This document shows positions 1 through 64,000 of a stretch of DNA of 64,000 nt, one piece after another. Location: the NCBI GenBank assembly GCA_903830985.1, contig CAIKVZ010000033.1:1-64000 (forward strand), read 5' to 3'. The notes beneath the pieces were generated by a model that saw only the letters and a list, made by a program, of their open reading frames with translations, ran no database searches and was not told the origin of the DNA. Source of the DNA: an uncultured beta proteobacterium. GTDB taxonomy: Bacteria > Pseudomonadota > Gammaproteobacteria > Burkholderiales > Burkholderiaceae_C. Made by a program: the position numbers and the translations under genes. Position 1 is the stretch's first letter. Every line of letters begins with the position of its first letter.

Positions 1-375
1 AACGACTTGGACAAACAGTTCTGTGAACTCGTTCAGGTGCAAAGCACGAAATTCCCGGATCGTGCGATGGGCCGGAAAGTTGTCCGCGCACAGCACCCGA
101 AACGCCACGTCCTCGTGAAGCTTCTTGGCAATCTTGCGCGAGCTGAAGACGCCGGTGGCGTAACCGTAAATCAAGACCTTGACCATCATGGACGGATGAA
201 ACGGCTGGTTGCGTGAGCCACCGCCAGCGTAACGCGCATGAAAGGCGCTCAGGTTCAGGCTGTCCACGGTGTCGCTGATGAAGTACGCCAGGTGACCCTG
301 CGGCAACCATTCCTCCAGCGAACAAGGCATCAGGTATTGCTGGCCGGGTAAATAAGGAACGTAGCTTGTGCTCAT
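1..375 (-). CDS. IS1182-family transposase, N-terminal part (cut by window edge)
   Basis: The reverse strand is open from an ATG at 375 to the first base of the window (125 codons), so the ORF track missed it. It begins MSTSYVPYLPGQQYLMP and contains FPAHRTIREFRALHLNEF, the DUF772-type N-terminal domain seen in IS1182/IS5-like DDE transposases. The DDE catalytic core lies beyond the left edge. It sits just downstream of a polysaccharide locus, and such loci often collect insertion sequences. The insertion-sequence end should fall between 376 and about 441, but I cannot place its inverted repeat with confidence. The family call rests on motif memory. Confidence 0.8.
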   Translation of the reverse strand, partial: MSTSYVPYLPGQQYLMPCSLEEWLPQGHLAYFISDTVDSLNLSAFHARYAGGGSRNQPFHPSMMVKVLIYGYATGVFSSRKIAKKLHEDVAFRVLCADNFPAHRTIREFRALHLNEFTELFVQVV

Positions 376-441
376 CCTCAATTAACGCGCCATCTCAATT
401 GGCGTTGCTGGGGAGAACCCTAGTTTCTACCGTCCACACTC

Positions 442-1653
442 CTAGCGGGACGGGGGTGAATTCGGCGCATCGCGGCGTTGCGCCTCCTCGCTTGGGGCCC
501 ACCAAAGCTTCGTCGGCGCGCCTTGCGCTGCATCCGAATTGACCCCCGTCGCACTCACGGCCGAAGCCCGACAGGCTCCTCTGGCGATCAGCGGCGTTTC
601 GATGTAGCGCAGGCTGAGCCAGGCGCAGGCGAACACCGCGAGAAAATTCACGGGCGCGCTTTGCAGCCAGGCCAATCCCGGGACGCGGTCCTCTGACCAG
701 ACCAGAAACAGCTGCTGCCACAGGTACAGGCTGTAGGACAGGCGGCCCAGCCAGCGTAGCGCCGGCGTTTGCAGCAGCCGCCCCGGCCAGCGCGCGGCGT
801 GCAGCACCGTGCCCAGCAGCAGCAGGGGAATGAGCGCGGATTTGAAGCTCATGAGCACGAAGGCGGCCTTCCAGTTCAGTTCGGGCAGGCACTGCAGCGC
901 CAGCAGGCACAGGGCCAGCGCGGGCCAGCCGGCGGGCCAGTCAAAGAACGCCTGCAGGCGCGCGCGCCAGGCGGCGTCGGCGTACAGCAGCGCCAGCGCC
1001 ACGCCCCAGAGGATGCTGTCGGCCTGGATGTCGCTGCGCCCCCAGAACACGGTGGGTGCGGAGCCGCTCAGCTGGAACTTGAAATCCACGGCGCGCCACA
1101 GCGCCAGCAGCGCGGCGCCGGCGAGCGCCAGCCGCAGCCGGCGCTGCGGACGCTGCGCCAGCACAAAGACCAGCGGCCAGACGAAGTAGAAGTGCTCTTC
1201 CACCGCCAGCGACCAGAAGTGGCCCAGGTACCAGCTGTGCTCGGCCCAGCTGTAGTTGGCCCAGAACAGCAGCGTGCTGAGCCAGCGTCCCGGGCTGACG
1301 GACAGCGTGCCGGCCAGCGCCAGCAGACCCACCACCAGCAGGTAGGCGAAAGCGGCGGGCAGGATGCGGAATGTGCGGCGCAGGTAGAAAGACTGCAGCG
1401 ACACGCTGCCGTGGCGCTGCTCCTCGTCCAGCAGCCGGCTGGTGATGAGGAAGCCGCTCAGGCCGAAGAACAACTGAACGCCCAGCATGCCCAGGTGCTT
1501 CAGACCCGGCGCCAGGCCGGGCTCGGCACCGATGGCGGCGAGCAGCGAGTCCGAGCCGTGCGCCAGCAGCACCAGCGCAATGGCGACGGCGCGCCAGCCG
1601 TCAAGCGTCGGCAAGTGGGTCGGGGCAGCGTTGGCGCCGGTAGGCAGGTTCAT
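442..1653 (-). CDS. Membrane acyltransferase, OafA/YrhL-like (acyltransferase family 3)
   Basis: This 403-residue integral membrane protein probably transfers acetyl or another acyl group to a surface glycan. It starts LPTLDGWRAVAIALVLLAH, the family-3 signature, followed by about ten hydrophobic segments. FGLSGFLITSRLL and YLRRTFRILPA are further family motifs. The ORF track starts 45 codons upstream, but that extension is Arg/Pro rich and overlaps the upstream gene, so I use the ATG at 1653. It is the last gene of the minus-strand polysaccharide block, 17 bp after the GT4 gene. The hydrophilic tail of about 45 residues after YIETPLIARG is longer than usual and ends near the insertion sequence. 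The substrate is unknown. Confidence 0.85.
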   Translation of the reverse strand: MNLPTGANAAPTHLPTLDGWRAVAIALVLLAHGSDSLLAAIGAEPGLAPGLKHLGMLGVQLFFGLSGFLITSRLLDEEQRHGSVSLQSFYLRRTFRILPAAFAYLLVVGLLALAGTLSVSPGRWLSTLLFWANYSWAEHSWYLGHFWSLAVEEHFYFVWPLVFVLAQRPQRRLRLALAGAALLALWRAVDFKFQLSGSAPTVFWGRSDIQADSILWGVALALLYADAAWRARLQAFFDWPAGWPALALCLLALQCLPELNWKAAFVLMSFKSALIPLLLLGTVLHAARWPGRLLQTPALRWLGRLSYSLYLWQQLFLVWSEDRVPGLAWLQSAPVNFLAVFACAWLSLRYIETPLIARGACRASAVSATGVNSDAAQGAPTKLWWAPSEEAQRRDAPNSPPSR

Positions 1654-1670
1654 GGCGGTTTTTTCGGTGG

Positions 1671-2750
1671 TCAGAGGGATGGCAGGCGTTCCAGCAGTAG
1701 GCTGGCGGCGTCGTTCCAGGAATAGCGGTGCGCCCGGGCGTGGGCGCGCTGCGACAGTGCGAGCCAGTCGTCGGCGCTTTGGCGGCACAGGGCGACGATG
1801 GCCGCGGCCATGGCCTCGGGCGATTCCTTGGCCACCAGCACGCCGCAGCCCTCGCCCAGCAATTCGCTGGCCGCGCCGATGGGAACGCCGATCACCGGCG
1901 TGCGGCAGGCCATGGCTTCGAGCATGGGCAGGCCGAAGCTGTCCAGGCGCGAGCCGAACAGCCAGGCGTCACAGCGCGCGTAGATCCCCTTGAGGGCGTC
2001 CTGTGCCGGCCGATGGAAGTATTGCGTGCCTTCGGCCAGCGGCACGCTGGCCGATACCTGGTCGGCGCCGAAGGCGACGACCCTCAGTTCGGGAATCTCG
2101 CGGCGCGCCAGTTCGCAGGCGCGGGCGCAGATGTCGGCGCCCTTGATGGCGGCGGTGGCGTAGACAAAGCCCACCGTGGGCGGATTCTGGCGCGCGCGCG
2201 GCGGCGCCTGGAACTGCTCCAGGTCGACGGCATTGGGCACGACACTGATGGCCAGCTCGCCGAGCTGCGCCTCGATGGTGTGCTTCAGGTCCGAGGAGAT
2301 GGCGATCTTCACATTGGGCAGGCGCAGCGCCGCATGCACCTGCGCCACCTGGCGCGCGTCCAGCCAGACCTCGTAGCCCTGGATCAGATGCACCGGGCGC
2401 CCCTTCGTGGGCGGCAGGGCGGACATCCACAGCGCCGTTTCCCACCAGGTGGCGATGACGATGTCGGCGTCGGGCAGGTCGCTCTCCGTGATGGCGCGCG
2501 GGCGCTCCAGCACCTTGTGCGGCACGCCCGACAGGGCAATGTGGCCGCTCGCCGGGGCAAAGTGCTGGCGCAGCGCCGCCCAGTCGCGCTGCCACAGCGC
2601 GCGTGCCAGCGCGCGGGCCGAGAGTCGATCGGGCGCGCAGCTGACCACCAGCACCTCGTGGCCACGCGCTGCCAGTTGCTGCGCGTAGATGGCCACGACC
2701 CGGTTACCACCGGTGAGGTTGTCGGCCGGCAGCAGGAAAGTCACTCGCAT
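1671..2750 (-). CDS. Glycosyltransferase family 4 (GT-B)
   Basis: This 359-residue cytoplasmic GT-B glycosyltransferase of surface-polysaccharide assembly adds one sugar from a nucleotide donor. The N-terminal Rossmann half begins MRVTFLLPADNLTGGNRVV. The C-terminal half carries the donor-site region FGSRLDSFGLPMLEAMACRTPVIG, with the E-x7-E spacing typical of GT4. The start is the ATG at 2750; the longer ORF in the track runs into the upstream flippase gene. It lies between the flippase and the acyltransferase in one apparent transcription unit. Linkage and sugar cannot be read from the sequence. Confidence 0.87.
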   Translation of the reverse strand: MRVTFLLPADNLTGGNRVVAIYAQQLAARGHEVLVVSCAPDRLSARALARALWQRDWAALRQHFAPASGHIALSGVPHKVLERPRAITESDLPDADIVIATWWETALWMSALPPTKGRPVHLIQGYEVWLDARQVAQVHAALRLPNVKIAISSDLKHTIEAQLGELAISVVPNAVDLEQFQAPPRARQNPPTVGFVYATAAIKGADICARACELARREIPELRVVAFGADQVSASVPLAEGTQYFHRPAQDALKGIYARCDAWLFGSRLDSFGLPMLEAMACRTPVIGVPIGAASELLGEGCGVLVAKESPEAMAAAIVALCRQSADDWLALSQRAHARAHRYSWNDAASLLLERLPSL

Positions 2751-2781
2751 GTTGTTGTCTCCGTGGGTTGGGCGCGCTGCT

Positions 2782-4173
2782 TCATCGGGTGGCGATGGCG
2801 AGGCCGGCGTCCAGCGCCCAGCCCGCGAGCCCACCCAGGACGCAGGCCGGCAGCCAGACACGCTCGGATTTCCAGCTTAGCAGTCCGTTGCGCGCCTTGA
2901 ACCACCAGGCGATAGGCCAGGCGACGAACTGGCTCGCCACCACGGCGGCGATGGCGCCGCGCTCGCCGGCGAAGGCAAATCCGGCCGGCACCAGCAGCGC
3001 CAGCGCGAGTGCGCGCAGCGCATTGCTGGCGCTGACCCAGGCCGGCTGACCCTGGGCAAACATGAGCTGCTCGACCACCTGATTGCGCACCGCCAGCAGC
3101 CCCAGCGACAGCCACTGCAGCATCCAGCCCGCGTCCTGGTAGCGCGCATCGTAGAGCCACCAGACCAGCCAGTGACCGGCCATGAAGAGGGCGCCGCTCA
3201 GCAAGCCCAGGAACAGGTCGGCGATCTGCTGCACCTGGGCATAGACCTGTGCCGCGCGGCGTGCGTCGACGCGCAGCGCCTCGCTCAGCGTGGAAAAGAT
3301 CAGGTGGGCATTCAGGCTGCTGTACACGCCCATGACGGCGACGAGCAGCGTGCTGGCGATGGAGAAGACGCCGAAATTGGCGCTGCTCAGACTCGCGCCC
3401 AGGATCAGTTTTTCGCCATGGGCTGCGGCAAAGCCGATCACCGACGAGAGGAAGATCCACTTGCCGAAACCGACGATCTCGTGCGCGCTGGACCGGTCCC
3501 AGCGCGGTCGGCTGGGGCGGCCCGGCAGGTAGCGGTGGCTCAGCACGGTGCGCGCAGCGCTCGATACCAGCGTGCCCACAAGCAGGCTCCAGACCGAGCG
3601 CGTGGCCAGCGCCAGACCCAGGGTCACGACCATGGCGATGAGCTGCGACATCAGTTCGAGCCGCGCCAGATGACCCAGTTGCAGGGCGCGCTGCGCCAGC
3701 GCCAGCTTCATCGACTCCAGGCCCTGCAGCAGGGCGCACAGGCTGAACACGGCGATCATGGCCGGCAGGCGGGCATCGGCGTACACCGTTCCCTGCGGGA
3801 ACCGGCCGGACTGGCCGGCCCAGCGCATGGCCGCCGCGCACAGCAGCACCACCGCGCACAGCAGCACGCTGCGCAGCAATTGCACTGACCAGGCCGTGCC
3901 CAGAAAGGCCGGCTGTGTGCCGCGTTCGCTCTTGACCACGCTTTGCCACACACCCAGGTCGGAGAACATCACGAGCGCGAAATACAGGGTGTTGACCGCG
4001 GCCACGAGACCGAAGGCTTCGGGCAGGAGCAGGCGCGTGAGCAGCAGGTTGCTCAGCAGGCGCAAGCCCTGCGAAGAAATATTGCCACCAAGCAACCAGC
4101 CGGCGGCGCGCGCCATGCGTGGGCGCAGCGCGGATGCCGACGGGGCTGCCGTGACGCGGTCCATGGCCGCCAT
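2782..4173 (-). CDS. Polysaccharide flippase, Wzx-like (MATE/MOP superfamily)
   Basis: This 463-residue polytopic membrane protein starts WLLGGNISSQGLRLLSNLLLTRLLLPEAFGL, the hallmark N-terminus of lipopolysaccharide flippases. About 12-14 hydrophobic segments follow. It is expected to flip undecaprenyl-linked oligosaccharide across the inner membrane. The ATG at 4173 abuts the stop of the upstream GT2 gene (TAA at 4174-4176), so translation is probably coupled. A second ATG three codons in is also possible. Neighbouring glycosyltransferases and a Wza-type exporter fit a Wzx/Wzy or related pathway, but no polymerase is seen in the window. Confidence 0.88.
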   Translation of the reverse strand: MAAMDRVTAAPSASALRPRMARAAGWLLGGNISSQGLRLLSNLLLTRLLLPEAFGLVAAVNTLYFALVMFSDLGVWQSVVKSERGTQPAFLGTAWSVQLLRSVLLCAVVLLCAAAMRWAGQSGRFPQGTVYADARLPAMIAVFSLCALLQGLESMKLALAQRALQLGHLARLELMSQLIAMVVTLGLALATRSVWSLLVGTLVSSAARTVLSHRYLPGRPSRPRWDRSSAHEIVGFGKWIFLSSVIGFAAAHGEKLILGASLSSANFGVFSIASTLLVAVMGVYSSLNAHLIFSTLSEALRVDARRAAQVYAQVQQIADLFLGLLSGALFMAGHWLVWWLYDARYQDAGWMLQWLSLGLLAVRNQVVEQLMFAQGQPAWVSASNALRALALALLVPAGFAFAGERGAIAAVVASQFVAWPIAWWFKARNGLLSWKSERVWLPACVLGGLAGWALDAGLAIATR

Positions 4174-5142
4174 TTACCAGGGGCGCGCCGGCGCGGTGCG
4201 ACCGGCGCGGGTGTCGTGCCAGGCCTGCTTGAGCTGCTGGCAATGTGCTGCAAAATCGCGCGCCTTGGCGTCCTGGCGGGTCAGCATGGCCTTGCACTGG
4301 CGCAGCCGGTGCCAGCCCCATTCCAGCCAGTGCAGTCCTGCGGCGCCGAGGGCGCCATGGTGCTTGCGGTAGTACAGCAGGCCGCTGCGCATGCGCCAGC
4401 TCTCCAGCTGTGAGCCGGCGCGTGACACGCGTTCGCTGCGCACGGTCTTGGCCGAGGCGCCGCCGATGTGCATGGCCTTGAGTCCGGGCCAGTAGTGGAT
4501 CTTCAAGCCCTGTTGCTGCATGCGCCGGCACAGGTCGACCTCTTCGTAGTACATGAAGAAGCGCTCGTCAAAACCGCCCAGGCGCACGAACACGGCGCGC
4601 GGGATGAAGACAAAGGCGCCGGGGATCCAGTCCACGACGGCGTCCTGCTCGGGGTCGGCCCAACGCCGGTCCAGCCGGGCCAGCCAGCGGCTGTGGGGAT
4701 GGCGTGCCGCCAAGCCTGAGAGCGTGAAGAACTCGTCGCGCAGCGTTGGGAACATGCGCGCCGAAGGCTGCCGCAGGCCGTCGACGTCGACCAGTTCACC
4801 GCCGGCCAGTCCGGTGTCGGGGTGCTGTTCGAGCCGCGCCAGGCCTCGTCGCAGCGCGCCCGCATGGGGCAGGGCGTCGGGGTTGAGCAGCAACAGATGG
4901 CGCCCGCTGGCGTGTTGCGCGGCCAGATTGTTGCCCGCGGCAAAGCCCAGGTTTTGCGCGCTGGCAATGACCTGCACCCAGGGATGGGCGCTGCGCACTG
5001 TCTGCACGGTGTCGTCCTTCGAGGCGTTGTCCAGCACGATGACCTGCGCTGAAAGGCCCTGGATTTCCTGTGCCAGATGGCGCAGCAGGCGGTCCATGAG
5101 CGGCGCCGAGTTGTAGGTGACGATCAGTATGGAGAGGTCCAT
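4174..5142 (-). CDS. Glycosyltransferase family 2, rhamnosyltransferase-like
   Basis: This 322-residue GT-A enzyme begins MDLSILIVTYNSAPLMDRLL. It has the nucleotide-binding pattern VIVLDNASKDDT and a donor DxD-type site LLLLNPDALPH. The segment MYYEEVDLCRRMQQQG is the conserved (E/D)D acceptor-side motif of WcaA/RfbF-like rhamnosyltransferases. It has no membrane anchor. The stop abuts the flippase start. It probably adds one sugar to the growing repeat unit on the cytoplasmic face; donor identity is not determinable. Confidence 0.88.
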   Translation of the reverse strand: MDLSILIVTYNSAPLMDRLLRHLAQEIQGLSAQVIVLDNASKDDTVQTVRSAHPWVQVIASAQNLGFAAGNNLAAQHASGRHLLLLNPDALPHAGALRRGLARLEQHPDTGLAGGELVDVDGLRQPSARMFPTLRDEFFTLSGLAARHPHSRWLARLDRRWADPEQDAVVDWIPGAFVFIPRAVFVRLGGFDERFFMYYEEVDLCRRMQQQGLKIHYWPGLKAMHIGGASAKTVRSERVSRAGSQLESWRMRSGLLYYRKHHGALGAAGLHWLEWGWHRLRQCKAMLTRQDAKARDFAAHCQQLKQAWHDTRAGRTAPARPW

Positions 5143-5145
5143 GGC

Positions 5146-6375
5146 TCAGGCTCCTGCGCGGGCAAATCGGGAAAATATCCGGCTCAGCTGCAGCACATTG
5201 CGCGCCAGATCAAAGTCGCTCAGCACCTTGGCGCGCGCGGTCTGCGCCAGCGCTACACGCAGCGCCGGCTCGAGCAGCAGTCGCCGCAATTGCTCGCTCA
5301 GGCTGTCGACGTCGCCGGGCGTGGCCAACAGCCCGCTGTGGCCGTGCTGGATCAGCTCGGGGATGCCGTTGACCGGTGTGGAGACGCAGGGCACGCCGCT
5401 GGACATGGCCTCCATCAGCACCACCGGTATGCCTTCGGCCAGGCTGGGCAGAACAAAGATGTCGGCACTGGCGAACTGCGCACGTACCTGGGCCTGGTTC
5501 AGCGCGCCCGTGAGTTGAATCTGCGCGCCCAGGTCGAGTTCCTGTACGGCCTGCGCTATGCGCTCGCGGTCCGGGCCATCGCCCACCAGGGTCAGGGAGA
5601 AGTCCAGTCCTTCGTCGCGCAGCCTGGCGCAAGCCTGCACCAGCAGGATCTGGCCCTTGGCCGGTGTCAGTCGGCCCACGCACAGCAGCCGCAGGGGCTG
5701 CGCTTGGGGCGCGCGCTGGCTGAAGCTGAATTGGTCCGGGTCCACGCCGAGCCGGCAGACCTGAAGCTTGGCCCAGTCCCGGGGCTGGCCGATGCGCATC
5801 AACTGCCCCTTGGCAAACTGGCTGATGCACAGCACGGCGTCGGCCTGTGCCAGCTTGAGCGCCAGGTGCTGGCCTGCCACATCGTCAAATTCGTCCGGCC
5901 CATGGATGGTGTAGGACAGGTGGCAGTTGTTCAACTGCTTCACCAGCACGCCCACGGTGGCGCTGGCATTGCCGAAATGCACGTGCAGCTGCGTCATGCC
6001 GCGCTGCGCCATCCAGCGCGCCACCATCGCCGCCTCGACCGCGTAGGCCAGGCCGTAGAGCCGGCTGCCTTGCTTGCCCAGTCGCAGTCCTGCGCGCAGT
6101 GTGGCGCCCAGGTGTTGCGGTGAGCGCCAGGCCCACCAGGCCAGCGCGGCCAGCGCGCCGCGCCAGCCCTCGGCCTTGACGCAGTAGGTGGCTGCGGCCT
6201 CACGCGCTTCGTCGCCGTCCATGTCCTGCGGCGCACGGTCTGGCGGATTGATGGATGCGGTCGCAATGACGTGTCCCAGCACGCGCAGGCGCTGCACTTC
6301 GCGCAGGATGAAGGTGTGGGAGATGGCCGGGTAGCGGCTCACCAGATAGGCCATCGGGGTGTCGGAGTGTTGCAT
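5146..6375 (-). CDS. Glycosyltransferase family 4, WcaL/colanic-acid type
   Basis: GT-B glycosyltransferase of 409 residues from the chosen start. MAYLVSRYPAISHTFILREV is the diagnostic N-terminus of the colanic-acid/exopolysaccharide GT4 group. The C-terminal donor motif is VLPSLAEGIPVVLMEAMSSG. The start is uncertain: ATG codons exist at 6429, 6375 and 6354 and none has a clear Shine-Dalgarno. The stretch encoded upstream of 6375 is Pro/Thr rich and unlike the family, so I prefer 6375. The 6429 start would lie only 3 bp after the previous stop. It belongs to the same operon as its neighbours. Confidence 0.85.
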   Translation of the reverse strand: MQHSDTPMAYLVSRYPAISHTFILREVQRLRVLGHVIATASINPPDRAPQDMDGDEAREAAATYCVKAEGWRGALAALAWWAWRSPQHLGATLRAGLRLGKQGSRLYGLAYAVEAAMVARWMAQRGMTQLHVHFGNASATVGVLVKQLNNCHLSYTIHGPDEFDDVAGQHLALKLAQADAVLCISQFAKGQLMRIGQPRDWAKLQVCRLGVDPDQFSFSQRAPQAQPLRLLCVGRLTPAKGQILLVQACARLRDEGLDFSLTLVGDGPDRERIAQAVQELDLGAQIQLTGALNQAQVRAQFASADIFVLPSLAEGIPVVLMEAMSSGVPCVSTPVNGIPELIQHGHSGLLATPGDVDSLSEQLRRLLLEPALRVALAQTARAKVLSDFDLARNVLQLSRIFSRFARAGA

Positions 6376-6432
6376 GGGAGTTGGCGTGGCAGGGGTACAG
6401 GAAGGGTGGCCAGGGAGGGGGGTGGGCATGAC

Positions 6433-8031
6433 TCAGGCGCGCAGGGGACGCGCCGGGATGCCACCCAGGGTTTGGTGCGCGGCGACGCTGCGCGTGACCA
6501 CGGCATTCGCACCGATCACGCTGTTGGCGCCAATGCTGGCGCCGCGCAGCACGCTCACGCCGCGTCCCAGCCAGACGTTGGCGCCGATGTCGATGGCCGT
6601 GGCGTCGTGGCCGCTGTGGCGCAGGGTCGCCGTGCCGGTGCGGTGGTTGGCGTCGCGGATGCTGCTGTATTCGCCCACCATGCAGCCGGCACCCAGCACC
6701 ACGCTGTCAAAGGCCACGATGTGCACGCCGCTGGACAGCACGACACCGTCGCCCAGCGTGATGGAGCCCGCGCCTTGGGTCTCCAGGTAGACCCCGGGAT
6801 AGAGCAGAGCGTTGCGTCCCAGCCGGATGTTTCGCGTGCCATGCAGTTGCAAGGCGCCCAGGATCACGTTGGACGGGTCGACGCGGCAGCCAATGGCTTC
6901 CTGCAGACGCGCCAGATGCCACAGGCGTTGCGCGCGCGCGCCGAGCGCCCTTTGGCACCAGGCCAGCGGCGTCAGCGCCAACGTCAACAGCGACTTCAGG
7001 GCAAAGCTGGGCGGCGGGGCGGCTTCCTTGTAATCCACCAGCCTGAGGGTCTTTTGCTGGCGGGCCGCACGGCGCCATTGCAGCTGTCCGAAGAACGCCG
7101 GTATTTTTTGCGCATGGGCGTGCAGCGCGTAGGCGGCGCACAGGCCCCATTGGCCCGGGGCTTTCCAGGCGCAGCGTTGCATTGTGCGCAGCCACAGCAG
7201 CACGACCGGCAGCAGCAGCGCCAGCGCCACTGCCGGCGCCAGCCACAGCGCTGCCAGCCACAGGGGAGCTGCTGCCAGGAACAGTGCGCCGTGGCGGAAG
7301 TCGCGGCGCGCTTCGTGCTGCCAGAGCGCGTCGCCGCGCAAGCGCATGCGCTGTGCGACCTCGGCGTAGGCGATGCCGGAGCGGTAGGCGCGCAGGCAAT
7401 AAGCGCGCAGCGTGTTCAGCGCCAGATCGTGGCGCGTCATGGGCGCGTCGATGTGCTCGATCTGCCAGCCGGCGGCGCGCAGGCGCGCGCACAGTTCGGG
7501 CTCTTCGCCGGCGTTGAGCGTGGCATCAAAGCCTTCGACCTGGGCCAGCGCTGCGCGGCGCACCAGCACGTCACCGCCGAAGTACAGCGTGCGCCCGGCG
7601 GGGTAGATCCAGTCCAGGTCGAGCACGCGGGTGAACCACGACTGTTCCGGCTTCGACTCGCGGCGGTGGCCCCAGACGGCGCACAGGCTGTGGTCGAGCA
7701 GGGTGTGCAGCGCGAGTGGCACGAAGTCGGCGTGCAACTCGGTGTCGCCGTCGAGGAACAGCACGTAGCTGCCCTGCGCTGTGCGCCAGCCCAGGTTGCG
7801 CGCCTTGGCCGCGCAAGGGCGGGTGTCGTCGAGCAGCAGCGCCGTGGCGCCAAAGGCACGCGCCCTGGCCAGGCTGTCGTCGCTCGAGCGCGAGTCCACG
7901 TAGATCAATTCGTAGGGCGTCTGCTCCCAGTTGGCCTGGCGCACCGAGCGCAGACAGGCGTCCAGGCGGGCGCCTTCATTGCGCCCGATCACCACGACCG
8001 AGACTTCAGGTTTTGGGGTATTCAGTTTCAT
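6433..8031 (-). CDS. GT2 glycosyltransferase fused to a hexapeptide-repeat acyltransferase
   Basis: This 532-residue two-domain protein has a GT-A domain at about residues 9-250 (VSVVVIGRNEGARLDACLRS, VDSRSSDDS, VLFLDGDTELH). A hydrophobic pair near residues 260-300 may anchor it to the membrane. From about residue 390 there is a left-handed beta-helix with hexapeptide turns (IRLGRNALLYPGVYLE, VWLGRGVSVLRGASIGANS) ending GGIPARPLRA, typical of acetyltransferases of the CysE/WbbJ type. The fusion suggests a sugar is added and an acyl group placed by one polypeptide. Start MKLNTPKPEV at 8031, 27 bp after the exporter gene. The order GT-TM-LbH is what is visible; the substrate is unknown. Confidence 0.85.
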   Translation of the reverse strand: MKLNTPKPEVSVVVIGRNEGARLDACLRSVRQANWEQTPYELIYVDSRSSDDSLARARAFGATALLLDDTRPCAAKARNLGWRTAQGSYVLFLDGDTELHADFVPLALHTLLDHSLCAVWGHRRESKPEQSWFTRVLDLDWIYPAGRTLYFGGDVLVRRAALAQVEGFDATLNAGEEPELCARLRAAGWQIEHIDAPMTRHDLALNTLRAYCLRAYRSGIAYAEVAQRMRLRGDALWQHEARRDFRHGALFLAAAPLWLAALWLAPAVALALLLPVVLLWLRTMQRCAWKAPGQWGLCAAYALHAHAQKIPAFFGQLQWRRAARQQKTLRLVDYKEAAPPPSFALKSLLTLALTPLAWCQRALGARAQRLWHLARLQEAIGCRVDPSNVILGALQLHGTRNIRLGRNALLYPGVYLETQGAGSITLGDGVVLSSGVHIVAFDSVVLGAGCMVGEYSSIRDANHRTGTATLRHSGHDATAIDIGANVWLGRGVSVLRGASIGANSVIGANAVVTRSVAAHQTLGGIPARPLRA

Positions 8032-8057
8032 GTCATGGGTTCCGGGACTTGCAGCGC

Positions 8058-9125
8058 TTACTTGACCGAGGCACTGGCCGTGGCCGCGCCGCTGGCTGTG
8101 AGGTTTTTCACCGTCAGGCCAAAGGTCAGCACGGAAATGCCGGGCGACAGCTGGCGCATCAGGTAGCCCAGTTCAGCCACGTTGCTCTTGGGGATGAAGA
8201 CCACGTCGCCGTCCTCGAGTGCGTAGTTCGCGGAACGTGACACGTCCATCAGTTCGGAGAAGGCGATGACCCGCATTTGCTGCGCGCCGGCGCGGTACAC
8301 GGCGATCTGCTGCGCCGCCGCGTCTTCGTTCGGGCCGCCCGCCTGCGCCAGCGCGTCCAGCACCGTCATGCGTGGTGTGAGCCGGTAGGAGCCCGGTTTG
8401 GGGACCGCGCCCAGCACGTAGACCGAGGTGTCGGAGGAGTCGGGAATGAAAACGATGTCGCCCTTTTTCATGCGCATGTTGTAGCTCGGGTCGCCGTTGA
8501 GCAGCGACTTGAGGTCCACCCAGATCAGCTTGTCGCGTCCCCGCATGATGGCGCAGCGCGTGAGCGTGGCCTGCTTGTCCAGCAGCGGCATGGCGCCGGC
8601 GCTGGCCAGCACTTCGGCCAGCGTGGGGGGATGGGTGAACTTCTGCGCACCGGCACGTTCCACTCGGCCCAGCACCGTAACCTGGTTGGAGGTGTACTGA
8701 TCGACGGCCAGCGTCACGCTGGGCTGGCTGAAGAACTCCTGCAGGCGCTGGCGAATCAGGGTGCGCGCGTCGTCGCGCGTGAGTTCGTTGACAAACACGT
8801 TGCCGATCAGGGGCACGGTGATGATGCCGTCGGGACCCACGGTATGCGTGCCGCTGACTTCGGGACGGGCAAAGACATCGAGTTTGAGCACGTCGCCGCC
8901 GCCCAGTTGGTACACCGGATTCACCAACTCTTCGAGCAGCGCCAGGTCCTCCCTGGAGGCCAGGTTGGCGGCGGCCGTGTGCTCCACCGGCTTGAAGCGC
9001 AGCGCGTTGGCTGCTTCCGGCGTGCCGGGCAGCGGTGCAGGAGCGCTGGCGCAACCCGCCAGCAGGCCGATCAGGCTCAGGCAAAGCGTGCGCCGCAGGG
9101 CTTGGAAAAGGGATGGTGCTTGCAT
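8058..9125 (-). CDS. Polysaccharide export outer-membrane lipoprotein, Wza-like
   Basis: This 355-residue secreted protein has a type II signal peptide (LCLSLIGLLAGCAS, lipobox LAGC near residue 25). A poly_export domain follows (YQLGGGDVLKLDVFARPEVSG, VGPDGIITVPLIGNV), then SLBB repeats (VTVLGRVERAGAQKF; VYVLGAVPKPGSY). It would form the outer-membrane exit channel for the polysaccharide. The ATG at 9125 places the signal peptide correctly, whereas the track start at 9230 adds 35 non-signal residues. It is the first gene of the minus-strand block, divergent from the response regulator across 126 bp. Its usual partner Wzc is not in the window. Confidence 0.9.
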   Translation of the reverse strand: MQAPSLFQALRRTLCLSLIGLLAGCASAPAPLPGTPEAANALRFKPVEHTAAANLASREDLALLEELVNPVYQLGGGDVLKLDVFARPEVSGTHTVGPDGIITVPLIGNVFVNELTRDDARTLIRQRLQEFFSQPSVTLAVDQYTSNQVTVLGRVERAGAQKFTHPPTLAEVLASAGAMPLLDKQATLTRCAIMRGRDKLIWVDLKSLLNGDPSYNMRMKKGDIVFIPDSSDTSVYVLGAVPKPGSYRLTPRMTVLDALAQAGGPNEDAAAQQIAVYRAGAQQMRVIAFSELMDVSRSANYALEDGDVVFIPKSNVAELGYLMRQLSPGISVLTFGLTVKNLTASGAATASASVK

Positions 9126-9251
9126 GGCGACCGATGCTATCGGCGCCGAAAAAATCAAGGTGTCGAAAGTGTGAACTGTCGACGCGCCAGGGTCGGCGCG
9201 GTGCAGGGCAGCGTGTAAACTGGCCGCCATGAACCTACTGCGAGCTCACTG
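9126..9251. promoter_or_regulatory. Divergent intergenic region between wza-like gene and response regulator
   Basis: These 126 bp separate the two divergent halves of the polysaccharide locus and must carry promoters for both. TAAACT in GTGTAAACTGG, about 30 bp before the response-regulator start, could be a -10 hexamer, but I see no convincing -35 partner. No clear inverted repeat for a regulator was recognised. Confidence 0.4.
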
Positions 9252-9941
9252 ATGCACATTGCCATTCTGGAGGACGACGCCGACCAGCTGGCTCTGCTCG
9301 AGTTGTGGCTGAGCAGCGGCCAGCATACGAGCCGCGGTTTTGCGTTGGCGGGGCAATTCATCGAGGGGTTGAAGAAGGAGCGCTTTGACCTGTTGCTTAT
9401 CGACTGGATGCTGCCCGACGGCACGGGTGCCGAAGTGCTGCAGTGGGTGCGGCAGAACCTGGGCTGGGAGATACCGCTGATCGTGGTCACGGCCCGTGAC
9501 GACGAAGCCACCACGGTGGCCGCGCTCAAGATGGGCGCCGACGACTATCTCGTGAAACCGCCCAAACCCATGGAACTGCTGGCGCGACTGGAGAATGTCG
9601 CGCGGCGCGTCAAACCGGGCGGTCTGCCCGTGCTGCGCCTGGGCAGCTTCGAGGTCGACGTGCAACGCCATCGGCTCACGCTGGACGGCACGGCGATCAC
9701 GCTCACGCAAAAGGAGTTCGATCTGTCGGTCTACCTGTTCCAGAATCCGGGCAAGCTGCTGTCGCGTGACCATTTGCTCAACAAGATCTGGGGGCTCAAC
9801 ACCGAGGTCGACACCCGCACCGTGGACACGCACATCAGCCGCTTGCGCAAGAAACTGCTGCTTGATGGCAGCAAGGGATGGAAGCTCACGCCCATCTATG
9901 GCTATGGTTACCGCTTCGACCGTGTCGATGCGCCCGCCTGA
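9252..9941 (+). CDS. OmpR/PhoB-family response regulator
   Basis: This 229-residue two-domain regulator has a receiver domain at residues 1-115: acidic pair ED at 7-8, phospho-acceptor D51 in LLIDWMLPDG, T80 and K102 in YLVKPPKP. A winged-helix DNA-binding domain follows at about residues 130-225 (LTQKEFDLSVYLFQNPGKLLSRDHLL, VDTHISRLRKKL). No histidine kinase is encoded nearby, so it is an orphan regulator in this window. Its position between the divergent polysaccharide blocks makes it a natural candidate regulator of the locus; that is inference. Confidence 0.92.
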   Translation: MHIAILEDDADQLALLELWLSSGQHTSRGFALAGQFIEGLKKERFDLLLIDWMLPDGTGAEVLQWVRQNLGWEIPLIVVTARDDEATTVAALKMGADDYLVKPPKPMELLARLENVARRVKPGGLPVLRLGSFEVDVQRHRLTLDGTAITLTQKEFDLSVYLFQNPGKLLSRDHLLNKIWGLNTEVDTRTVDTHISRLRKKLLLDGSKGWKLTPIYGYGYRFDRVDAPA

Positions 9942-9972
9942 TGCACCGAACTTTCCGTGCGGGGGTGACGCC

Positions 9973-11019
9973 ATGAAGGTCACCGTGCTGTATGCCGGCG
10001 GGGCTTCACCGCACGCGGGTTGGGTAGCGATCGACGAACTGGCGCAACTGCTGGCGCAGTACTTTGGCGCCGAGTTGCTGTCGCCCAAGCCCGTGCCCCA
10101 TGCCTGGCCGCGGCGCGTGCTGCGCCCGCACCAGATCCGCTACGAGCCTTTGACCAGCGCGGGCGGCGACGTACTGATCGTGGTGGCGCGCGGTCCTGGC
10201 GACCTGGGGCTGATCAGCGCCATCCCCGACTGCCGGCGCAAGTTCGGCAAGATCTACGGCTTTGTCACCGACTCCTATTTCCAGGCCGGCTTTGTCCAGG
10301 ATACGGCACTGTTTGACGCCATCACCGTCACGGCGCACGAGGATGTGGCTTTTCCTGCCGCGCGCTTTGGCATTGCGGTGCAGCAGTTGTACCAGGGCGC
10401 TGATTGCCTGAGCTGGGTGCCGCGCCGGCTGTTGCCACGAGAGGTCGACGTGATCGGCTTTGGCCGCACACCGCCGAGCTACCAGGCGGCTTTTTCGGCG
10501 CGCTTTCACCCGGCCGCTTCCGAACATCTGTACCTGCATTCGCCCTTGGGCAACCTGGCAGGTCCGAGCGTGGCGCTGGAGCGCGGCATGCTGTTCAAGC
10601 TGCTGCAGCGCAGCCGCATTTCGCTGGCCTTTCATCTGCTGGTGGAACCCCAGGGCGACCGGCCGCGCTCCATGATGGTGACCAGCCGCTGGTTGGAGTC
10701 GCTGCTGTCGGGTTGCATCGTGGCGGGGCGGCGCCCGGTGTCGCGCATGGCCGACGAGATGCTCAACTGGCCCGGTGCCACGGTGGAGCTGTCCCACGAC
10801 CCGCAGCAGGCGGGCGACGAAATCGAGGCGCTGCTGGCGCGCAACGACACACTGGCGTCACAACGGCGCAGCAACATGTTCCACACCCTGAGCCAGCACG
10901 ATTGGCGCCACCGCATCCGTGTGCTGTGTGCGCTGTGGCAACTGCCAGAGCCGGCCGCTTTGCGCGACGATCTGGCGCTGCTGCAGCAAGTGGGTGCGAT
11001 GTACGCCCCCGTCCCCTGA
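9973..11019 (+). CDS. GT-B-like glycosyltransferase, CgeB-type C-terminus
   Basis: This 348-residue cytoplasmic protein has no signal or membrane segment. It starts MKVTVLYAGGASPHAGWVAI. The region SMMVTSRWLESLLSGCIVAG resembles the donor-binding half of CgeB/GT1-like glycosyltransferases, and FHTLSQHDWRHRIRVLCALW matches the terminal helices of that group. The first half has little recognisable signal. It starts 31 bp after the response regulator and precedes galE, so a role in the same glycan pathway is likely. It could also be a diverged, non-catalytic GT-B protein. Confidence 0.6.
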   Translation: MKVTVLYAGGASPHAGWVAIDELAQLLAQYFGAELLSPKPVPHAWPRRVLRPHQIRYEPLTSAGGDVLIVVARGPGDLGLISAIPDCRRKFGKIYGFVTDSYFQAGFVQDTALFDAITVTAHEDVAFPAARFGIAVQQLYQGADCLSWVPRRLLPREVDVIGFGRTPPSYQAAFSARFHPAASEHLYLHSPLGNLAGPSVALERGMLFKLLQRSRISLAFHLLVEPQGDRPRSMMVTSRWLESLLSGCIVAGRRPVSRMADEMLNWPGATVELSHDPQQAGDEIEALLARNDTLASQRRSNMFHTLSQHDWRHRIRVLCALWQLPEPAALRDDLALLQQVGAMYAPVP

Positions 11020-11053
11020 ATCTGGTTAACCCAAGAAAGCGCAGCGAATCCCC

Positions 11054-12070
11054 ATGATTTTTGTCACTGGCGGGGCCGGCTACATCGGCTCGCACACCTG
11101 TGTGGAATTACTCCAGGCGGGGCACGAGGTCACGGTATTCGACAATTTCAGCAACAGCTGTGAGGAGGCCCTGGCGCGCGTGGCGTCCATCGCGGGCAAG
11201 GCCCCGCAACTGGTGCGCGGTGACATTCGGGACGGTGCCGCGCTGACCGCAGCACTGCGCGCGAGCGGCGCCCAGGCTGTGATCCATTTTGCCGGGCTCA
11301 AGGCGGTGGGCGAGTCGGTTGAGCAACCCTTGCGCTACTACGACAACAACGTTGTGGGCACGCTGCGCTTGCTCGAGGCCATGCAGGATTGCGGCGTCAA
11401 GAGCCTGGTGTTCAGTTCTTCCGCCACGGTCTACGGCGACCCGCAATACCTGCCGCTGACCGAGGACCATCCCCTGTCCGCCACCAACCCCTATGGCCGC
11501 AGCAAGCTGGTGATCGAGGAGATGCTGCGCGACCTGTACCGCAGCGACCCCGCCTGGCACATCGCCATCCTGCGCTACTTCAACCCCGTGGGCGCGCACG
11601 CCAGCGGCCTGATCGGCGAGGACCCGCAGGGACCACCGAACAACCTGCTGCCCTTTGTGGCCCAGGTGGCAGTAGGTCGACGCGAATTCCTCAACGTCTG
11701 GGGCGACGACTACGCCACGCCCGACGGTACGGGCGTGCGCGACTACATCCATGTGGTGGACCTGGCGCTGGGCCATTTGCAGGCGCTCAAACGCCTGCAA
11801 CGGGGCGCGCAGTGCCTGGAAGTTAACCTGGGAACCGGCGTGGGCTACAGCGTGCTCGACATGGTGCGTGCCTTCGAAAAGGCCGCCGGCAAACCGGTGC
11901 CCTACCGGGTCGGTCCGCGCCGACCGGGCGACGTAGCCTCGTGCTATGCCGAGCCGGGGCGGGCCGCCGAGTTGCTGCAGTGGCGCGCGCGGCGCGGTCT
12001 GGATGAAATGTGTGCAGATGCCTGGCGCTGGCAGAGCGCCAATCCGAACGGATATGGAGCGAGCGAATAA
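11054..12070 (+). CDS. galE: UDP-glucose 4-epimerase
   Basis: This 338-residue extended SDR enzyme interconverts UDP-glucose and UDP-galactose. It has the NAD-binding GGAGYIGSH at residues 6-14, the catalytic Ser in FSSSATVYG and the YxxxK pair in [15 protein letters not shown]-terminal [15 protein letters not shown] is the sugar-nucleotide loop of GalE. The stop overlaps the next start (TAATG), so expression is coupled to the pyrophosphorylase. It supplies a sugar donor for the adjacent glycosyltransferases. Confidence 0.95.
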
Positions 12071-13173
12071 TGGCCAAGGGAATGATTCTGGCGGCGGGCC
12101 AGGGAACGCGCGTGCGGCCCCTGACGACCGACCTGCCCAAGCCGATGGTGCCGATTCTGGGCAAGCCGGTGATGGAGTACCTGATCGAGCATCTGGCGCG
12201 CCACGGCATCACCGAGATCATGGTGAACGTGGCCTGGCACCATGAAAAGATCGAAGAGTATTTCGGCGACGGACACCGCTGGGGGGTGGAGATCGGCTAC
12301 GCCTACGAGGGTGTGCGCGAGTACGGCGACATCCTGCCGCGCCCCATGGGCTCGGCCGGCGGCATGCGCCGCATCCAGGATTTCGGCGGCTTCTTTGACG
12401 ACACCACGCTGGTGCTGTGCGGCGACGCGCTGATCGACCTGGACATCACGGCCGCGCTGGCCGAGCACAAGGCCAAGGGCGCCATCGCCAGCCTGATTGC
12501 CATGGACGTGCCGCTGGCCGAGGTGCACGCCTACGGCATCGTGGTGGCTGGCCCCGACGGGCAGATCGAGTCCTTCCAGGAAAAGCCCAAGCCGGCCGAG
12601 GCCAAATCGACGCTGGCCAGCACCGGCATCTACATCTTCGAGCCCGCCGTGCTGGGCTTTGTGCCGCCGGGCAAGGTTTACGACATCGGCTCGCAACTGT
12701 TCCCCGATCTGGTGGCGCAGGGCCTGCCCTTTTATGCGCAGAACCGCCCGTTCAACTGGATCGACATCGGCCGCGTGAGCGACTACTGGTCGGTGCTGCA
12801 GCGCGTGCTCAGCGGCGAAGTGGCTGACATGACCATGCCCGGGCGCCAGATCAAACCCGGCATCTGGGTTGGCCTGAACACCTCTATCCCATGGGACAAG
12901 GTGAAGATCGAAGGCCCGGTCTACATCGGCTCGAGCGTGCGCATCGAGCCCGGCGCCAGCATCACCGGACCGGCCTGGATCGGCCACGGCAGCCACATCC
13001 GTACCGGGGCCCGGGTGGTGCGCAGCATCCTGTTCGAGTACACGCGCATTGCCGCCGACATGCGCTTCAGCGAGATGATTGTCTCGCCCGATTACTGCGT
13101 GGACCGGCATGGCGACACCCTGTACCGCGGCGACGACACGGCCCAGCTGCGCTGGGGCGACGCCCGGGCCTGA
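12070..13173 (+). CDS. NDP-sugar pyrophosphorylase (mannose-1-phosphate guanylyltransferase-like)
   Basis: This 367-residue enzyme has the nucleotidyltransferase signature MILAAGQGTRVRPLTTDLPKPMVPI and the metal-binding LVLCGDALIDLD. Its C-terminal left-handed beta-helix (VYIGSSVRIEPGASITGPAWIG) is typical of GMPP/GlmU-like two-domain pyrophosphorylases. The start ATG shares one base with the galE stop. Together with the manC homologue downstream it probably feeds GDP-mannose or another NDP-sugar to the locus. Exact substrate specificity (Man-1-P or Glc-1-P) cannot be fixed from motifs alone. Confidence 0.85.
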   Translation: MAKGMILAAGQGTRVRPLTTDLPKPMVPILGKPVMEYLIEHLARHGITEIMVNVAWHHEKIEEYFGDGHRWGVEIGYAYEGVREYGDILPRPMGSAGGMRRIQDFGGFFDDTTLVLCGDALIDLDITAALAEHKAKGAIASLIAMDVPLAEVHAYGIVVAGPDGQIESFQEKPKPAEAKSTLASTGIYIFEPAVLGFVPPGKVYDIGSQLFPDLVAQGLPFYAQNRPFNWIDIGRVSDYWSVLQRVLSGEVADMTMPGRQIKPGIWVGLNTSIPWDKVKIEGPVYIGSSVRIEPGASITGPAWIGHGSHIRTGARVVRSILFEYTRIAADMRFSEMIVSPDYCVDRHGDTLYRGDDTAQLRWGDARA

Positions 13174-13221
13174 GCTCGGTCAGCCCTTGACCCGTAGCGT
13201 GATTTTTTGATTGGACTGCGC

Positions 13222-14666
13222 ATGTTGATTCAACCGGTTGTTCTGTCGGGCGGCTCCGGCACCCGCCTGTGGCCCCTGTCGCGGGAGAAATACCCCAAGC
13301 AACTGCTGCCACTGATGGGTGAGGACTCGCTGCTGCAGGCGACGGTGCGCCGGCTCCAGGGCATCAATGGCGCAGAGCTCGCGCCGCCGATGGTGGTGTG
13401 CAACGAGGAGTACCGTTTTGTCATCGCCGAGCAGCTGCGCCTGCTGGGCCAAAGCGGCCCCATCGTGCTCGAGCCCATGGGGCGCAACACCGCACCGGCC
13501 CTGACGCTGGCGGCCTTCGCCGCGATGAAGGGCGGCGCCGATCCGGTGCTGCTGGTGATGCCTGCCGACCATGTGATCCTGGACACGGCCGCGTTTCAGC
13601 GCGTGGTGCTGCAGGGCGCGGCCTTGGCCGAACAAGGGCTGGTGGTGACCTTCGGCATCACCCCCGATGCGCCCGAGACCGGCTACGGCTACATCCAGCG
13701 CGGCGCACCCCATGGCGCCAACGCCAGCCTGATCGCGCGCTTTGTCGAGAAGCCCGACCTCGCCACGGCCCAGGTTTATCTGGACGACGGCGCCTACCTG
13801 TGGAACAGCGGCCTGTTCATGCTGCGCGCCTCGACCTGGCTGGCGCCATCGGCGTGTGCCGCGCCGACATTCTGGCCGCCTGCCGGAGCGCCTGGGACCA
13901 GGGCTCCACGGACGGCGGCTTCGTGCGCGTGGGCAAGGAGGCTTTTGCCCAATGCCCGGCGGACTCGATCGACTACGCCGTGATGGAACGCGTGGCCCAG
14001 GCCACGCCCGGCGCCGGCGCGGCGCTGCCGGCGGGCGTGGTCATTCCCCTGAGCGCCGGCTGGTCCGATGTCGGCGCCTGGGACGCGTTGTGGCAGGTGC
14101 TGCCCAAGGATCCCGACGGCAATGTGGCCCAGGGCGATGTCATGCTGCAGGACTGCCGCGACACGCTGGCGCTGTCCTCCGGTCGCCTCGTGGCCTGCGT
14201 GGGCGTGAGCGATCTGGTGGTGGTGGAAACGGCGGACGCGATCCTGGTGGCGCACAAGGACCACACCCAGGATGTGAAAAAAATCGTCGATCGCCTCAAG
14301 CAACAGGGACGCGCCGAAGGCGCCGTACACCGCAAGGTGTTTCGCCCCTGGGGTTGGTACGACGGCGTGGATGCGGGCGCGCGCTTTCAGGTCAAACGCA
14401 TCATGGTCAAGCCCGGCGGCACGCTGTCACTGCAGATGCACCATCACCGCGCCGAGCACTGGATCGTGGTCACGGGAACGGCCCGGGTGACGCGCGGCGA
14501 GACCAGTTTTCTGGTGAGCGAAAACGAGTCCACCTTCATTCCCCTGGGCACGCAACACCGGCTGGAAAACCCCGGGCGCGTGGCGCTGGAGATGATCGAG
14601 GTGCAGTCCGGCTCCTACCTGGGGGAAGACGACATCGTGCGTTTTGAAGACGTCTACGGGCGCTGA
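13222..14666 (+). pseudogene. manC: Mannose-1-phosphate guanylyltransferase/mannose-6-phosphate isomerase, frameshifted
   Basis: Two overlapping frames together make one ManC of about 480 residues. Frame 1 (from the ATG at 13222) carries VVLSGGSGTRLWPLSREKYPKQ and FVEKPDLATA and reads through FMLRASTWLA. It then turns to nonsense and stops at 13983. The remainder continues in frame 3 from AIGVCRADILAACRSAW, including the C-terminal cupin isomerase domain (VFRPWGWYDGVDAG, LQMHHHRAEHWIVV), to 14666. The break is at about 13845, where one G seems lost from an expected GCGGCC. It may be a real mutation or a sequencing error. If real, GDP-mannose synthesis would depend on another gene. The track start 13207 is a TTG; I prefer the in-frame ATG. 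Confidence 0.85.
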
Positions 14667-14675
14667 GGCCGCAGC

Positions 14676-15596
14676 ATGGAAACCAAGTGGCTTGAAGATT
14701 TCGTCAGCCTGGCGGAGACGCACAGTTTCAGCCGCTCGGCCCAGCTGCGCCATGTGACGCAGCCGGCTTTCTCGCGGCGCATCCAGTCGCTGGAGGCCTG
14801 GGCCGGCACCGACCTCGTTGACCGCAGCTCCTACCCCACGCGTCTTACGCTGGCCGGCGAGACGCTGTATGCGCAGTCGCTGGAAATGCTGCAGGCGCTG
14901 CAGAGCACGCGCGCCATGCTGCGTGGCCACCATGTGGCGGGCCACGACGTGATCGAGTTCGCGGTGCCGCACACCCTGGCCTTCACTTTTTTCCCGGCCT
15001 GGCTGTCGAGCCTGCGCGGCGAGTTCGGCCCGATCAAGAGCCGCCTCATCGCCATGAATGTGCACGACGCTGTGATGCGCCTGGTCGAGGGCAGCTGTGA
15101 CCTGTTGATCTCCTACCACCACCCCTCGCAACCGATCCAGCTCGACTCGGATCGCTACGAGATGCTGAGCCTGGGGCAGGAGGTGCTCTCCCCCTATGTG
15201 CGCGCTGATGCCAGCGGGGGGCCGTTGTTCGAGTTGCCCGGACGCGCCGGGCAACTGCTGCCCTACCTGGGCTACGCGCCCGGCGCCTACCTGGGACGCG
15301 TGGTGGACCTGATCCTGCAGCAAAGCGGCACGCCGATCCATCTGGACCGGGTGTATGAGACCGACATGGCAGAAGGACTCAAGGCCATGGCCCTTGAAGG
15401 GCATGGCATCGCCTTTCTGCCCTACAGCGCGGTGCGCAAGGAGCTGCGCAGCAAGAAGCTGGTCAGCGCCGCACCCAGGGAGATGAGCGGGCTGGAGATG
15501 ACGCTGGACATCCGTGTCTACCGCGAACGCCCGCACGGCAACCTGAGACCCAAGGGAACGGCCCAGGCGCTTTGGGAATTTTTGGCCAAGGCCTGA
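14676..15596 (+). CDS. LysR-family transcriptional regulator, HypT/YjiE-like
   Basis: This 306-residue regulator has an N-terminal winged HTH (WLEDFVSLAETHSFSRSAQLRHVTQPAFSRRIQSLE, residues 4-40) and a LysR substrate-binding domain from about residue 90. The opening ETKWLEDF and the QPAFSRRI recognition helix resemble the YjiE/HypT hypochlorite-responsive subgroup more than CbbR/CysB types. It starts 9 bp after the manC stop and precedes an amino-acid binding protein on the same strand. LysR proteins often control a neighbour, but here the likely target is unclear. Confidence 0.88.
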   Translation: METKWLEDFVSLAETHSFSRSAQLRHVTQPAFSRRIQSLEAWAGTDLVDRSSYPTRLTLAGETLYAQSLEMLQALQSTRAMLRGHHVAGHDVIEFAVPHTLAFTFFPAWLSSLRGEFGPIKSRLIAMNVHDAVMRLVEGSCDLLISYHHPSQPIQLDSDRYEMLSLGQEVLSPYVRADASGGPLFELPGRAGQLLPYLGYAPGAYLGRVVDLILQQSGTPIHLDRVYETDMAEGLKAMALEGHGIAFLPYSAVRKELRSKKLVSAAPREMSGLEMTLDIRVYRERPHGNLRPKGTAQALWEFLAKA

Positions 15597-15633
15597 GCGG
15601 CACGGTCTGCAAAATCACGAGGATCCTCACATC

Positions 15634-16518
15634 ATGCGCAGTTCGTTTCGGTCCCTGGCCCTGGTGGTCTGTCTGCTCGGCTCGGGCGCACAGGCGCAGA
15701 CCGTGTTCGCACGCGTGGCCGGTGGCGGCAAGCTGGTCATCGCGCACCGCGAGTCGTCGATCCCGTTTTCCTACCTGGACGTCGAAAAGAAACCTGTGGG
15801 CTATGCCGTCGATCTGTGCCTGAAGATCGCCGAGGCCGTGCGCAGGAAGACCGGCATCAAGGCCATGCAGGTCGAGTTCCTGCAGGTCACGCCGGCGAAC
15901 CGCATCGCCATGGTGGAACAGGGACGGGCCGATCTGGAGTGCGGCTCCACCACCAACAACGCGGAACGACGGCAAAAGGTGGCTTTCACCATTCCCCACT
16001 TCATCGCCGGCGCCAGGCTGCTGGTGCGCGTCGACAGCACGGCGGAGCGGATCGAGGACATGGAGGGCAAGAAGCTGGTGTCGACCCAGGGCACAACCCC
16101 GCTCAAGGCGCTGGAGCAGGCGAACCGTGAGCGCATGCTGCACATCACGCTGCTGGAAGCGCCGGACCATGCACGCGCCGTCGAGATGGTGGAAAAGGGC
16201 GAGGCCGACGGCTTTGTCATGGACGACGTGCTGCTCTTCGGTCTGGCCGCGAATCGGGCCAATCCCGCCGCCCTCAAGGTGGTCGGCAAGTTCATCACCA
16301 CCGAGCCGCTGGCCATCATGCTGCCCAAGAGCGATCCCGAATTCAAGAAGCTGGTCGATGACGAAATGCGCCGCCTGATCCAGAGCCGGGAGATCTACGC
16401 CATCTACGACAAGTGGTTCATGAAGCCGATCCCGCCGAAGAACACGGCATTGAACATGCCGGCCAGCTACCTGCTGCGCGACTTCTGGAAGTTCCCGACG
16501 GACGTCGTGCCCTTCTGA
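15634..16518 (+). CDS. Amino-acid ABC transporter periplasmic binding protein (family 3, GltI-like)
   Basis: This 294-residue secreted protein has an N-terminal signal peptide (SFRSLALVVCLLGSGAQAQT, cleavage after AQA). The SBP_bac_3 fold follows: LVIAHRESSIPFSYLD, VGYAVDLCLKIAEAV, NRIAMVEQGRADLECGSTTNNAERR. The last stretch is the typical ligand-coordinating region of glutamate/aspartate binders. No permease or ATPase genes follow, so it is an orphan binding protein here. The gene starts 37 bp after lysR. The ligand is predicted by family only. Confidence 0.87.
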   Translation: MRSSFRSLALVVCLLGSGAQAQTVFARVAGGGKLVIAHRESSIPFSYLDVEKKPVGYAVDLCLKIAEAVRRKTGIKAMQVEFLQVTPANRIAMVEQGRADLECGSTTNNAERRQKVAFTIPHFIAGARLLVRVDSTAERIEDMEGKKLVSTQGTTPLKALEQANRERMLHITLLEAPDHARAVEMVEKGEADGFVMDDVLLFGLAANRANPAALKVVGKFITTEPLAIMLPKSDPEFKKLVDDEMRRLIQSREIYAIYDKWFMKPIPPKNTALNMPASYLLRDFWKFPTDVVPF

Positions 16519-16531
16519 CTACCGGCTTGTC

Positions 16532-16560
16532 ATTGCGAGCCGCTTCAGCGGCGTGGCAAT
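16532..16560. repeat. REP-like palindromic hairpin
   Basis: ATTGC...GCAAT encloses a perfect inner stem GCCGC-TTCA-GCGGC. This matches the widespread intergenic repeat type that begins TCATTGCGAG and ends GTGGCAATCC. It lies 14 bp after the stop of the binding-protein gene and could stabilise the 3' end or act as a weak terminator. No second copy was noticed in the window. Confidence 0.6.
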
Positions 16561-16760
16561 CCAGGTTCGTGGCTGCGCGGCCGATGTACGGCGTGCGTCC
16601 TCATGGTGCCAAACGCGCACAAATCGGCCGCCCGCCGCACACCAGCCGCTTGAAGTAACGACGCAAGGGCACGTTTCCTTGGGTGCTCATGGAAAGGCCC
16701 GAACGGCCGCGCGATGACAAGTGGGCCAGCGACCCGCGCGTGATTTGGGACAATACCCCC

Positions 16761-17792
16761 ATGACCTCCCAAATCACCCTCACCCGACCCGACGACTGGC
16801 ACCTGCATGTGCGCGACGCACAGGCCTTGCACACCGTGGTGCCGCACAGCGCGGCGCAATTCGGCCGCGCCGTCATCATGCCCAACCTCAAGGTCCCGGT
16901 GACCACCGCGGCGCAGGCGCGGGCTTACAAGGCGCGCATCCTGGCGGCCGTGCCACCGGGCCTGCAGTTTGAGCCGCTGATGACCTTGTACCTCACCGAC
17001 AACACGTCACCCGACGAAGTGGCGCGCGCCAGGGACGCGGGTGTCGTGGCATTCAAGCTGTACCCGGCCGGCGCCACCACCAACAGCGATGCCGGTGTGA
17101 CCGATCTGCGCAAGACCTACGCCACGCTCGAGGCCATGCAACGCGCCGGCCTGTTGTTGCTGGTGCACGGCGAAGTGACCTCACCTGACGTCGACCTGTT
17201 CGACCGTGAAGCCGTGTTCATCGACACCCAATTGATCCCGCTGCGGCGCGATTTCCCTGAACTGAAGATCGTGTTCGAGCACATCACCACGAAGGAGGCG
17301 GCGCAGTACGTGGCCCAGGCCGGCGCCTTCACCGCAGCCACCGTCACGGCGCACCACCTGCTGTTCAATCGCAACGCGCTCTTCACCGGCGGCATCCGTC
17401 CGCATTACTACTGCCTGCCGGTGCTCAAACGCGAGGTCCATCGGCTGGCGCTGGTGCAGGCCTCCACCAGCGGCTCCGACCGGTTTTTCCTCGGCACGGA
17501 CAGCGCGCCGCACGCGGCCCACCTGAAGGAGCATGCCAGCGGCTGTGCCGGTTGCTACACCGCGCACGCCGCGCTGGAGATGTACGCCGAGGCCTTCGAT
17601 GCGGCGAACGCGCTGGACCGGCTTGAGGGCTTTGCCAGCTTTCATGGACCCGCTTTCTACGGCCTGCCACGCAACGGCGGCAGCGTCACGCTGCGGCGCG
17701 AGTCCTGGACGCCGCCGGCGAGCTTTGCCTTCGGCGAGGCCGAACTCAAGCCGCTGCGCGCGGGCGAAGCCCTGCCGTGGCGCATGGTCTAG
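16761..17792 (+). CDS. pyrC: Dihydroorotase, class II (PyrC type)
   Basis: This 343-residue zinc enzyme of pyrimidine synthesis converts carbamoyl-aspartate to dihydroorotate. Metal ligands are visible as DDWHLHVRD near residue 12. The carboxylated-lysine region is [16 protein letters not shown], followed by [18 protein letters not shown] and [11 protein letters not shown]. The length is standard for E. coli-type PyrC. The ATG at 16761 is preferred over the track GTG at 16683, whose extension is unlike the family. The gene overlaps the next by 16 bp. Confidence 0.95.
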
Positions 17793-18538
17793 AACTGATC
17801 GACTGGAGCGCACCCTGGCTGGCGCAGCTGCGCCTGCGCGGCGAAGGGATCGCCGCTACCGTGCAGCAGGGGCTCAGCGTGGCCGAGGCCTTGAACCAGG
17901 CCGGTCCGGCGCCGGTGCGCTTCGTGCCCCAAGCCGAGTTGCCTGCCGGCATGGCCTACGAGGACTTCATATTTCGCAGCGGGCGCTGCCCGACGCGCGA
18001 CGGTCTGCACGATTTTTTCAACGGTCTGTGCTGGCTGCACCTGCCGCTGGTCAAGCAGCAGCTGAACCGGATTCAGGCGCAGCAGATCGCCGCCGACGGC
18101 ATTCAGTGCGTGCGCGGACGGGTGCGCGACGCCGCCACGCTGTTCGACGAGAATGCGGCGCTGTTTCAGGGGCCGGACGCGCTCTGGGGCGCCTTGCTGG
18201 CTAAAGATTGGCAGCGCCTGTTCGTCGAGTTGCGCCCCCTTTGGGCCCAGGCGCAATTGCTGATCATCGGCCACGCCCTGATGGAAAAACTGATTTGTCC
18301 GCGCAAGGGCATGACAGCCCATGTGTACCGCGCGCAGTCCTTTGTGACCTCACTGGCCGAGCTCGACCAGTGGCTGGCGCACGATGTCAGCGCCGACAAG
18401 CTCGCGCTCAAGCCCTTTGCCCCGCTGCCGGTGCTGGGTGTCCCTGGCTGGTGCCGCGCCAATGAGGCCGCCGACTTCTACCGCGATGTGGCCGTGTTCC
18501 GTGGGCCCGCAGCCACCGCGCCGGGATGCCTGCCGTGA
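17777..18538 (+). CDS. DUF3025 domain protein
   Basis: This 253-residue cytoplasmic protein of unknown function starts at a GTG inside the end of pyrC ([18 protein letters not shown]). The family signature region is [32 protein letters not shown], with a second conserved block [24 protein letters not shown]. It has no signal peptide and no membrane segment. The overlap with pyrC implies translational coupling. I know no established role for the family. Confidence 0.85.
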
Positions 18539-18577
18539 TTCAAAGCCCGGTGCGCGAGCAGGCCAAACGCCGGGCGA

Positions 18578-18603
18578 CTTGATATTTAAGGTCTGGCCCA
18601 TAC
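18578..18603 (+). promoter_or_regulatory. Sigma-32-like promoter of htpX
   Basis: CTTGATA (consensus CTTGAAA), an 11-bp spacer, then GCCCATAC (consensus CCCCATNT) lie about 46 bp before the htpX ATG. htpX is a classic heat-shock gene, and rpoH is in the same window. The assignment is by eye; spacing is at the short end of the allowed range. Confidence 0.5.
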
Positions 18604-18648
18604 CATTGGGCTTCAGGGTTGCTTTCGCGGCCCGTCTCCAAGGACATC

Positions 18649-19518
18649 ATGAAACGCATTCTCCTGTTGGTTCTGACCAATGTCGCCGTGGTCGCCGTGC
18701 TCGGCCTGGTGGCCAGTTTGCTGGGAGTGAACCGCTACCTGAACGCCAGCGGGTTGAACCTGGGACTGCTGCTGGGCTACGCGCTGGTCATCGGCTTTGG
18801 CGGCGCCATCATTTCCCTGCTGATCAGCAAGCCCATGGCCAAGTGGTCTTCGGGTGTGCGCGTGATTGCCCAGCCGCAAAACGCCGACGAGGCCTGGATC
18901 GTGGAAACGGTGCGCAAGCTCGCCGAGAAAGCCGGCGTTGGCATGCCCGAGGTTGGCATCTTCGAGGGCGACCCGAACGCCTTTGCCACCGGCGCCTTCA
19001 AGAATTCGGCCCTGGTGGCGGTGTCCACCGGCCTGCTGCAGAGCATGACGCACGAGGAGATCGAGGCCGTGATCGGCCACGAGATCGCGCACGTGGCCAA
19101 TGGCGACATGGTCACGATGACGCTGATCCAGGGCGTGATGAACACCTTCGTGGTGTTCCTGAGTCGCGTCATCGGCTACGCCGTGGACAGCTTTTTGCGC
19201 CGGGGGGACGACCGCTCGGGACCGGGCATAGGCTACATGGTCACGACCTTTGTGCTCGACATCGTGCTCGGTTTTGCCGCTGCCATGGTGGTGGCCTGGT
19301 TTTCGCGTCAGCGCGAATTCCGCGCCGACGCGGGCTCGACCCAGTTGATGGGTCGGCGTCAGCCCATGATCAATGCGCTGGCGCGCCTGGGCGGACTGCA
19401 GACGGCTGAGTTGCCCAAGAGCATGGCTGCCATGGGCATCGCCGGCGGTATCGGCAAATTGTTCTCCACGCACCCGCCGATGGAAGAGCGTATTGCGGCG
19501 CTGCAGGCCGCGACCTGA
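18649..19518 (+). CDS. htpX: Membrane zinc metalloprotease HtpX (M48B)
   Basis: This 289-residue inner-membrane protease degrades misfolded membrane proteins. Two N-terminal membrane segments (residues 4-26 and 36-60) are followed by the zinc motif GHEIAH with H144, E145 and H148. After the next membrane pair comes the third ligand region [17 protein letters not shown]. Length and order match HtpX. The ATG at 18649 is chosen over the upstream TTG. It is converging with alr, whose stop is adjacent. Confidence 0.95.
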
Positions 19519-20625
19519 TCAGCCAACCCGCGTCGTCACGCGCGCCGCCAGGGCGCACATCAGCTCGTAACCCAGGGTGCCGGCGGCGTGTGCCACCTCG
19601 TCAATGGACAGCACGGCGCCCTTGCTGGCGCGGCCCCACAGCGTGACTTCGCTGCCAAAACCTGCAGGAATACCCGCCTGTTGCAGCGGGGTCAGGTCCA
19701 CGCACAGCATGTCCATGCTGACGCGTCCCAGGGTGCGGGTGCGCACGCCATCCACCAGGATCGGCGTGCCCGTGGGGCACAGTCGCGGGTAGCCGTCGGC
19801 GTAACCGCAGGCCACCACGCCCACGCGCATCGGCCCCGGCGCGACAAAGCTCGAGCCATAGCCCACGGAGTCGCCGGCCGCCAATGTTTGCGTGGCTATG
19901 AGGCGACTGGCCAGCGTCATGGCGGGCAGCAGACCCCAATGCGCGGCGTCGTGCTCGGGATGGTCCGGTGCGCTGCCGTACAGCGAAATCCCTGCGCGCA
20001 CCCAGTCGGCGCGTACCTCGGCGCCCTGCGCGTGGCGCAGGATGGCGGCGCTGTTGCTCAAGCTGCGTTCTCCCGGCAGGTCCTGCGTGTGCTGCTGGAA
20101 CACCGCCATCTGTTGCGCAATGCCCTTCGGGCCGTCGGCGTCGCTGAAGTGCGCCATGTGCGAGATCTCGTCCACCTGCGGCAGGGCGTTAAGCCGCGTC
20201 CAGGCCGAGCGGTAGCTGTGCGGTGCAAAGCCCAGGCGGTTCATGCCGGAGTTCATCTTCAGGAAGACGCGCTGCGGCACGTTGGTCTTGTGCTGGCTCA
20301 GCATGTCGATCTGCTGCTCACAATGCACGGCGTGCCACAGGTCCAGGCGCGAGCACAGTTCTAGGTCGCGCTGCTCGAACACGCCCTCGAGCAGCAGGAT
20401 GGGGCCGCGCCAACCCAGGTCGCGCAGCACCTGGGCCTCGGCCAGATCCAGCAGGGCAAAGCCGTCGGCGCCACGCAGCCCTTCAAAGGCTCGTGCGATG
20501 CCGTGGCCGTAGGCATCGGCCTTGACCACGGCCCAGACCCTGGCGTCGGGGGCGGCAGCGCGTGCGCGGTTCAAATTGTGGTGCAGGGCGTCGGTGTGGA
20601 CGGTGGCGTGAATGGGACGGGGCAT
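19519..20625 (-). CDS. alr: Alanine racemase
   Basis: This 368-residue PLP enzyme interconverts L- and D-alanine, supplying D-Ala for peptidoglycan. The PLP lysine is K35 in [12 protein letters not shown]. The fold-III barrel has [13 protein letters not shown] and VRAGISLYG, and the C-terminal domain contributes the SVGYGSSF tyrosine and [12 protein letters not shown]. The ATG at 20625 ([14 protein letters not shown]) fits family starts; the track ORF adds 43 spurious residues. Only one Alr is seen here, and whether a DadX paralogue exists elsewhere is unknown. Confidence 0.95.
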
Positions 20626-20697
20626 GAGAGCAGCTTTCGGACACAGGCGCAATGGCGACGATGGCTGGATTTTGACAGGGCCAGCACTTGTCGGCGC

Positions 20698-20707
20698 GTG
20701 ATATAAC
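20698..20707 (+). promoter_or_regulatory. Possible extended -10 promoter of dedA
   Basis: TGATATAAC in the alr/dedA divergent region fits an extended -10 (TGnTATAAT) about 80 bp before the dedA start. A TTGACA at 20672 is too far upstream (24 bp) to be its -35. Prediction by eye. Confidence 0.35.
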
Positions 20708-20787
20708 CCACGCCAGTGTGTCCCCACGTTGTGTGACACCGCGATTAATTGCAATTACTTTTTCGACCCGTTAAGCCAAAGTGATCG

Positions 20788-21408
20788 ATGTCCGTCTTTA
20801 ACACCCTGCTGCCCGTGTTCACCGAATACGGTTACGTGGCCGTGTTTGTCATGTTGCTGGTGTGCGGCTTCGGTGTGCCGGTGCCGGAAGACGTGACCCT
20901 GGTCACGGGCGGCGTCATTGCCGGCCTGGGTTACGCCAACGAACACAGCATGGTGGTGGTCGGCCTGGCTGGCGTGTTGCTCGGCGACGGGCTGATCTTC
21001 ACGTTGGGGCGCGTCTTTGGCGACCGCATCACACGGGTCCCCGCCCTGCGCCGAATACTCACGCCCGAACGCTTTGCGCAGGCGCAGGACAAGTTTGCCA
21101 AGTACGGCAAATGGGTGATGTTCGTCGCGCGCTTCCTGCCGGGCTTGCGCACGCCGGTGTTCCTGACCGCCGGCATGACGCGGCGTGTGGGCGGTCCCAC
21201 CTGGTTCTTCATGGACGGCTTCGCCGCCCTCATCAGCGTGCCGGTCTGGGTCTATCTGGGTTACTTCGGCGCAAAGAACTTCGATTGGCTGTTTGCCATG
21301 GTGCGGCGCGGCCAGCACATCATTCTGGGTGTGCTGCTGATCGGCGCCATCGTCGGCGCGGCCTACTGGTGGCGTCGGCGCAAAACCGAACCCGAAGCCG
21401 AGCTTTGA
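20788..21408 (+). CDS. DedA-family membrane protein
   Basis: This 206-residue polytopic inner-membrane protein has the SNARE-associated/VTT domain. Conserved features are FGVPVPEDVTLVTGG near residues 30-45, FARFLPGLRTPVFLTAGM with the membrane-embedded arginines, and WFFMDGFAAL. Known DedA members act in lipid flipping, undecaprenyl phosphate recycling and proton-motive-force-dependent resistance. Which substrate this one uses is not readable. A short Lys/Arg-rich tail ends the protein. The stop overlaps the next start. Confidence 0.9.
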   Translation: MSVFNTLLPVFTEYGYVAVFVMLLVCGFGVPVPEDVTLVTGGVIAGLGYANEHSMVVVGLAGVLLGDGLIFTLGRVFGDRITRVPALRRILTPERFAQAQDKFAKYGKWVMFVARFLPGLRTPVFLTAGMTRRVGGPTWFFMDGFAALISVPVWVYLGYFGAKNFDWLFAMVRRGQHIILGVLLIGAIVGAAYWWRRRKTEPEAEL

Positions 21409-22313
21409 CACACCCCGGCGCGGCAGCGGCGTTGCTCGTCAACGCCTTTGTCTTTGGCCTGTCCTGGTGGCCGTTTCGTCAGCTCGAAGCCTGGGGTCTG
21501 CATCCCTTGTGGGCCACGGCGCTGATGTACGTCTGTTCCATGGCCTGCCTGTTGCTCGTGCGCCCCGGCGCCTGGCGCGGCCTGCTGGCCCACCCCGCCT
21601 TGTGGCTGCTGGTGGGCGCCTCGGGCATGACCAATGTGGGCTTCAACTGGGCCATCACCGTGGGCGATGTGGTGCGCGTGGTGCTGCTGTTCTACCTGAT
21701 GCCGGCCTGGTCGGTGCTGCTCGCCTGGTGGCTGCTCGGTGAAAAGCCCACTCCCGGCGCGCTGCTGCGCCTGACGCTGGCGCTGGTCGGTGTGGCGATC
21801 GTGCTCAAGGCACCGGATACGCCCTGGCCCGTGCCGCAGGCCCTGCCTGACTGGCTGGCGCTGATGGGCGGATTTTTCTTCGCCATGACCAACGTCCTGT
21901 TGCGCAAGCTCGAGAGCACGCCCGAGGACTCGCGCGTGCTGGCCATGTTCCTGGGCGGGGCTTGCATGGCGGCGACCGTGGCCTGGCTGGGACAGGGTCA
22001 GGGCATGGTCTCGGCCCTGCCGGCCGCCGAGTGGCACTGGCTGGCATTGGCCGGCGCCATGAGCCTGGTGTTTCTGGCGGCCAATTTCGCCCTGCAATAC
22101 GGCGCGTCGCGGCTGAGTGCGCACAGCACGGCCTTGATCATGCTGTCCGAAGTGGTGTTTGCCTCGGCCTCGTCGGTGTGGTTCGGTGTCGCACAACTGG
22201 GTGCGCGCACGCTGTTCGGCGGCGCCCTGATTTTGCTGGCAGCCGCCCTGTCGGCGTGGCCGGCGCGCGCTTTGCCACTGACCGCGCCAGGACCGCAGAG
22301 CCCCCACCCTTGA
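21405..22313 (+). CDS. EamA/DMT-family transporter
   Basis: This 302-residue protein has about ten hydrophobic segments in two EamA repeats; the second begins near LALMGGFFFAMTNVLLRKLE. Motifs include WWPFRQLEAWGLHPLWATAL and LNFALQYGASRLSAH-like segments near the end of repeat two. The most likely start is the TTG at 21405, whose TTGA overlaps the dedA stop, because the coding frame upstream is only a dedA shadow. It is probably a metabolite exporter of the drug/metabolite superfamily; substrate unknown. Confidence 0.82.
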   Translation: MTHPGAAAALLVNAFVFGLSWWPFRQLEAWGLHPLWATALMYVCSMACLLLVRPGAWRGLLAHPALWLLVGASGMTNVGFNWAITVGDVVRVVLLFYLMPAWSVLLAWWLLGEKPTPGALLRLTLALVGVAIVLKAPDTPWPVPQALPDWLALMGGFFFAMTNVLLRKLESTPEDSRVLAMFLGGACMAATVAWLGQGQGMVSALPAAEWHWLALAGAMSLVFLAANFALQYGASRLSAHSTALIMLSEVVFASASSVWFGVAQLGARTLFGGALILLAAALSAWPARALPLTAPGPQSPHP

Positions 22314-22391
22314 CCCTGAAAAGGCCTGCGCTGGCCTGCTTTGGGCGCGCAATGCTGTTAGGGTCATGAGCTTCGACTTCAAAGGTTCATC

Positions 22392-22877
22392 ATGTCCACC
22401 GTTTACGACTTCAGCGCACAGCAAATGGACGGCAAGACCGTTTCCCTGGAACAGTACCGGGGCCGGGTGCTGCTCATCGTCAACACCGCCAGCGCCTGCG
22501 GTTTCACGCCGCAGTTTGCCGGCCTGGAGGAGTTGCACGAGCGCTTTGGTGCCCAAGGCCTGGTGGTGCTGGGCTTCCCCTGCAACCAGTTCGGCGCGCA
22601 GGATGCCGGCAGCAATGAGGAGATCGCCAGCTTTTGCCAGCTCAATTACGGCGTGACTTTTCCCATGATGACGAAGATCGACGTCAACGGCGCCGGCGCA
22701 CACCCGCTTTACCAGTGGTTGTCCAAGGAGGCGCCGGGCCTCTTGGGCAGCAAGTCGATCAAATGGAATTTCACCAAGTTTTTGGTCGGCAAGAACGGCC
22801 AGGTGATTCAGCGCTACGCGCCGACCGACACCCCGGCCAGCCTGGCCAAGGACATTACTTCGGCGTTGCAGGCCTGA
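22392..22877 (+). CDS. Glutathione peroxidase (BtuE-like)
   Basis: This 161-residue thioredoxin-fold peroxidase reduces hydroperoxides. The catalytic tetrad is visible: C36 in [11 protein letters not shown] (Cys rather than Sec), Gln in [10 protein letters not shown], and Trp/Asn in [10 protein letters not shown]. There is no signal peptide, so it is cytoplasmic. The bacterial enzymes often use thioredoxin rather than glutathione. It stands alone, about 80 bp after the EamA gene. Confidence 0.93.
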
Positions 22878-23028
22878 GCGCTTCAGGGACAGGCCGCACC
22901 AGGCGCTGAAGAACGTACTTTGCCGGATTGCTTTCAACGATTACGATATTCATAAATTCACCTTACTCTAGATTTGATGAAAAGTCGGATCTGTCCATAG
23001 CGGCATTTGCTCTCAGTCAAGCGCAACC

Positions 23029-23310
23029 ATGACACTGATCCGCCCACTGCTGCTGAGCACACTGTCCATCGTATGGAGCAACGCCATGGCGCTCGACGTA
23101 TCAAGCCTTTGGGACTACGCCAATCCGGCACTCAGTGAACAGCGATTTCGTGATGCCATCAACACGGCATCCAGGGACGACGCACTCATTCTCCAGACGC
23201 AAATCGCCCGCACCCACGGACTGCGCGGTGATTTTTTGCGCGCACGGGAGGCACTCGCGTCAACTATCCTGGCCGCCGCATTGACTCAGCCTAATTGCTA
23301 CCCGTGCTGA
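23029..23310 (+). pseudogene. N-terminal fragment of a secreted TPR-like protein
   Basis: The 93-codon ORF starts with a signal peptide (LLLSTLSIVWSNAMA). A helix-turn-helix repeat region of TPR character follows (LWDYANPALSEQRFRDAI, ILQTQIARTHGLRGDFLRAREAL). It degrades after residue about 80 and stops at the edge of insertion-sequence-like DNA. The right-hand fragment at 23491-23685 resumes in the same frame with more TPR-like helices. The simplest reading is one gene split by a mobile element that was later deleted internally. The function of the intact gene is unknown. Confidence 0.7.
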
Positions 23311-23490
23311 CCCGTTGCCTCACGTAAATTGCTACCCGTCGGATTGGCCGGCGGGAGCAGCACAACGTGAAGACGCGAATCAGCATGACCACACGCAAAG
23401 AATTGACCGATGCACTGCGAGCCCGATATCGCGGCGTGTCTTTCGGCGACAGGATCAAGATCCTCGATGAATTTGTAGATCTAACGGGGT
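23291..23490 (+). mobile_element. Left-end remnant of an insertion sequence
   Basis: Two 13-bp direct repeats (AATTGCTACCCGT at 23293 and 23327, 34 bp apart) look like transposase-binding sites at an element end. Just inside, an ORF opens MKTRISMTTRKELTDALRAR and continues KILDEFVDLTGY, the N-terminus of an integrase-core (DDE) transposase. It runs out of register into the broken TPR gene at about 23490. Nearly all of the transposase and the other end are missing. The boundaries are approximate. Confidence 0.65.
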
Positions 23491-23685
23491 ATGACGCTTC
23501 GAGCGCAAGGCAAGTTTCAGGAAGCCATCGAGATCCAGTTGCGTCTCGAACGTGAGTGGGAGCAAGCCGGTGAACCAGATCCCTACGTCTTCGAAGAACT
23601 CGAACAACTGTACCGTGCGACCCATGACACCGTTCAAGCCGACAGTTACGCGACGAAGCTGCGCCTGGCCAGGCCGCTGAAATGA
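23491..23685 (+). pseudogene. C-terminal fragment of the interrupted TPR-like gene
   Basis: LRAQGKFQEAIEIQLRLEREWEQAGEPDPYVFEELEQLYRATHD is a helical pair with TPR spacing. The fragment ends naturally at LRLARPLK. It is in the same frame as the 23029 fragment (462 bp apart), with insertion-sequence DNA between them. The ATG at 23491 is probably not a true start. An antisense ORF over this region (23455-23790) is a shadow. Confidence 0.65.
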
Positions 23686-23743
23686 CGCGAGCCCCTGATA
23701 CGCACCGAGCGCACGTTCAAGTTCGTCCCGGGCCTGGAGAGCC

Positions 23744-24670
23744 TCAGGGCTCGGGTTGGCCGGGGGCGCGGTGCTGGACCGCCAGGTCATGCAGCGCAGT
23801 CACGGCTGCTGAGATATCCGAGATGATGCGCACCCCCTTGGGATGCTTTCGGATGCCCGACAGGCCGGAACCCCCGGCCCAGATCTGAATCTGGGGCGGC
23901 AACAAGCGCCGCAAATGCAGCAATGTTGGTACAACATCGCGCGCCGGATAGGCAAAACTGAAGGACAGCGCGACCACATCGGCCTTGCATGAAATGGCGG
24001 CCAGTTTCAGATTATTCAGGGGAATATCCGATCCAATGCTGATCGTTCTGGCACCTTGCTCTGCCAGCACGGCCTCGATCATCAGCAGTCCGAGCAAATG
24101 ATGCTCCCCGGGTGCCAGGGCGAAAAGGATACAAGGCAAGCCTTTCTTTGGTTTGAACTTGAGGATCTCCGCGTGCAAATAGCGTTCAATGCAGCAGGTG
24201 CAGAGGTGCTCGTGGTGAATGTCGATTTCATCGCGCGTCCAGGCTTCGCCAATGCCGATCAGCAGCGGTGTGACCGTATTGCGGACAAAGTCAACCAGCG
24301 TCCGATGGGCGTGCTCCTTGGCCAGCAAGGCTTTGAATCCAGCCAGGTCTGCCCGTTGGAGTTGCGCGATGAGGGCCTGCGTTGATTCATCGTGACATAC
24401 GAGCGCAACAGTAAGGCCCTGGGCAAGTTTGAGTTTTTCCAGTTCCCGGGTGGTCATGCCCACGACCTGACCGGGTCGAAAGCCCGCTTCGAGCAGGCGT
24501 TTGATCAAAAGAAGCTGGTCGACGGTCTTGCGTGAATACGCGGCCTTGCCCTCCGCGGTTGCTTCCACCGGCGGAAATCCAAAGCGCTGGCGCCACTTCC
24601 GCAGTTGATCTTTGCCAAAACCCGTCTCACGTTCGATTTCGGAGGGTGAAATAAAGGGAATGGTGCGCAT
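23744..24670 (-). CDS. MerR-type regulator with B12-binding domain (CarH/LitR-like)
   Basis: This 308-residue protein has an N-terminal MerR helix-turn-helix (ISPSEIERETGFGKDQLRKWRQRFGFP, residues 8-35). A four-helix B12-cap region carries the Wx9EH signature (WTRDEIDIHHEH), then the cobalamin-binding ExHxxG (EHHLLG) and a Rossmann half (ARTISIGSDIPLNNL, ADVVALSFSF). These are the marks of CarH/LitR photoreceptors, which bind adenosylcobalamin in the dark and release DNA in light. No carotenoid or photolyase gene is next to it, so targets are elsewhere. The light response is inferred from family. Confidence 0.85.
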   Translation of the reverse strand: MRTIPFISPSEIERETGFGKDQLRKWRQRFGFPPVEATAEGKAAYSRKTVDQLLLIKRLLEAGFRPGQVVGMTTRELEKLKLAQGLTVALVCHDESTQALIAQLQRADLAGFKALLAKEHAHRTLVDFVRNTVTPLLIGIGEAWTRDEIDIHHEHLCTCCIERYLHAEILKFKPKKGLPCILFALAPGEHHLLGLLMIEAVLAEQGARTISIGSDIPLNNLKLAAISCKADVVALSFSFAYPARDVVPTLLHLRRLLPPQIQIWAGGSGLSGIRKHPKGVRIISDISAAVTALHDLAVQHRAPGQPEP

Positions 24671-24953
24671 GGTCGCTCAGGGTATCCGCAAAATAAACAT
24701 TTGTCCGCATTTTTTGTCACGGTCAAAGTCATTAACCTGTCAGCTGGACTGGCGTTGGTCGCTCAAGGTCTTCAGCAAGCTGCGATAAGCCAACGATCCG
24801 GAAAATTTGCGAATGGTTTCGATGCACAAAACGCAGAAGATCCAGCGCAAGGGTCTGGTCAAAACGGCTGGGCCGCGCGTCGGGTGAAGCAAGTATTTTG
24901 CCGAAATTGAAAACGCGCGCCCAGCCTGGCGCAGCAGCTTGGGAAGGAAGCCA
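24671..24953. other. Divergent intergenic region upstream of the CarH-like gene
   Basis: This 283-bp, comparatively AT-rich stretch lies between the B12-MerR gene and the ORF at 24954. On the minus strand, directly before the regulator start, GCGGACA and GCGGATA form a direct repeat flanking AAATGTTTATTTT, a possible operator. ORFs in this stretch (24701 plus, 24732 and 24740 minus) have no recognisable protein features and I treat them as non-coding. Confidence 0.4.
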
Positions 24954-25247
24954 ATGAATACCAGCCTTGATCTTTCGCTGTCCGCGCCAGCGCTTCCCAT
25001 GAGCGATAAGCCATCCTTGCGGCAACGCACTGAAACAGCTTATCGACGCAGTTCCACCGAATTGCTGGAGCTGTTTGACGCACTGACGCCGCCGGAAAAG
25101 AAGGCCGCGCGCCATCTTTTGCGCGTGCAGCAGCTTGCGTTTGAAGTGCAGAACGAGGAATTGCGCCAGATGCTGGCAGCCAAGACCGTTCACGGCCACT
25201 TCGCACTCTGTGTTTGCGGCGGGGCTTGCACGGATTTGCCAGCGTGA
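24954..25247 (+). CDS. Small orphan helical protein
   Basis: This 97-residue soluble protein is not recognised as a family. It is strongly helical from residue 20 to 80 (RQRTETAYRRSSTELLELFDALTP). The segment LAFEVQNEELRQML resembles the helix that precedes PAS domains in Burkholderiales sensor proteins, so it may be a truncated sensor fragment. The tail contains CVCGGAC, a possible metal site. The start ATG lies 12 bp after AGGAAG. It may be a decayed gene. Confidence 0.5.
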   Translation: MNTSLDLSLSAPALPMSDKPSLRQRTETAYRRSSTELLELFDALTPPEKKAARHLLRVQQLAFEVQNEELRQMLAAKTVHGHFALCVCGGACTDLPA

Positions 25248-25359
25248 ACAGTTTGCTGATTTTCATGAGCCAGGTTGAGTGACGCCTGCGGCGCGTGCTG
25301 GCCACGCGCGCGACGTTGCAGTCAAACGCCGGCTCCGCCTGAACGATGACCCACGCAAC

Positions 25360-26589
25360 TCAATGGGGGCTGCTCAAGGCCTCGTCCAGCAGTTCCACCC
25401 AGTGCCGCACCGGTGTGGCCGTGCCGCTTTGCAGATGCGTGATGCAGCCGATATTGGCTGAAACGATGACGGCAGGCCGCGATTCCTGCAGGTTTTCCAG
25501 CTTGCGCTCCAGCAGCGGGTAGGCGATTTTTGGATTCAGCACCGAGTAGGTGCCGGCCGAGCCGCAGCACAGGTTCGGTTCGACGCGCGCCACGCGGATG
25601 TCGAAGCCCAGCGCCGTCAAATGCTGTTCGACGCTGCCACGCAGCTTCTGTCCATGCTGCAACGTACAGGGCGGGTGATAGATGATGCGCTGACCCTTCA
25701 CGCGGACCTTGCCCAAAAGAGCGCTTGCCAGTTCCGGCAGCCACTCGCTCAGGTCGCGCGTCAGCGCGCTGATGCGTTGCGCCTTCACGGCATACACCGC
25801 ATCGTCTTGCAGCAGGTGGCCGTAGTCCTTCACCATGACGCCGCAGCCCGAGGCGTTCATGAGGATGGCCTCGACACCGGCCTCCACGTGCGGCCACCAG
25901 GCGTCGATGTTGGCGCGCATCTGCACCCTGGCGCCGTTCTGGTCGTTCAGGTGGAACTTCACGGCGCCGCAACAACCCGCCTGGCCCGCGATCAGTGTCT
26001 GTACGCCGATGGCATCGAGCACACGTGCGGTTGCGGAGTTGATGTTCGGACTCATGGCCGGCTGCACGCAGCCCGCCAGCATCAGCACCTTGCGTGCATG
26101 CGTTCGCGTAGGCCAGATCCCGGCGTCCTGTCGTGGCGGGATCTTGGCCTGCAGTGCCGCGGGCAGCACACCGCGCAGCGCCTGGCCCAGCTTCATGGCC
26201 GGTGGAAAGAGCGGCGAGGGCAGGCCTTCCTTGAGCGCCCAGCGCAGCGCGCGCTCAGGCAGGGGGCGGCTAACCTTTTTCTCCACCAGCTTGCGCCCGA
26301 TGTCGATCAGTTGACCGTAGTCGACGCCGCTGGGGCAGGTGGTTTCGCAGTTGCGGCAGGTCAGGCAACGGTCCAGGTGCAACTGCGTCTTGCGCGTTGG
26401 CGCCTGGCCTTCAAGCAATTGCTTCATCAGGTAGATGCGTCCGCGCGGGCTGTCGAGCTCGTCGCCCAGGATCTGGTAGGACGGACAGGTGGCGCTGCAA
26501 AAACCGCAGTGCACGCATTTGCGCAAAATCGCCTGGGCTGCCAGTCCGTCGGGCGTGCCCTGGTATTCGGGGGCGAGGGTGGTTTGCAT
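25360..26589 (-). CDS. glcF: Glycolate oxidase iron-sulfur subunit
   Basis: This 409-residue subunit passes electrons from glycolate oxidation to the membrane. Two 4Fe-4S ferredoxin motifs are visible: CVHCGFCSATC (C25, C28, C31, C35) and CLTCRNCETTC (C75 to C85). Two CCG domains follow (LAGCVQPAMSPNINSATARVL, CCGAVKFHL; YHPPCTLQHGQ, CCGSAGTYS). The ATG at 26589 shares a base with the glcE stop (TGATG), so the two are coupled. The 699-aa ORF in the track fuses this with an antisense-frame shadow. Confidence 0.93.
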   Translation of the reverse strand: MQTTLAPEYQGTPDGLAAQAILRKCVHCGFCSATCPSYQILGDELDSPRGRIYLMKQLLEGQAPTRKTQLHLDRCLTCRNCETTCPSGVDYGQLIDIGRKLVEKKVSRPLPERALRWALKEGLPSPLFPPAMKLGQALRGVLPAALQAKIPPRQDAGIWPTRTHARKVLMLAGCVQPAMSPNINSATARVLDAIGVQTLIAGQAGCCGAVKFHLNDQNGARVQMRANIDAWWPHVEAGVEAILMNASGCGVMVKDYGHLLQDDAVYAVKAQRISALTRDLSEWLPELASALLGKVRVKGQRIIYHPPCTLQHGQKLRGSVEQHLTALGFDIRVARVEPNLCCGSAGTYSVLNPKIAYPLLERKLENLQESRPAVIVSANIGCITHLQSGTATPVRHWVELLDEALSSPH

Positions 26590-27698
26590 CAGATGGGCCC
26601 CGGATTGAAGATTCCCCAAGGGTCGAACTCGGCCTTGAGCTGGCGCTGTATGCGCGCCAGCGGCTCGGCCAGGGGTGCGCTGCGCTCCAGGTCGATGGCG
26701 CCCTGCGGCGCGACGAACAGCGTGGCGTGTCCACCTGCCAGCATCGCGGCCTCGCGCAGCGCCTGCTGCGCTGACAGGGGCGCCCAGAGCCAGCGCTGAG
26801 CGCCATGCCACTCCACCAGTTGTGCCCAGGGCAGTTCCAGCATCGGCGCCGTCTGCGCCACGCTGAGCCGCCACAAACCCATATCGGCCGCTGGCGGCTG
26901 GAAGAATGGCAAGCGCAAATCGCGGCAGGCCTGCCAGTCGTTGCCGGCCAAGGCCTGGTCCATGCGCTGGCCTCCCACCTTCTTGCAGGCCGCCTCGACC
27001 GCCGCGACGGCGCCGCGCAAGCGCACGAACAGCAACTCGTGTGGTGCACCTTCCGAGTTGTCGCACACCCAGCAGCTGGCGTTCAGCGGCAAGGGCTGGC
27101 CGCCCCAGCGGTGCAGTTGCGCCAGCGCTTGGGCCTGGTCGAGCTCGAACACCAGGGTCGCTTCGGCAGGGGCGATCGGCAGCACCTTGAGCGAGACTTC
27201 TGTGATGAGTCCCAGCGTGCCCCAGGCGCCCACCAGCATGCGGCTCACGTCGTAACCTGCGACGTTTTTCATGACCTGGCCGCCAAACTGCAGCAGTTCG
27301 GCGCGTCCATTGAGCAGATGGGCTCCCAGCACGTAGTCGCGCACGCCCCCTACGCTGGCGCGCGCCGGACCACTCAATCCGGCTGCCACCATGCCGCCAC
27401 AGGTGGCGGCACTGGCGGCACCGCCCCGCGCAAAGTGCGGCGGCTCGAAGGCCAGGCACTGGCCTTGCTCGGCCAGCGTGGCTTCAAGCTCGGCCAAAGC
27501 TGTTCCGGCTCGCACCGTCACCACCAGTTCGCTTGGCTCGTAGCTGACGATGCCGGCGTGGCCTCCCGTGTGCAGCGGTTCTCCTTGCAGCGAGCGCGCC
27601 AAGAAGTCCTTGCTGGCGCCACCGCGAATACGCAGGGTGGACTTGTGGGTTGCCGCGTCCTTGACGCGCTCCACCAGGTGTTGCAGGCTTGGTTCCAT
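26589..27698 (-). CDS. glcE: Glycolate oxidase FAD-binding subunit
   Basis: This 369-residue PCMH-type FAD-binding subunit of glycolate oxidase contains STLRIRGGASKDFLAR. The FAD-contacting region is FARGGAASAATCGGMVAAGLSGPARASVGGVRDYVLG, followed by VGAWGTLGLITEVSLKVLP. These match GlcE, which is shorter than GlcD. I use the ATG at 27698, preceded by GCAGG; another ATG lies three codons upstream and the track start is 22 codons upstream. The glcD partner is not adjacent on either side and must lie elsewhere if the complex works. Confidence 0.92.
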   Translation of the reverse strand: MEPSLQHLVERVKDAATHKSTLRIRGGASKDFLARSLQGEPLHTGGHAGIVSYEPSELVVTVRAGTALAELEATLAEQGQCLAFEPPHFARGGAASAATCGGMVAAGLSGPARASVGGVRDYVLGAHLLNGRAELLQFGGQVMKNVAGYDVSRMLVGAWGTLGLITEVSLKVLPIAPAEATLVFELDQAQALAQLHRWGGQPLPLNASCWVCDNSEGAPHELLFVRLRGAVAAVEAACKKVGGQRMDQALAGNDWQACRDLRLPFFQPPAADMGLWRLSVAQTAPMLELPWAQLVEWHGAQRWLWAPLSAQQALREAAMLAGGHATLFVAPQGAIDLERSAPLAEPLARIQRQLKAEFDPWGIFNPGPI

Positions 27699-27802
27699 GG
27701 CCTGCATGTTAGCCGGGGCGGGGCGACTTCGAGCGAGCTTTTTTTGCAGGGGTGTTGTGCGCATTTGCGGCTGAATCGGGGATGCAGGGGCTACACTGCG
27801 CC

Positions 27803-28045
27803 ATGCCCACCCCAGATCTGTCCACGCCTGACGCTGTTTGCGCCAGTCGGTGTCCCTTGTGCGGGCAGCCCAATGGTTGCGCCATGGAACAGCGTTCGAG
27901 CGTTGAGGCCGCGCCCGTGCCGTGCTGGTGCACCACCGTAGCGTTCACCGAAGAATTGCTGCGGCGCATTCCCGAAGCTGCGCGCCGCAAGGCCTGCGTT
28001 TGCCAGGCCTGCGTGACACAAGTGCCGGTCACTGTGGCTCGGTGA
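27803..28045 (+). CDS. Cysteine-rich CWC-family protein
   Basis: This 80-residue protein has eight or more cysteines in the CWC pattern: CPLCGQPNGCAME, then PCWCTTVAFTEELLRRIPE and KACVCQACV. The layout suggests zinc binding. It has no signal peptide. The ATG at 27803 fits the family start better than the track TTG at 27752. It is divergent from glcE and convergent with mnmA. The molecular role is unknown. Confidence 0.82.
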   Translation: MPTPDLSTPDAVCASRCPLCGQPNGCAMEQRSSVEAAPVPCWCTTVAFTEELLRRIPEAARRKACVCQACVTQVPVTVAR

Positions 28046-28061
28046 TGCGACTGCGGGCCTG

Positions 28062-29213
28062 TCAGGCCTGCATCGCGTGAATCACGCCGCCCCCCAGACA
28101 GACCTCACCGTCGTACAGCACGGCCGACTGCCCCGGCGTGACCGCCCATTGCGGCTCGGTGAAACGCAGCTCAAATCGATGCTCGTCCTCGTTGCGTAAG
28201 CCGCACGGCGCGTCGGCCTGGCGGTAGCGAGTTTTCGCGGCGAGTGCACCTTCAGTGGGCGCGGCGCCGGCGACCCAACTGGCGTTGTCGGCCTGCAGGC
28301 TGCGCGACAGCAGCCACGGATGCTCGTGCCCCTGCACCACCCACAGGGTATTGCTCTGCATGTCCTTGCGCGCGACAAACCAGGGGCTGTGCTCGCCCAC
28401 GCCGCGCTGGCCAAGTGCCTGCACCGCCTTGAGTTCGGCGCCGCGGGCTTTCACGCCGCCTATGCCCAGGCCCTGGCGCTGACCCAGGGTGTAGAAGCTC
28501 AAGCCCACATGCTGGCCCAGCACGCGTCCCCGGTCGTCCTTGATGGGGCCCGGCTCCTTGGCGATGTAGCGGTTCAGGAAGTCGCGAAACGGACGCTCGC
28601 CGATGAAGCAGATACCGGTGGAGTCCTTCTTGCGCGCATTCGGCAAGCCGATCTCTGCGGCGATGCGACGCACTTCGGTCTTGAGCAGTTCGCCCACCGG
28701 GAACAGGGTTTTGGACAGTTGCGCCTGGTTCAGCCGATGCAGGAAATAACTCTGGTCCTTGGACGGGTCCAGGCCCTTGAGCAGTTCGTACAGGTTGGTG
28801 CTCGGGTTGTGCCGCACGCGCGCGTAGTGGCCGGTGGCTATGCGCTCGGCACCCAGGCGCAGCGCGTGGTCCAGAAAGGCCTTGAACTTGATTTCGGCGT
28901 TGCACAGGATGTCCGGGTTCGGCGTGCGTCCGGCCTGGTATTCGCGCAGAAATTCGGCGAATACGCGGTCCTTGTATTCGGCGGCGAAGTTCACGTGCTC
29001 GATCTCGATGCCGAGCACGTCGGCCACCGCCGCGGCGTCGATGAAATCGATGTTGGACGAACAGAACTCCGAGTCGTCGTCGTCTTCCCAGTTCTTCATG
29101 AAGATCGCGACGACCTCGTGTCCCTGCTGCTTCAGCAGGTAGGCCGTGACGGCAGAGTCGACGCCGCCGCTCAGACCCACGACCACGCGTTGCCGGGGAT
29201 GCTCTGCAGTCAT
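28062..29213 (-). CDS. mnmA: tRNA-specific 2-thiouridylase
   Basis: This 383-residue enzyme thiolates U34 of tRNA-Lys/Glu/Gln. The PP-loop ATPase motif is [12 protein letters not shown] near residue 12. The two catalytic cysteines lie in [14 protein letters not shown] and [12 protein letters not shown], and the C-terminal beta-barrel has [21 protein letters not shown]. The ATG at 29213 lies 13 bp after the nudJ stop, as in the E. coli nudJ-mnmA order. The track start (29240) adds nine residues that overlap nudJ. Confidence 0.96.
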
Positions 29214-29226
29214 GTCAGGTCGCGCG

Positions 29227-29700
29227 TCACAGGCCGACACTGGCGTCGCAGACCAGCAATTCCAGGGAAAAGCGTTGACCGGCCAGATAGTCTTCTATGC
29301 ATTTCAGCACCACGGAGCTGCGGTGCCGTGGCGCGCTCGCGCGCACTTCGTCTGCTGTCATCCAGACCGTGCGCACGATGCCGTGGTCCAGGCTCAGGCT
29401 GGGGTCGGCCGCGCCGAGTTCGCCGCAAAAGGCAAAGCGCAGGTAGGTGATGTCCTTGCCGTCGGCCTTTTGCTGGCGCGACAGGTAGACGCCGACCAGC
29501 GCCGTCGGTTCGAATGCGTGGGTGGTCTCTTCCCGCGTCTCGCGCCGGCAGCCCTGAATCGGGGTTTCGCCTCGGTCCAGGTGCCCGGCCGGGTTGTTCA
29601 ACTGCAGGCCGTCGGGCGTGTGCTCCTCGACCAAAAGAAAGCGCCCGTCGCGCTCGATCACAGCAGCCACCGTGACATTGGGTTTCCAGCGAATATTCAT
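29227..29700 (-). CDS. nudJ: NUDIX hydrolase, NudJ-like
   Basis: This 157-residue Nudix enzyme begins [27 protein letters not shown]. The Nudix box is [21 protein letters not shown], with the catalytic REx2E pattern. Gene order next to mnmA and the length are as for E. coli NudJ, which hydrolyses thiamine-related and other pyrophosphates. The symbol is by synteny and similarity only. The ATG at 29700 is preferred to 29730. Confidence 0.87.
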
Positions 29701-29865
29701 CTTTCCAATTATCGGAGATTGCGACTTCATTGACCCACGTCATGCATGGAGCCGCCCGCAACAGGGGTGAACTAAGTTAAGCTCGGCGCCGCAGCAGTTC
29801 CGCCATGCTCGCAACATAGAGGTGCTGCACGAGCTGTTTCAATAAACAAATCGAGGAGTCGCTTC

Positions 29866-31482
29866 ATGCAGACTGGCGTAACAAATGCCCCCCCCACGGC
29901 GCAACGCATAGGCGTACCGCGCGAAATTTTCCCCCTTGAAAAACGCGTGGCCACCGTGCCCGATGTGGTGGGCAAACTCATCAAGCTCGGATTCGCGGTC
30001 TCCGTTGAATCCGGCGCAGGAGACGCCGCCAGCATCAGCGACGACGCCTACCGCGCCGCCGGCGCCAGGGTCGAGTCCGACGCTGCAGCCCTGTGGGCTT
30101 GCTCGGACATCGTGTTCAAGGTGCGTGCCCCGTCATCGGACGAAGTGGCGCTGATGCATGCAGGCCAGGCACTGGTGAGCTACATCTGGCCGGCTCAAAA
30201 CCCCGAATTGCTCAAGACCCTGGCCGCTCGCCAAGTCACGGTATTGGCCATCGACGCGCTGCCGCGCACGCTGAGCCGTGCGCAAAAGATGGACGCCTTG
30301 ACCTCGCAGGCCGGCGTCTCCGGTTACCGCGCTGTGGTCGAGGCGGCCAACGCCTTCGGCCGCTTCTTCAACGGCCAGATCACGGCCGCGGGCAAGGTCG
30401 CTCCGGCCAAGGTCTTCATCGCCGGTGCTGGCGTGGCCGGCCTGGCGGCGATCGGCACCGCTGCCAGCCTGGGTGCCATCGTGCGCGCCAACGACACCCG
30501 CGCCGAAGTGGCGGATCAGGTCGTCTCGCTGGGTGGCGAATTCGTCAAGGTCGACTATGAGGAGGAGGGCTCCGGCGGCGGCGGCTACGCGAAAGTGATG
30601 AGCGAGGGCTTCCAGCAGGCCCAGCGCGCCATGTACGCCAAGCAGGCCAAGGAAGTCGACATCATCATCACCACGGCGCTGATCCCCGGCAAGCCGGCGC
30701 CCAAGCTGATCACCGCCGAGATGGTGATGAGCATGAAGCCCGGCAGCGTCATCGTCGACATGGCCGCCGAACAGGGCGGCAACTGCGAGCTGACCGAACC
30801 CGGTCAGTCCGTGGTCAAGCACGGTGTGACCATCGTGGGCTACACCGACCTGGTGTCGCGTCTGGCCACGCAGTCTTCCACGCTGTATGCGACGAATCTG
30901 TTTCGCCTGTGCGAGGAGTTGTGCAAGACCAAGGACGGCGTCATCAACGTCAACATGGAAGACGAAGCCATCCGCGGTCTCACGGTCACCAAGCAAGGCA
31001 GCATCACCTGGCCGGCGCCCGCGCCCAAGGTCGCCGCAGCACCTGTGGTGGCCAAGCCGGCGGCCGCGGCGCCTGCAGCGAAAAAAGGCGGCCACGGCGG
31101 TGGCGACGCGGAGCCCATGGCGGGAAGCAAGCTGGCCATCGTGTTCGGTGTCGCGGCTGCGCTGTTCTGGCTCATCGGCGCCAGTGCGCCGAAAGAGTTT
31201 CTGTCGCATTTCACGGTCTTCGTGCTGGCCTGCTTTGTCGGCTACATGGTGGTGTGGAATGTGAAACCGGCGCTGCACACGCCGCTGATGAGCGTGACGA
31301 ATGCCATCAGCAGCATCATCGCCATTGGCGCGCTGGTGCAGATTTCACCGATTGTCGGCGCCGTCGGTCGACCGGATGAATTGATACGCTGGGTGGCCGG
31401 GGCGGGCATTGTGCTCACCGCCATCAATATGTTCGGCGGTTTCGCCGTGACCCAGCGCATGCTGGCCATGTTCCGTAAATAA
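29866..31482 (+). CDS. pntA: NAD(P) transhydrogenase subunit alpha
   Basis: This 538-residue proton-translocating transhydrogenase alpha subunit is undivided. The NAD(H)-binding domain I spans residues 10-380 ([41 protein letters not shown], the mobile loop [12 protein letters not shown]). An Ala/Lys-rich linker follows around residues 385-410, then four membrane helices. It works with PntB to make NADPH from NADH using the proton gradient. A good AGGAG lies before the ATG. It is an operon with pntB, 12 bp apart. Confidence 0.96.
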
Positions 31483-31494
31483 GGGAGACGACTC

Positions 31495-32907
31495 ATGTCT
31501 GCAAGTCTGGCAACGGTCTCCTATATCGGAGCGACGATTCTTTTCATTCTCAGTCTGGGCGGTCTGTCCAACCAGCAAACCGCCTTGCGCGGCAACCTCT
31601 ACGGCATGATCGGCATGGCGCTGGCCGTGCTGGCCACGGTCTTCGGCCCGCAGGTCACACTGGCGGGCATTCCCTGGATCATCGGCGCCATGCTGATCGG
31701 CGGCTCCATCGGTCTTTATGCGGCGAAAACCGTGCAGATGACGCAGATGCCCGAACTGGTGGCGCTGATGCACAGCATGGTCGGTCTGGCCGCGATGCTG
31801 GTGGGTTTTGCCACCTACATCGATCCGGAAGCGACGCGGGGTGTGACCGGCGCGGCCAAGTCGATTCACGAGATGGAAATCTACATCGGCATCCTGATCG
31901 GCGCCGTGACCTTCTCGGGTTCCATCATCGCCTTCGGCAAGTTGTCGGGGCGCATCGGCGGCAACCCGCTGCTGCTGCCCGGACGTCACTGGATGAATCT
32001 GCTGGGCCTGCTGGTGGTGATCTATTTCGGCAATGCCTTCATGCAGGAGGGCGCCGGCATGACGCCGCTGCTGGTGATGACGGCGATCGCACTGCTGTTC
32101 GGCATCCACATGGTGATGGCCATCGGTGGCGCCGACATGCCGGTGGTGGTGTCCATGCTCAACAGCTACTCGGGTTGGGCCGCAGCGGCCACGGGCTTCA
32201 TGCTGTCCAACGACTTGCTGATCGTCACCGGCGCCCTGGTGGGCTCCAGCGGCGCCATCCTGTCGTACATCATGTGCAAGGCCATGGCGCGCAGCTTCAT
32301 CAGCGTGATCGCCGGCGGCTTCGGCACGGCCAGCGCAGCACCCAAGCCCACGGGCGACGCCGCCCAGCCGGCCGGCGAGGTGATCCCGGTGAACGCCACC
32401 GAGACCGCCGAGTTGATGCGCGAAGCCAAGAGCGTGGTCATTGTTCCCGGCTACGGCATGGCGGTGGCGCAGGCCCAGCACACGGTGTATGAGATCACCA
32501 AGTTTCTGCGCGAAAAGGGCGTGAACGTGCGCTTTGGCATTCACCCGGTGGCGGGTCGCATGCCAGGGCACATGAATGTGCTGCTGGCCGAAGCCAAGGT
32601 GCCTTATGACATCGTGTTCGAAATGGACGAGCTCAACGACGACTTTCCGAAAACCGATCTGGTGATGGTGATCGGCGCCAACGACATCGTGAACCCGGGT
32701 GCCCAGGATGACCCGAACAGCCCCATCGCCGGTATGCCGGTGCTGGAAGTGTGGAAGGCCAAGACCTCGATCGTGATGAAGCGCAGCATGGCATCGGGCT
32801 ACGCCGGCGTGGACAATCCGCTGTTCTACAAGGAAAACAACCGCATGCTGTTTGGCGACGCCAAGAAGATGCTGGACGAAGTGCTGACGGTACTCAGGGC
32901 CTCCTGA
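31495..32907 (+). CDS. pntB: NAD(P) transhydrogenase subunit beta
   Basis: This 470-residue subunit has eight to nine membrane helices through residue 265, with [19 protein letters not shown] ending the membrane domain. The NADP(H)-binding domain III follows: [15 protein letters not shown] is the fingerprint, then [20 protein letters not shown] and [21 protein letters not shown]. It completes the PntAB complex. A terminator-like hairpin follows about 120 bp downstream. Confidence 0.97.
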
Positions 32908-33023
32908 AAACTGGCGGGACAGACCAAGAGTTACGCGCAACGAACTTTGCTCTGTCCTCAACTGATCGTCTGAGGTTGGATGTCCATTGCGGGTCAGAAC
33001 TTCAGATTTCAATTTTTTTGCGT

Positions 33024-33057
33024 GGGTCCCGCGGCAGCAATGCCCGGGGCCCTTTTT
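33024..33057 (+). terminator. Rho-independent terminator after pntAB
   Basis: GGGTCCCG and CGGGGCCC form an 8-bp stem with one G-T pair around a 13-nt loop, followed at once by TTTTT. It lies 116 bp downstream of the pntB stop and before fadD. Confidence 0.7.
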
Positions 33058-33187
33058 ACTGGTTCAGGTTAGGGAAAACACAAGAATCTGCATGGCCCTT
33101 TGACGGCAGAATCAACAATCGAGGCACAGGCTGGTCCTTGTGCGGGACAGGCGTCAATTCCTGTCGACAACCCCTTTGGAGGCAAGC

Positions 33188-34864
33188 ATGACCGATCGAA
33201 TTTGGCTGAAGAACTATCCCGAGGGCGTCCCCGCGGACATTGATACGACCCAGTACGCGTCGTTGGCGGCGCTGATGGAGGCCGCGTTTGTGCAGTTCGG
33301 ACCACGCGTTGCCTACAGCTTCATGGGCAAGGAAATTTCCTATGCCCAGACGGACAACCTGAGCCGCGCCTTTGCCGCCTATCTGCAGGGCCTGGGCCTG
33401 GTCAAGGGCGACCGCGTCGCCATCATGATGCCCAATGTGCCGCAGTACCCGGTGGCTGTCGCTGCCATCCTGCGCGCCGGCTTCGTGGTGGTCAACGTGA
33501 ATCCCCTGTATACCCCGCGCGAGTTGGAGCATCAGCTCAAGGACTCGGGCGCCAAGGCGATTGTCATCCTGGAGAACTTCGCCACGACGCTGGAGAAGTG
33601 CCTGGACAAGACCCCCGTCAAGCACACCGTGCTGTGCGCCATGGGCGATCAGTTGGGGCTGCTCAAGGGCGCCCTGGTGAACTACGTGGTGCGCAACGTG
33701 AAGAAGATGGTTCCGGCTTTCAGCCTGCCGGGCGCGATGCGCTTCAACGACGCGATTGCCACGGGCCGGCGCGGCGCTTTCAAGCGGCCCGAAATCAAGC
33801 CCGACGATGTGGCGGTGCTGCAGTACACGGGCGGCACGACCGGCGTGAGCAAGGGCGCCGTGCTGCTCAACCGCAACCTGGTGGCGAACCTGTTGCAGGC
33901 CGAGGCCTGGTTCCAGCCGGCGCTAAAAAAAATCCCGGCCGGCGAGCAGATGGTCGAGGTGTGCGCCTTGCCGCTGTACCACATCTTCGCCTTCACTGTC
34001 GACATGATGTTGTCCATGCGCCTGGGCGGCAAACTCATCCTGATCCCCAATCCGCGCGACATGGTGGCGGTGCTGGGCGAACTGGCCAAGCACAGGATCC
34101 ATGTCTTGCCGGCGGTCAACACGCTGTTCAACGGTATGGCGAACCATCCCGACTTCAGCAAGGTGGACTGGAGCCATCTGGTGGTTTCTGCGGGTGGCGG
34201 AACCGCCGTGCAAAGTTCAGTGGCCAAGCTCTGGTTTGAAAAAACCGGCTGTGCCATCGCCGAGGGCTACGGGCTGAGCGAAACTTCGCCCATTGCCACC
34301 TCCAATCCGGTCACGGTCACCGAGTACACGGGTTCGATCGGTTTGCCGATATCCAACACTTGGGTCAAGTTGCTCGACGACGATGGCGTGGAGGTGGCGC
34401 AGGGACAGGCCGGCGAAATCGCCATCAAGGGGCCGCAGGTGATGGCCGGTTACTGGCAGCGCCCGGACGAGACCGCCAAGTCCATGACCGAAGACGGCTA
34501 CTTCAAGACCGGTGACGTGGGCGTCATGGACGAGAGCGGGTACTTTCGAATCGTCGACCGTAAGAAGGACATGATCCTGGTCAGCGGCTTCAACGTCTAC
34601 CCGACCGAAATCGAGGACGTGGTGAGCGGACTCAAGGGCGTGATGGAATGTGCCTGTGTCGGCATGCCAGATGAGAAATCGGGCGAAGCGGTGAAGCTGG
34701 TGATTGTGAAAAGAGACCCGGCCCTTACCGAAGCCGATGTGCGCGCCTACTGCAAGACCAACCTCACGGGCTACAAACAGCCCAAACTGGTGGAGTTCCG
34801 CGACGAGTTGCCCAAGACGCCTGTGGGCAAGATTTTGCGGCGCGAGTTGCGCGACAAAAAATAG
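33188..34864 (+). CDS. fadD: Long-chain fatty-acid CoA ligase, FadD-like
   Basis: This 558-residue ANL-superfamily enzyme activates fatty acids to acyl-CoA. AMP-binding motifs are YTGGTTGVSKGAVLLN near residue 214, EGYGLSETSP, YFKTGDVGVMDESGYFRIVDRKKDMI, and C-terminal PKTPVGKILRRELRD with the catalytic lysine. The ATG at 33188 follows TTTGGAGGCAAGC, a strong Shine-Dalgarno. It stands alone; chain-length preference is not readable. Confidence 0.92.
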   Translation: MTDRIWLKNYPEGVPADIDTTQYASLAALMEAAFVQFGPRVAYSFMGKEISYAQTDNLSRAFAAYLQGLGLVKGDRVAIMMPNVPQYPVAVAAILRAGFVVVNVNPLYTPRELEHQLKDSGAKAIVILENFATTLEKCLDKTPVKHTVLCAMGDQLGLLKGALVNYVVRNVKKMVPAFSLPGAMRFNDAIATGRRGAFKRPEIKPDDVAVLQYTGGTTGVSKGAVLLNRNLVANLLQAEAWFQPALKKIPAGEQMVEVCALPLYHIFAFTVDMMLSMRLGGKLILIPNPRDMVAVLGELAKHRIHVLPAVNTLFNGMANHPDFSKVDWSHLVVSAGGGTAVQSSVAKLWFEKTGCAIAEGYGLSETSPIATSNPVTVTEYTGSIGLPISNTWVKLLDDDGVEVAQGQAGEIAIKGPQVMAGYWQRPDETAKSMTEDGYFKTGDVGVMDESGYFRIVDRKKDMILVSGFNVYPTEIEDVVSGLKGVMECACVGMPDEKSGEAVKLVIVKRDPALTEADVRAYCKTNLTGYKQPKLVEFRDELPKTPVGKILRRELRDKK

Positions 34865-34882
34865 CGCGGCCAGCTGGCCGCG
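34865..34882. repeat. Perfect 18-bp palindrome between fadD and mtnP
   Basis: CGCGGCCAG joined to CTGGCCGCG starts immediately after the fadD stop codon and ends 24 bp before the mtnP ATG. As RNA it folds to a 7-bp stem with an AGCT loop, but no T tract follows. It could be a weak terminator or a protein-binding site. Confidence 0.55.
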
Positions 34883-34906
34883 TCAGGGGTCGCGATAAGA
34901 TGACAC

Positions 34907-35797
34907 ATGACGAAAAACAAGCAAAGGCCCGTGCTGGGCATCCTGGGTGGCAGCGGCGTTTACGACATCGAGGGATTGAGCAACCAGCGCTGGGAGCGCG
35001 TCGCCTCACCCTTTGGCGATGCTTCGGATGAACTGCTGTTCGGCGAACTGGGCGAGCAGTCCATGGTGTTCCTGCCACGCCACGGCCGCGGGCACCGCAT
35101 TCCCCCCTCTGAAATCAACTACCGCGCCAACATCGACGCGCTCAAGCGCGCCGGCGTGACCGATCTGATCTCGGTCAGCGCCGTGGGTTCGCTGCGCGAG
35201 CATCTGCGTCCGGGCATGTTCGTCATCGTGGACCAGTTCATCGACCGCAGCTTCGCCCGAGAAAAAAGCTTCTTCGGCACCGGTCTGGTGGCCCATGTCT
35301 CGATGGCGCGACCGGTGTGTTCGCGCCTGGGCGAGCACATCGAAGCGGCGACGCGCGAGTGCGGCATCGAACTGGCGCGCGGCGGCACCTACCTGGTGAT
35401 GGAGGGCCCGCAGTTCTCCAGCCTGGCCGAGTCCGAGCTCTATCGCAGCTGGAATTGCGACGTCATCGGCATGACCAATATGCCGGAAGCCAAACTCGCG
35501 CGCGAGGCCGAGATCTGCTACGCCAGCGTCGCCATGGTGACCGATTTCGACTGCTGGCATCCGGACCACGATGATGTCACGGTGGACGCGATCATCAAGG
35601 TGTTGCTGGCGAATGCCGACAAGGCCCGCAGCATGGTCAAGGCGGTGGCGCCGCGGGTGCAGGCCGACGGTTGCGCACCCGACTGCGGCTGCCGCAGCGC
35701 CTTGCAGCACGCGCTCATCACGGCGCCCGAGGCGCGTGACCCGCTGCTGCTGCAGCGCCTCGACGCGGTCGCGGGTCGGGTGCTGCGGGGCGCGTGA
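34907..35797 (+). CDS. mtnP: Methylthioadenosine phosphorylase
   Basis: This 296-residue purine nucleoside phosphorylase cleaves 5'-methylthioadenosine (and often 5'-deoxyadenosine) to adenine and the ribose 1-phosphate. Motifs are LGILGGSGVYDIEGL (phosphate site), LPRHGRGHRIPPSEINYRANI, VMEGPQFSSLAES and GMTNMPEAKLAREAEICY. The stop overlaps the next start as TGATG. As first gene of the mtnP-aldolase-mtnA operon it feeds methylthioribose 1-phosphate to MtnA. Confidence 0.94.
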   Translation: MTKNKQRPVLGILGGSGVYDIEGLSNQRWERVASPFGDASDELLFGELGEQSMVFLPRHGRGHRIPPSEINYRANIDALKRAGVTDLISVSAVGSLREHLRPGMFVIVDQFIDRSFAREKSFFGTGLVAHVSMARPVCSRLGEHIEAATRECGIELARGGTYLVMEGPQFSSLAESELYRSWNCDVIGMTNMPEAKLAREAEICYASVAMVTDFDCWHPDHDDVTVDAIIKVLLANADKARSMVKAVAPRVQADGCAPDCGCRSALQHALITAPEARDPLLLQRLDAVAGRVLRGA

Positions 35798-36459
35798 TGA
35801 CCGAACTTTCCGCCAGCGGGCAGGTGGGGTCGCGCCAGGCCATGGTGCAAGCCATGCAGCGCCTGGCCGCGCTGGGCCTGAATCGCGGCAGTTCCGGCAA
35901 TGTCAGCGTGCGCCGTGGGGAGACTTTTCTGGTGACGCCCTCGGGCGTTGCGGCCGAGGACTTGCTGCCGCAGGCCATGGTCGAGATGGACTTCAATGGC
36001 GCAGTTCTCGGTGATGGAAAACCTTCCAGCGAATGGCGTTTTCACCGCGACATCCTGGCCGCACGCCCCGAGGTCGGAGCGGTGGTGCACACGCACTCGC
36101 GCTACGCGACCACGCTGGCCTGCTTGCAGCGCGAGGTCCCGGCCTTTCACTACATGATTGCCGCGGCGGGGGGCGACAGCATCCGCTGCGCGCCCTATGC
36201 GCTGTTCGGCACGCAGGAGTTGTCCGGAGTCGCGCTGGCAGCGTTGCAGGACCGACGCGCCTGCCTGCTCGGCAACCACGGCATGATTGCCGTGGGGGGA
36301 GATCTGGACGCGGCGCTGGCGCTGGCAGTGGAAGTGGAGTCGCTGTGTGCCCAGTACTGGAGCGCCCTGCAACTGGGCCAGCCGCAGATACTTTCGGACG
36401 CGCAGATGCAGGACGTGTTGGAAAAATTCAAAGGCTACGGGGCGGGAAACAGGCAATGA
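35797..36459 (+). CDS. ald2: Class II aldolase, fuculose-1-phosphate-aldolase-like (probable DHAP-shunt aldolase)
   Basis: This 220-residue zinc aldolase has LGLNRGSSGNVSVR and the catalytic Glu in PSSEWRFHRDIL. Zinc histidines are in VVHTHSRYAT and LLGNHGMIAVGG. HYMIAAAGGDSIRCAPYALFGTQELS and VLEKFKGYG match E. coli FucA closely and MtnB poorly. Between mtnP and mtnA it most likely cleaves 5-methylthioribulose 1-phosphate or 5-deoxyribulose 1-phosphate to DHAP plus an aldehyde. The symbol follows the described DHAP-shunt aldolase and is inferred from context. Confidence 0.82.
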   Translation: MTELSASGQVGSRQAMVQAMQRLAALGLNRGSSGNVSVRRGETFLVTPSGVAAEDLLPQAMVEMDFNGAVLGDGKPSSEWRFHRDILAARPEVGAVVHTHSRYATTLACLQREVPAFHYMIAAAGGDSIRCAPYALFGTQELSGVALAALQDRRACLLGNHGMIAVGGDLDAALALAVEVESLCAQYWSALQLGQPQILSDAQMQDVLEKFKGYGAGNRQ

Positions 36460-37499
36460 CACAAACGGTTCAGGCACTGCGCTGGCGCGATGGCCGGCTG
36501 GAAATGATCGATCAACGCGTGCTGCCGGCGCGCTTCGAGTACCTGTCGTACAGCAATGCCGTGGCGGTGGCGCAGGGCATACGGAGCATGGTGGTGCGAG
36601 GTGCCCCCGCCATAGGCTGCGCCGCAGCCTACGGCGTTGCGCTGGAAGCGCTGGTGCTGCGATCTGCCCCTCTCGGCGAGTTCACCGTGGGATTGGACGC
36701 CGCATTCAAAGTCCTGGCAGCCAGTCGCCCGACGGCCGTGAACCTGTTCTGGGCTTTGAATCGGATGCGGGCCGTTTGGGGTGCGTGCAGCCACGAGGCG
36801 GTGCCGGCCATCGCCGACCGGCTTCTGGAACAGGCCCATGAAATCTCCGCAGAAGACGTGCGTATCAACCGCGCCATGGGTGCCCATGGCGCAGCCCTGC
36901 TGGCCGATGGTGCAAGGGTGCTGACGCACTGCAATGCCGGTGCCCTGGCAACGGCCGGCCACGGCACGGCGCTGGGCGTGATCCGCTCTGCGGTGGAGGT
37001 GGGCAAGCGCATTTCGGTGATCGCCGACGAGACCCGGCCCTTCCTGCAGGGCGCACGGCTCACGGCCTGGGAGATGGTGCAGGAAAAGATCCCTGTGACG
37101 CTGATCACCGACAACATGGCGGGGCATCTGATGAGCCGGGGCGAGGTCGACGCGGTCATCGTCGGCACCGACCGCGTGGCGGCCAATGGCGACGTGGCCA
37201 ACAAGATCGGCACCTACATGGTGGCGGTGCTGGCGCAACGCCACGGCATCCCGTTTTATGTGGCTTGCCCGCTGTCCACCATCGACCTGAGCGTGGACGA
37301 CGGCGGCGCGATTCCGATCGAGGAGCGCGCGGCCGAAGAAGTGACGGGCTTTCGCGACTGCCAGTGGGCGGCCCAGGGTGTGCAGGTGCGCAACCCGGCC
37401 TTTGACGTCACGCCGGCCGAACTGGTGACCGCGTTGATCACGGAAAAAGGCGTGGTGATGCAGCCCCACCGGGCCAACATCGCCGCGCTGTTTACCTGA
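36456..37499 (+). CDS. mtnA: Methylthioribose-1-phosphate isomerase
   Basis: This 347-residue aldose-ketose isomerase has MVVRGAPAIGCAAAYG, the catalytic Cys in LTHCNAGALATAGHGTALG and the catalytic Asp in VIVGTDRVAANGDVANKIGTY. It converts methylthioribose 1-phosphate to the ribulose form. The start overlaps the aldolase stop (ATGA). The 3' end overlaps convergent corA by 8 bp. No mtnB, mtnC, mtnD or mtnK lies nearby, which argues against a local full methionine-salvage pathway. Confidence 0.95.
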   Translation: MTQTVQALRWRDGRLEMIDQRVLPARFEYLSYSNAVAVAQGIRSMVVRGAPAIGCAAAYGVALEALVLRSAPLGEFTVGLDAAFKVLAASRPTAVNLFWALNRMRAVWGACSHEAVPAIADRLLEQAHEISAEDVRINRAMGAHGAALLADGARVLTHCNAGALATAGHGTALGVIRSAVEVGKRISVIADETRPFLQGARLTAWEMVQEKIPVTLITDNMAGHLMSRGEVDAVIVGTDRVAANGDVANKIGTYMVAVLAQRHGIPFYVACPLSTIDLSVDDGGAIPIEERAAEEVTGFRDCQWAAQGVQVRNPAFDVTPAELVTALITEKGVVMQPHRANIAALFT

Positions 37500-38481
37500 G
37501 CCAGCCGCGCTTGTAGCAGTACCACATGGGCACGGCCGCGCTCAGGAACATCAAGGTCACGACGTAGGGGTAGGCCCATTGGCCTAAAGCGGCGAATTCG
37601 GGGAACTGCAGGTTCATGCCGTAAATGCTGGCCACCAGGGTGGGAGGCAGCAAGGCCACGCTGGCCACCGAAAATATCTTGATGACCTTGTTCTGGCTGA
37701 TATTGATAAAGCCGACGGTGGCATCCATCAGGAAGTTGATCTTGTCGAACAAAAAAGTGCTGTGTGAATCCAGCGAGTCGATGTCACGCAGGATCTGGCG
37801 TGCTTCTTCGAACTGCTCGGCGTTGAGCATCTTGCTGCGCATCATGAAGCTCACGGCGCGGCGTGTGTCCATGACGTTGCGCCGGATGCGTCCGTTCATG
37901 TCTTCGTGCCGGGCGATGGCGCCCAGGGCCTCGCTCGCCATGGCGTCGCCGCCATTGCCCGACAGCACCTTCGCGCTGACCTTTTCCAGCTCGTCGTAAA
38001 TGCCTTCGAGCGTGTCGGCCGAATATTCCGCGTCGGCGTCGAACAGCTTGAGCAGCACTTCCTTGGCGTCTTCGATGAGACCGGGCGCCCGGCGCGCGCG
38101 CATGCGCAGCAGGCGAAACACCGGCACGTCCTCGTCGTGGATGGTGAACAGCACGCCGCGGCTCTTGAGTTCGGTGTTGTGCTGGTTCAGGATGAAGGCG
38201 ACGCGCACGGCGCGCGGGTCGTCGTCGTCGGCCACCAAAAAGTCGCTTCGAATGTGCAGCTCGCCATTGTCTTCTTCGTAGAAGCGCGCCGACTCCTCGA
38301 TGTCGTCGTCCATCGCGTCTTCTGGAATCGACAGGCCGTAATACTGCTTGATCCAGCGCTTTTCTTCTACCGTGGGCGATTCCAGATCGACCCAGATGGG
38401 CTGGAACTTCGAGAGCTCTTCCAGGGACTCGATCTCTTCCTGAAAGAGGCGGCCATTGGCCAGCGTAAATATGTTCAGCAT
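37492..38481 (-). CDS. corA: CorA-family magnesium/cobalt transporter
   Basis: This 329-residue protein has a long cytoplasmic N-terminal domain, rich in Asp/Glu at DDDIEESARFYEED. The stalk helix follows, then two C-terminal membrane helices with the selectivity motif YGMN (IYGMNLQFPEF). The pentameric CorA channel imports Mg2+ and can also carry Co2+ or Ni2+. The start is the ATG at 38481, preceded by a repeat-like segment. Convergent with mtnA. Confidence 0.94.
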   Translation of the reverse strand: MLNIFTLANGRLFQEEIESLEELSKFQPIWVDLESPTVEEKRWIKQYYGLSIPEDAMDDDIEESARFYEEDNGELHIRSDFLVADDDDPRAVRVAFILNQHNTELKSRGVLFTIHDEDVPVFRLLRMRARRAPGLIEDAKEVLLKLFDADAEYSADTLEGIYDELEKVSAKVLSGNGGDAMASEALGAIARHEDMNGRIRRNVMDTRRAVSFMMRSKMLNAEQFEEARQILRDIDSLDSHSTFLFDKINFLMDATVGFINISQNKVIKIFSVASVALLPPTLVASIYGMNLQFPEFAALGQWAYPYVVTLMFLSAAVPMWYCYKRGWLR

Positions 38482-38486
38482 GGTAA

Positions 38487-38570
38487 TTTAATCGGGGTCA
38501 GATTCCAATTATTCGGGGCGGCGGGGGCGGCTTTCGAACAAGGGGAATGCAATTCCGATCTGATTCGAAA
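38487..38570. repeat. Imperfect inverted repeat resembling a RAYT/REP element
   Basis: AATCGGGGTCAGATTCCAATT near 38490 and AATTCCGATCTGATT near 38551 are imperfect inverted copies. GGGGTCAGATTCCAATT is the sort of end sequence seen beside REP-associated transposase genes in many proteobacteria. No transposase remains between them. It sits directly upstream of corA. Confidence 0.4.
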
Positions 38571-38654
38571 GCTAGCGACTGGGGCAAGTTTCCAAGGCGT
38601 GCTTTCTGCTGTGGGCAAGCGACAATTATCGCATTCCACGCATATCCTTGTGCT

Positions 38655-39125
38655 TCAGTCGCCCGTCCCGAAGCCGTTCTGTCGCCAGGCCTCGAACACG
38701 GTCACCGCCACGGCGTTGGACAGGTTCAGGCTGCGCTGCCCCGACAGCATGGGCAGGCGCAGTTGCTGCTCCGGCGCCAGTTGGGCGCGCAGTTCCGCCG
38801 GCAAGCCGCGGGTCTCGCTGCCAAACACCAGCCAGTCCCCCGGGGCGAAGCGCGCCTCGAAGACGTTGGACGTGGCGTGCGTGGTCAACGCGAACAGCCG
38901 TTCGGGTGCTGGCTGTTCGCTGGCGCAAAAGCTTTCCCAGTTGCTGTGGCGGCGCACCTGCGCGTACTCGTGGTAGTCCAGCCCGGCACGCTTGAGCTGT
39001 TTGTCGTCCATGGAGAAACCCAGCGGCTCGATCAGGTGCAGCGTGCAGCCGGTGTTCGCCGACAGGCGAATGATGTTGCCGGTGTTCGGCGGGATTTCGG
39101 GTTGCACCAGGACGATATGAAACAT
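38655..39125 (-). CDS. trmL: tRNA (cytidine(34)-2'-O)-methyltransferase
   Basis: This 156-residue SPOUT methyltransferase modifies the wobble position of tRNA-Leu. MFHIVLVQPEIPPNTGNIIRLSANTG is the TrmL N-terminus. The SAM-binding knot is LVFGSETRGLP, then LPMLSGQRSLNLSNAVAVTVFEAWRQ. The length is normal. The ATG at 39125 is chosen; the 281-aa track ORF adds a comF-overlapping shadow. It probably shares a transcript with comF upstream (20 bp). Confidence 0.95.
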   Translation of the reverse strand: MFHIVLVQPEIPPNTGNIIRLSANTGCTLHLIEPLGFSMDDKQLKRAGLDYHEYAQVRRHSNWESFCASEQPAPERLFALTTHATSNVFEARFAPGDWLVFGSETRGLPAELRAQLAPEQQLRLPMLSGQRSLNLSNAVAVTVFEAWRQNGFGTGD

Positions 39126-39145
39126 GGGGTGATTTTTGCACGCGT

Positions 39146-39850
39146 TCATTCCTGTGCGTCGGTGCGCGCCACGACGATGGCCGTGATGTGCATCGCGCCG
39201 GCCTGCCGCAGCGCCAGTGCTGCTGCGTGCAATGACGCGCCGCTGGTCATCACGTCGTCGAGTAAAACGATGCGCTGCCCGCGCAGGCTGGCAGCCTTTG
39301 CTGGCTCGACGGCAAAGGCGCCCTGCACGTTGCGCCGCCGCGCCTCGCGCTTGAGCTCGCTTTGCGCGACGGTATTCCGAATGCGCAGCAGCAGATCGGC
39401 GCGGGTTTTCTCGGGCGCCAGTGCCCTTGCCAGCAACAGCGCCTGGTTGAATCCGCGCTCCATCAAGCGCTGGCGCGACAGCGGCATGGGCAGCAACCAT
39501 TGCGCCTGTTCCAGCGCTGGTTCGACCCAGGGCGTGCTGCGCAGCAAGGTGGCAAGCGTGACGGCCCAGCCGGTGTCACCTCGGAATTTGAAACGGGCGA
39601 TGCAACCCGACCAGGGGTAGGCGTAGGACACCGCGGCCAGGCAGGTGTCCAGCGGTGGGGGTGCTTTCAGGCAAGCGCCGCACTGTGTGATGCCGGCCGG
39701 AACGGGCAGAGCGCAGCGCTGACAACGCGCTTGCGGCTGGGCGAAGCGCGTCACGCAGGCCTCGCAGACGGGGCGGCTCGGCCAGCCATGGCAGACGGCA
39801 CATTCGCTGGGAATGCGCTCGAGCAGTTGATCGAACAGGCGCCGGACCAT
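39146..39850 (-). CDS. ComF-family phosphoribosyltransferase-like protein
   Basis: This 234-residue protein has N-terminal cysteine pairs (CAVCHGWPSRPVCEAC, CQRCALP, CGACL) expected to bind zinc. The C-terminal half is a PRPP-type domain with IVLLDDVMTSGAS. ComF proteins act in DNA uptake in some species; elsewhere the role is unclear. The ATG at 39850 gives a normal length. An ATG at 39889 would overlap the divergent bioC start. Confidence 0.9.
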   Translation of the reverse strand: MVRRLFDQLLERIPSECAVCHGWPSRPVCEACVTRFAQPQARCQRCALPVPAGITQCGACLKAPPPLDTCLAAVSYAYPWSGCIARFKFRGDTGWAVTLATLLRSTPWVEPALEQAQWLLPMPLSRQRLMERGFNQALLLARALAPEKTRADLLLRIRNTVAQSELKREARRRNVQGAFAVEPAKAASLRGQRIVLLDDVMTSGASLHAAALALRQAGAMHITAIVVARTDAQE

Positions 39851-39887
39851 GGAATCAATATACTCGCGACGCCGCCATTGATCCACC

Positions 39888-40808
39888 ATGCCAACTCCCT
39901 CCGATAACGTTCCTCCCTCGATCGACCCGACTGCCGCAGCACGTTGGCACCACGCCGCACCGGCCGCTTCGCCCTGGCTGCACGAGGAGGTGGCCAGGCG
40001 CATGCAGGAGCGGCTGCAATGGATCAAGCTGCAGCCCGATGCATGGTGCCACTGGGGTGCGGTGCGCGGCGGCCTCGAAGGTCATGAGCTGGTGCGACAG
40101 CGCTATCCCAAGGCGCAGGTTTTCGTGTACGAGTCTGCGCCCCGGCTGCGCACCGCCGCCATGCAGGCTCTGAGAAAACCCGCCTGGGCGCCATCTCGCT
40201 GGCTGGCGCCGGCTCGGCATTTCCAGGCGCCGCCCGACGCCGCCGTGCAAATGCTCTGGGCGAACATGGCGCTGCACCTGAGTGCCCAGCCCATGGAACT
40301 GCTGGCGCAATGGCAGCGCGCGCTCGCCACCGACGGTTTTCTGATGTTTTCCTGCCTGGGGCCGGACACGGCGCGGGAACTGCGCGAGTTGTACCGCAGC
40401 CTCGGCTGGCCCGTCAGCGGTCACGACTTCACCGACATGCACGACTGGGGTGACATGCTGGTACAGGCCGGTTTCGCCGAGCCCGTGATGGACATGGAAC
40501 GCATCGTCCTGACCTTTGACAGTCCGCAGCGCCTGCTGCAGGAACTGCGCAGCCTGGGGCGCAACCTGCACCCGGCGCGCTTTGCCGGACTGCGCGGGCG
40601 TGACTGGCAGCGCAGCCTGGATCAGGCACTTGCCAAACATCTGGCACGCCCGGAACACGACGGTCGGCTGGCGTTGACTTTCGAGGTGATCTACGGCCAC
40701 GCACTCAAACCCGCGCCACGTTTGCCGGTCAGCGCACAGAGCAGCGTATCGCTGGACGAGATGCGGGCGGCGCTGGCGCGTAGCAAAAACATGCCCCGAA
40801 AGTCTTGA
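39888..40808 (+). CDS. BioC-like methyltransferase (divergent)
   Basis: This 306-residue protein resembles malonyl-ACP O-methyltransferases: LLAQWQRALATDGFLMFSCLGPDTARELRELY, then FTDMHDWGDMLVQAGFAEPVMDMERIVLTF and GRLALTFEVIYGHA. The usual glycine-rich SAM motif I is not evident; its place is taken by a region around GLEGHELVRQRYPKAQVFVYES. It may be a diverged BioC or another methyltransferase. No other bio genes are next to it. It is divergent from comF. Confidence 0.72.
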   Translation: MPTPSDNVPPSIDPTAAARWHHAAPAASPWLHEEVARRMQERLQWIKLQPDAWCHWGAVRGGLEGHELVRQRYPKAQVFVYESAPRLRTAAMQALRKPAWAPSRWLAPARHFQAPPDAAVQMLWANMALHLSAQPMELLAQWQRALATDGFLMFSCLGPDTARELRELYRSLGWPVSGHDFTDMHDWGDMLVQAGFAEPVMDMERIVLTFDSPQRLLQELRSLGRNLHPARFAGLRGRDWQRSLDQALAKHLARPEHDGRLALTFEVIYGHALKPAPRLPVSAQSSVSLDEMRAALARSKNMPRKS

Positions 40809-40831
40809 TCCAGGTCATAGACCGCTAGAAT
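40805..40831 (+). promoter_or_regulatory. FNR/ANR-like box and -10 upstream of the oxidase locus
   Basis: TTGATCCAGGTCAT (40805-40818) resembles the FNR/ANR site TTGAT-N4-ATCAA, with the right half-site weak. TAGAAT at 40826 is a good -10. A site here would overlap the core promoter and could repress the aa3 oxidase genes when oxygen is low. By eye only. Confidence 0.4.
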
Positions 40832-40909
40832 AGCCCGTTTTTCGCATGCAAAGCTGAGCCGCCCTTAGGGGCCAGGTACTGCTTTGCCAAGGTAAACAGG
40901 ACGAACGAC

Positions 40910-41143
40910 ATGAACGACGGCTTGCAGGGTTTGCGCGGGATGCTGATGGTCCTGTGCCTGATCATCTTCCTGCTGGTGTTCGCCGTGATGCTTTATTCCG
41001 TGTGGAAACACCACCGCTCGGGTGTCCTTGGTCAAACCAATTTTCATGCGTCGGTGGCGGTGGAGATCTGTTGGGCGCTGGCGCCGTTTGTGATCGTGCT
41101 GGCGCTGGTGTGGCCGACGACAAAAGTGATGTTGAACCCCTGA
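40910..41143 (+). CDS. Stand-alone COX2 transmembrane-hairpin protein
   Basis: This 77-residue protein has two membrane helices (LMVLCLIIFLLVFAVMLYSV and AVEICWALAPFVIVLALVW) joined by KHHRSGVLGQTNFHAS. FHASVAVEICWALAPFVIVL is the second helix region of cytochrome oxidase subunit II, but the CuA domain is absent. It precedes ctaC, so it may be an oxidase-associated subunit or a remnant of a duplicated subunit II. Confidence 0.75.
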   Translation: MNDGLQGLRGMLMVLCLIIFLLVFAVMLYSVWKHHRSGVLGQTNFHASVAVEICWALAPFVIVLALVWPTTKVMLNP

Positions 41144-41280
41144 GTCGCCGTGCCGGGAATACCCGGCTGCGCATTCGAAGGTCTTCGGGTTTTGCCGGGG
41201 CTGTGCAGACAAATGAATCGATACACTACTGCCGCTGGCAATGGTGTGTCATGGACCAGCAACAAAAAGGACAGTGATTT

Positions 41281-42423
41281 ATGCGAGGCTTGAACAAATG
41301 GGGCTTTGGGCTTTTGGCGGCCCTGGGGTCGGCTGCAGCGCTGGCCGGCTATTCGTGGAATTTTCCGACGCCCGTGACGCCGATTGCGCGTGAAACGTTG
41401 CACGTGCACAACCTGTTCATGATCGTCATCCTGGTGATCTTCTTCACCGTGCTGGCCATCATGCTGTATTCGTTCTGGTCGCACCGCAAGTCGCAGGGCC
41501 AGGTTGCCGGTGACTTTGTCGCGCCCAAGTCGCGCAAGCAATGGTTCTGGGTGCTGCTGCCCTTCGCCGGCCTGCTGGTGCTGGATTACGGCATTTTCGG
41601 CATTCCCGCTTACCACGCCGTGCACATGTATGAAGACACCAAGACCGATGCCGATCTGGTGATCAAGGTGACGGGCAGCCAGTGGCTTTGGCAGTACGAG
41701 TACCCTTCCGAGGGGATCAAGTTCACCAGCCGGCTGACGACGCCGCGCGAGCAGATCGACAACCTGCAACCCAAGGGCGAGAACTACCTGCTGGAAGTGG
41801 ACAATCCGTTGGTCCTGCCAGCGGGCAAGAAGATCCGCTTCATCACGACATCCAATGACGTGATTCACAGCTGGTGGGTTCCGGCCTTCGGCGTCAAGCG
41901 CGACGCGGTTCCCGGCTTTCTGCGTGAATTCTGGGCCACCATTGACACCCCGGGCATTTACCGTGGCCAGTGCTCCGAACTGTGCGGCAAGGAGCACGGC
42001 TACATGCCGGTGGTGGTGAATGTGCTGTCCCAGGAAGACTACAAAGTCTGGCTTGCAGCGAAGAAGGGCGGCGCCGTGGTCGCTGCGGCCGAGAACGCCA
42101 AGCCATTGACGCTGGACGAAGCCAAGGCCAAGGGCGCCAAGGTCTATGCCTCTATCTGCGCCGCCTGCCACCAACCCACCGGCATGGGCATTCCGGGCGC
42201 TTTCCCGCCCATCAATGGCTCCAAAGTGGCCACGGGCCCGGTGGACGCGCATATCAAGACCGTGCTCAACGGACGCCCCGGCACGGCCATGGTGGCGTTC
42301 GGCAAGCAACTCAGCGATGCCGACATCGCCGCTGTCGTGACCTACCAGCGCAATGCATGGGACAACAAGATGGGCGACGTGGTGCAAAGCGCCCAGGTCA
42401 CGGCCCTCAAGGCTGCGCCCTGA
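41281..42423 (+). CDS. ctaC: Cytochrome c oxidase subunit II with fused cytochrome c domain
   Basis: This 380-residue subunit has a signal-like first helix (LLAALGSAAALAGY) and two membrane helices at about 45-65 and 85-110. The CuA domain is at 120-255 (SQWLWQYEYP, ECxxxC-type site GQCSELCGKEHGYM). A C-terminal class I cytochrome c domain carries CAACH near residue 298. The fusion puts an electron-entry heme on subunit II. Gap to ctaD 50 bp. Confidence 0.95.
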   Translation: MRGLNKWGFGLLAALGSAAALAGYSWNFPTPVTPIARETLHVHNLFMIVILVIFFTVLAIMLYSFWSHRKSQGQVAGDFVAPKSRKQWFWVLLPFAGLLVLDYGIFGIPAYHAVHMYEDTKTDADLVIKVTGSQWLWQYEYPSEGIKFTSRLTTPREQIDNLQPKGENYLLEVDNPLVLPAGKKIRFITTSNDVIHSWWVPAFGVKRDAVPGFLREFWATIDTPGIYRGQCSELCGKEHGYMPVVVNVLSQEDYKVWLAAKKGGAVVAAAENAKPLTLDEAKAKGAKVYASICAACHQPTGMGIPGAFPPINGSKVATGPVDAHIKTVLNGRPGTAMVAFGKQLSDADIAAVVTYQRNAWDNKMGDVVQSAQVTALKAAP

Positions 42424-42473
42424 AGTGCTGCCACAGTCCGAATATATTGAAAATCAGTAAGAAGGAGTTGCCC

Positions 42474-44078
42474 ATGGCACACGATTTGGCACATGACCTG
42501 CCCCACGCTGGTGGGCATGATTCCCACTACGCGGGAGGGTGGATGCGGTGGATTGAGACCACCAACCACAAGGACATCGGCATCATGTACCTGCTGTTCG
42601 CGCTGACGATGTTGCTCATAGGCGGCTCCATGATCCTGGCGGTACGCGCCGAGTTGTTCCAGCCCGGCCTGCAACTGATGCAGCCCGAGTTCTTCAACCA
42701 GCTCATCACCTTGCATGGACTTATCATGGTGTTCGGCTTTGCCATGCCGGCTGCCACGGGTCTGGCCAACTACATGTTGCCCATGGTGCTGGGTGCACCC
42801 GACATGGCATTGCCGCGTCTGAATAACTGGGGTTTCTGGATCCTGCCGCCGGCGGCCATCATGCTGGTCCTGCCCTTCTTCCTCGGCCTGGCCGGCATCG
42901 GCCCGGGCGCCGTGGATACCGGCTGGACCATGTACGCACCGCTGTCCGTGCAAAGCGGCTGGGGCATGGACTTCGCAATTTTTGCCGTTCACATGCTGGG
43001 CGTATCGTCCATCCTGGGTTCCATCAACGTGATCGTAACGATCCTGAACATGCGCGCACCCGGCATGACGCTGATGAAAATGCCGTTGTTTGCGCACGGC
43101 TTTCTGATGACGGCGATTCTGCTCATCACCATCATGCCGGTGCTTGCCGGTGGCGTCACCATGGTGTTGATGGACCGCCATTTCGGCACCCACTTCTTCA
43201 ACGCGGCCGGTGGCGGCGACCCGGTGCTGTGGCAACACATCTTCTGGTTCATGGGTCACCCCGAGGTGTATGTGCTGTTCCTGCCAATCGCCGGTGCAGT
43301 GCCGCATGTGCTGTCGGCGTTCTCGCGCAAGCCCACTTACGGTTACCGCGCGCAGGTTTATTCGATGTGGGCCATCGCCATCCTGTCGGTGATGGTCTGG
43401 GCGCACCACATGTTCACCAGCGGCATGTCGGTGGGTGGACAGCTCTACTTCATGTACAGCACCATGCTGATTTCGCTGCCGCTGGCCGTGCTGTTCTTCT
43501 GCTGGATCGCCACCCTGTGGCGCGGTTCGCTTTCCTTCGAGACCCCGATGCTGTTCGCCATCGGCTTCATCGTGCTGTTTGGCTGGGGCGGTTTGACGGG
43601 TCTGGTGCTGGCCGACGCGGCGGCCGATCCGCAATACCACAATGCCTATTTCCTGGTGGCGCACTTCCACTACGCGCTCTATCCCACGACGGTGATGGGC
43701 GCCATGGCTGCGGTGTATTACTGGCTGCCCAAGTGGACTGGCCACATGCTGGACGAGCGCATGGGCAAGTGGCATTTCTGGGTCGCCATCATCGGTTTCA
43801 ACCTGACCTTCATTCCGCAGTTCCTGGTGGGACTGGCCGGCATGCCGCGTCGCATTCCCGACTATCCGTTGATGTTCACCGAGTGGAACATGATGTCCAC
43901 GGTGGGTGCCTTCGTGTTAGGCGCTTCGCACCTGATCTTCATCTACAACGTGGTCAAGTGCGTGCGCGGTGGTGAAAAGGCGCAGGCCAAGGCTTGGGAA
44001 GGCGCGACCGGTCTGGAGTGGACCGTGCCGTCTCCCGCGCCCTACCACACCTTCGAAACCCAGCCCATCATCAAATGA
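42474..44078 (+). CDS. ctaD: Cytochrome c oxidase subunit I
   Basis: This 534-residue subunit has twelve membrane helices and the heme a/a3-CuB centre. HGLIMVFGFAMPA carries the heme a ligand. MGHPEVYVLFLP has the CuB His and the cross-linked Tyr, followed by VWAHHMFTSGMSVG and the heme ligands in VAHFHYALYPTTVMG. The proton-channel Glu region LFGWGGLTGLVLADAA looks like the aa3 type. AAGAAGGAG precedes the ATG at 42474. Confidence 0.97.
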   Translation: MAHDLAHDLPHAGGHDSHYAGGWMRWIETTNHKDIGIMYLLFALTMLLIGGSMILAVRAELFQPGLQLMQPEFFNQLITLHGLIMVFGFAMPAATGLANYMLPMVLGAPDMALPRLNNWGFWILPPAAIMLVLPFFLGLAGIGPGAVDTGWTMYAPLSVQSGWGMDFAIFAVHMLGVSSILGSINVIVTILNMRAPGMTLMKMPLFAHGFLMTAILLITIMPVLAGGVTMVLMDRHFGTHFFNAAGGGDPVLWQHIFWFMGHPEVYVLFLPIAGAVPHVLSAFSRKPTYGYRAQVYSMWAIAILSVMVWAHHMFTSGMSVGGQLYFMYSTMLISLPLAVLFFCWIATLWRGSLSFETPMLFAIGFIVLFGWGGLTGLVLADAAADPQYHNAYFLVAHFHYALYPTTVMGAMAAVYYWLPKWTGHMLDERMGKWHFWVAIIGFNLTFIPQFLVGLAGMPRRIPDYPLMFTEWNMMSTVGAFVLGASHLIFIYNVVKCVRGGEKAQAKAWEGATGLEWTVPSPAPYHTFETQPIIK

Positions 44079-44095
44079 CATTTGCCCAAGGCTGA

Positions 44096-44245
44096 ATGAT
44101 GAGCTTGCCCGAGCCCCAAAAAACCCTCGCCGATGACCCCGAGTGGACACGCAGGCGCGCCACCAATGTGCGCCTGGGTCTGATCCTGGGTGGCGTGGTG
44201 CTGGTGATGTTCCTGATCGCGATCTGGAAGTACCGTCCCCTATGA
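44096..44245 (+). CDS. Small single-helix cytochrome oxidase assembly protein
   Basis: This 49-codon ORF is too short for the ORF track. MMSLPEPQKTLADDPEWTRRRATN is followed by one membrane helix (LGLILGGVVLVMFLIAIW) and KYRPL. It fills the gap between ctaD and ctaG, and its stop overlaps the ctaG start (ATGA). Betaproteobacterial oxidase loci usually have a small membrane protein at this place. Confidence 0.75.
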   Translation: MMSLPEPQKTLADDPEWTRRRATNVRLGLILGGVVLVMFLIAIWKYRPL

Positions 44246-44796
44246 ACGCCGCCGACGCGGCCGTGCGCCAGCAGAACAACCGTCGTCTGGGCATTCGTCT
44301 GGGGTTGGTGGCCTTGTTCTTTGCCGGCTTCGGTTTTGCCCTGGTGCCGCTGTACGACGTGATCTGCAAGCTCACCGGATTGAACGGCAGGACCAATGCC
44401 GTCGCTGCCGTGGCCGACAAGAATACGCAGATCGACACGACGCGTTGGGTGAATGTGGAGTTCCTGAGCCACACCATGCCGGGCGTGGCCATGGAGTTCA
44501 AGCCCGAGCAGTTTTCCATGCGAGTCCATCCGGGGGCCGTCATTCATACCACCTACACGGTGAAGAACCAGAGCGGTCAGGTGTTCGTCGGTCAGGCTGT
44601 GCCCAGCATCACGCCGGCCGTGGCGGCGCCGTACTTCTCGAAGATCGAGTGCTTCTGCTTTACCCAGCAGACCTTTGCCGCAGGCGAGGTGCGCTCCATG
44701 CCTGTGGTGTTCGTCGTCAAGCCCGACATGGATGCGAATCTGGGAACCGTGACGCTGTCCTATACCTTCTTCGAAGCGCCGAAGGACAAAGTTTAA
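44242..44796 (+). CDS. ctaG: Cytochrome c oxidase assembly protein CtaG/Cox11
   Basis: This 184-residue copper chaperone delivers CuB to subunit I. One N-terminal membrane helix (GIRLGLVALFFAGFGFALVPLYDVIC) is followed by a periplasmic domain with the copper motif CFCF in KIECFCFTQQ and MPVVFVVKPD. The ATG at 44242 overlaps the preceding small gene. The length is typical. Confidence 0.95.
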   Translation: MNAADAAVRQQNNRRLGIRLGLVALFFAGFGFALVPLYDVICKLTGLNGRTNAVAAVADKNTQIDTTRWVNVEFLSHTMPGVAMEFKPEQFSMRVHPGAVIHTTYTVKNQSGQVFVGQAVPSITPAVAAPYFSKIECFCFTQQTFAAGEVRSMPVVFVVKPDMDANLGTVTLSYTFFEAPKDKV

Positions 44797-44864
44797 TGAG
44801 GCCTGCGGGACCGTTTGCTAAGGTTCTCAAGGCACAAAGCTGATTTGATTTGGAGATACTGAAC

Positions 44865-45728
44865 ATGAGCCATACGCCAACGACGGACACCAAGGGTCAC
44901 TACTTTGTGCCCGCGGCCAGCCACTACTCCACTTTCCTTTCCGGCGGGATTTTCCTGCTGGCGCTGGGCTTTATCTTCCGGCTCAACGGCGTCCCGCCCG
45001 GCGTGTGGAGCATGTACATTGGCACCGCGCTGATCCTGTACGTCATCGTCGGCTGGTTTGGCGAAGTGATCCGCGAAAGCCTGGGGGGTCTCTACACCGC
45101 GTGGGAGGACCGTTCCTACCGCATCGGCATGGTCTGGTTCATCTTTTCCGAGGTCATGTTCTTTGCCTGTTTCTTTGGCGTGTTGTTCTACATTCGCCGC
45201 ATCGCCTTGCCGGAGCTAGGCGGCTACGACGCGAACTTCACCCCCTGGGCCGGTTTCAGCGGCGCCTGGCCGACCAGTGGCCCGACGGGCGACAAGTTCA
45301 CTGCCATGTCAGCCTGGGGCATCCCTGCGCTGAACACTTTCCTGCTTTTGAGCTCGGGCGTGACGCTGACCTGGGCGCACTGGGGGCTGATCAAGAACAA
45401 GCGCAGTCAGCTCAATCTGGGTCTGGCATTGACGGTCCTGCTGGGCCTGACCTTCATGGGTTTTCAGGCCTTTGAATACCATCATGCCTACGAGGAAATG
45501 GGTTTGACCCTGGGCGCGGGCGTGTACGGCGCGACCTTCTTCATCCTCACCGGTTTCCACGGCCTGCACGTCACACTGGGCAGCATCATGCTGATGGTGA
45601 TGTTGGGCCGCGGCATGAAAGGCCACTTCTCCGAGCACAACCACTTCGCCTTCGAGGCGGTGGCCTGGTACTGGCACTTTGTCGACGTGGTCTGGCTGGT
45701 GCTGTTCCTGTTTGTCTACATCCTCTGA
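44865..45728 (+). CDS. ctaE: Cytochrome c oxidase subunit III
   Basis: This 287-residue subunit has seven membrane helices. Family marks are MVWFIFSEVMFFACFFGVLFY, FLLLSSGVTLTWAHWGL, EYHHAYEEMGLTLGAGVYGATFFILTGFHGLHVTLG and the closing WHFVDVVWLVLF. The ATG at 44865 follows TGGAG. It completes the core oxidase genes. Confidence 0.96.
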   Translation: MSHTPTTDTKGHYFVPAASHYSTFLSGGIFLLALGFIFRLNGVPPGVWSMYIGTALILYVIVGWFGEVIRESLGGLYTAWEDRSYRIGMVWFIFSEVMFFACFFGVLFYIRRIALPELGGYDANFTPWAGFSGAWPTSGPTGDKFTAMSAWGIPALNTFLLLSSGVTLTWAHWGLIKNKRSQLNLGLALTVLLGLTFMGFQAFEYHHAYEEMGLTLGAGVYGATFFILTGFHGLHVTLGSIMLMVMLGRGMKGHFSEHNHFAFEAVAWYWHFVDVVWLVLFLFVYIL

Positions 45729-45738
45729 TGCGGGCGCT

Positions 45739-45757
45739 CCCCGGCTCAGGCCCGGGG
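45739..45757. terminator. GC-rich hairpin between ctaE and the DUF2909 gene
   Basis: CCCCGG-CTCAGGC-CCGGGG can fold at the convergent end of ctaE and the minus-strand small gene, overlapping the latter's stop. No T tract follows, so termination here is doubtful. Confidence 0.3.
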
Positions 45758-45955
45758 TGACGGCAGCAGGCCAAAATAGAAACCTGCCATCAGCAGCAAA
45801 AACAGTCCCATCGAAAGCGCAATGCGCACCGTCAGCGCTTTCACGACCCGTTCGCGCTTGCCTTGATCGTCGTTGCGCACCAGCATGGCCAGCGCACCGA
45901 ACAGGCTGACAAGGATGAATGCCAGTAGCGTGAGAATGAGAATTTTGGTCAGCAT
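45746..45955 (-). CDS. DUF2909 twin-transmembrane protein
   Basis: This 69-residue protein has two membrane helices (ILILTLLAFILVSLFGALAML and IALSMGLFLLLMAGFYFGLLP) joined by a charged loop RNDDQGKRERVVKAL. It lies on the minus strand within the oxidase locus between ctaE and surf1, where this family commonly occurs in Betaproteobacteria. Its function is unknown; a role in oxidase assembly is only suggested by position. Confidence 0.8.
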   Translation of the reverse strand: MLTKILILTLLAFILVSLFGALAMLVRNDDQGKRERVVKALTVRIALSMGLFLLLMAGFYFGLLPSPRA

Positions 45956-46004
45956 GGTGTTCCCCGGAAAAGTGCTGCATCATTATGCGTTTCGCCCCCA
46001 TCCC

Positions 46005-46724
46005 ATGCAATCTCTGCGCTTTCAACCCCGAATCATTCCGACTTTGGCCACGATCGGCACCCTGATGCTGTTTGTCAGCCTCGGGTTGTGGCAGTCTGGC
46101 AAAGGCGAGCGGCTCGCCGCCGAATTGGCGCAGCACGCGGCGCGCGCGCAACTTGGGCCGCTCTCAGTCGGTGCGACCCTGGTGGACCCCCAACAGTTGC
46201 GCGATGCACCCATCACGGTGCGGGGACGCTATGAGCCGGAGCAGGGGGTGCTACTGGACAACCGCCAGGAAAACGGTGTTCCTGGGGTGCACGTGCTGAC
46301 GCCGTTGAAGATCGAAGGCGGCGAAACCCGGATCCTGGTGAACCGCGGCTGGATCGGCTGGGGCCAGGGACGCAAGACACTGCCCCAGGTGGCGACGCCG
46401 CAGGGCCTGGTGCAGGTCAGCGGTATCGCTGCCGTGCCGCAGGTGAAGAATTTTTTGCTGATGCCGCAGCGTGCCGAAGCCTGGCCCCAACTGTGGATGC
46501 AACTCGACCTCAAGCGCTTTGAAAAGCAGGTGTCATACCCGGTTCAGCCCGTGATCCTGTTGCAGGACAATGGGGACGCGACCGACGGTCTGGTGCGTAA
46601 CTGGCAGCCGCCAGAAGACCGCGTTGCCAAGCACCAGAGTTACGCCCTGCAGTGGTTTGGCATGGCCGTGGCGTTGCTGGTTTTTTATGGCTATGCCAGT
46701 GTCAAGCGCCGAGCCAGTGCATGA
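46005..46724 (+). CDS. SURF1-family oxidase assembly protein
   Basis: This 239-residue protein has two membrane helices flanking a periplasmic domain: IIPTLATIGTLMLFVSLGLWQ at the N-terminus and WFGMAVALLVFYGYA at the end. Conserved ILVNRGWIGWGQ and RYEPEQGVLLDNRQENGVPGVHVLTPL identify SURF1, which helps load heme a into subunit I. The ATG at 46005 is chosen from several upstream candidates. Confidence 0.93.
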   Translation: MQSLRFQPRIIPTLATIGTLMLFVSLGLWQSGKGERLAAELAQHAARAQLGPLSVGATLVDPQQLRDAPITVRGRYEPEQGVLLDNRQENGVPGVHVLTPLKIEGGETRILVNRGWIGWGQGRKTLPQVATPQGLVQVSGIAAVPQVKNFLLMPQRAEAWPQLWMQLDLKRFEKQVSYPVQPVILLQDNGDATDGLVRNWQPPEDRVAKHQSYALQWFGMAVALLVFYGYASVKRRASA

Positions 46725-46784
46725 TGTATTTCCTTCTTTTTGTTGCGCCAGATTGCGCGCTTTTGCTTCAGGTTTGCTAAATTG

Positions 46785-47489
46785 TCCAACCCTCCCGACG
46801 CACCCCAAGTGCAAGCAGCCGCCACGCTGGCCGATCCCATGGACCTGATGGTGCACAGCCTGCCCCGCGGTGAAGCTGCGGCCTTTGCCCCGCCGACCGT
46901 TGCCGGACGCTGGAAGATGCTGGCCATCGTGCTGGTCTGTTCGCTACCGGTGATCGCGGCCTACTTCGCTTACTACGTCGTGCGGCCCCTGGGGCGCGCG
47001 GGCTTCGGTGAATTGATCGACCCGGTGCGCGCCATGCCACAGCACCAAGCCACGGCGTTGCAGGGCGGCGTCACCCCGCTGGCTGCGCTCAAGGGGCAGT
47101 GGCTGTTGCTCGCGGTGGCCGGTGGCGCTTGCCCGCAGGAGTGCCAGCGACGCCTGTACCTGCAACGCCAATTGCGCGGCATGCTTGGCAAGGATCAGGA
47201 GCGCGTGGACGCGGTCTGGCTGGTGAGCGACCAGGCCAGTGTCGATCCAGGCTTGCGCGCCGGGCTGCAGGACGCGACCGTGCTGCGTGTTGATCAGGCC
47301 ACATTGGACAACTGGCTGGTGGCAGCGCCTGGCCATGCCCTTGCCGACTACCTTTTCGTGATCGATCCCCTGGGTAATACCATGATGCGTTTCCCGGCCG
47401 TGTTCGATGGGCCGGGTGCGGCCAGGGCGCGGCGCGATCTGGATCGATTGTTGCGCGCCTCGGCCTCATGGGACCAGCCGGGTCGATAG
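46785..47489 (+). CDS. Oxidase-locus membrane protein, thioredoxin-like periplasmic domain
   Basis: This protein of about 234 residues has one membrane helix (WKMLAIVLVCSLPVIAAYFAYYVV). Its periplasmic part resembles a SCO-like fold: LKGQWLLLAVAGGACPQECQRRLYLQRQLRGMLG carries a CPQEC pair, like CxxxC of SCO proteins. It is probably a copper or thiol-handling assembly factor. The start is uncertain: TTG at 46785 or 46740, or ATG at 46839; I prefer 46785 (MSNPPDAP). It is followed by ctaA. Confidence 0.75.
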   Translation, partial: SNPPDAPQVQAAATLADPMDLMVHSLPRGEAAAFAPPTVAGRWKMLAIVLVCSLPVIAAYFAYYVVRPLGRAGFGELIDPVRAMPQHQATALQGGVTPLAALKGQWLLLAVAGGACPQECQRRLYLQRQLRGMLGKDQERVDAVWLVSDQASVDPGLRAGLQDATVLRVDQATLDNWLVAAPGHALADYLFVIDPLGNTMMRFPAVFDGPGAARARRDLDRLLRASASWDQPGR

Positions 47490-47498
47490 GGCGCACCG

Positions 47499-48620
47499 AT
47501 GTCTGCTCCCACGCTTTATGACCTGGCGCCACTGTGGCGTCTGATGGCGCTGGGCGCCACCGTCGCCTTGCTGCCTCTGGCCTGGGTGCTCTGGCGCCAT
47601 CCATCGCCGGCTCAGCGCCTGCAGGCATTGAGCCTGTTGACCTTGTTTCTGACCTTCGACCTGGTCATGTTCGGTGCCTTCACGAGGCTCACCGATTCGG
47701 GTCTGGGTTGCCCGGACTGGCCGGGGTGTTACGGACAGTCGTCGCCACTGAGTGCCGGGGTTCAGATCTCAGCCGCCCAGACGGCCATGCCGACGGGACC
47801 TGTTACGCACGGCAAGGCCTGGATCGAGATGCTGCACCGCTATCTGGCCACCGCAGTCGGCGTTCTCATCATCGGGTTGACCCTGTGGCAGTGGCGCAGA
47901 CATCGGTCGGGCGAGCAGGCGCTGAGCCCATGGTGGGCCACGGCGACCCTCATCTGGGTCTGTCTGCAGGGCGCGTTCGGCGCGCTGACTGTGACCATGA
48001 AACTCTTTCCCGCCATCGTTACGCTGCACCTGCTGGGGGGCTTGGTGCTGCTGGCCTTGCTGGCGGTGCAGGCCGTGGGCCTGGCGCAGACCGCCGCCGG
48101 AACCCGGCCACAGGCCATCACGCCCGGATTGCGCGGTCTGGTCTGGGTTGCGCTGGCCGTGGTGGCGCTGCAATCGGCGCTCGGTGCCTGGGTCAGCACC
48201 AACTACGCCGTGCTGGCCTGCACGGACTTTCCCAAATGCCAGGACAACTGGTGGCCGCTGATGGACTTCTCACAGGGGTTCAGCCTGTGGCGCGAACTCG
48301 GCATGACAGCCAACGGCCAGTTCCTGGGTTTCGAGGCCCTTACAGCTATCCACTACGCCCACCGCTTGTTCGCGGCGCTGGCCCTGATCATCGCTGGCGC
48401 ACTGGCGGCGAAGCTTTGGCGCCAGCCAGCTCTGCGTCGGCAGGCGCGCTGGCTGGCTGCCATCGCAACGCTGCAGGGGGTGACGGGTTTGAGCAACGTG
48501 GTGCTGGACTGGCCCTTGGTGGCCGCCGTGCTGCACACCGGCGGCGCGGCTGCGCTGGTGGCGATAGTGGTCTGGACTCTTTGCAGCAGCCGGATCGAGT
48601 CACAGGGAAGCCGCGCATGA
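47499..48620 (+). CDS. ctaA: Heme A synthase (COX15 type)
   Basis: This 373-residue, eight-helix membrane protein oxidises heme O to heme A. Conserved histidine sites are in [40 protein letters not shown] and [25 protein letters not shown] and [12 protein letters not shown] are typical extracellular loops. The stop overlaps the ctaB start (ATGA). Confidence 0.95.
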
Positions 48621-49501
48621 AGCACAGTGTCCAGGTGTTTCGGCAGTTCTACGCCCTGGCCAAGCCGCGCGTGATCCAACTTATTGTGTTCTGCGCCCTG
48701 ATCGGCATGGTGCTGGCCGTACCCGGCGTGCCGAGTTGGGCCCAGGTGCGACTGGCCTTGCTGGCCTGCCTTGGCATCTGGCTGGTGGCGGGCGCAGCGG
48801 CGGCCTTCAACTGCCTGGTGGAAAAAGGGATTGACGCCAAGATGCGGCGCACCGCCTGGCGGCCCACAGCCAGGGGGGAACTCAGCGACTTCCAGGCCTT
48901 GAGCTTCTCGGCCGTGTTGTGCACGGCCGGATCGGTGCTGCTGTACGTCTGGGTGAATCCGCTCACCATGTGGCTGACCTTTGCCACCTTCGTCGGCTAC
49001 GCGGTGGTCTACACCGTGATTCTCAAGCCGCTGACGCCGCAGAACATCGTGATCGGCGGCGCATCCGGCGCCATGCCGCCACTGCTGGGCTGGGCGGCCA
49101 TGACGGGCGAAGTCGGGCCCGAGGCCATGATCCTGTTTCTCATCATCTTTCTGTGGACGCCGCCACATTTTTGGGCTTTGGCGCTGTACCGCGTGGAGGA
49201 TTACCGCAAATCGGGCCTGCCGATGCTGCCGGTGACGCATGGCAGCGAGTTCACCCGCGTGCAGATCTTTCTGTACACGCTGCTGCTGTTTGCCGCCTGC
49301 CTCATGCCTTTTGTCTACGGCATGAGTTCCTGGCTCTACCTGCTGGCCGCAACCTTGCTGAGCCTGGGCTTTTGCGCCCATGGCTACTGGCTGTGGCAGG
49401 ACTATTCAGAGGCGCTGGCGCGGCGCACCTTTCGCTTCTCGCTGATCCACCTGAGCGTGCTTTTCGCCGCGCTGTTGCTGGACCATTACCTGCTTGGATG
49501 A
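48617..49501 (+). CDS. ctaB: Protoheme IX farnesyltransferase (heme O synthase)
   Basis: This 294-residue UbiA-family prenyltransferase has about nine helices. The Asp-rich site appears as [20 protein letters not shown] and the second as [17 protein letters not shown]. It adds a farnesyl group to heme B for the oxidase. Start overlaps the ctaA stop. Confidence 0.96.
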
Positions 49502-49505
49502 CACC

Positions 49506-50114
49506 ATGAATACTCTTATTCGCCTAAAGTCCCCGGTGCGTCGCGCGCTGCTGGCGGCGCTCTCGTTGGCCTTGCTTCAGGCCTGCACGCAAGAAACCAA
49601 GCCGGCGTTCTCCGCCATCGACGTGACGGGAGCCGAGTACGCCCGCGATTTTCAGTTGACGGACCACAACGGCCAGGCGCGCAGCCTGAAGGACTTCAGG
49701 GGCAAGGTGGTGGTGCTTTTTTTCGGTTACACCCAGTGCCCGGACGTGTGTCCCACCTCGATGGTGGAACTCGCCGAAGTGAAGAAATTATTGGGCCCCC
49801 TGGGTGACAAACTGCAGGGGCTGTTTGTCACGCTTGACCCGGAACGTGACAAGCCCGAGATGCTCAAGGCCTATATGGAAAATTTTGACCCGAGCTTTCT
49901 TGCGCTGTACAGCACGCCCGAAAAACTTCCCGACCTGGCCAAGGAGTTCAAGATCTACTACAAGAAGGTCGATGGCCCCACACCCACGAGCTACACGCTG
50001 GACCATTCGGCCGGCAGCTACGTATTTGACCGTGAAGGCAAGCTGCGTCTGTACGTGCGTTACGGCAGTGGCGTGGCCACGATGGCGGCCGACCTCAAAC
50101 TGCTGCTGCAGTAA
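49506..50114 (+). CDS. SCO1/SenC copper chaperone lipoprotein
   Basis: This 202-residue protein has an N-terminal signal with lipobox LLQAC and a thioredoxin-like fold. Copper ligands are CPDVC in FGYTQCPDVCPTSM and the His in SYTLDHSAGSYVF. It matures the CuA site of subunit II. It is the last gene of the oxidase locus and converges on rpoH. Confidence 0.95.
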   Translation: MNTLIRLKSPVRRALLAALSLALLQACTQETKPAFSAIDVTGAEYARDFQLTDHNGQARSLKDFRGKVVVLFFGYTQCPDVCPTSMVELAEVKKLLGPLGDKLQGLFVTLDPERDKPEMLKAYMENFDPSFLALYSTPEKLPDLAKEFKIYYKKVDGPTPTSYTLDHSAGSYVFDREGKLRLYVRYGSGVATMAADLKLLLQ

Positions 50115-50129
50115 GTTCGGTCGACGGGG

Positions 50130-50143
50130 CGCCTGCTCAGGCG
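50130..50143. terminator. Small inverted repeat between sco and rpoH
   Basis: CGCCTG-CT-CAGGCG forms a perfect 6-bp stem at the convergent ends, overlapping the rpoH stop. The loop is too short and no T tract follows, so it is only a weak candidate. Confidence 0.25.
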
Positions 50144-51078
50144 TATTGCGCCAGGGTCTTCTTCATTTTCTTCATGGCCGCCACCTCGATCTGGCGGATG
50201 CGTTCGGCGCTCACGCCGTACACCGCAGCCAGTTCGTGCAAGGTCATGCCGCCGGAACCGTTGTCGTTCACCTTGAGCCAGCGTTCCTCGACAATGCGCC
50301 GGCTGCGCTCATCGAGTTCTCCCAGCGCCAGCGCGATGCCGTCGCTGGCCAGCATGTCGCGTTCATGGGATTCGATCACCGCCGTGGGTTCATGCCGGGC
50401 ATCGGCCAGGTAAGCAATCGGACCAAAGCCGTCCTCGCCGTCTTCGGTGGGACCGGGGTCGAGCATCACATCACCGCCTGACAAGCGGGTTTCCATCTCG
50501 ATCACGTCTTCGCGCTTGACCTTGAGATCCCGCGCCATGGAGGCGATCTCCGATTCGTTCAAAGTGTCGCGGTGCGTGGCTTCATGGCCCGCTGCGGCCT
50601 CGGCCTTGAAGCCCTGCTTCATGGATCGCAGATTGAAAAACAGCTTGCGCTGGGACTTGGTCGTGGCCACCTTGACCATGCGCCAGTTCTTCAGGATGTA
50701 TTCGTGAATTTCGGCCTTGATCCAGTGCAGCGCATAGCTCACGAGGCGCACGCCGTGGTCTGGATCGAAGCGGCGTACGGCCTTCATCAGGCCCACATTG
50801 CCCTCCTGGATCAGGTCGCCGTGCGGCAGGCCATAGCCCAGGTACTGGCGCGCCACGGACACCACCAGACGCAGGTGCGACAGCACCAGCTTGCCCGCGG
50901 CTTCCACGTCGTTGTCCGATCGCATCTTGCGCGCGAACTCTTGCTCCTGGTCCAGCGTCAGCATGGGCAAGCGGTTCACGGCCGAGATATAGGCGTCCAG
51001 ATTGCCCAGCGGCGGAACCAGCGCCCAGGGGTTGGCCACCGAGAGCGCGCTGGTTGGCGCGAGTGTGAGTTGTGACAT
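50137..51078 (-). CDS. rpoH: RNA polymerase heat-shock sigma factor RpoH
   Basis: This 313-residue sigma-70-family factor has region 2 as LRLVVSVARQYLGYGLPHGDLIQEGNVGLMKAVRRFDP. The RpoH box is the QRKLFFNLRSMKQGF segment. Region 4 is LHELAAVYGVSAERIRQIEVAAMKKMKKTL. It directs heat-shock transcription. GGAG precedes the ATG at 51078. The promoter carries a CIRCE element (separate entry), implying HrcA control of the sigma factor. Confidence 0.96.
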   Translation of the reverse strand: MSQLTLAPTSALSVANPWALVPPLGNLDAYISAVNRLPMLTLDQEQEFARKMRSDNDVEAAGKLVLSHLRLVVSVARQYLGYGLPHGDLIQEGNVGLMKAVRRFDPDHGVRLVSYALHWIKAEIHEYILKNWRMVKVATTKSQRKLFFNLRSMKQGFKAEAAAGHEATHRDTLNESEIASMARDLKVKREDVIEMETRLSGGDVMLDPGPTEDGEDGFGPIAYLADARHEPTAVIESHERDMLASDGIALALGELDERSRRIVEERWLKVNDNGSGGMTLHELAAVYGVSAERIRQIEVAAMKKMKKTLAQYA

Positions 51079-51173
51079 GCATGACTCCTTTTCTTGTCAG
51101 TTGTGGATGAGGCCGCCCGCTTGGCGAACTGGGCGGCGCTACACACCCCCCCAAAAAAATCTGCACCACGCCA

Positions 51174-51206
51174 AATGTTAGCACTCTCTTGATGAGAGTG
51201 CCAACA
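51174..51206 (-). promoter_or_regulatory. CIRCE element overlapping the rpoH promoter
   Basis: On the plus strand TTAGCACTC, nine bases, then GAGTGCCAA (51178-51204) match CIRCE (TTAGCACTC-N9-GAGTGCTAA) with one mismatch. On the minus strand the same bases contain TTGGCA and TAACAT 18 bp apart, good -35 and -10 elements. HrcA bound here would block the promoter. It lies about 100 bp before the rpoH start. Confidence 0.85.
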
Positions 51207-51358
51207 GCCCCGAAAAAACCCTGATGCAAGATCTGCTTGTGATCGGAATTGCAAGCTCAGGTTCCCTGGTTTTGATTTCAAATTTCTTTGTTGACAGGCA
51301 CGGATTCCCAGTATTCGGTAGAATGACGTTTTGTATCACTATCGCTGAAAGTAATCCC

Positions 51359-51913
51359 ATGTTGAAATACCTTTCATCCACCGAGCAATCCCGATTCGCC
51401 GATCTGCAGTCCAAATTGGCGCAATTGGTCATCAGCGACACCGAGCAGCAGGAACTGTCCACTTTGGTGAGCAAGGCGCAAAAATCCGCGGCCGAACGCG
51501 GCAAGGCGATCGAATCCGTGCGGCAATTGATTGCGGACAATGGAATCGAAATTCAATCCGTGTTCAGTGCCGAAGTTATTCAACGCGCCGCAAGCCAGAC
51601 GTCGACCCGTGGCGCGACAAAAAAGTCGAGCAGCAAGGTAAAAGCCGTCAAAGCCACGGCCAGAACCGAGGAAGTGCTGATTCAGGTCAAGCTTGACAAG
51701 AGCGCTGGCGCACCCAGTCGCTACAAGAAGGGGCAAAAACTGGGCAAGTTTGTGTCACGCAACTTCAAACAATTGGACAGCGGAAACCAACTGCTGGAAA
51801 ACCTGCTGCAATACGCCACGCCGCTGGGTAAAACTTATTTTGCCACGCCCGACGGACGCGCCGAACTGGAAGCATTTGCGCAATTCGTGCATCGGACCCC
51901 GGTCAATACCTGA
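51359..51913 (+). CDS. Lysine-rich hypothetical protein
   Basis: This 184-residue protein is not recognised. Residues 1-75 are helical and possibly coiled coil (FADLQSKLAQLVISDTEQQELSTLV). A flexible basic linker follows (TRGATKKSSSKVKAVKATAR). The C-terminal part (RYKKGQKLGKFVSRNFKQL) has a faint resemblance to the DNA-binding end of H-NS-like proteins. The upstream region is more AT-rich than the surroundings. A nucleoid-associated role is a guess. Confidence 0.6.
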   Translation: MLKYLSSTEQSRFADLQSKLAQLVISDTEQQELSTLVSKAQKSAAERGKAIESVRQLIADNGIEIQSVFSAEVIQRAASQTSTRGATKKSSSKVKAVKATARTEEVLIQVKLDKSAGAPSRYKKGQKLGKFVSRNFKQLDSGNQLLENLLQYATPLGKTYFATPDGRAELEAFAQFVHRTPVNT

Positions 51914-52012
51914 GGTAAATGGTCTGCGTTGCGCCGCCACCTTGCGGCGGGTGTTGCGCATGCTGGCGGTGCGCATCGCTGCAATGTTTTGTAACAAAAT
52001 GTGGGTAATTGA

Positions 52013-53083
52013 ATGAATGAGCAGATCGCTGCGGCGCAGCCGCGCCTGACTTCCCTGTCGCACGGTGGCGGTTGCGGCTGCAAGATCGCGCCGGGTGTGT
52101 TGTCCCAGATTTTGCGTGGCACCAGTGCCATGCCGATGCCCCCGGAACTGCTGGTGGGCATAGAAACTGCCGACGACGCGGCGGTGTACCTGCTCAACGA
52201 GAACCAGGCGCTGATTGCCACGACCGACTTCTTCATGCCCATCGTGGACGATCCGTTCGACTTCGGCCGAATTGCGGCGACCAATGCGATCTCCGACGTC
52301 TACGCCATGGGCGGGACACCCATCATGGCGCTGGCGCTGGTCGGCATGCCTATCAACGTGCTGTCGCTGGACACCATCGGCAAGATACTGGACGGCGGGC
52401 AATCGGTGTGCCGTGCCGCCGGAATCCCGATCGCGGGGGGGCACAGCATCGATTCGGTGGAGCCGATTTATGGCTTGGTCGTGCTCGGCCTGGTGCACCC
52501 GAGCCGCGTCAAACGCAATGCCGACGCGCGCGTGGGCGACAGCTTGGTGCTGGGCAAGCCGCTGGGCGTCGGCATATTGTCCGCGGCACTGAAGAAAGAA
52601 AAGCTCGACGCGGCCGGCTACGAACGCATGATCACCACCACCACCCAACTCAACACGCCCGGACCCGCTCTGGCCGCGCTGGAGGGCGTGCATGGCCTGA
52701 CCGACGTCACCGGCTTTGGTTTGGCCGGACACACGCTGGAACTGGCGCGTGGCGCCAAGTGCGGCGTGCGTATCGATTGGTCGCAAGTGCCGCTGATTGA
52801 TGGCGTGCGAGACCTGGCCGCGGCGGGGATGGTCACCGGCGCCTCGGCGCGCAATTGGGCCGCCTATGGCGCCGAGGTGCGGCTGGCGCCGGGATTCAGC
52901 ACGACCGATCAGTCCCTGCTGAGCGACCCCCAGACCAGCGGCGGGCTGCTGGTCACCTGCTCCCCTGCGGCTGTGCCCGAAGTGCTGGCGCTGTTCGCCC
53001 GCCACGGCTTTGCACTGGCGGCGGAAATCGGCGAAGTGATCGCGCTCGAGGCTGGTGAGTCGCCGCATCTTTCAGTCTGCTGA
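52013..53083 (+). CDS. selD: Selenide, water dikinase (selenophosphate synthetase)
   Basis: This 356-residue ATP-dependent enzyme makes selenophosphate. The catalytic Cys/Lys pair is in HGGGCGCKIAPG. Metal-binding DDAAVY, TTDFFMPIVDDPF and GGHSIDSVEPIYGLVV follow, and the C-terminal domain has LTDVTGFGLAGH and SDPQTSGGLLV. No selA, selB, tRNA-Sec or mnmH is in the window, so use for selenouridine or selenoproteins is open. Confidence 0.96.
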   Translation: MNEQIAAAQPRLTSLSHGGGCGCKIAPGVLSQILRGTSAMPMPPELLVGIETADDAAVYLLNENQALIATTDFFMPIVDDPFDFGRIAATNAISDVYAMGGTPIMALALVGMPINVLSLDTIGKILDGGQSVCRAAGIPIAGGHSIDSVEPIYGLVVLGLVHPSRVKRNADARVGDSLVLGKPLGVGILSAALKKEKLDAAGYERMITTTTQLNTPGPALAALEGVHGLTDVTGFGLAGHTLELARGAKCGVRIDWSQVPLIDGVRDLAAAGMVTGASARNWAAYGAEVRLAPGFSTTDQSLLSDPQTSGGLLVTCSPAAVPEVLALFARHGFALAAEIGEVIALEAGESPHLSVC

Positions 53084-53216
53084 AGACTCCGGGCTGTCCC
53101 GCGGGGCGGAACGGCAACAGGGGCCGCGCCAAGTGAGTCGGGTCGGATGCCGCTGACGGTCGTTTATGCTCGCTTGAACATGGGCGATATTGTGGCTAAT
53201 TAGCGAGTTCCATCCG

Positions 53217-54890
53217 ATGCGACAAAAGACAAAGGGCGCGACCCGCGGACTTCTGGCACTGCTGGCTTTGTTGCCCCTGTCTGTGCTGGTTCTGGGCATG
53301 CTCTACATGCTGGGCATGGACCATCTTGAGGGCAGTCCACGCACGTTCCTGCAGGGACTGCAATGGGCATCGGAAACCATCACAAACACCGGCTGCGGGG
53401 CGGATAACCATTGGAACCATCCAGTCATGGCCTTGTTCGTCATTGTCACGCCCTTCATTGGCCAGTTTCTGGTTTTTCTGATTTTCCCGATCCTGATGCT
53501 GCCGTACTTTGAAGCCAAGTTTGAGGTTCGCCTGCAGCATGAGTTGCCACCCATGGTCGGAAAAGTTCTGTTCTATCGCTACGGGCCTGCCATCGAATCC
53601 CTGTTGGTCGAGTTTGATGGCGCGAACAGCCCATTTGTCATTTTTGAAGAAGACATGCAGTTGGCGCGCAGCCTGCACGATCGCGGCTACAACGTGGTGT
53701 TCGGCAAACTGGCCGAAGATCCGGGTGCGATTGCTCGGGTAGACCAGGCGCGCGCGGTCGTGACCAATGCCGGGGACCATGCCAACGCGACCTGTACCTT
53801 TCTGGTGCGCGAATACGGCTACAAAGGCCCGCTGTTTGCGCTGGCTGACGACCCTCTGTATCGGGCGCCCATGCTGCAAATCGGTGCCACAGACGTGTTC
53901 ACACCAGCGCATGTCCTTGGCGCAGCGCTGGCCTCCAGAGCCAGCACCCGTATCAGCCCCCCGGCTGAGGGCATGCACCTGCTTGGCTCGCAAGTCGGGA
54001 TGGCTGAATTCAGGGTTCGCGCCGGCAGTCCGTTGGCCGGCAAGCGACTTGGCGAGCTGCATCTGCGTGAACAACATGGCGTCAGCGTGATCGGTCAATG
54101 GTTGGGTGGCATCTTCACGACAAGTAAAGGACCGGATACCCAGGTGGAGCCCGGTGCCATTCTGGTGGTGGTGGGTGTTCACGCCAATTTGGAAATGGTG
54201 GAGCGAATGGCGATGCCCATTCGCCGAGACGGTCCGATCGTGGTGGCCGGTTACGGCGCGGTGGGCCAGAAGGTCATTGAAATGCTGCAGGACGCAGGTG
54301 AAACCTGCACCGTGATTGATCTCGTTTCAGCGCCAGGTGTCGATGTCGTTGGCAGCGTGCTGGAAAAGGCGAGCCTTGACAAAGCACGGGTGCGGGAGGC
54401 CAGCGCTGTGGTGCTGGCGCTGAGCGACGACAGCGAATCCGTTTTCGCCACTGCGGTCGTGCGCGACTATGCGCCTGAGGTTCCGCTGATCGTGCGGGTG
54501 CTGCGTGCACCCAACACGGCCAGGCTGTACCGCTCAGGCGCTGACTTTGCCATTTCGGTCGGGCAAGTGGCGGGGCAGATCCTGGCGTACCATCTGCTGG
54601 GTGCACAGACAACACATGTTGAAAACCAGGTCAAGTTCATCCGACTGACCGCCGCGAATCTGGTGGGCGAAAACCCGTGGCGCTGCGATGCCATGGAGCG
54701 CACCGGCGCCAAGGTCGTTGCCCTGGAACGCGACGGCGAAGTGCTTGTGGAGTTTGGAGAAGGCTTTGCCGTGCGAACGAACGACATTCTCTTTGTCTGT
54801 GGCTCTGTCAACAGCCTGGAGCGTTACCAGCGGGCATTTCAGGCCCATAACCCAGCCGAAGCGCATCCGGCGATGGTGTCAATTCCATAG
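53217..54890 (+). CDS. Potassium channel with two RCK (TrkA-N/TrkA-C) domains
   Basis: This 557-residue membrane protein has helix 1 (LLALLALLPLSVLVLGMLYML), a pore loop with the filter-like ITNTGCGAD, and helix 2 (MALFVIVTPFIGQFLVFLIFPIL). Two cytosolic RCK units follow; the second NAD-binding motif is IVVAGYGAVGQKVIEML. The usual GYG of the filter is GCG here. The start is the ATG at 53217, not the upstream TTG. It is probably a ligand-gated K+ channel; selectivity is doubtful given the filter change. Confidence 0.85.
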   Translation: MRQKTKGATRGLLALLALLPLSVLVLGMLYMLGMDHLEGSPRTFLQGLQWASETITNTGCGADNHWNHPVMALFVIVTPFIGQFLVFLIFPILMLPYFEAKFEVRLQHELPPMVGKVLFYRYGPAIESLLVEFDGANSPFVIFEEDMQLARSLHDRGYNVVFGKLAEDPGAIARVDQARAVVTNAGDHANATCTFLVREYGYKGPLFALADDPLYRAPMLQIGATDVFTPAHVLGAALASRASTRISPPAEGMHLLGSQVGMAEFRVRAGSPLAGKRLGELHLREQHGVSVIGQWLGGIFTTSKGPDTQVEPGAILVVVGVHANLEMVERMAMPIRRDGPIVVAGYGAVGQKVIEMLQDAGETCTVIDLVSAPGVDVVGSVLEKASLDKARVREASAVVLALSDDSESVFATAVVRDYAPEVPLIVRVLRAPNTARLYRSGADFAISVGQVAGQILAYHLLGAQTTHVENQVKFIRLTAANLVGENPWRCDAMERTGAKVVALERDGEVLVEFGEGFAVRTNDILFVCGSVNSLERYQRAFQAHNPAEAHPAMVSIP

Positions 54891-54990
54891 CTATTTGCGA
54901 GACCCATGCCTCAGCTCGACTTTGAGAGCTTTTCTCAGGCAACACATTCAGTCCCTTTGCTAAGTCCTTCATTTGAAAGGATTTTCATCG

Positions 54991-55010
54991 TCGGAAACAT
55001 TCGGAAACAG
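54991..55010. repeat. Tandem 10-bp direct repeat upstream of mraZ
   Basis: TCGGAAACAT is followed immediately by TCGGAAACAG, 150 bp before the mraZ start. One helical turn of spacing could allow side-by-side binding of a regulator. The remainder of the 54891-55094 gap shows nothing recognisable. Confidence 0.4.
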
Positions 55011-55094
55011 TTCTAAGTACTTGATTTCATTGAAACATTTGTAGACGGAGAGCTTGCTTCAGTCGCTTTTCCTGCTAAAGTGCAAAAAAATGCA

Positions 55095-55135
55095 TTTTTG
55101 TGGTGAAAAGTGGAGTCGATCACTTTTTGTGGTGA
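55095..55135 (+). promoter_or_regulatory. MraZ operator repeats of the dcw promoter
   Basis: A perfect 12-bp direct repeat TTTTTGTGGTGA occurs at 55095 and 55124, with AAAGTGGAG between them. The GTGG cores start at 55100, 55110 and 55129. Such GTGG direct repeats about 10 bp apart are the binding sites of MraZ, which represses its own operon. Confidence 0.6.
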
Positions 55136-55161
55136 CTTCAATTTGGCGGGGGTATGTGACG

Positions 55162-55590
55162 GTGTTTCAAGGTGCTTCATCTTTGAGTCTGGATGGCAAG
55201 GGACGGCTTTCGGTGCCGACCCGGCATCGTGACGTCCTGAGCGCCACCGCTGCAGGGCAACTGACCCTGACGAAGCACCCGCACGGCTGCCTGATGCTGT
55301 TTCCCCGGCCAGAGTGGGAAAAATTTCGCGAACGCATTGTCAGCCTGCCGATGTCGGCCCAATGGTGGAAGCGGATCTTCCTGGGCAATGCCATGGACGT
55401 GGAGATGGACGCGACCGGACGCTTGTTGGTGTCGCCCGAACTGCGCGTCGCTGCCGGCATCGCCAAGGACGCCGTCCTGCTTGGTATGGGCAGCTACTTC
55501 GAGTTGTGGGACAAGGCGACGTACGACGCCCAGGAGGCCAAGGCGATGCAGGGTGAAATGCCCGACGTCTTCCAGGACTTCTCCTTCTGA
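55162..55590 (+). CDS. mraZ: Transcriptional regulator MraZ
   Basis: This 142-residue AbrB-like double-repeat protein starts at a GTG ([26 protein letters not shown]) with the first DxxGR motif. The second is [18 protein letters not shown]. It binds the repeats just upstream and represses the dcw cluster. The track ORF begins 36 codons earlier, in the operator region. A GTG two codons earlier is an alternative start. Confidence 0.92.
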
Positions 55591-55599
55591 GGGTCGGCA

Positions 55600-56550
55600 G
55601 TGGACACCTCATGGCAACACACCACGGTTTTGTTGAACGAAGCGGTACAGGCGCTGTTCGGCAATGGCGAGGCCGCGAATGAAAGCCAGGGCGCCAGTGG
55701 CACCTACGTGGACGCCACCTTCGGCCGTGGCGGCCATTCCCGGCTGATCCTGTCGGGGCTGTCGCCGCAGGGCCGACTCATCGCCTTTGACAAGGACCCG
55801 GACGCCATCGCCGCAGCGCAAACGATCACCGATACCCGCTTTTCCATCCGGCACCAGGGCTTCAAGGACCTGGGCGAATTGCCCGAGGCCAGCGTGGCCG
55901 GCGTCCTGCTGGACCTGGGCATCAGTTCCCCGCAAATTGACAACCCGGAGCGGGGCTTCAGTTTTCGCTTCAATGGCCCGCTGGACATGCGCATGGATAC
56001 GACCCGCGGCGAGAGTGTCGCGCAGTGGCTGGCGCATGCCGAAATTCAACAAATGACGGAGGTGATTCGTGACTATGGTGAAGAACGGTTTGCTGCTTCG
56101 ATTGCAAAGGCGATTGCTGCTCGCCGACAGGAGCGGGGCCCTGTTACAACCACCACTGAACTGGCCGAACTCGTGGCTGGCGCGGTCAAAACCCGCGAGT
56201 CGGGTCAGAACCCTGCAACGCGCACATTTCAGGCTCTTCGGATTTTCATCAATGCCGAGCTTGAAGAGCTGCAACAGGCGCTAGACGCGAGCCTGCGGGT
56301 GCTGCAACCTGGCGGACGATTGGTGGCAATCAGCTTTCACTCGCTCGAGGACCGCATCGTCAAGCAGTTCATCGCCCGGCATTCACGCGAAGAAGTGGAC
56401 AAACGCCAGCCCAGTTGGATGCTGGGCAGCGCACAGCAGCAACTCAAGCTGCAAGCCCTGGGGCGCATCAAACCGAGTGCCCAGGAGGTCGCGGCGAACC
56501 CGCGCTCGCGCAGTGCCACCTTGCGCGTGGCGCAGAGGACCGCCGCATGA
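55600..56550 (+). CDS. rsmH: 16S rRNA (cytosine(1402)-N4)-methyltransferase
   Basis: This 316-residue SAM methyltransferase starts at a GTG. Motif I is [17 protein letters not shown], followed by [31 protein letters not shown] and [36 protein letters not shown] closes the catalytic fold. Ten bp after mraZ. Confidence 0.96.
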
Positions 56551-56617
56551 ACTCCGCCGCAGCACCAGGGGGCAACCTCGGGCTGAGCGCCAGCGCGGAA
56601 CGCAGGGAGGTGCGCGC

Positions 56618-56920
56618 ATGACACGGCTCAATCTGGTGCTGTTGCTGGCCGTGCTGGCCAGCGCGCTGTACCTCGTGCACACGCAGTACGAGTCGCGCCG
56701 CATTTTTGTCGAACTCGACCGTGCGCTGGCGCAGGCCCGCGCCATGGAGTCCGAACATGACCGGCTTGAAGTCGAAAAACGCGCCCAGGCCACGCCGCTG
56801 CGCGTGGAGAAACTGGCCCGCGACAGCCTGCACATGCACTCCGTGAACCCGGCCTTGACGCAGTACGTCAACTACCTGCCGGCAGCCAGCGCGCCCGCTG
56901 CGCAGGGGGGGAAACCATGA
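56618..56920 (+). CDS. ftsL: Cell-division protein FtsL
   Basis: This 100-residue bitopic protein has one membrane helix at the N-terminus (LNLVLLLAVLASALYLV) and a periplasmic coiled-coil (RRIFVELDRALAQARAMESEHDRLEVEKR). It bridges FtsB/FtsQ in the divisome. The ATG at 56618 follows GGGAGGTGCGC. The stop overlaps ftsI (ATGA). Confidence 0.92.
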   Translation: MTRLNLVLLLAVLASALYLVHTQYESRRIFVELDRALAQARAMESEHDRLEVEKRAQATPLRVEKLARDSLHMHSVNPALTQYVNYLPAASAPAAQGGKP

Positions 56921-58659
56921 GCCGCAGCATCCGCTACAACGCCAGCCCGCTGCTGGCCAGCAAGACGCCGGTGTGGCGCAGCAAGTTCATCGTGGCGGCC
57001 ATCGCCATCGGCTTCATCGGCTTGGCCGCGCGCGCCGCCTACGTGCAGGTGATCGGCAACGAGTTCTACCAGCACCAGGGCGAGGTCCGTTTTGGCCGAA
57101 CCCTGGAGTTACCGGCAAACCGGGGCCGCATCCTGGACCGCAATGGTCTGATCCTGGCGTCCAGCGTGCCCGCACCCAGCATCTGGGCCATCCCCGAGGA
57201 CGTGGAGCGCGACAGCCCGGAGTTTTCAAGTCTGGCCAAGCTGCTGGAAATGCCGCAGTCCGAGCTGAACAAGAAACTCGAAAACGAGGACAAGAGCTTT
57301 GTCTGGCTGAAGCGCCAAGTGGACTCCGATGTGGCCAAACAAATCAGCGCACTCGGGCTCAAGGGCGTCTACCAGCGTCAGGAATACCGGCGCCAATACC
57401 CCGAGGGCGAGGCTGCGGCGCACGTGGTGGGCTTCACCAACGTGGAAGACCAGGGCCAGGAAGGCATCGAACTGGCCTTCAACAAGGAGTTGGCCGGACA
57501 CGCAGGTTCACGCCGCGTCATCAAGGACCGGCTGGGCCGTGTGGTGGAAGACGTGGGGCAGACCATACCCCCGGCGGATGGTCCCGATCTGCGCCTGAGC
57601 GTGGACAGCCGCGTGCAGTTCTTTGCCTACCAGAAGCTGCGCGACGCCGTCACAGTGAACAAGGCCAAGGCCGGCAGCGTGGTGGTGCTCGACGCCAACA
57701 CGGGCGAGGTGCTGGCGCTGGCCAACTACCCGAGTTACGTGCCGGACAAGCGGCGCAACCTGAGCGGCGAGCAACTGCGCAACCGGGCCCTGACCGACAC
57801 CTTCGAGCCGGGCTCGGTGATGAAGCCTTTCACCATCGGCCTGGGGCTGGAAACAGGACGCGTCACGCCGAACACGCTGATCGACACGGGGAATGGCAAG
57901 CTGACAATTCACGGCGCCACCATTTCCGATTCGCACGCCAACGGCGTGCTCACAGTCGAAGGCGTGATCCAGAAGTCCAGCAACATCGGCACCAGCAAGA
58001 TCGCCATGCAGATGCAGCCGCGCGAAATGTGGGAACTGTTCTCGCAGGCCGGCTTCGGGCAAAAGCCGCAGATCGCATTCCCCGGCGCAGTGTCGGGTCG
58101 ACTGCGGCCCTACAAGACCTGGCGTCCGATCGAGCAAGTCACCATGTCCTACGGCTACGGCCTGTCAGCCTCGCTGTTCCAGATGGCGCGCTCCTACACC
58201 GTGTTCTCGCACGACGGCCAGATCATTCCCGCGACCATGCTCAAGACTGACGCCGCGGCCATGGGTGTGCCGGTGCTGTCGCAGCGTACGGCGCGTCAGG
58301 TACGTCATATGCTGCAACTCGCCGCCGGGCCTGGCGGCACCGGTCAGAAGGCGCAGACCATTGGCTACTCGGTAGGCGGCAAGTCAGGCACGGCCTACAA
58401 GCAGGTCGGCAAGGGCTATGGCACGGACAAGAACCGCAAGTACCGCGCCTGGTTCGTCGGCATGGCGCCGATCGATGCGCCGCGCATCATCGTCGCAGTG
58501 ATGGTCGACGAGCCCAACGCCGGCCAGTATTTCGGCGGCGCGGTCGCAGCGCCCGTGTTCAGCGAAGTGGCGCAGCAGACCCTGCGCATGATGGGTGTAC
58601 AGCCCGACATGGAAGTCAAGCCGCAGATCGTTGCCAACGCGGTCGAGGAGTCGTTCTGA
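56917..58659 (+). CDS. ftsI: Septal peptidoglycan transpeptidase FtsI (PBP3)
   Basis: This 580-residue class B PBP has one N-terminal membrane helix (FIVAAIAIGFIGLAARAAYVQV). The dimerisation domain has RGRILDRNGLILA. The transpeptidase domain has SxxK in EPGSVMKPFTIG, SSN in QKSSNIGTSK and KSGT in VGGKSGTAYK. It is essential for septation. Overlaps at both ends (ATGA, TGATG) couple translation with ftsL and murE. Confidence 0.97.
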   Translation: MSRSIRYNASPLLASKTPVWRSKFIVAAIAIGFIGLAARAAYVQVIGNEFYQHQGEVRFGRTLELPANRGRILDRNGLILASSVPAPSIWAIPEDVERDSPEFSSLAKLLEMPQSELNKKLENEDKSFVWLKRQVDSDVAKQISALGLKGVYQRQEYRRQYPEGEAAAHVVGFTNVEDQGQEGIELAFNKELAGHAGSRRVIKDRLGRVVEDVGQTIPPADGPDLRLSVDSRVQFFAYQKLRDAVTVNKAKAGSVVVLDANTGEVLALANYPSYVPDKRRNLSGEQLRNRALTDTFEPGSVMKPFTIGLGLETGRVTPNTLIDTGNGKLTIHGATISDSHANGVLTVEGVIQKSSNIGTSKIAMQMQPREMWELFSQAGFGQKPQIAFPGAVSGRLRPYKTWRPIEQVTMSYGYGLSASLFQMARSYTVFSHDGQIIPATMLKTDAAAMGVPVLSQRTARQVRHMLQLAAGPGGTGQKAQTIGYSVGGKSGTAYKQVGKGYGTDKNRKYRAWFVGMAPIDAPRIIVAVMVDEPNAGQYFGGAVAAPVFSEVAQQTLRMMGVQPDMEVKPQIVANAVEESF

Positions 58660-60182
58660 TGCGCCGTCTCGACACCCCGGAACAGGCGGCGCTTTGGCTG
58701 CAGGGCCGCATCACGGGCGTGCTGCGCACTGACAGCCGACTCGTGCAGCCAGGCGACGGCTTTGTTGCCTGGCACGGTGCCGCGACGGACGGTCGCAAGT
58801 TTGTGAAGGCCGCACTGGCCAGCGGAGCTGCAGCCTGCCTGGTCGAGCAGTCGGGGGTGGAGGCCTTCGAATTTGCCGCCAATAACGATGCGTCCGTGGC
58901 CTGCTACCCGCAGCTCAAGGCCGCCACCGGGCCGATCGCCGCCGCCTACTTTGGGCACCCAAGTCAGGCTTTGGACCTGCTGGCCGTCACCGGCACCAAC
59001 GGCAAGACCTCGACCGCCTGGTGGCTGGCCCAGGCGCTGACGAATTTGCCGGCAGCAATGCGCCGCGCCTGCGGCCTGATCGGCACCCTTGGCGTGGGGG
59101 TACCACCGTTGGTCGGCACTGGCGGCGATCCACTTGCGAAACTCACGACCACGGGACTGACCACGCCCGATCCTGTCACGCTGCAGCAGCAGTTGCACGC
59201 CTTCGTCGACAGTGGCCTACGCGCCTGCGCCATCGAGGCCTCGTCGATCGGACTGGTGGAACACCGGCTGGACGGTACGCGCATCCGCGTGGCCATCTTC
59301 ACCAACTTCACCCAGGATCACCTGGATTTTCACGGCAGCATGCAGGCCTATTGGCAGGCCAAGGCGGCGCTCTTTTCCTGGCCGGACCTGCAGGCTGCGG
59401 TGCTGAATCTGGACGATCCGCAGGGCGTGGAGTTGGCGCAAGCCTTGGGCGACAAGGAGATTGACCTGTGGACTTTCTCCCTGCTGCAACCGGCCCGGCT
59501 GCGCGCCGTCGATCTGAACTATGGCAACGCAGGACTGGGCTTTACGGTGCTCGAAGGTGACGACCAGGCCAGCCTGCAAACGGCGCTGATCGGCAGCTTC
59601 AACGTGGACAACCTGCTGGGCGTGATCGGCGCACTGCGCGCTCTGGGCGTGCCCCTGCAGGAAGCGGCGCGAGCCTGCGAAACACTGACCCCGGTGCCAG
59701 GCCGCATGGATTGCCTGACGCTGCCCGGACAGCCGCTGCTGGTGGTCGACTACGCGCATACGCCGGACGCACTGGACAAGGCCTTGTGTGCCCTGCGGCA
59801 CCTGGCGCGTCAGCGCGGCGGCCAACTGTGGTGCGTGTTCGGCTGCGGAGGAGACCGCGACAGCGCCAAGCGCCCGCTGATGGCTGCGATGGCGGAAAAA
59901 AATGCCGACCAAGTCGTCGTGACCAGTGACAACCCGCGCAGCGAAAAACCGCAGGCCATCATCAGCCAGATCTTGCTGGGAACCAGTGGCAGCGCCGCCA
60001 TTCAGGTCCAGTCCGACCGCGCCCTGGCGATTGCCCAGACCGTGCAACAGGCGCAGCCGCAGGACGTGGTGCTGATCGCTGGCAAGGGCCACGAAGCCAC
60101 GCAGGAAATGGCCGGTGTGAAACTGCCATTTTCGGACCGGGCGCAGGCCCTGGCCGCACTGGCTGCGAGGGCCGCACCATGA
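58659..60182 (+). CDS. murE: UDP-MurNAc-tripeptide synthetase MurE
   Basis: This 507-residue Mur ligase has the ATP loop TGTNGKTSTAWW near residue 110. The central domain has HLDFHGSMQAYWQAKAALF. DNPRSEKP is the meso-diaminopimelate-specific motif, and GKGHEATQ lies near the end. It adds meso-DAP to UDP-MurNAc-L-Ala-D-Glu. Overlaps murF by 4 bp. Confidence 0.97.
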   Translation: MRRLDTPEQAALWLQGRITGVLRTDSRLVQPGDGFVAWHGAATDGRKFVKAALASGAAACLVEQSGVEAFEFAANNDASVACYPQLKAATGPIAAAYFGHPSQALDLLAVTGTNGKTSTAWWLAQALTNLPAAMRRACGLIGTLGVGVPPLVGTGGDPLAKLTTTGLTTPDPVTLQQQLHAFVDSGLRACAIEASSIGLVEHRLDGTRIRVAIFTNFTQDHLDFHGSMQAYWQAKAALFSWPDLQAAVLNLDDPQGVELAQALGDKEIDLWTFSLLQPARLRAVDLNYGNAGLGFTVLEGDDQASLQTALIGSFNVDNLLGVIGALRALGVPLQEAARACETLTPVPGRMDCLTLPGQPLLVVDYAHTPDALDKALCALRHLARQRGGQLWCVFGCGGDRDSAKRPLMAAMAEKNADQVVVTSDNPRSEKPQAIISQILLGTSGSAAIQVQSDRALAIAQTVQQAQPQDVVLIAGKGHEATQEMAGVKLPFSDRAQALAALAARAAP

Positions 60183-61594
60183 TGTCGCTGCAACAGGCCG
60201 GCGCGTGGATACCCGGCGCGCAACTCATTGGCGACGTCGGCACGGCGCTGGCGCGGGTCCACACCGACACGCGCACGCTGCAGGGCGGCGACCTGTTCGT
60301 GGCATTGCAGGGTGAGCGCTTCGATGCCAACGACTTTCTGCAGCAGGCCAAGGAGCGCGGTGCTGCGGCCGTGTTGTGCCACGCCAAGGCCTTGCGGCAG
60401 TTACAGGAACTGGGCCTGCCGGGGCTGGTCGTTCCCGACACCCTGGTTGCGCTGGGTCAACTCGCCGCCGGCTGGCGCGCGCAATTCACGTTGCCGTTGA
60501 TCGCGGTGACAGGATCGAACGGCAAGACCACGGTGACGCAGATGATCGCCTCCATCCTGCGCGCCGCTGAGCCGGAAGCGGCGCTGGCGACGCAGGGCAA
60601 TTTCAATAACGCCATCGGCGTGCCGCTGACCCTGCTGCGCCTGCGCCAACAGCACCGGCTGGCGGTGCTGGAACTGGGCATGAACCACCCCGGCGAGATT
60701 GCCGTGTTGGCGTCGTTGGCGCGGCCCACGGTGGCGCTGGTGAACAACGCGCAGCGCGAGCATCAGGAGTTCATGGCCACGGTGCAGGCCGTCGCCGAGG
60801 AAAACGGCGCGGTGATTTCCGCGCTCGACGCGCACGGCGTGGCGGTGTTTCCCGCAGACGACGCGTACACCGGCCTGTGGCAGTCACTGACCGCATCCCG
60901 CCGCGTGCTGCGCTTTGCCGCGGCGAACACGCCGTCCTGCCCGGCCGAAGTCTTTGCCTTGGGTGCAGATTGGCGCCAGGGTGCCTGGGCGGTGCAGGTG
61001 CAAACGCCGGCCGGCGAGCTGCGCTACACGCTCGCGGTAGCGGGTCGGCACAACCTGAAGAATTCGCTCGCCGCCGTGGCCTGTGCCCTGGCGGCCGGCG
61101 TGCCGCTGGGCGCCATTCAACAGGGTCTGAACGACTTCGAGGCCGTCAAGGGCCGCTCGCGCACGCTGGCTTTGTCACTGGTGGGTCACAGCCTGACGCT
61201 GATCGACGACAGCTACAACGCCAATCCCGACTCGGTGCGTGCCGCCATCGACCTGCTGGCCGAACTGCCGGCGCCGCAATGTCTGGTGTTGGGCGACATG
61301 GGCGAGGTCGGTGCGCAGGGCCCGCAGTTCCACGCCGAGGTCGGCGAGTACGCCCGGGCCCGCGGCATTGCCCAGCTCTACACGCTGGGCGAGCTGGCAC
61401 GGCACTCGGCTGCTAGCTTTGGCGCGGGACAGCATTTCGACCGCGTCGACGCGCTCAGTGCGGCGCTGCTGCAGGCTTTGCCGCAATACGCCAGCGTGCT
61501 CGTCAAGGGATCGCGCTTCATGCAGATGGAGCGCGTCGTCTCAGCTCTGACTGACGCAGAAGAAAATCAACAGGAGGGTTCCCATGCTGCTTAG
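60179..61594 (+). CDS. murF: UDP-MurNAc-tripeptide D-Ala-D-Ala ligase MurF
   Basis: This 471-residue Mur ligase has [65 protein letters not shown] and [15 protein letters not shown]. It adds D-Ala-D-Ala, linking it to the alr product. Its 3' end overlaps the mraY start by 11 bp. Confidence 0.97.
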
Positions 61595-62762
61595 TCTGGC
61601 CCAGTGGCTGCAGACGCTTTCGCCGGACTTCGGTTTTTTCCGGGTGTTCCAGTACCTGACGTTTCGCGCCGTCATGGCTGCGCTCACGGCGTTGCTGATC
61701 GGCCTGTTCGCGGGGCCGCCAGTGATCCGGCATCTGGCGGCGCTGAAGATCGGTCAGCCGATACGCGAGTACGCCATGGCCTCGCACCTGAGCAAGAGCG
61801 GCACACCCACGATGGGCGGCGTGCTGGTGCTGTTGGCTATCGCGATTTCAACCTTGCTCTGGGTCGATCTGGCGAATCGCTTTGTCTGGATCGTGCTCAT
61901 CGTGACCCTGGGTTTTGGCGCCATCGGCTGGGTCGATGACTGGCGCAAGGTGGTGAACAAGGATCCCGAGGGCATGCGTTCACGGGAAAAATACTTCTGG
62001 CAATCGGTGATCGGCCTGCTGGCCGCGCTCTATCTGGTGTTCAGCATTTCCGAGAGTTCCAACCTGCGCGTGCTGCAACTGTTCTTCACCTGGGTGCAGT
62101 CGGGCTTTGACGTGAACCTGCCGCCCAAGGCCGGCCTGATGCTGCCCTTCTTCAAGGAGGTGAGCTATCCCCTGGGCGTGTTCGGCTTCGTCATTCTGTC
62201 CTATCTGGTGATCGTGGGGTCGAGCAACGCCGTGAACCTGACCGACGGCCTGGATGGTCTGGCCATCATGCCCGTGGCCATGGTGGGCGGCTCACTGGGC
62301 ATCTTTGCCTATGTGACCGGCAGCGCCGTGTACTCCAAATACCTGTTCATGCCGCACATCCCGGGCTCGGGCGAATTGCTCGTTTTCTGCATGGCCATGG
62401 CCGGCGCGGGCCTGGCCTTCCTGTGGTTCAACACGCATCCGGCGCAGGTCTTCATGGGCGATGTCGGCGCGCTGGCACTGGGCGCGGCGCTCGGGACGAT
62501 TGCCGTGATCGTGCGCCAGGAAATTGTGCTCTTCATCATGGGCGGGGTTTTCGTCGCCGAGGCCTTGTCGGTAATGCTGCAGGTGAGCTGGTTCAAGTAC
62601 ACCCGCAAAAAATACGGTCAGGGCCGGCGCCTGCTCAGGATGGCACCGCTGCATCACCACTTCGAGAAAATCGGCTGGGCCGAGACCCAGGTCGTGGTTC
62701 GCTTCTGGATCATCACCATCCTGCTGTGCCTGGTGGGCATTTCCACCCTGAAGCTGCGCTGA
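61584..62762 (+). CDS. mraY: Phospho-MurNAc-pentapeptide transferase MraY
   Basis: This 392-residue, ten-helix enzyme forms lipid I. Catalytic motifs are [35 protein letters not shown] and the His-rich [23 protein letters not shown] ribosome-binding site lies in the end of murF. The order in the dcw cluster is canonical. Confidence 0.97.
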
Positions 62763-62766
62763 CACC

Positions 62767-64000
62767 ATGAGTACATTGCACGGTCTGCACGTTCTGATCC
62801 TGGGCTTGGGCCACTCCGGCCTGGCGATGGCGCGCTGGTGCGCGCGTTGCGGCGCCCAGGTGACGGTAGCGGACACGCGCGCAGCGCCGCCTCAACTGGC
62901 GGCCTTGCAGGCCGAACTGCCGGGCGTCCGATTCGTCGCCGGTCCACTCGACGATTCTCTGGTGCAGGGCAGCGATGTGCGTGCGGTCTTCAGCAGCCCG
63001 GGGCTCAAGCCTTCGGAAGTGGCCGAGGTGTTGCAGGCGGCGCGGGCCCAGGGCCTGTGGGTGGGCAGTGAACTGAGCCTGTTTGCCAAAGAACTGGCAG
63101 AACTCAAGCAAAGTCGCGGCTACGCGCCGCAGGTGCTGGCCATCACTGGAACAAACGGCAAGACCACCGTCACTTCCCTCACCGGGCAACTGGTGGAGCG
63201 TTCGGGCAAGCGCGTGGCCGTGGCCGGCAACATCGGCCCGACGCTGCTTGACACGCTGATGGCGCAACTCGATGCCTGCCCCGCACCTGCTGAAGTGCCG
63301 GCGGAGGAAACAAGCGAGGTGGCGGCAACTGAGTTGGCGAGTGAAGTCACGGCCGGCACGGCCGACAAGGCAACACCTGATGCCGACGTTCAGCCGGACG
63401 CTGCGCTGCCCGAAGTCTGGGTGCTGGAGCTGTCGAGCTTCCAGCTTGAGCTGGCCAACGGCTTCGAGCCGAACTGCGCCGCCGTGCTCAACATCAGCCA
63501 GGACCATCTGGATTGGCACGGCAGCATGGACGGCTATGTGGCCGCCAAGGCCAAAATCTTCGGCGCGACGACCCTCCCATTGTTGAACCGCGACGAGCCG
63601 CTGGTCATAGCCCTGCTCGAGCAGCTGAATCCGCCGCCGGTTCTCGTATCCGGCAAGGGACGCCAGCCGCGCGTCGCGCCACGCGCCTGGCTCAGCTTTG
63701 GCTCGGACATGCCGCAGCGCCCGGGGGACTTCGGTCTGGAACAGGTCAATGGCATGGTCTGGCTGGTGCGCGCGCTGGAAGCCGACGAAACCATCAAGGT
63801 CAAGCGCGGCGGAGATCTGCCAGAACTGCACTTCCAGCGCCTGATGCCGGCGGAAGCGCTGCGCATCCGGGGCCGGCACAACGCCGTGAACGCGCTGGCG
63901 GCGCTGGCGTTGGCCAGCAGCGCAGGTTGCAGCCTGGGACCTATGCTTTACGGGCTGCGCGAGTACCGCGGCGAGCCGCACCGCGTGCAGTCGGTGGGCG
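62767..64000 (+). CDS. murD: UDP-MurNAc-L-alanine D-glutamate ligase MurD (cut by window edge)
   Basis: The frame is open from the ATG at 62767 to the last base, so the ORF track missed it. About 411 codons are visible. The N-terminal Rossmann domain has LHVLILGLGHSGLAMARW, and the ATP loop is AITGTNGKTTVTSLTGQL. VWVLELSSFQLELA and NISQDHLDWHGSMDGY follow, then RGRHNAVNALAALALA. An insert of about 45 Ala/Glu-rich residues interrupts the central domain before VWVLELSSF. D-Glu adding enzyme; the C-terminus is missing. Confidence 0.95.
   Translation, partial: MSTLHGLHVLILGLGHSGLAMARWCARCGAQVTVADTRAAPPQLAALQAELPGVRFVAGPLDDSLVQGSDVRAVFSSPGLKPSEVAEVLQAARAQGLWVGSELSLFAKELAELKQSRGYAPQVLAITGTNGKTTVTSLTGQLVERSGKRVAVAGNIGPTLLDTLMAQLDACPAPAEVPAEETSEVAATELASEVTAGTADKATPDADVQPDAALPEVWVLELSSFQLELANGFEPNCAAVLNISQDHLDWHGSMDGYVAAKAKIFGATTLPLLNRDEPLVIALLEQLNPPPVLVSGKGRQPRVAPRAWLSFGSDMPQRPGDFGLEQVNGMVWLVRALEADETIKVKRGGDLPELHFQRLMPAEALRIRGRHNAVNALAALALASSAGCSLGPMLYGLREYRGEPHRVQSVG

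Follow-up and report, generated by a model that had tools for sequence, protein, structure and literature searches.

The window, the whole 64,000-nucleotide stretch of DNA that we analyzed, carries on its minus strand a gene for the heat-shock sigma factor 32, rpoH (50137..51078; 313 aa), whose product scores 385.6 bits against the TIGR02392 profile (cut-off 323.1) and is by that measure an ordinary sigma32. A Shine-Dalgarno-like sequence, AAAAGGAG, is located on the same strand at 51085..51092, within a predicted 5' leader (51079..51168, minus strand) whose start we placed ~7 nt after the -10 hexamer described below. Folding of this leader gave a z-score of -0.64, which is nothing unusual, and an Rfam search of the window returned no match. 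On these two counts a leader RNA thermometer of the E. coli rpoH or ROSE type is unsupported, and elements of this kind within the coding region are still conceivable. A divergent 184-aa ORF (51359-51913) lies between rpoH and selD; it is lineage-restricted and has no NCBIfam match.

CIRCE operators were sought by using the inverted-repeat consensus TTAGCACTC-N9-GAGTGCTAA. The window carries TTAGCACTC-N9-GAGTGCCAA at 51178-51204 (full site TTAGCACTCTCTTGATGAGAGTGCCAA; no strand assigned), a predicted HrcA-binding site with one mismatch that was identified by pattern scan and by conservation in relatives. Nowhere else in the 64 kb is there a match with ≤3 mismatches; the number expected by chance is 0.01. 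Across all 349 contigs of the draft genome (5.46 Mb) there are two CIRCE elements with ≤3 mismatches: the one at rpoH and another, free of mismatches, at groESL. A reversed control pattern yielded no matches genome-wide. The first-pass annotation, which had reported a one-mismatch CIRCE at 51174-51206, was right about the element and, within a few bases, about its extent. It had also made its reading depend on the existence of an hrcA gene: one is present on another contig (PF01628, 217.5 bits, cut-off 22.2), where the ORF listing gives an intact open frame of 336 aa. The genome encodes rpoE as well.

Read towards rpoH on the minus strand, the operator coincides with a sigma70-type promoter, TTGGCA-N18-TAACAT with an extended -10 (TG), which is the only promoter-like match within 51000-51500. 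The left CIRCE arm would supply the -35 hexamer TTGGCA (51199..51204), the third base of which is the CIRCE mismatch. The right arm would supply the extended -10 TGC (51181..51183), with TG before the second hexamer, together with the TAA of the -10 hexamer TAACAT (51175..51180), the CAT of which falls outside CIRCE. The overlay of both hexamers that had been noticed at the outset was thus borne out (minus strand, 51204-51199 and 51180-51175), and placement of CIRCE over the -35 and extended -10 is conserved in relatives. Since the two arms double as promoter elements, binding by HrcA would exclude RNA polymerase from the site, and vice versa.

Comparison of rpoH and groESL operators from related species revealed letters that appear to serve the promoter. 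The first two -10 letters within the right arm (T and A) are invariant at rpoH (171/171 sites). The last T of the -10, outside CIRCE, is found at 166/171 rpoH sites versus 3/28 groESL sites (p = 1e-23), and a TTG variant of the left arm at 66/171 versus 3/28 (p = 0.005), p-values that overstate independence because the counted genomes are related. The TTG variant shifts the left arm towards TTGACA, and the window's single mismatch is of the same kind: judged by its letters, TTGGCA is an improved -35, and the mismatch makes better sense as belonging to that hexamer than as degeneration. Departures from consensus at rpoH are concentrated in the left arm (110, versus 36 in the right), which is not the case at groESL (7 versus 8). 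CIRCE positions 4-9 and 19-26 are nearly invariant at rpoH, such that the palindrome is conserved well beyond the promoter hexamers. The groESL operator of the same genome (L002) has the same consensus and presumably the same repressor, but there the CIRCE comes after a sigma32-like promoter (CTTGAAA...CCCTTATCA) and the T that completes the -10 is not conserved, whereas at rpoH the CIRCE itself constitutes the core of a sigma70-type promoter. Inspection by eye of a set of rpoH upstream sequences brought out no CTTGAAA site of the sigma32 type.

To examine conservation, we collected 80 rpoH loci from named Burkholderiales genomes ranging from Comamonadaceae to Burkholderiaceae and Oxalobacteraceae, 79 of which include upstream sequence. 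Each of these 79 carries a CIRCE with ≤2 mismatches upstream of rpoH, starting no more than 160 nt from the match start in 74 of them. The four congeners that were found (L288-L291) all retain it with 0-1 mismatches, and in many relatives CIRCE ends just 25-35 nt before the rpoH start codon. The window's upstream ORF recurs in only 1/80 loci, compared to 49/80 for the downstream neighbor sco1, indicating that CIRCE travels with rpoH and not with the upstream gene.

Presence of the operator depends on hrcA. In a set of 180 Burkholderiales genomes, hrcA is present in 161 and one or more CIRCE elements in 162; CIRCE is missing altogether from 16 of the 19 that lack hrcA. Upstream regions of rpoH could be taken from 140 of these genomes (131 with hrcA, 9 without): CIRCE with ≤4 mismatches occurs at rpoH in 130/131 of the former versus 0/9 of the latter, and 128 of the hrcA-bearing genomes, representing 39/39 families, have it with ≤3 mismatches. 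A class-wide sample of one genome per family gave a similar picture (43/46 with hrcA versus 3/14 without; Fisher p = 3e-7); shuffled sequence usually offers nothing better than 7-8 mismatches in 700 nt. The site that the first-pass annotation had proposed to look for in related genomes is therefore kept across the class. The three exceptions (G312, G301 and G336; loci L388, L389 and L392) keep CIRCE at rpoH with no detectable hrcA, which may have been missed in draft genomes or recently lost. Published gene tables, in which Neisseria is without HrcA and Laribacter and Chromobacterium have it (PMC3135505), agree with the distribution of hrcA found here.

In most relatives a second promoter type is woven into the same region. 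GAACYY or GAAACTT occurs ≤36 nt upstream of CIRCE in 91/130 genomes (~70%), versus 1-6 at shifted offsets. The strict sigmaE pattern GGAACTT-N16-TCNAA was found at 34/80 loci and in 22/128 genomes, counts that are too low because this pattern undercounts relative to the -35 alone at a fixed distance (91/130); the spacing to the TCNAA -10 is 16 nt in 30 of the 34 strict cases, and the strict pattern is absent from the reverse strand and from coding sequence (0 in each). Together with this -10, the GGAACTT-like -35 boxes that many relatives carry upstream of CIRCE match the sigmaE promoter type. In most families the sigmaE-type -10 uses the TC of CIRCE's left arm as its first letters or sits in the N9 spacer, so that HrcA would cover this -10 too; in Paraburkholderia-like loci it is positioned just upstream of CIRCE. 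Despite the presence of rpoE in its genome, the window has no sigmaE -35 in 51205-51260, nor do its congeners L288-L291, and GGAACTT-N16-TCNAA is absent from the window's rpoH site.

Four genomes without hrcA (G033, G302, G248 and G252; loci L125, L393, L318 and L319) still show the sigmaE -35 in register with a -10 that resembles the right arm, while the remainder of CIRCE has eroded: half a CIRCE survives as the rpoH -10 downstream of GGAACTT. Matches of this type (≤3 mismatches) are ~30 times commoner than in shuffles, a count that includes three genomes with largely intact CIRCE. We regard these half-sites as candidate operator fossils; the pattern is consistent with a history in which the repressor disappeared first and the operator then decayed, leaving in place the promoter inside it, which was still being used.

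Together, the sites, their overlap with the promoter, their conservation and their loss alongside hrcA lead us to infer that HrcA binds this operator and represses rpoH, that transcription starts from the embedded promoter, and that GroEL provides the signal. As a reading of genome sequences, repression of rpoH by HrcA, which the first-pass annotation had proposed, is well supported: hrcA is in the genome, the site is conserved class-wide, and it is lost or decayed in most genomes without hrcA. Very probably, the HrcA operator doubles as the rpoH core promoter, active HrcA holds rpoH down, and groESL and rpoH are derepressed together. HrcA requires GroEL to stay active in the species where this has been studied. 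Occupation of GroEL by unfolded proteins, on heating or when GroEL is short, would then deprive HrcA of its activity and release both CIRCE targets, groESL and rpoH, at the same time. In most relatives, the sigmaE-type promoter threaded through the same operator would allow envelope stress to feed rpoH as well. In a Variovorax transcriptome, rpoH and groEL/groES go up together (PMC5911999), which is consistent with joint derepression. Conversely, the response of Xylella to nitrogen starvation, in which hrcA rises >4-fold and rpoH (with or without a CIRCE) also rises 2-fold (review PMC11764788), counts against repression of rpoH by HrcA.

A different account, to which we attach some weight while considering it unlikely, is that HrcA does bind a genuine CIRCE here but that control of rpoH acts mostly at post-transcriptional stages, with HrcA only trimming its level and the heat signal bypassing HrcA. 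Control of E. coli sigma32 through translation, chaperone binding and proteolysis is established, and this precedent, like the ordinary sigma32 encoded in the window, favors such an account. However, the operator is retained nearly always across the class and is tied to hrcA, which argues for a substantial effect; moreover, the window's leader folds unremarkably, and the short distance between CIRCE and the start codon in many relatives leaves little untranslated sequence in which a leader thermometer could form. A mere resemblance to CIRCE, in what is really a sigma promoter or the site of another regulator, seems very improbable. The palindrome's coincidence with two promoter cores in relatives could suggest as much, but the symmetry of the two arms is conserved beyond the hexamers, and the site is lost along with hrcA even where the -10 survives. 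Least credible of all is control of the divergent ORF in place of rpoH. Although CIRCE does lie in the intergenic region shared by the two genes, ~155 nt from that ORF, synteny leads us to reject the divergent gene as its target: the ORF is present at a single one of the 80 loci, CIRCE at all those with upstream sequence, and the conserved -10 faces rpoH only.

The link between HrcA and rpoH is not wholly new, and the case in the window belongs to a type that had been predicted before. In Geobacter sulfurreducens, which belongs to a different lineage, a perfect CIRCE was placed upstream of rpoH at position -51 by comparative genomics in 2004 (PMC545781, Table 8); as far as the consulted parts of that paper go, its account is without promoter overlap, sigmaE analysis or class-wide conservation, and it refers to a survey from 2003 of HrcA regulons in beta-, gamma- and epsilon-proteobacteria. 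This prediction partly overtakes the first-pass view that the two regulatory layers are, as a rule, treated as parallel; the link which that view drew between them is supported. In Bordetella bronchiseptica, SigE transcribes rpoH (fam) in vitro (PMC3490749), an example of a beta-proteobacterial rpoH with a sigmaE promoter of the type that most relatives have ahead of CIRCE or inside it; that paper makes no mention of HrcA or CIRCE, and the window's genus differs in being without the sigmaE -35. In Agrobacterium both regulators coexist in one cell, as here, but RpoH and HrcA were assigned independent roles (Nakahigashi 1999, as cited in PMC11764788). A corresponding contrast is seen among 14 hrcA-bearing genomes from outside the class but within the phylum, most of them probably alpha-proteobacteria, where CIRCE occurs at the best-scoring rpoH in 0/14. 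Searches of the open-access literature turned up no experiment on HrcA at rpoH, nor a description of the nested promoters, the class-wide promoter-in-operator design, the sigmaE layer or the joint loss with hrcA.

Heat-shock control is usually pictured as the work of sigma32 (E. coli), of HrcA (Bacillus), or of both acting in parallel on chaperone genes. Almost all sampled beta- and gamma-proteobacteria with hrcA retain the CIRCE-promoter arrangement. We see an evenly balanced case for a broader proposal: that in the ancestor of beta- and gamma-proteobacteria sigma32 was a target of HrcA, with sigmaE and sigma70 promoters contained in one ~45 bp operator; that the E. coli scheme without HrcA is derived, arising after loss of hrcA stripped the operator; and that in HrcA-bearing species the sigma32 response is gated by GroEL supply through HrcA. 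If HrcA represses rpoH itself, most beta- and many gamma-proteobacteria would run a cascade in which GroEL titration releases HrcA and thereby groESL and sigma32, and hrcA mutants would be expected to show a raised general heat-shock response. Repression of rpoH by HrcA, if true, would explain the joint loss of operator and repressor, and the origin of the E. coli scheme would become testable by ordinary promoter work.

Some further features of these loci were recorded. The hrcA gene itself has no CIRCE, both sites of the genome being elsewhere; it (L001:1444-3382) is divergent from an NAD-kinase-like gene, with ~16 bp between the listed ORF starts. Lastly, the stretch from CIRCE to the rpoH start is ~60 nt longer in the window than in its congeners (99 versus 38-42 nt by the same measure), and 51079-51168 contains G7 and T7 homopolymers and a GC-rich inverted repeat (GCCGCCC...GGGCGGC).
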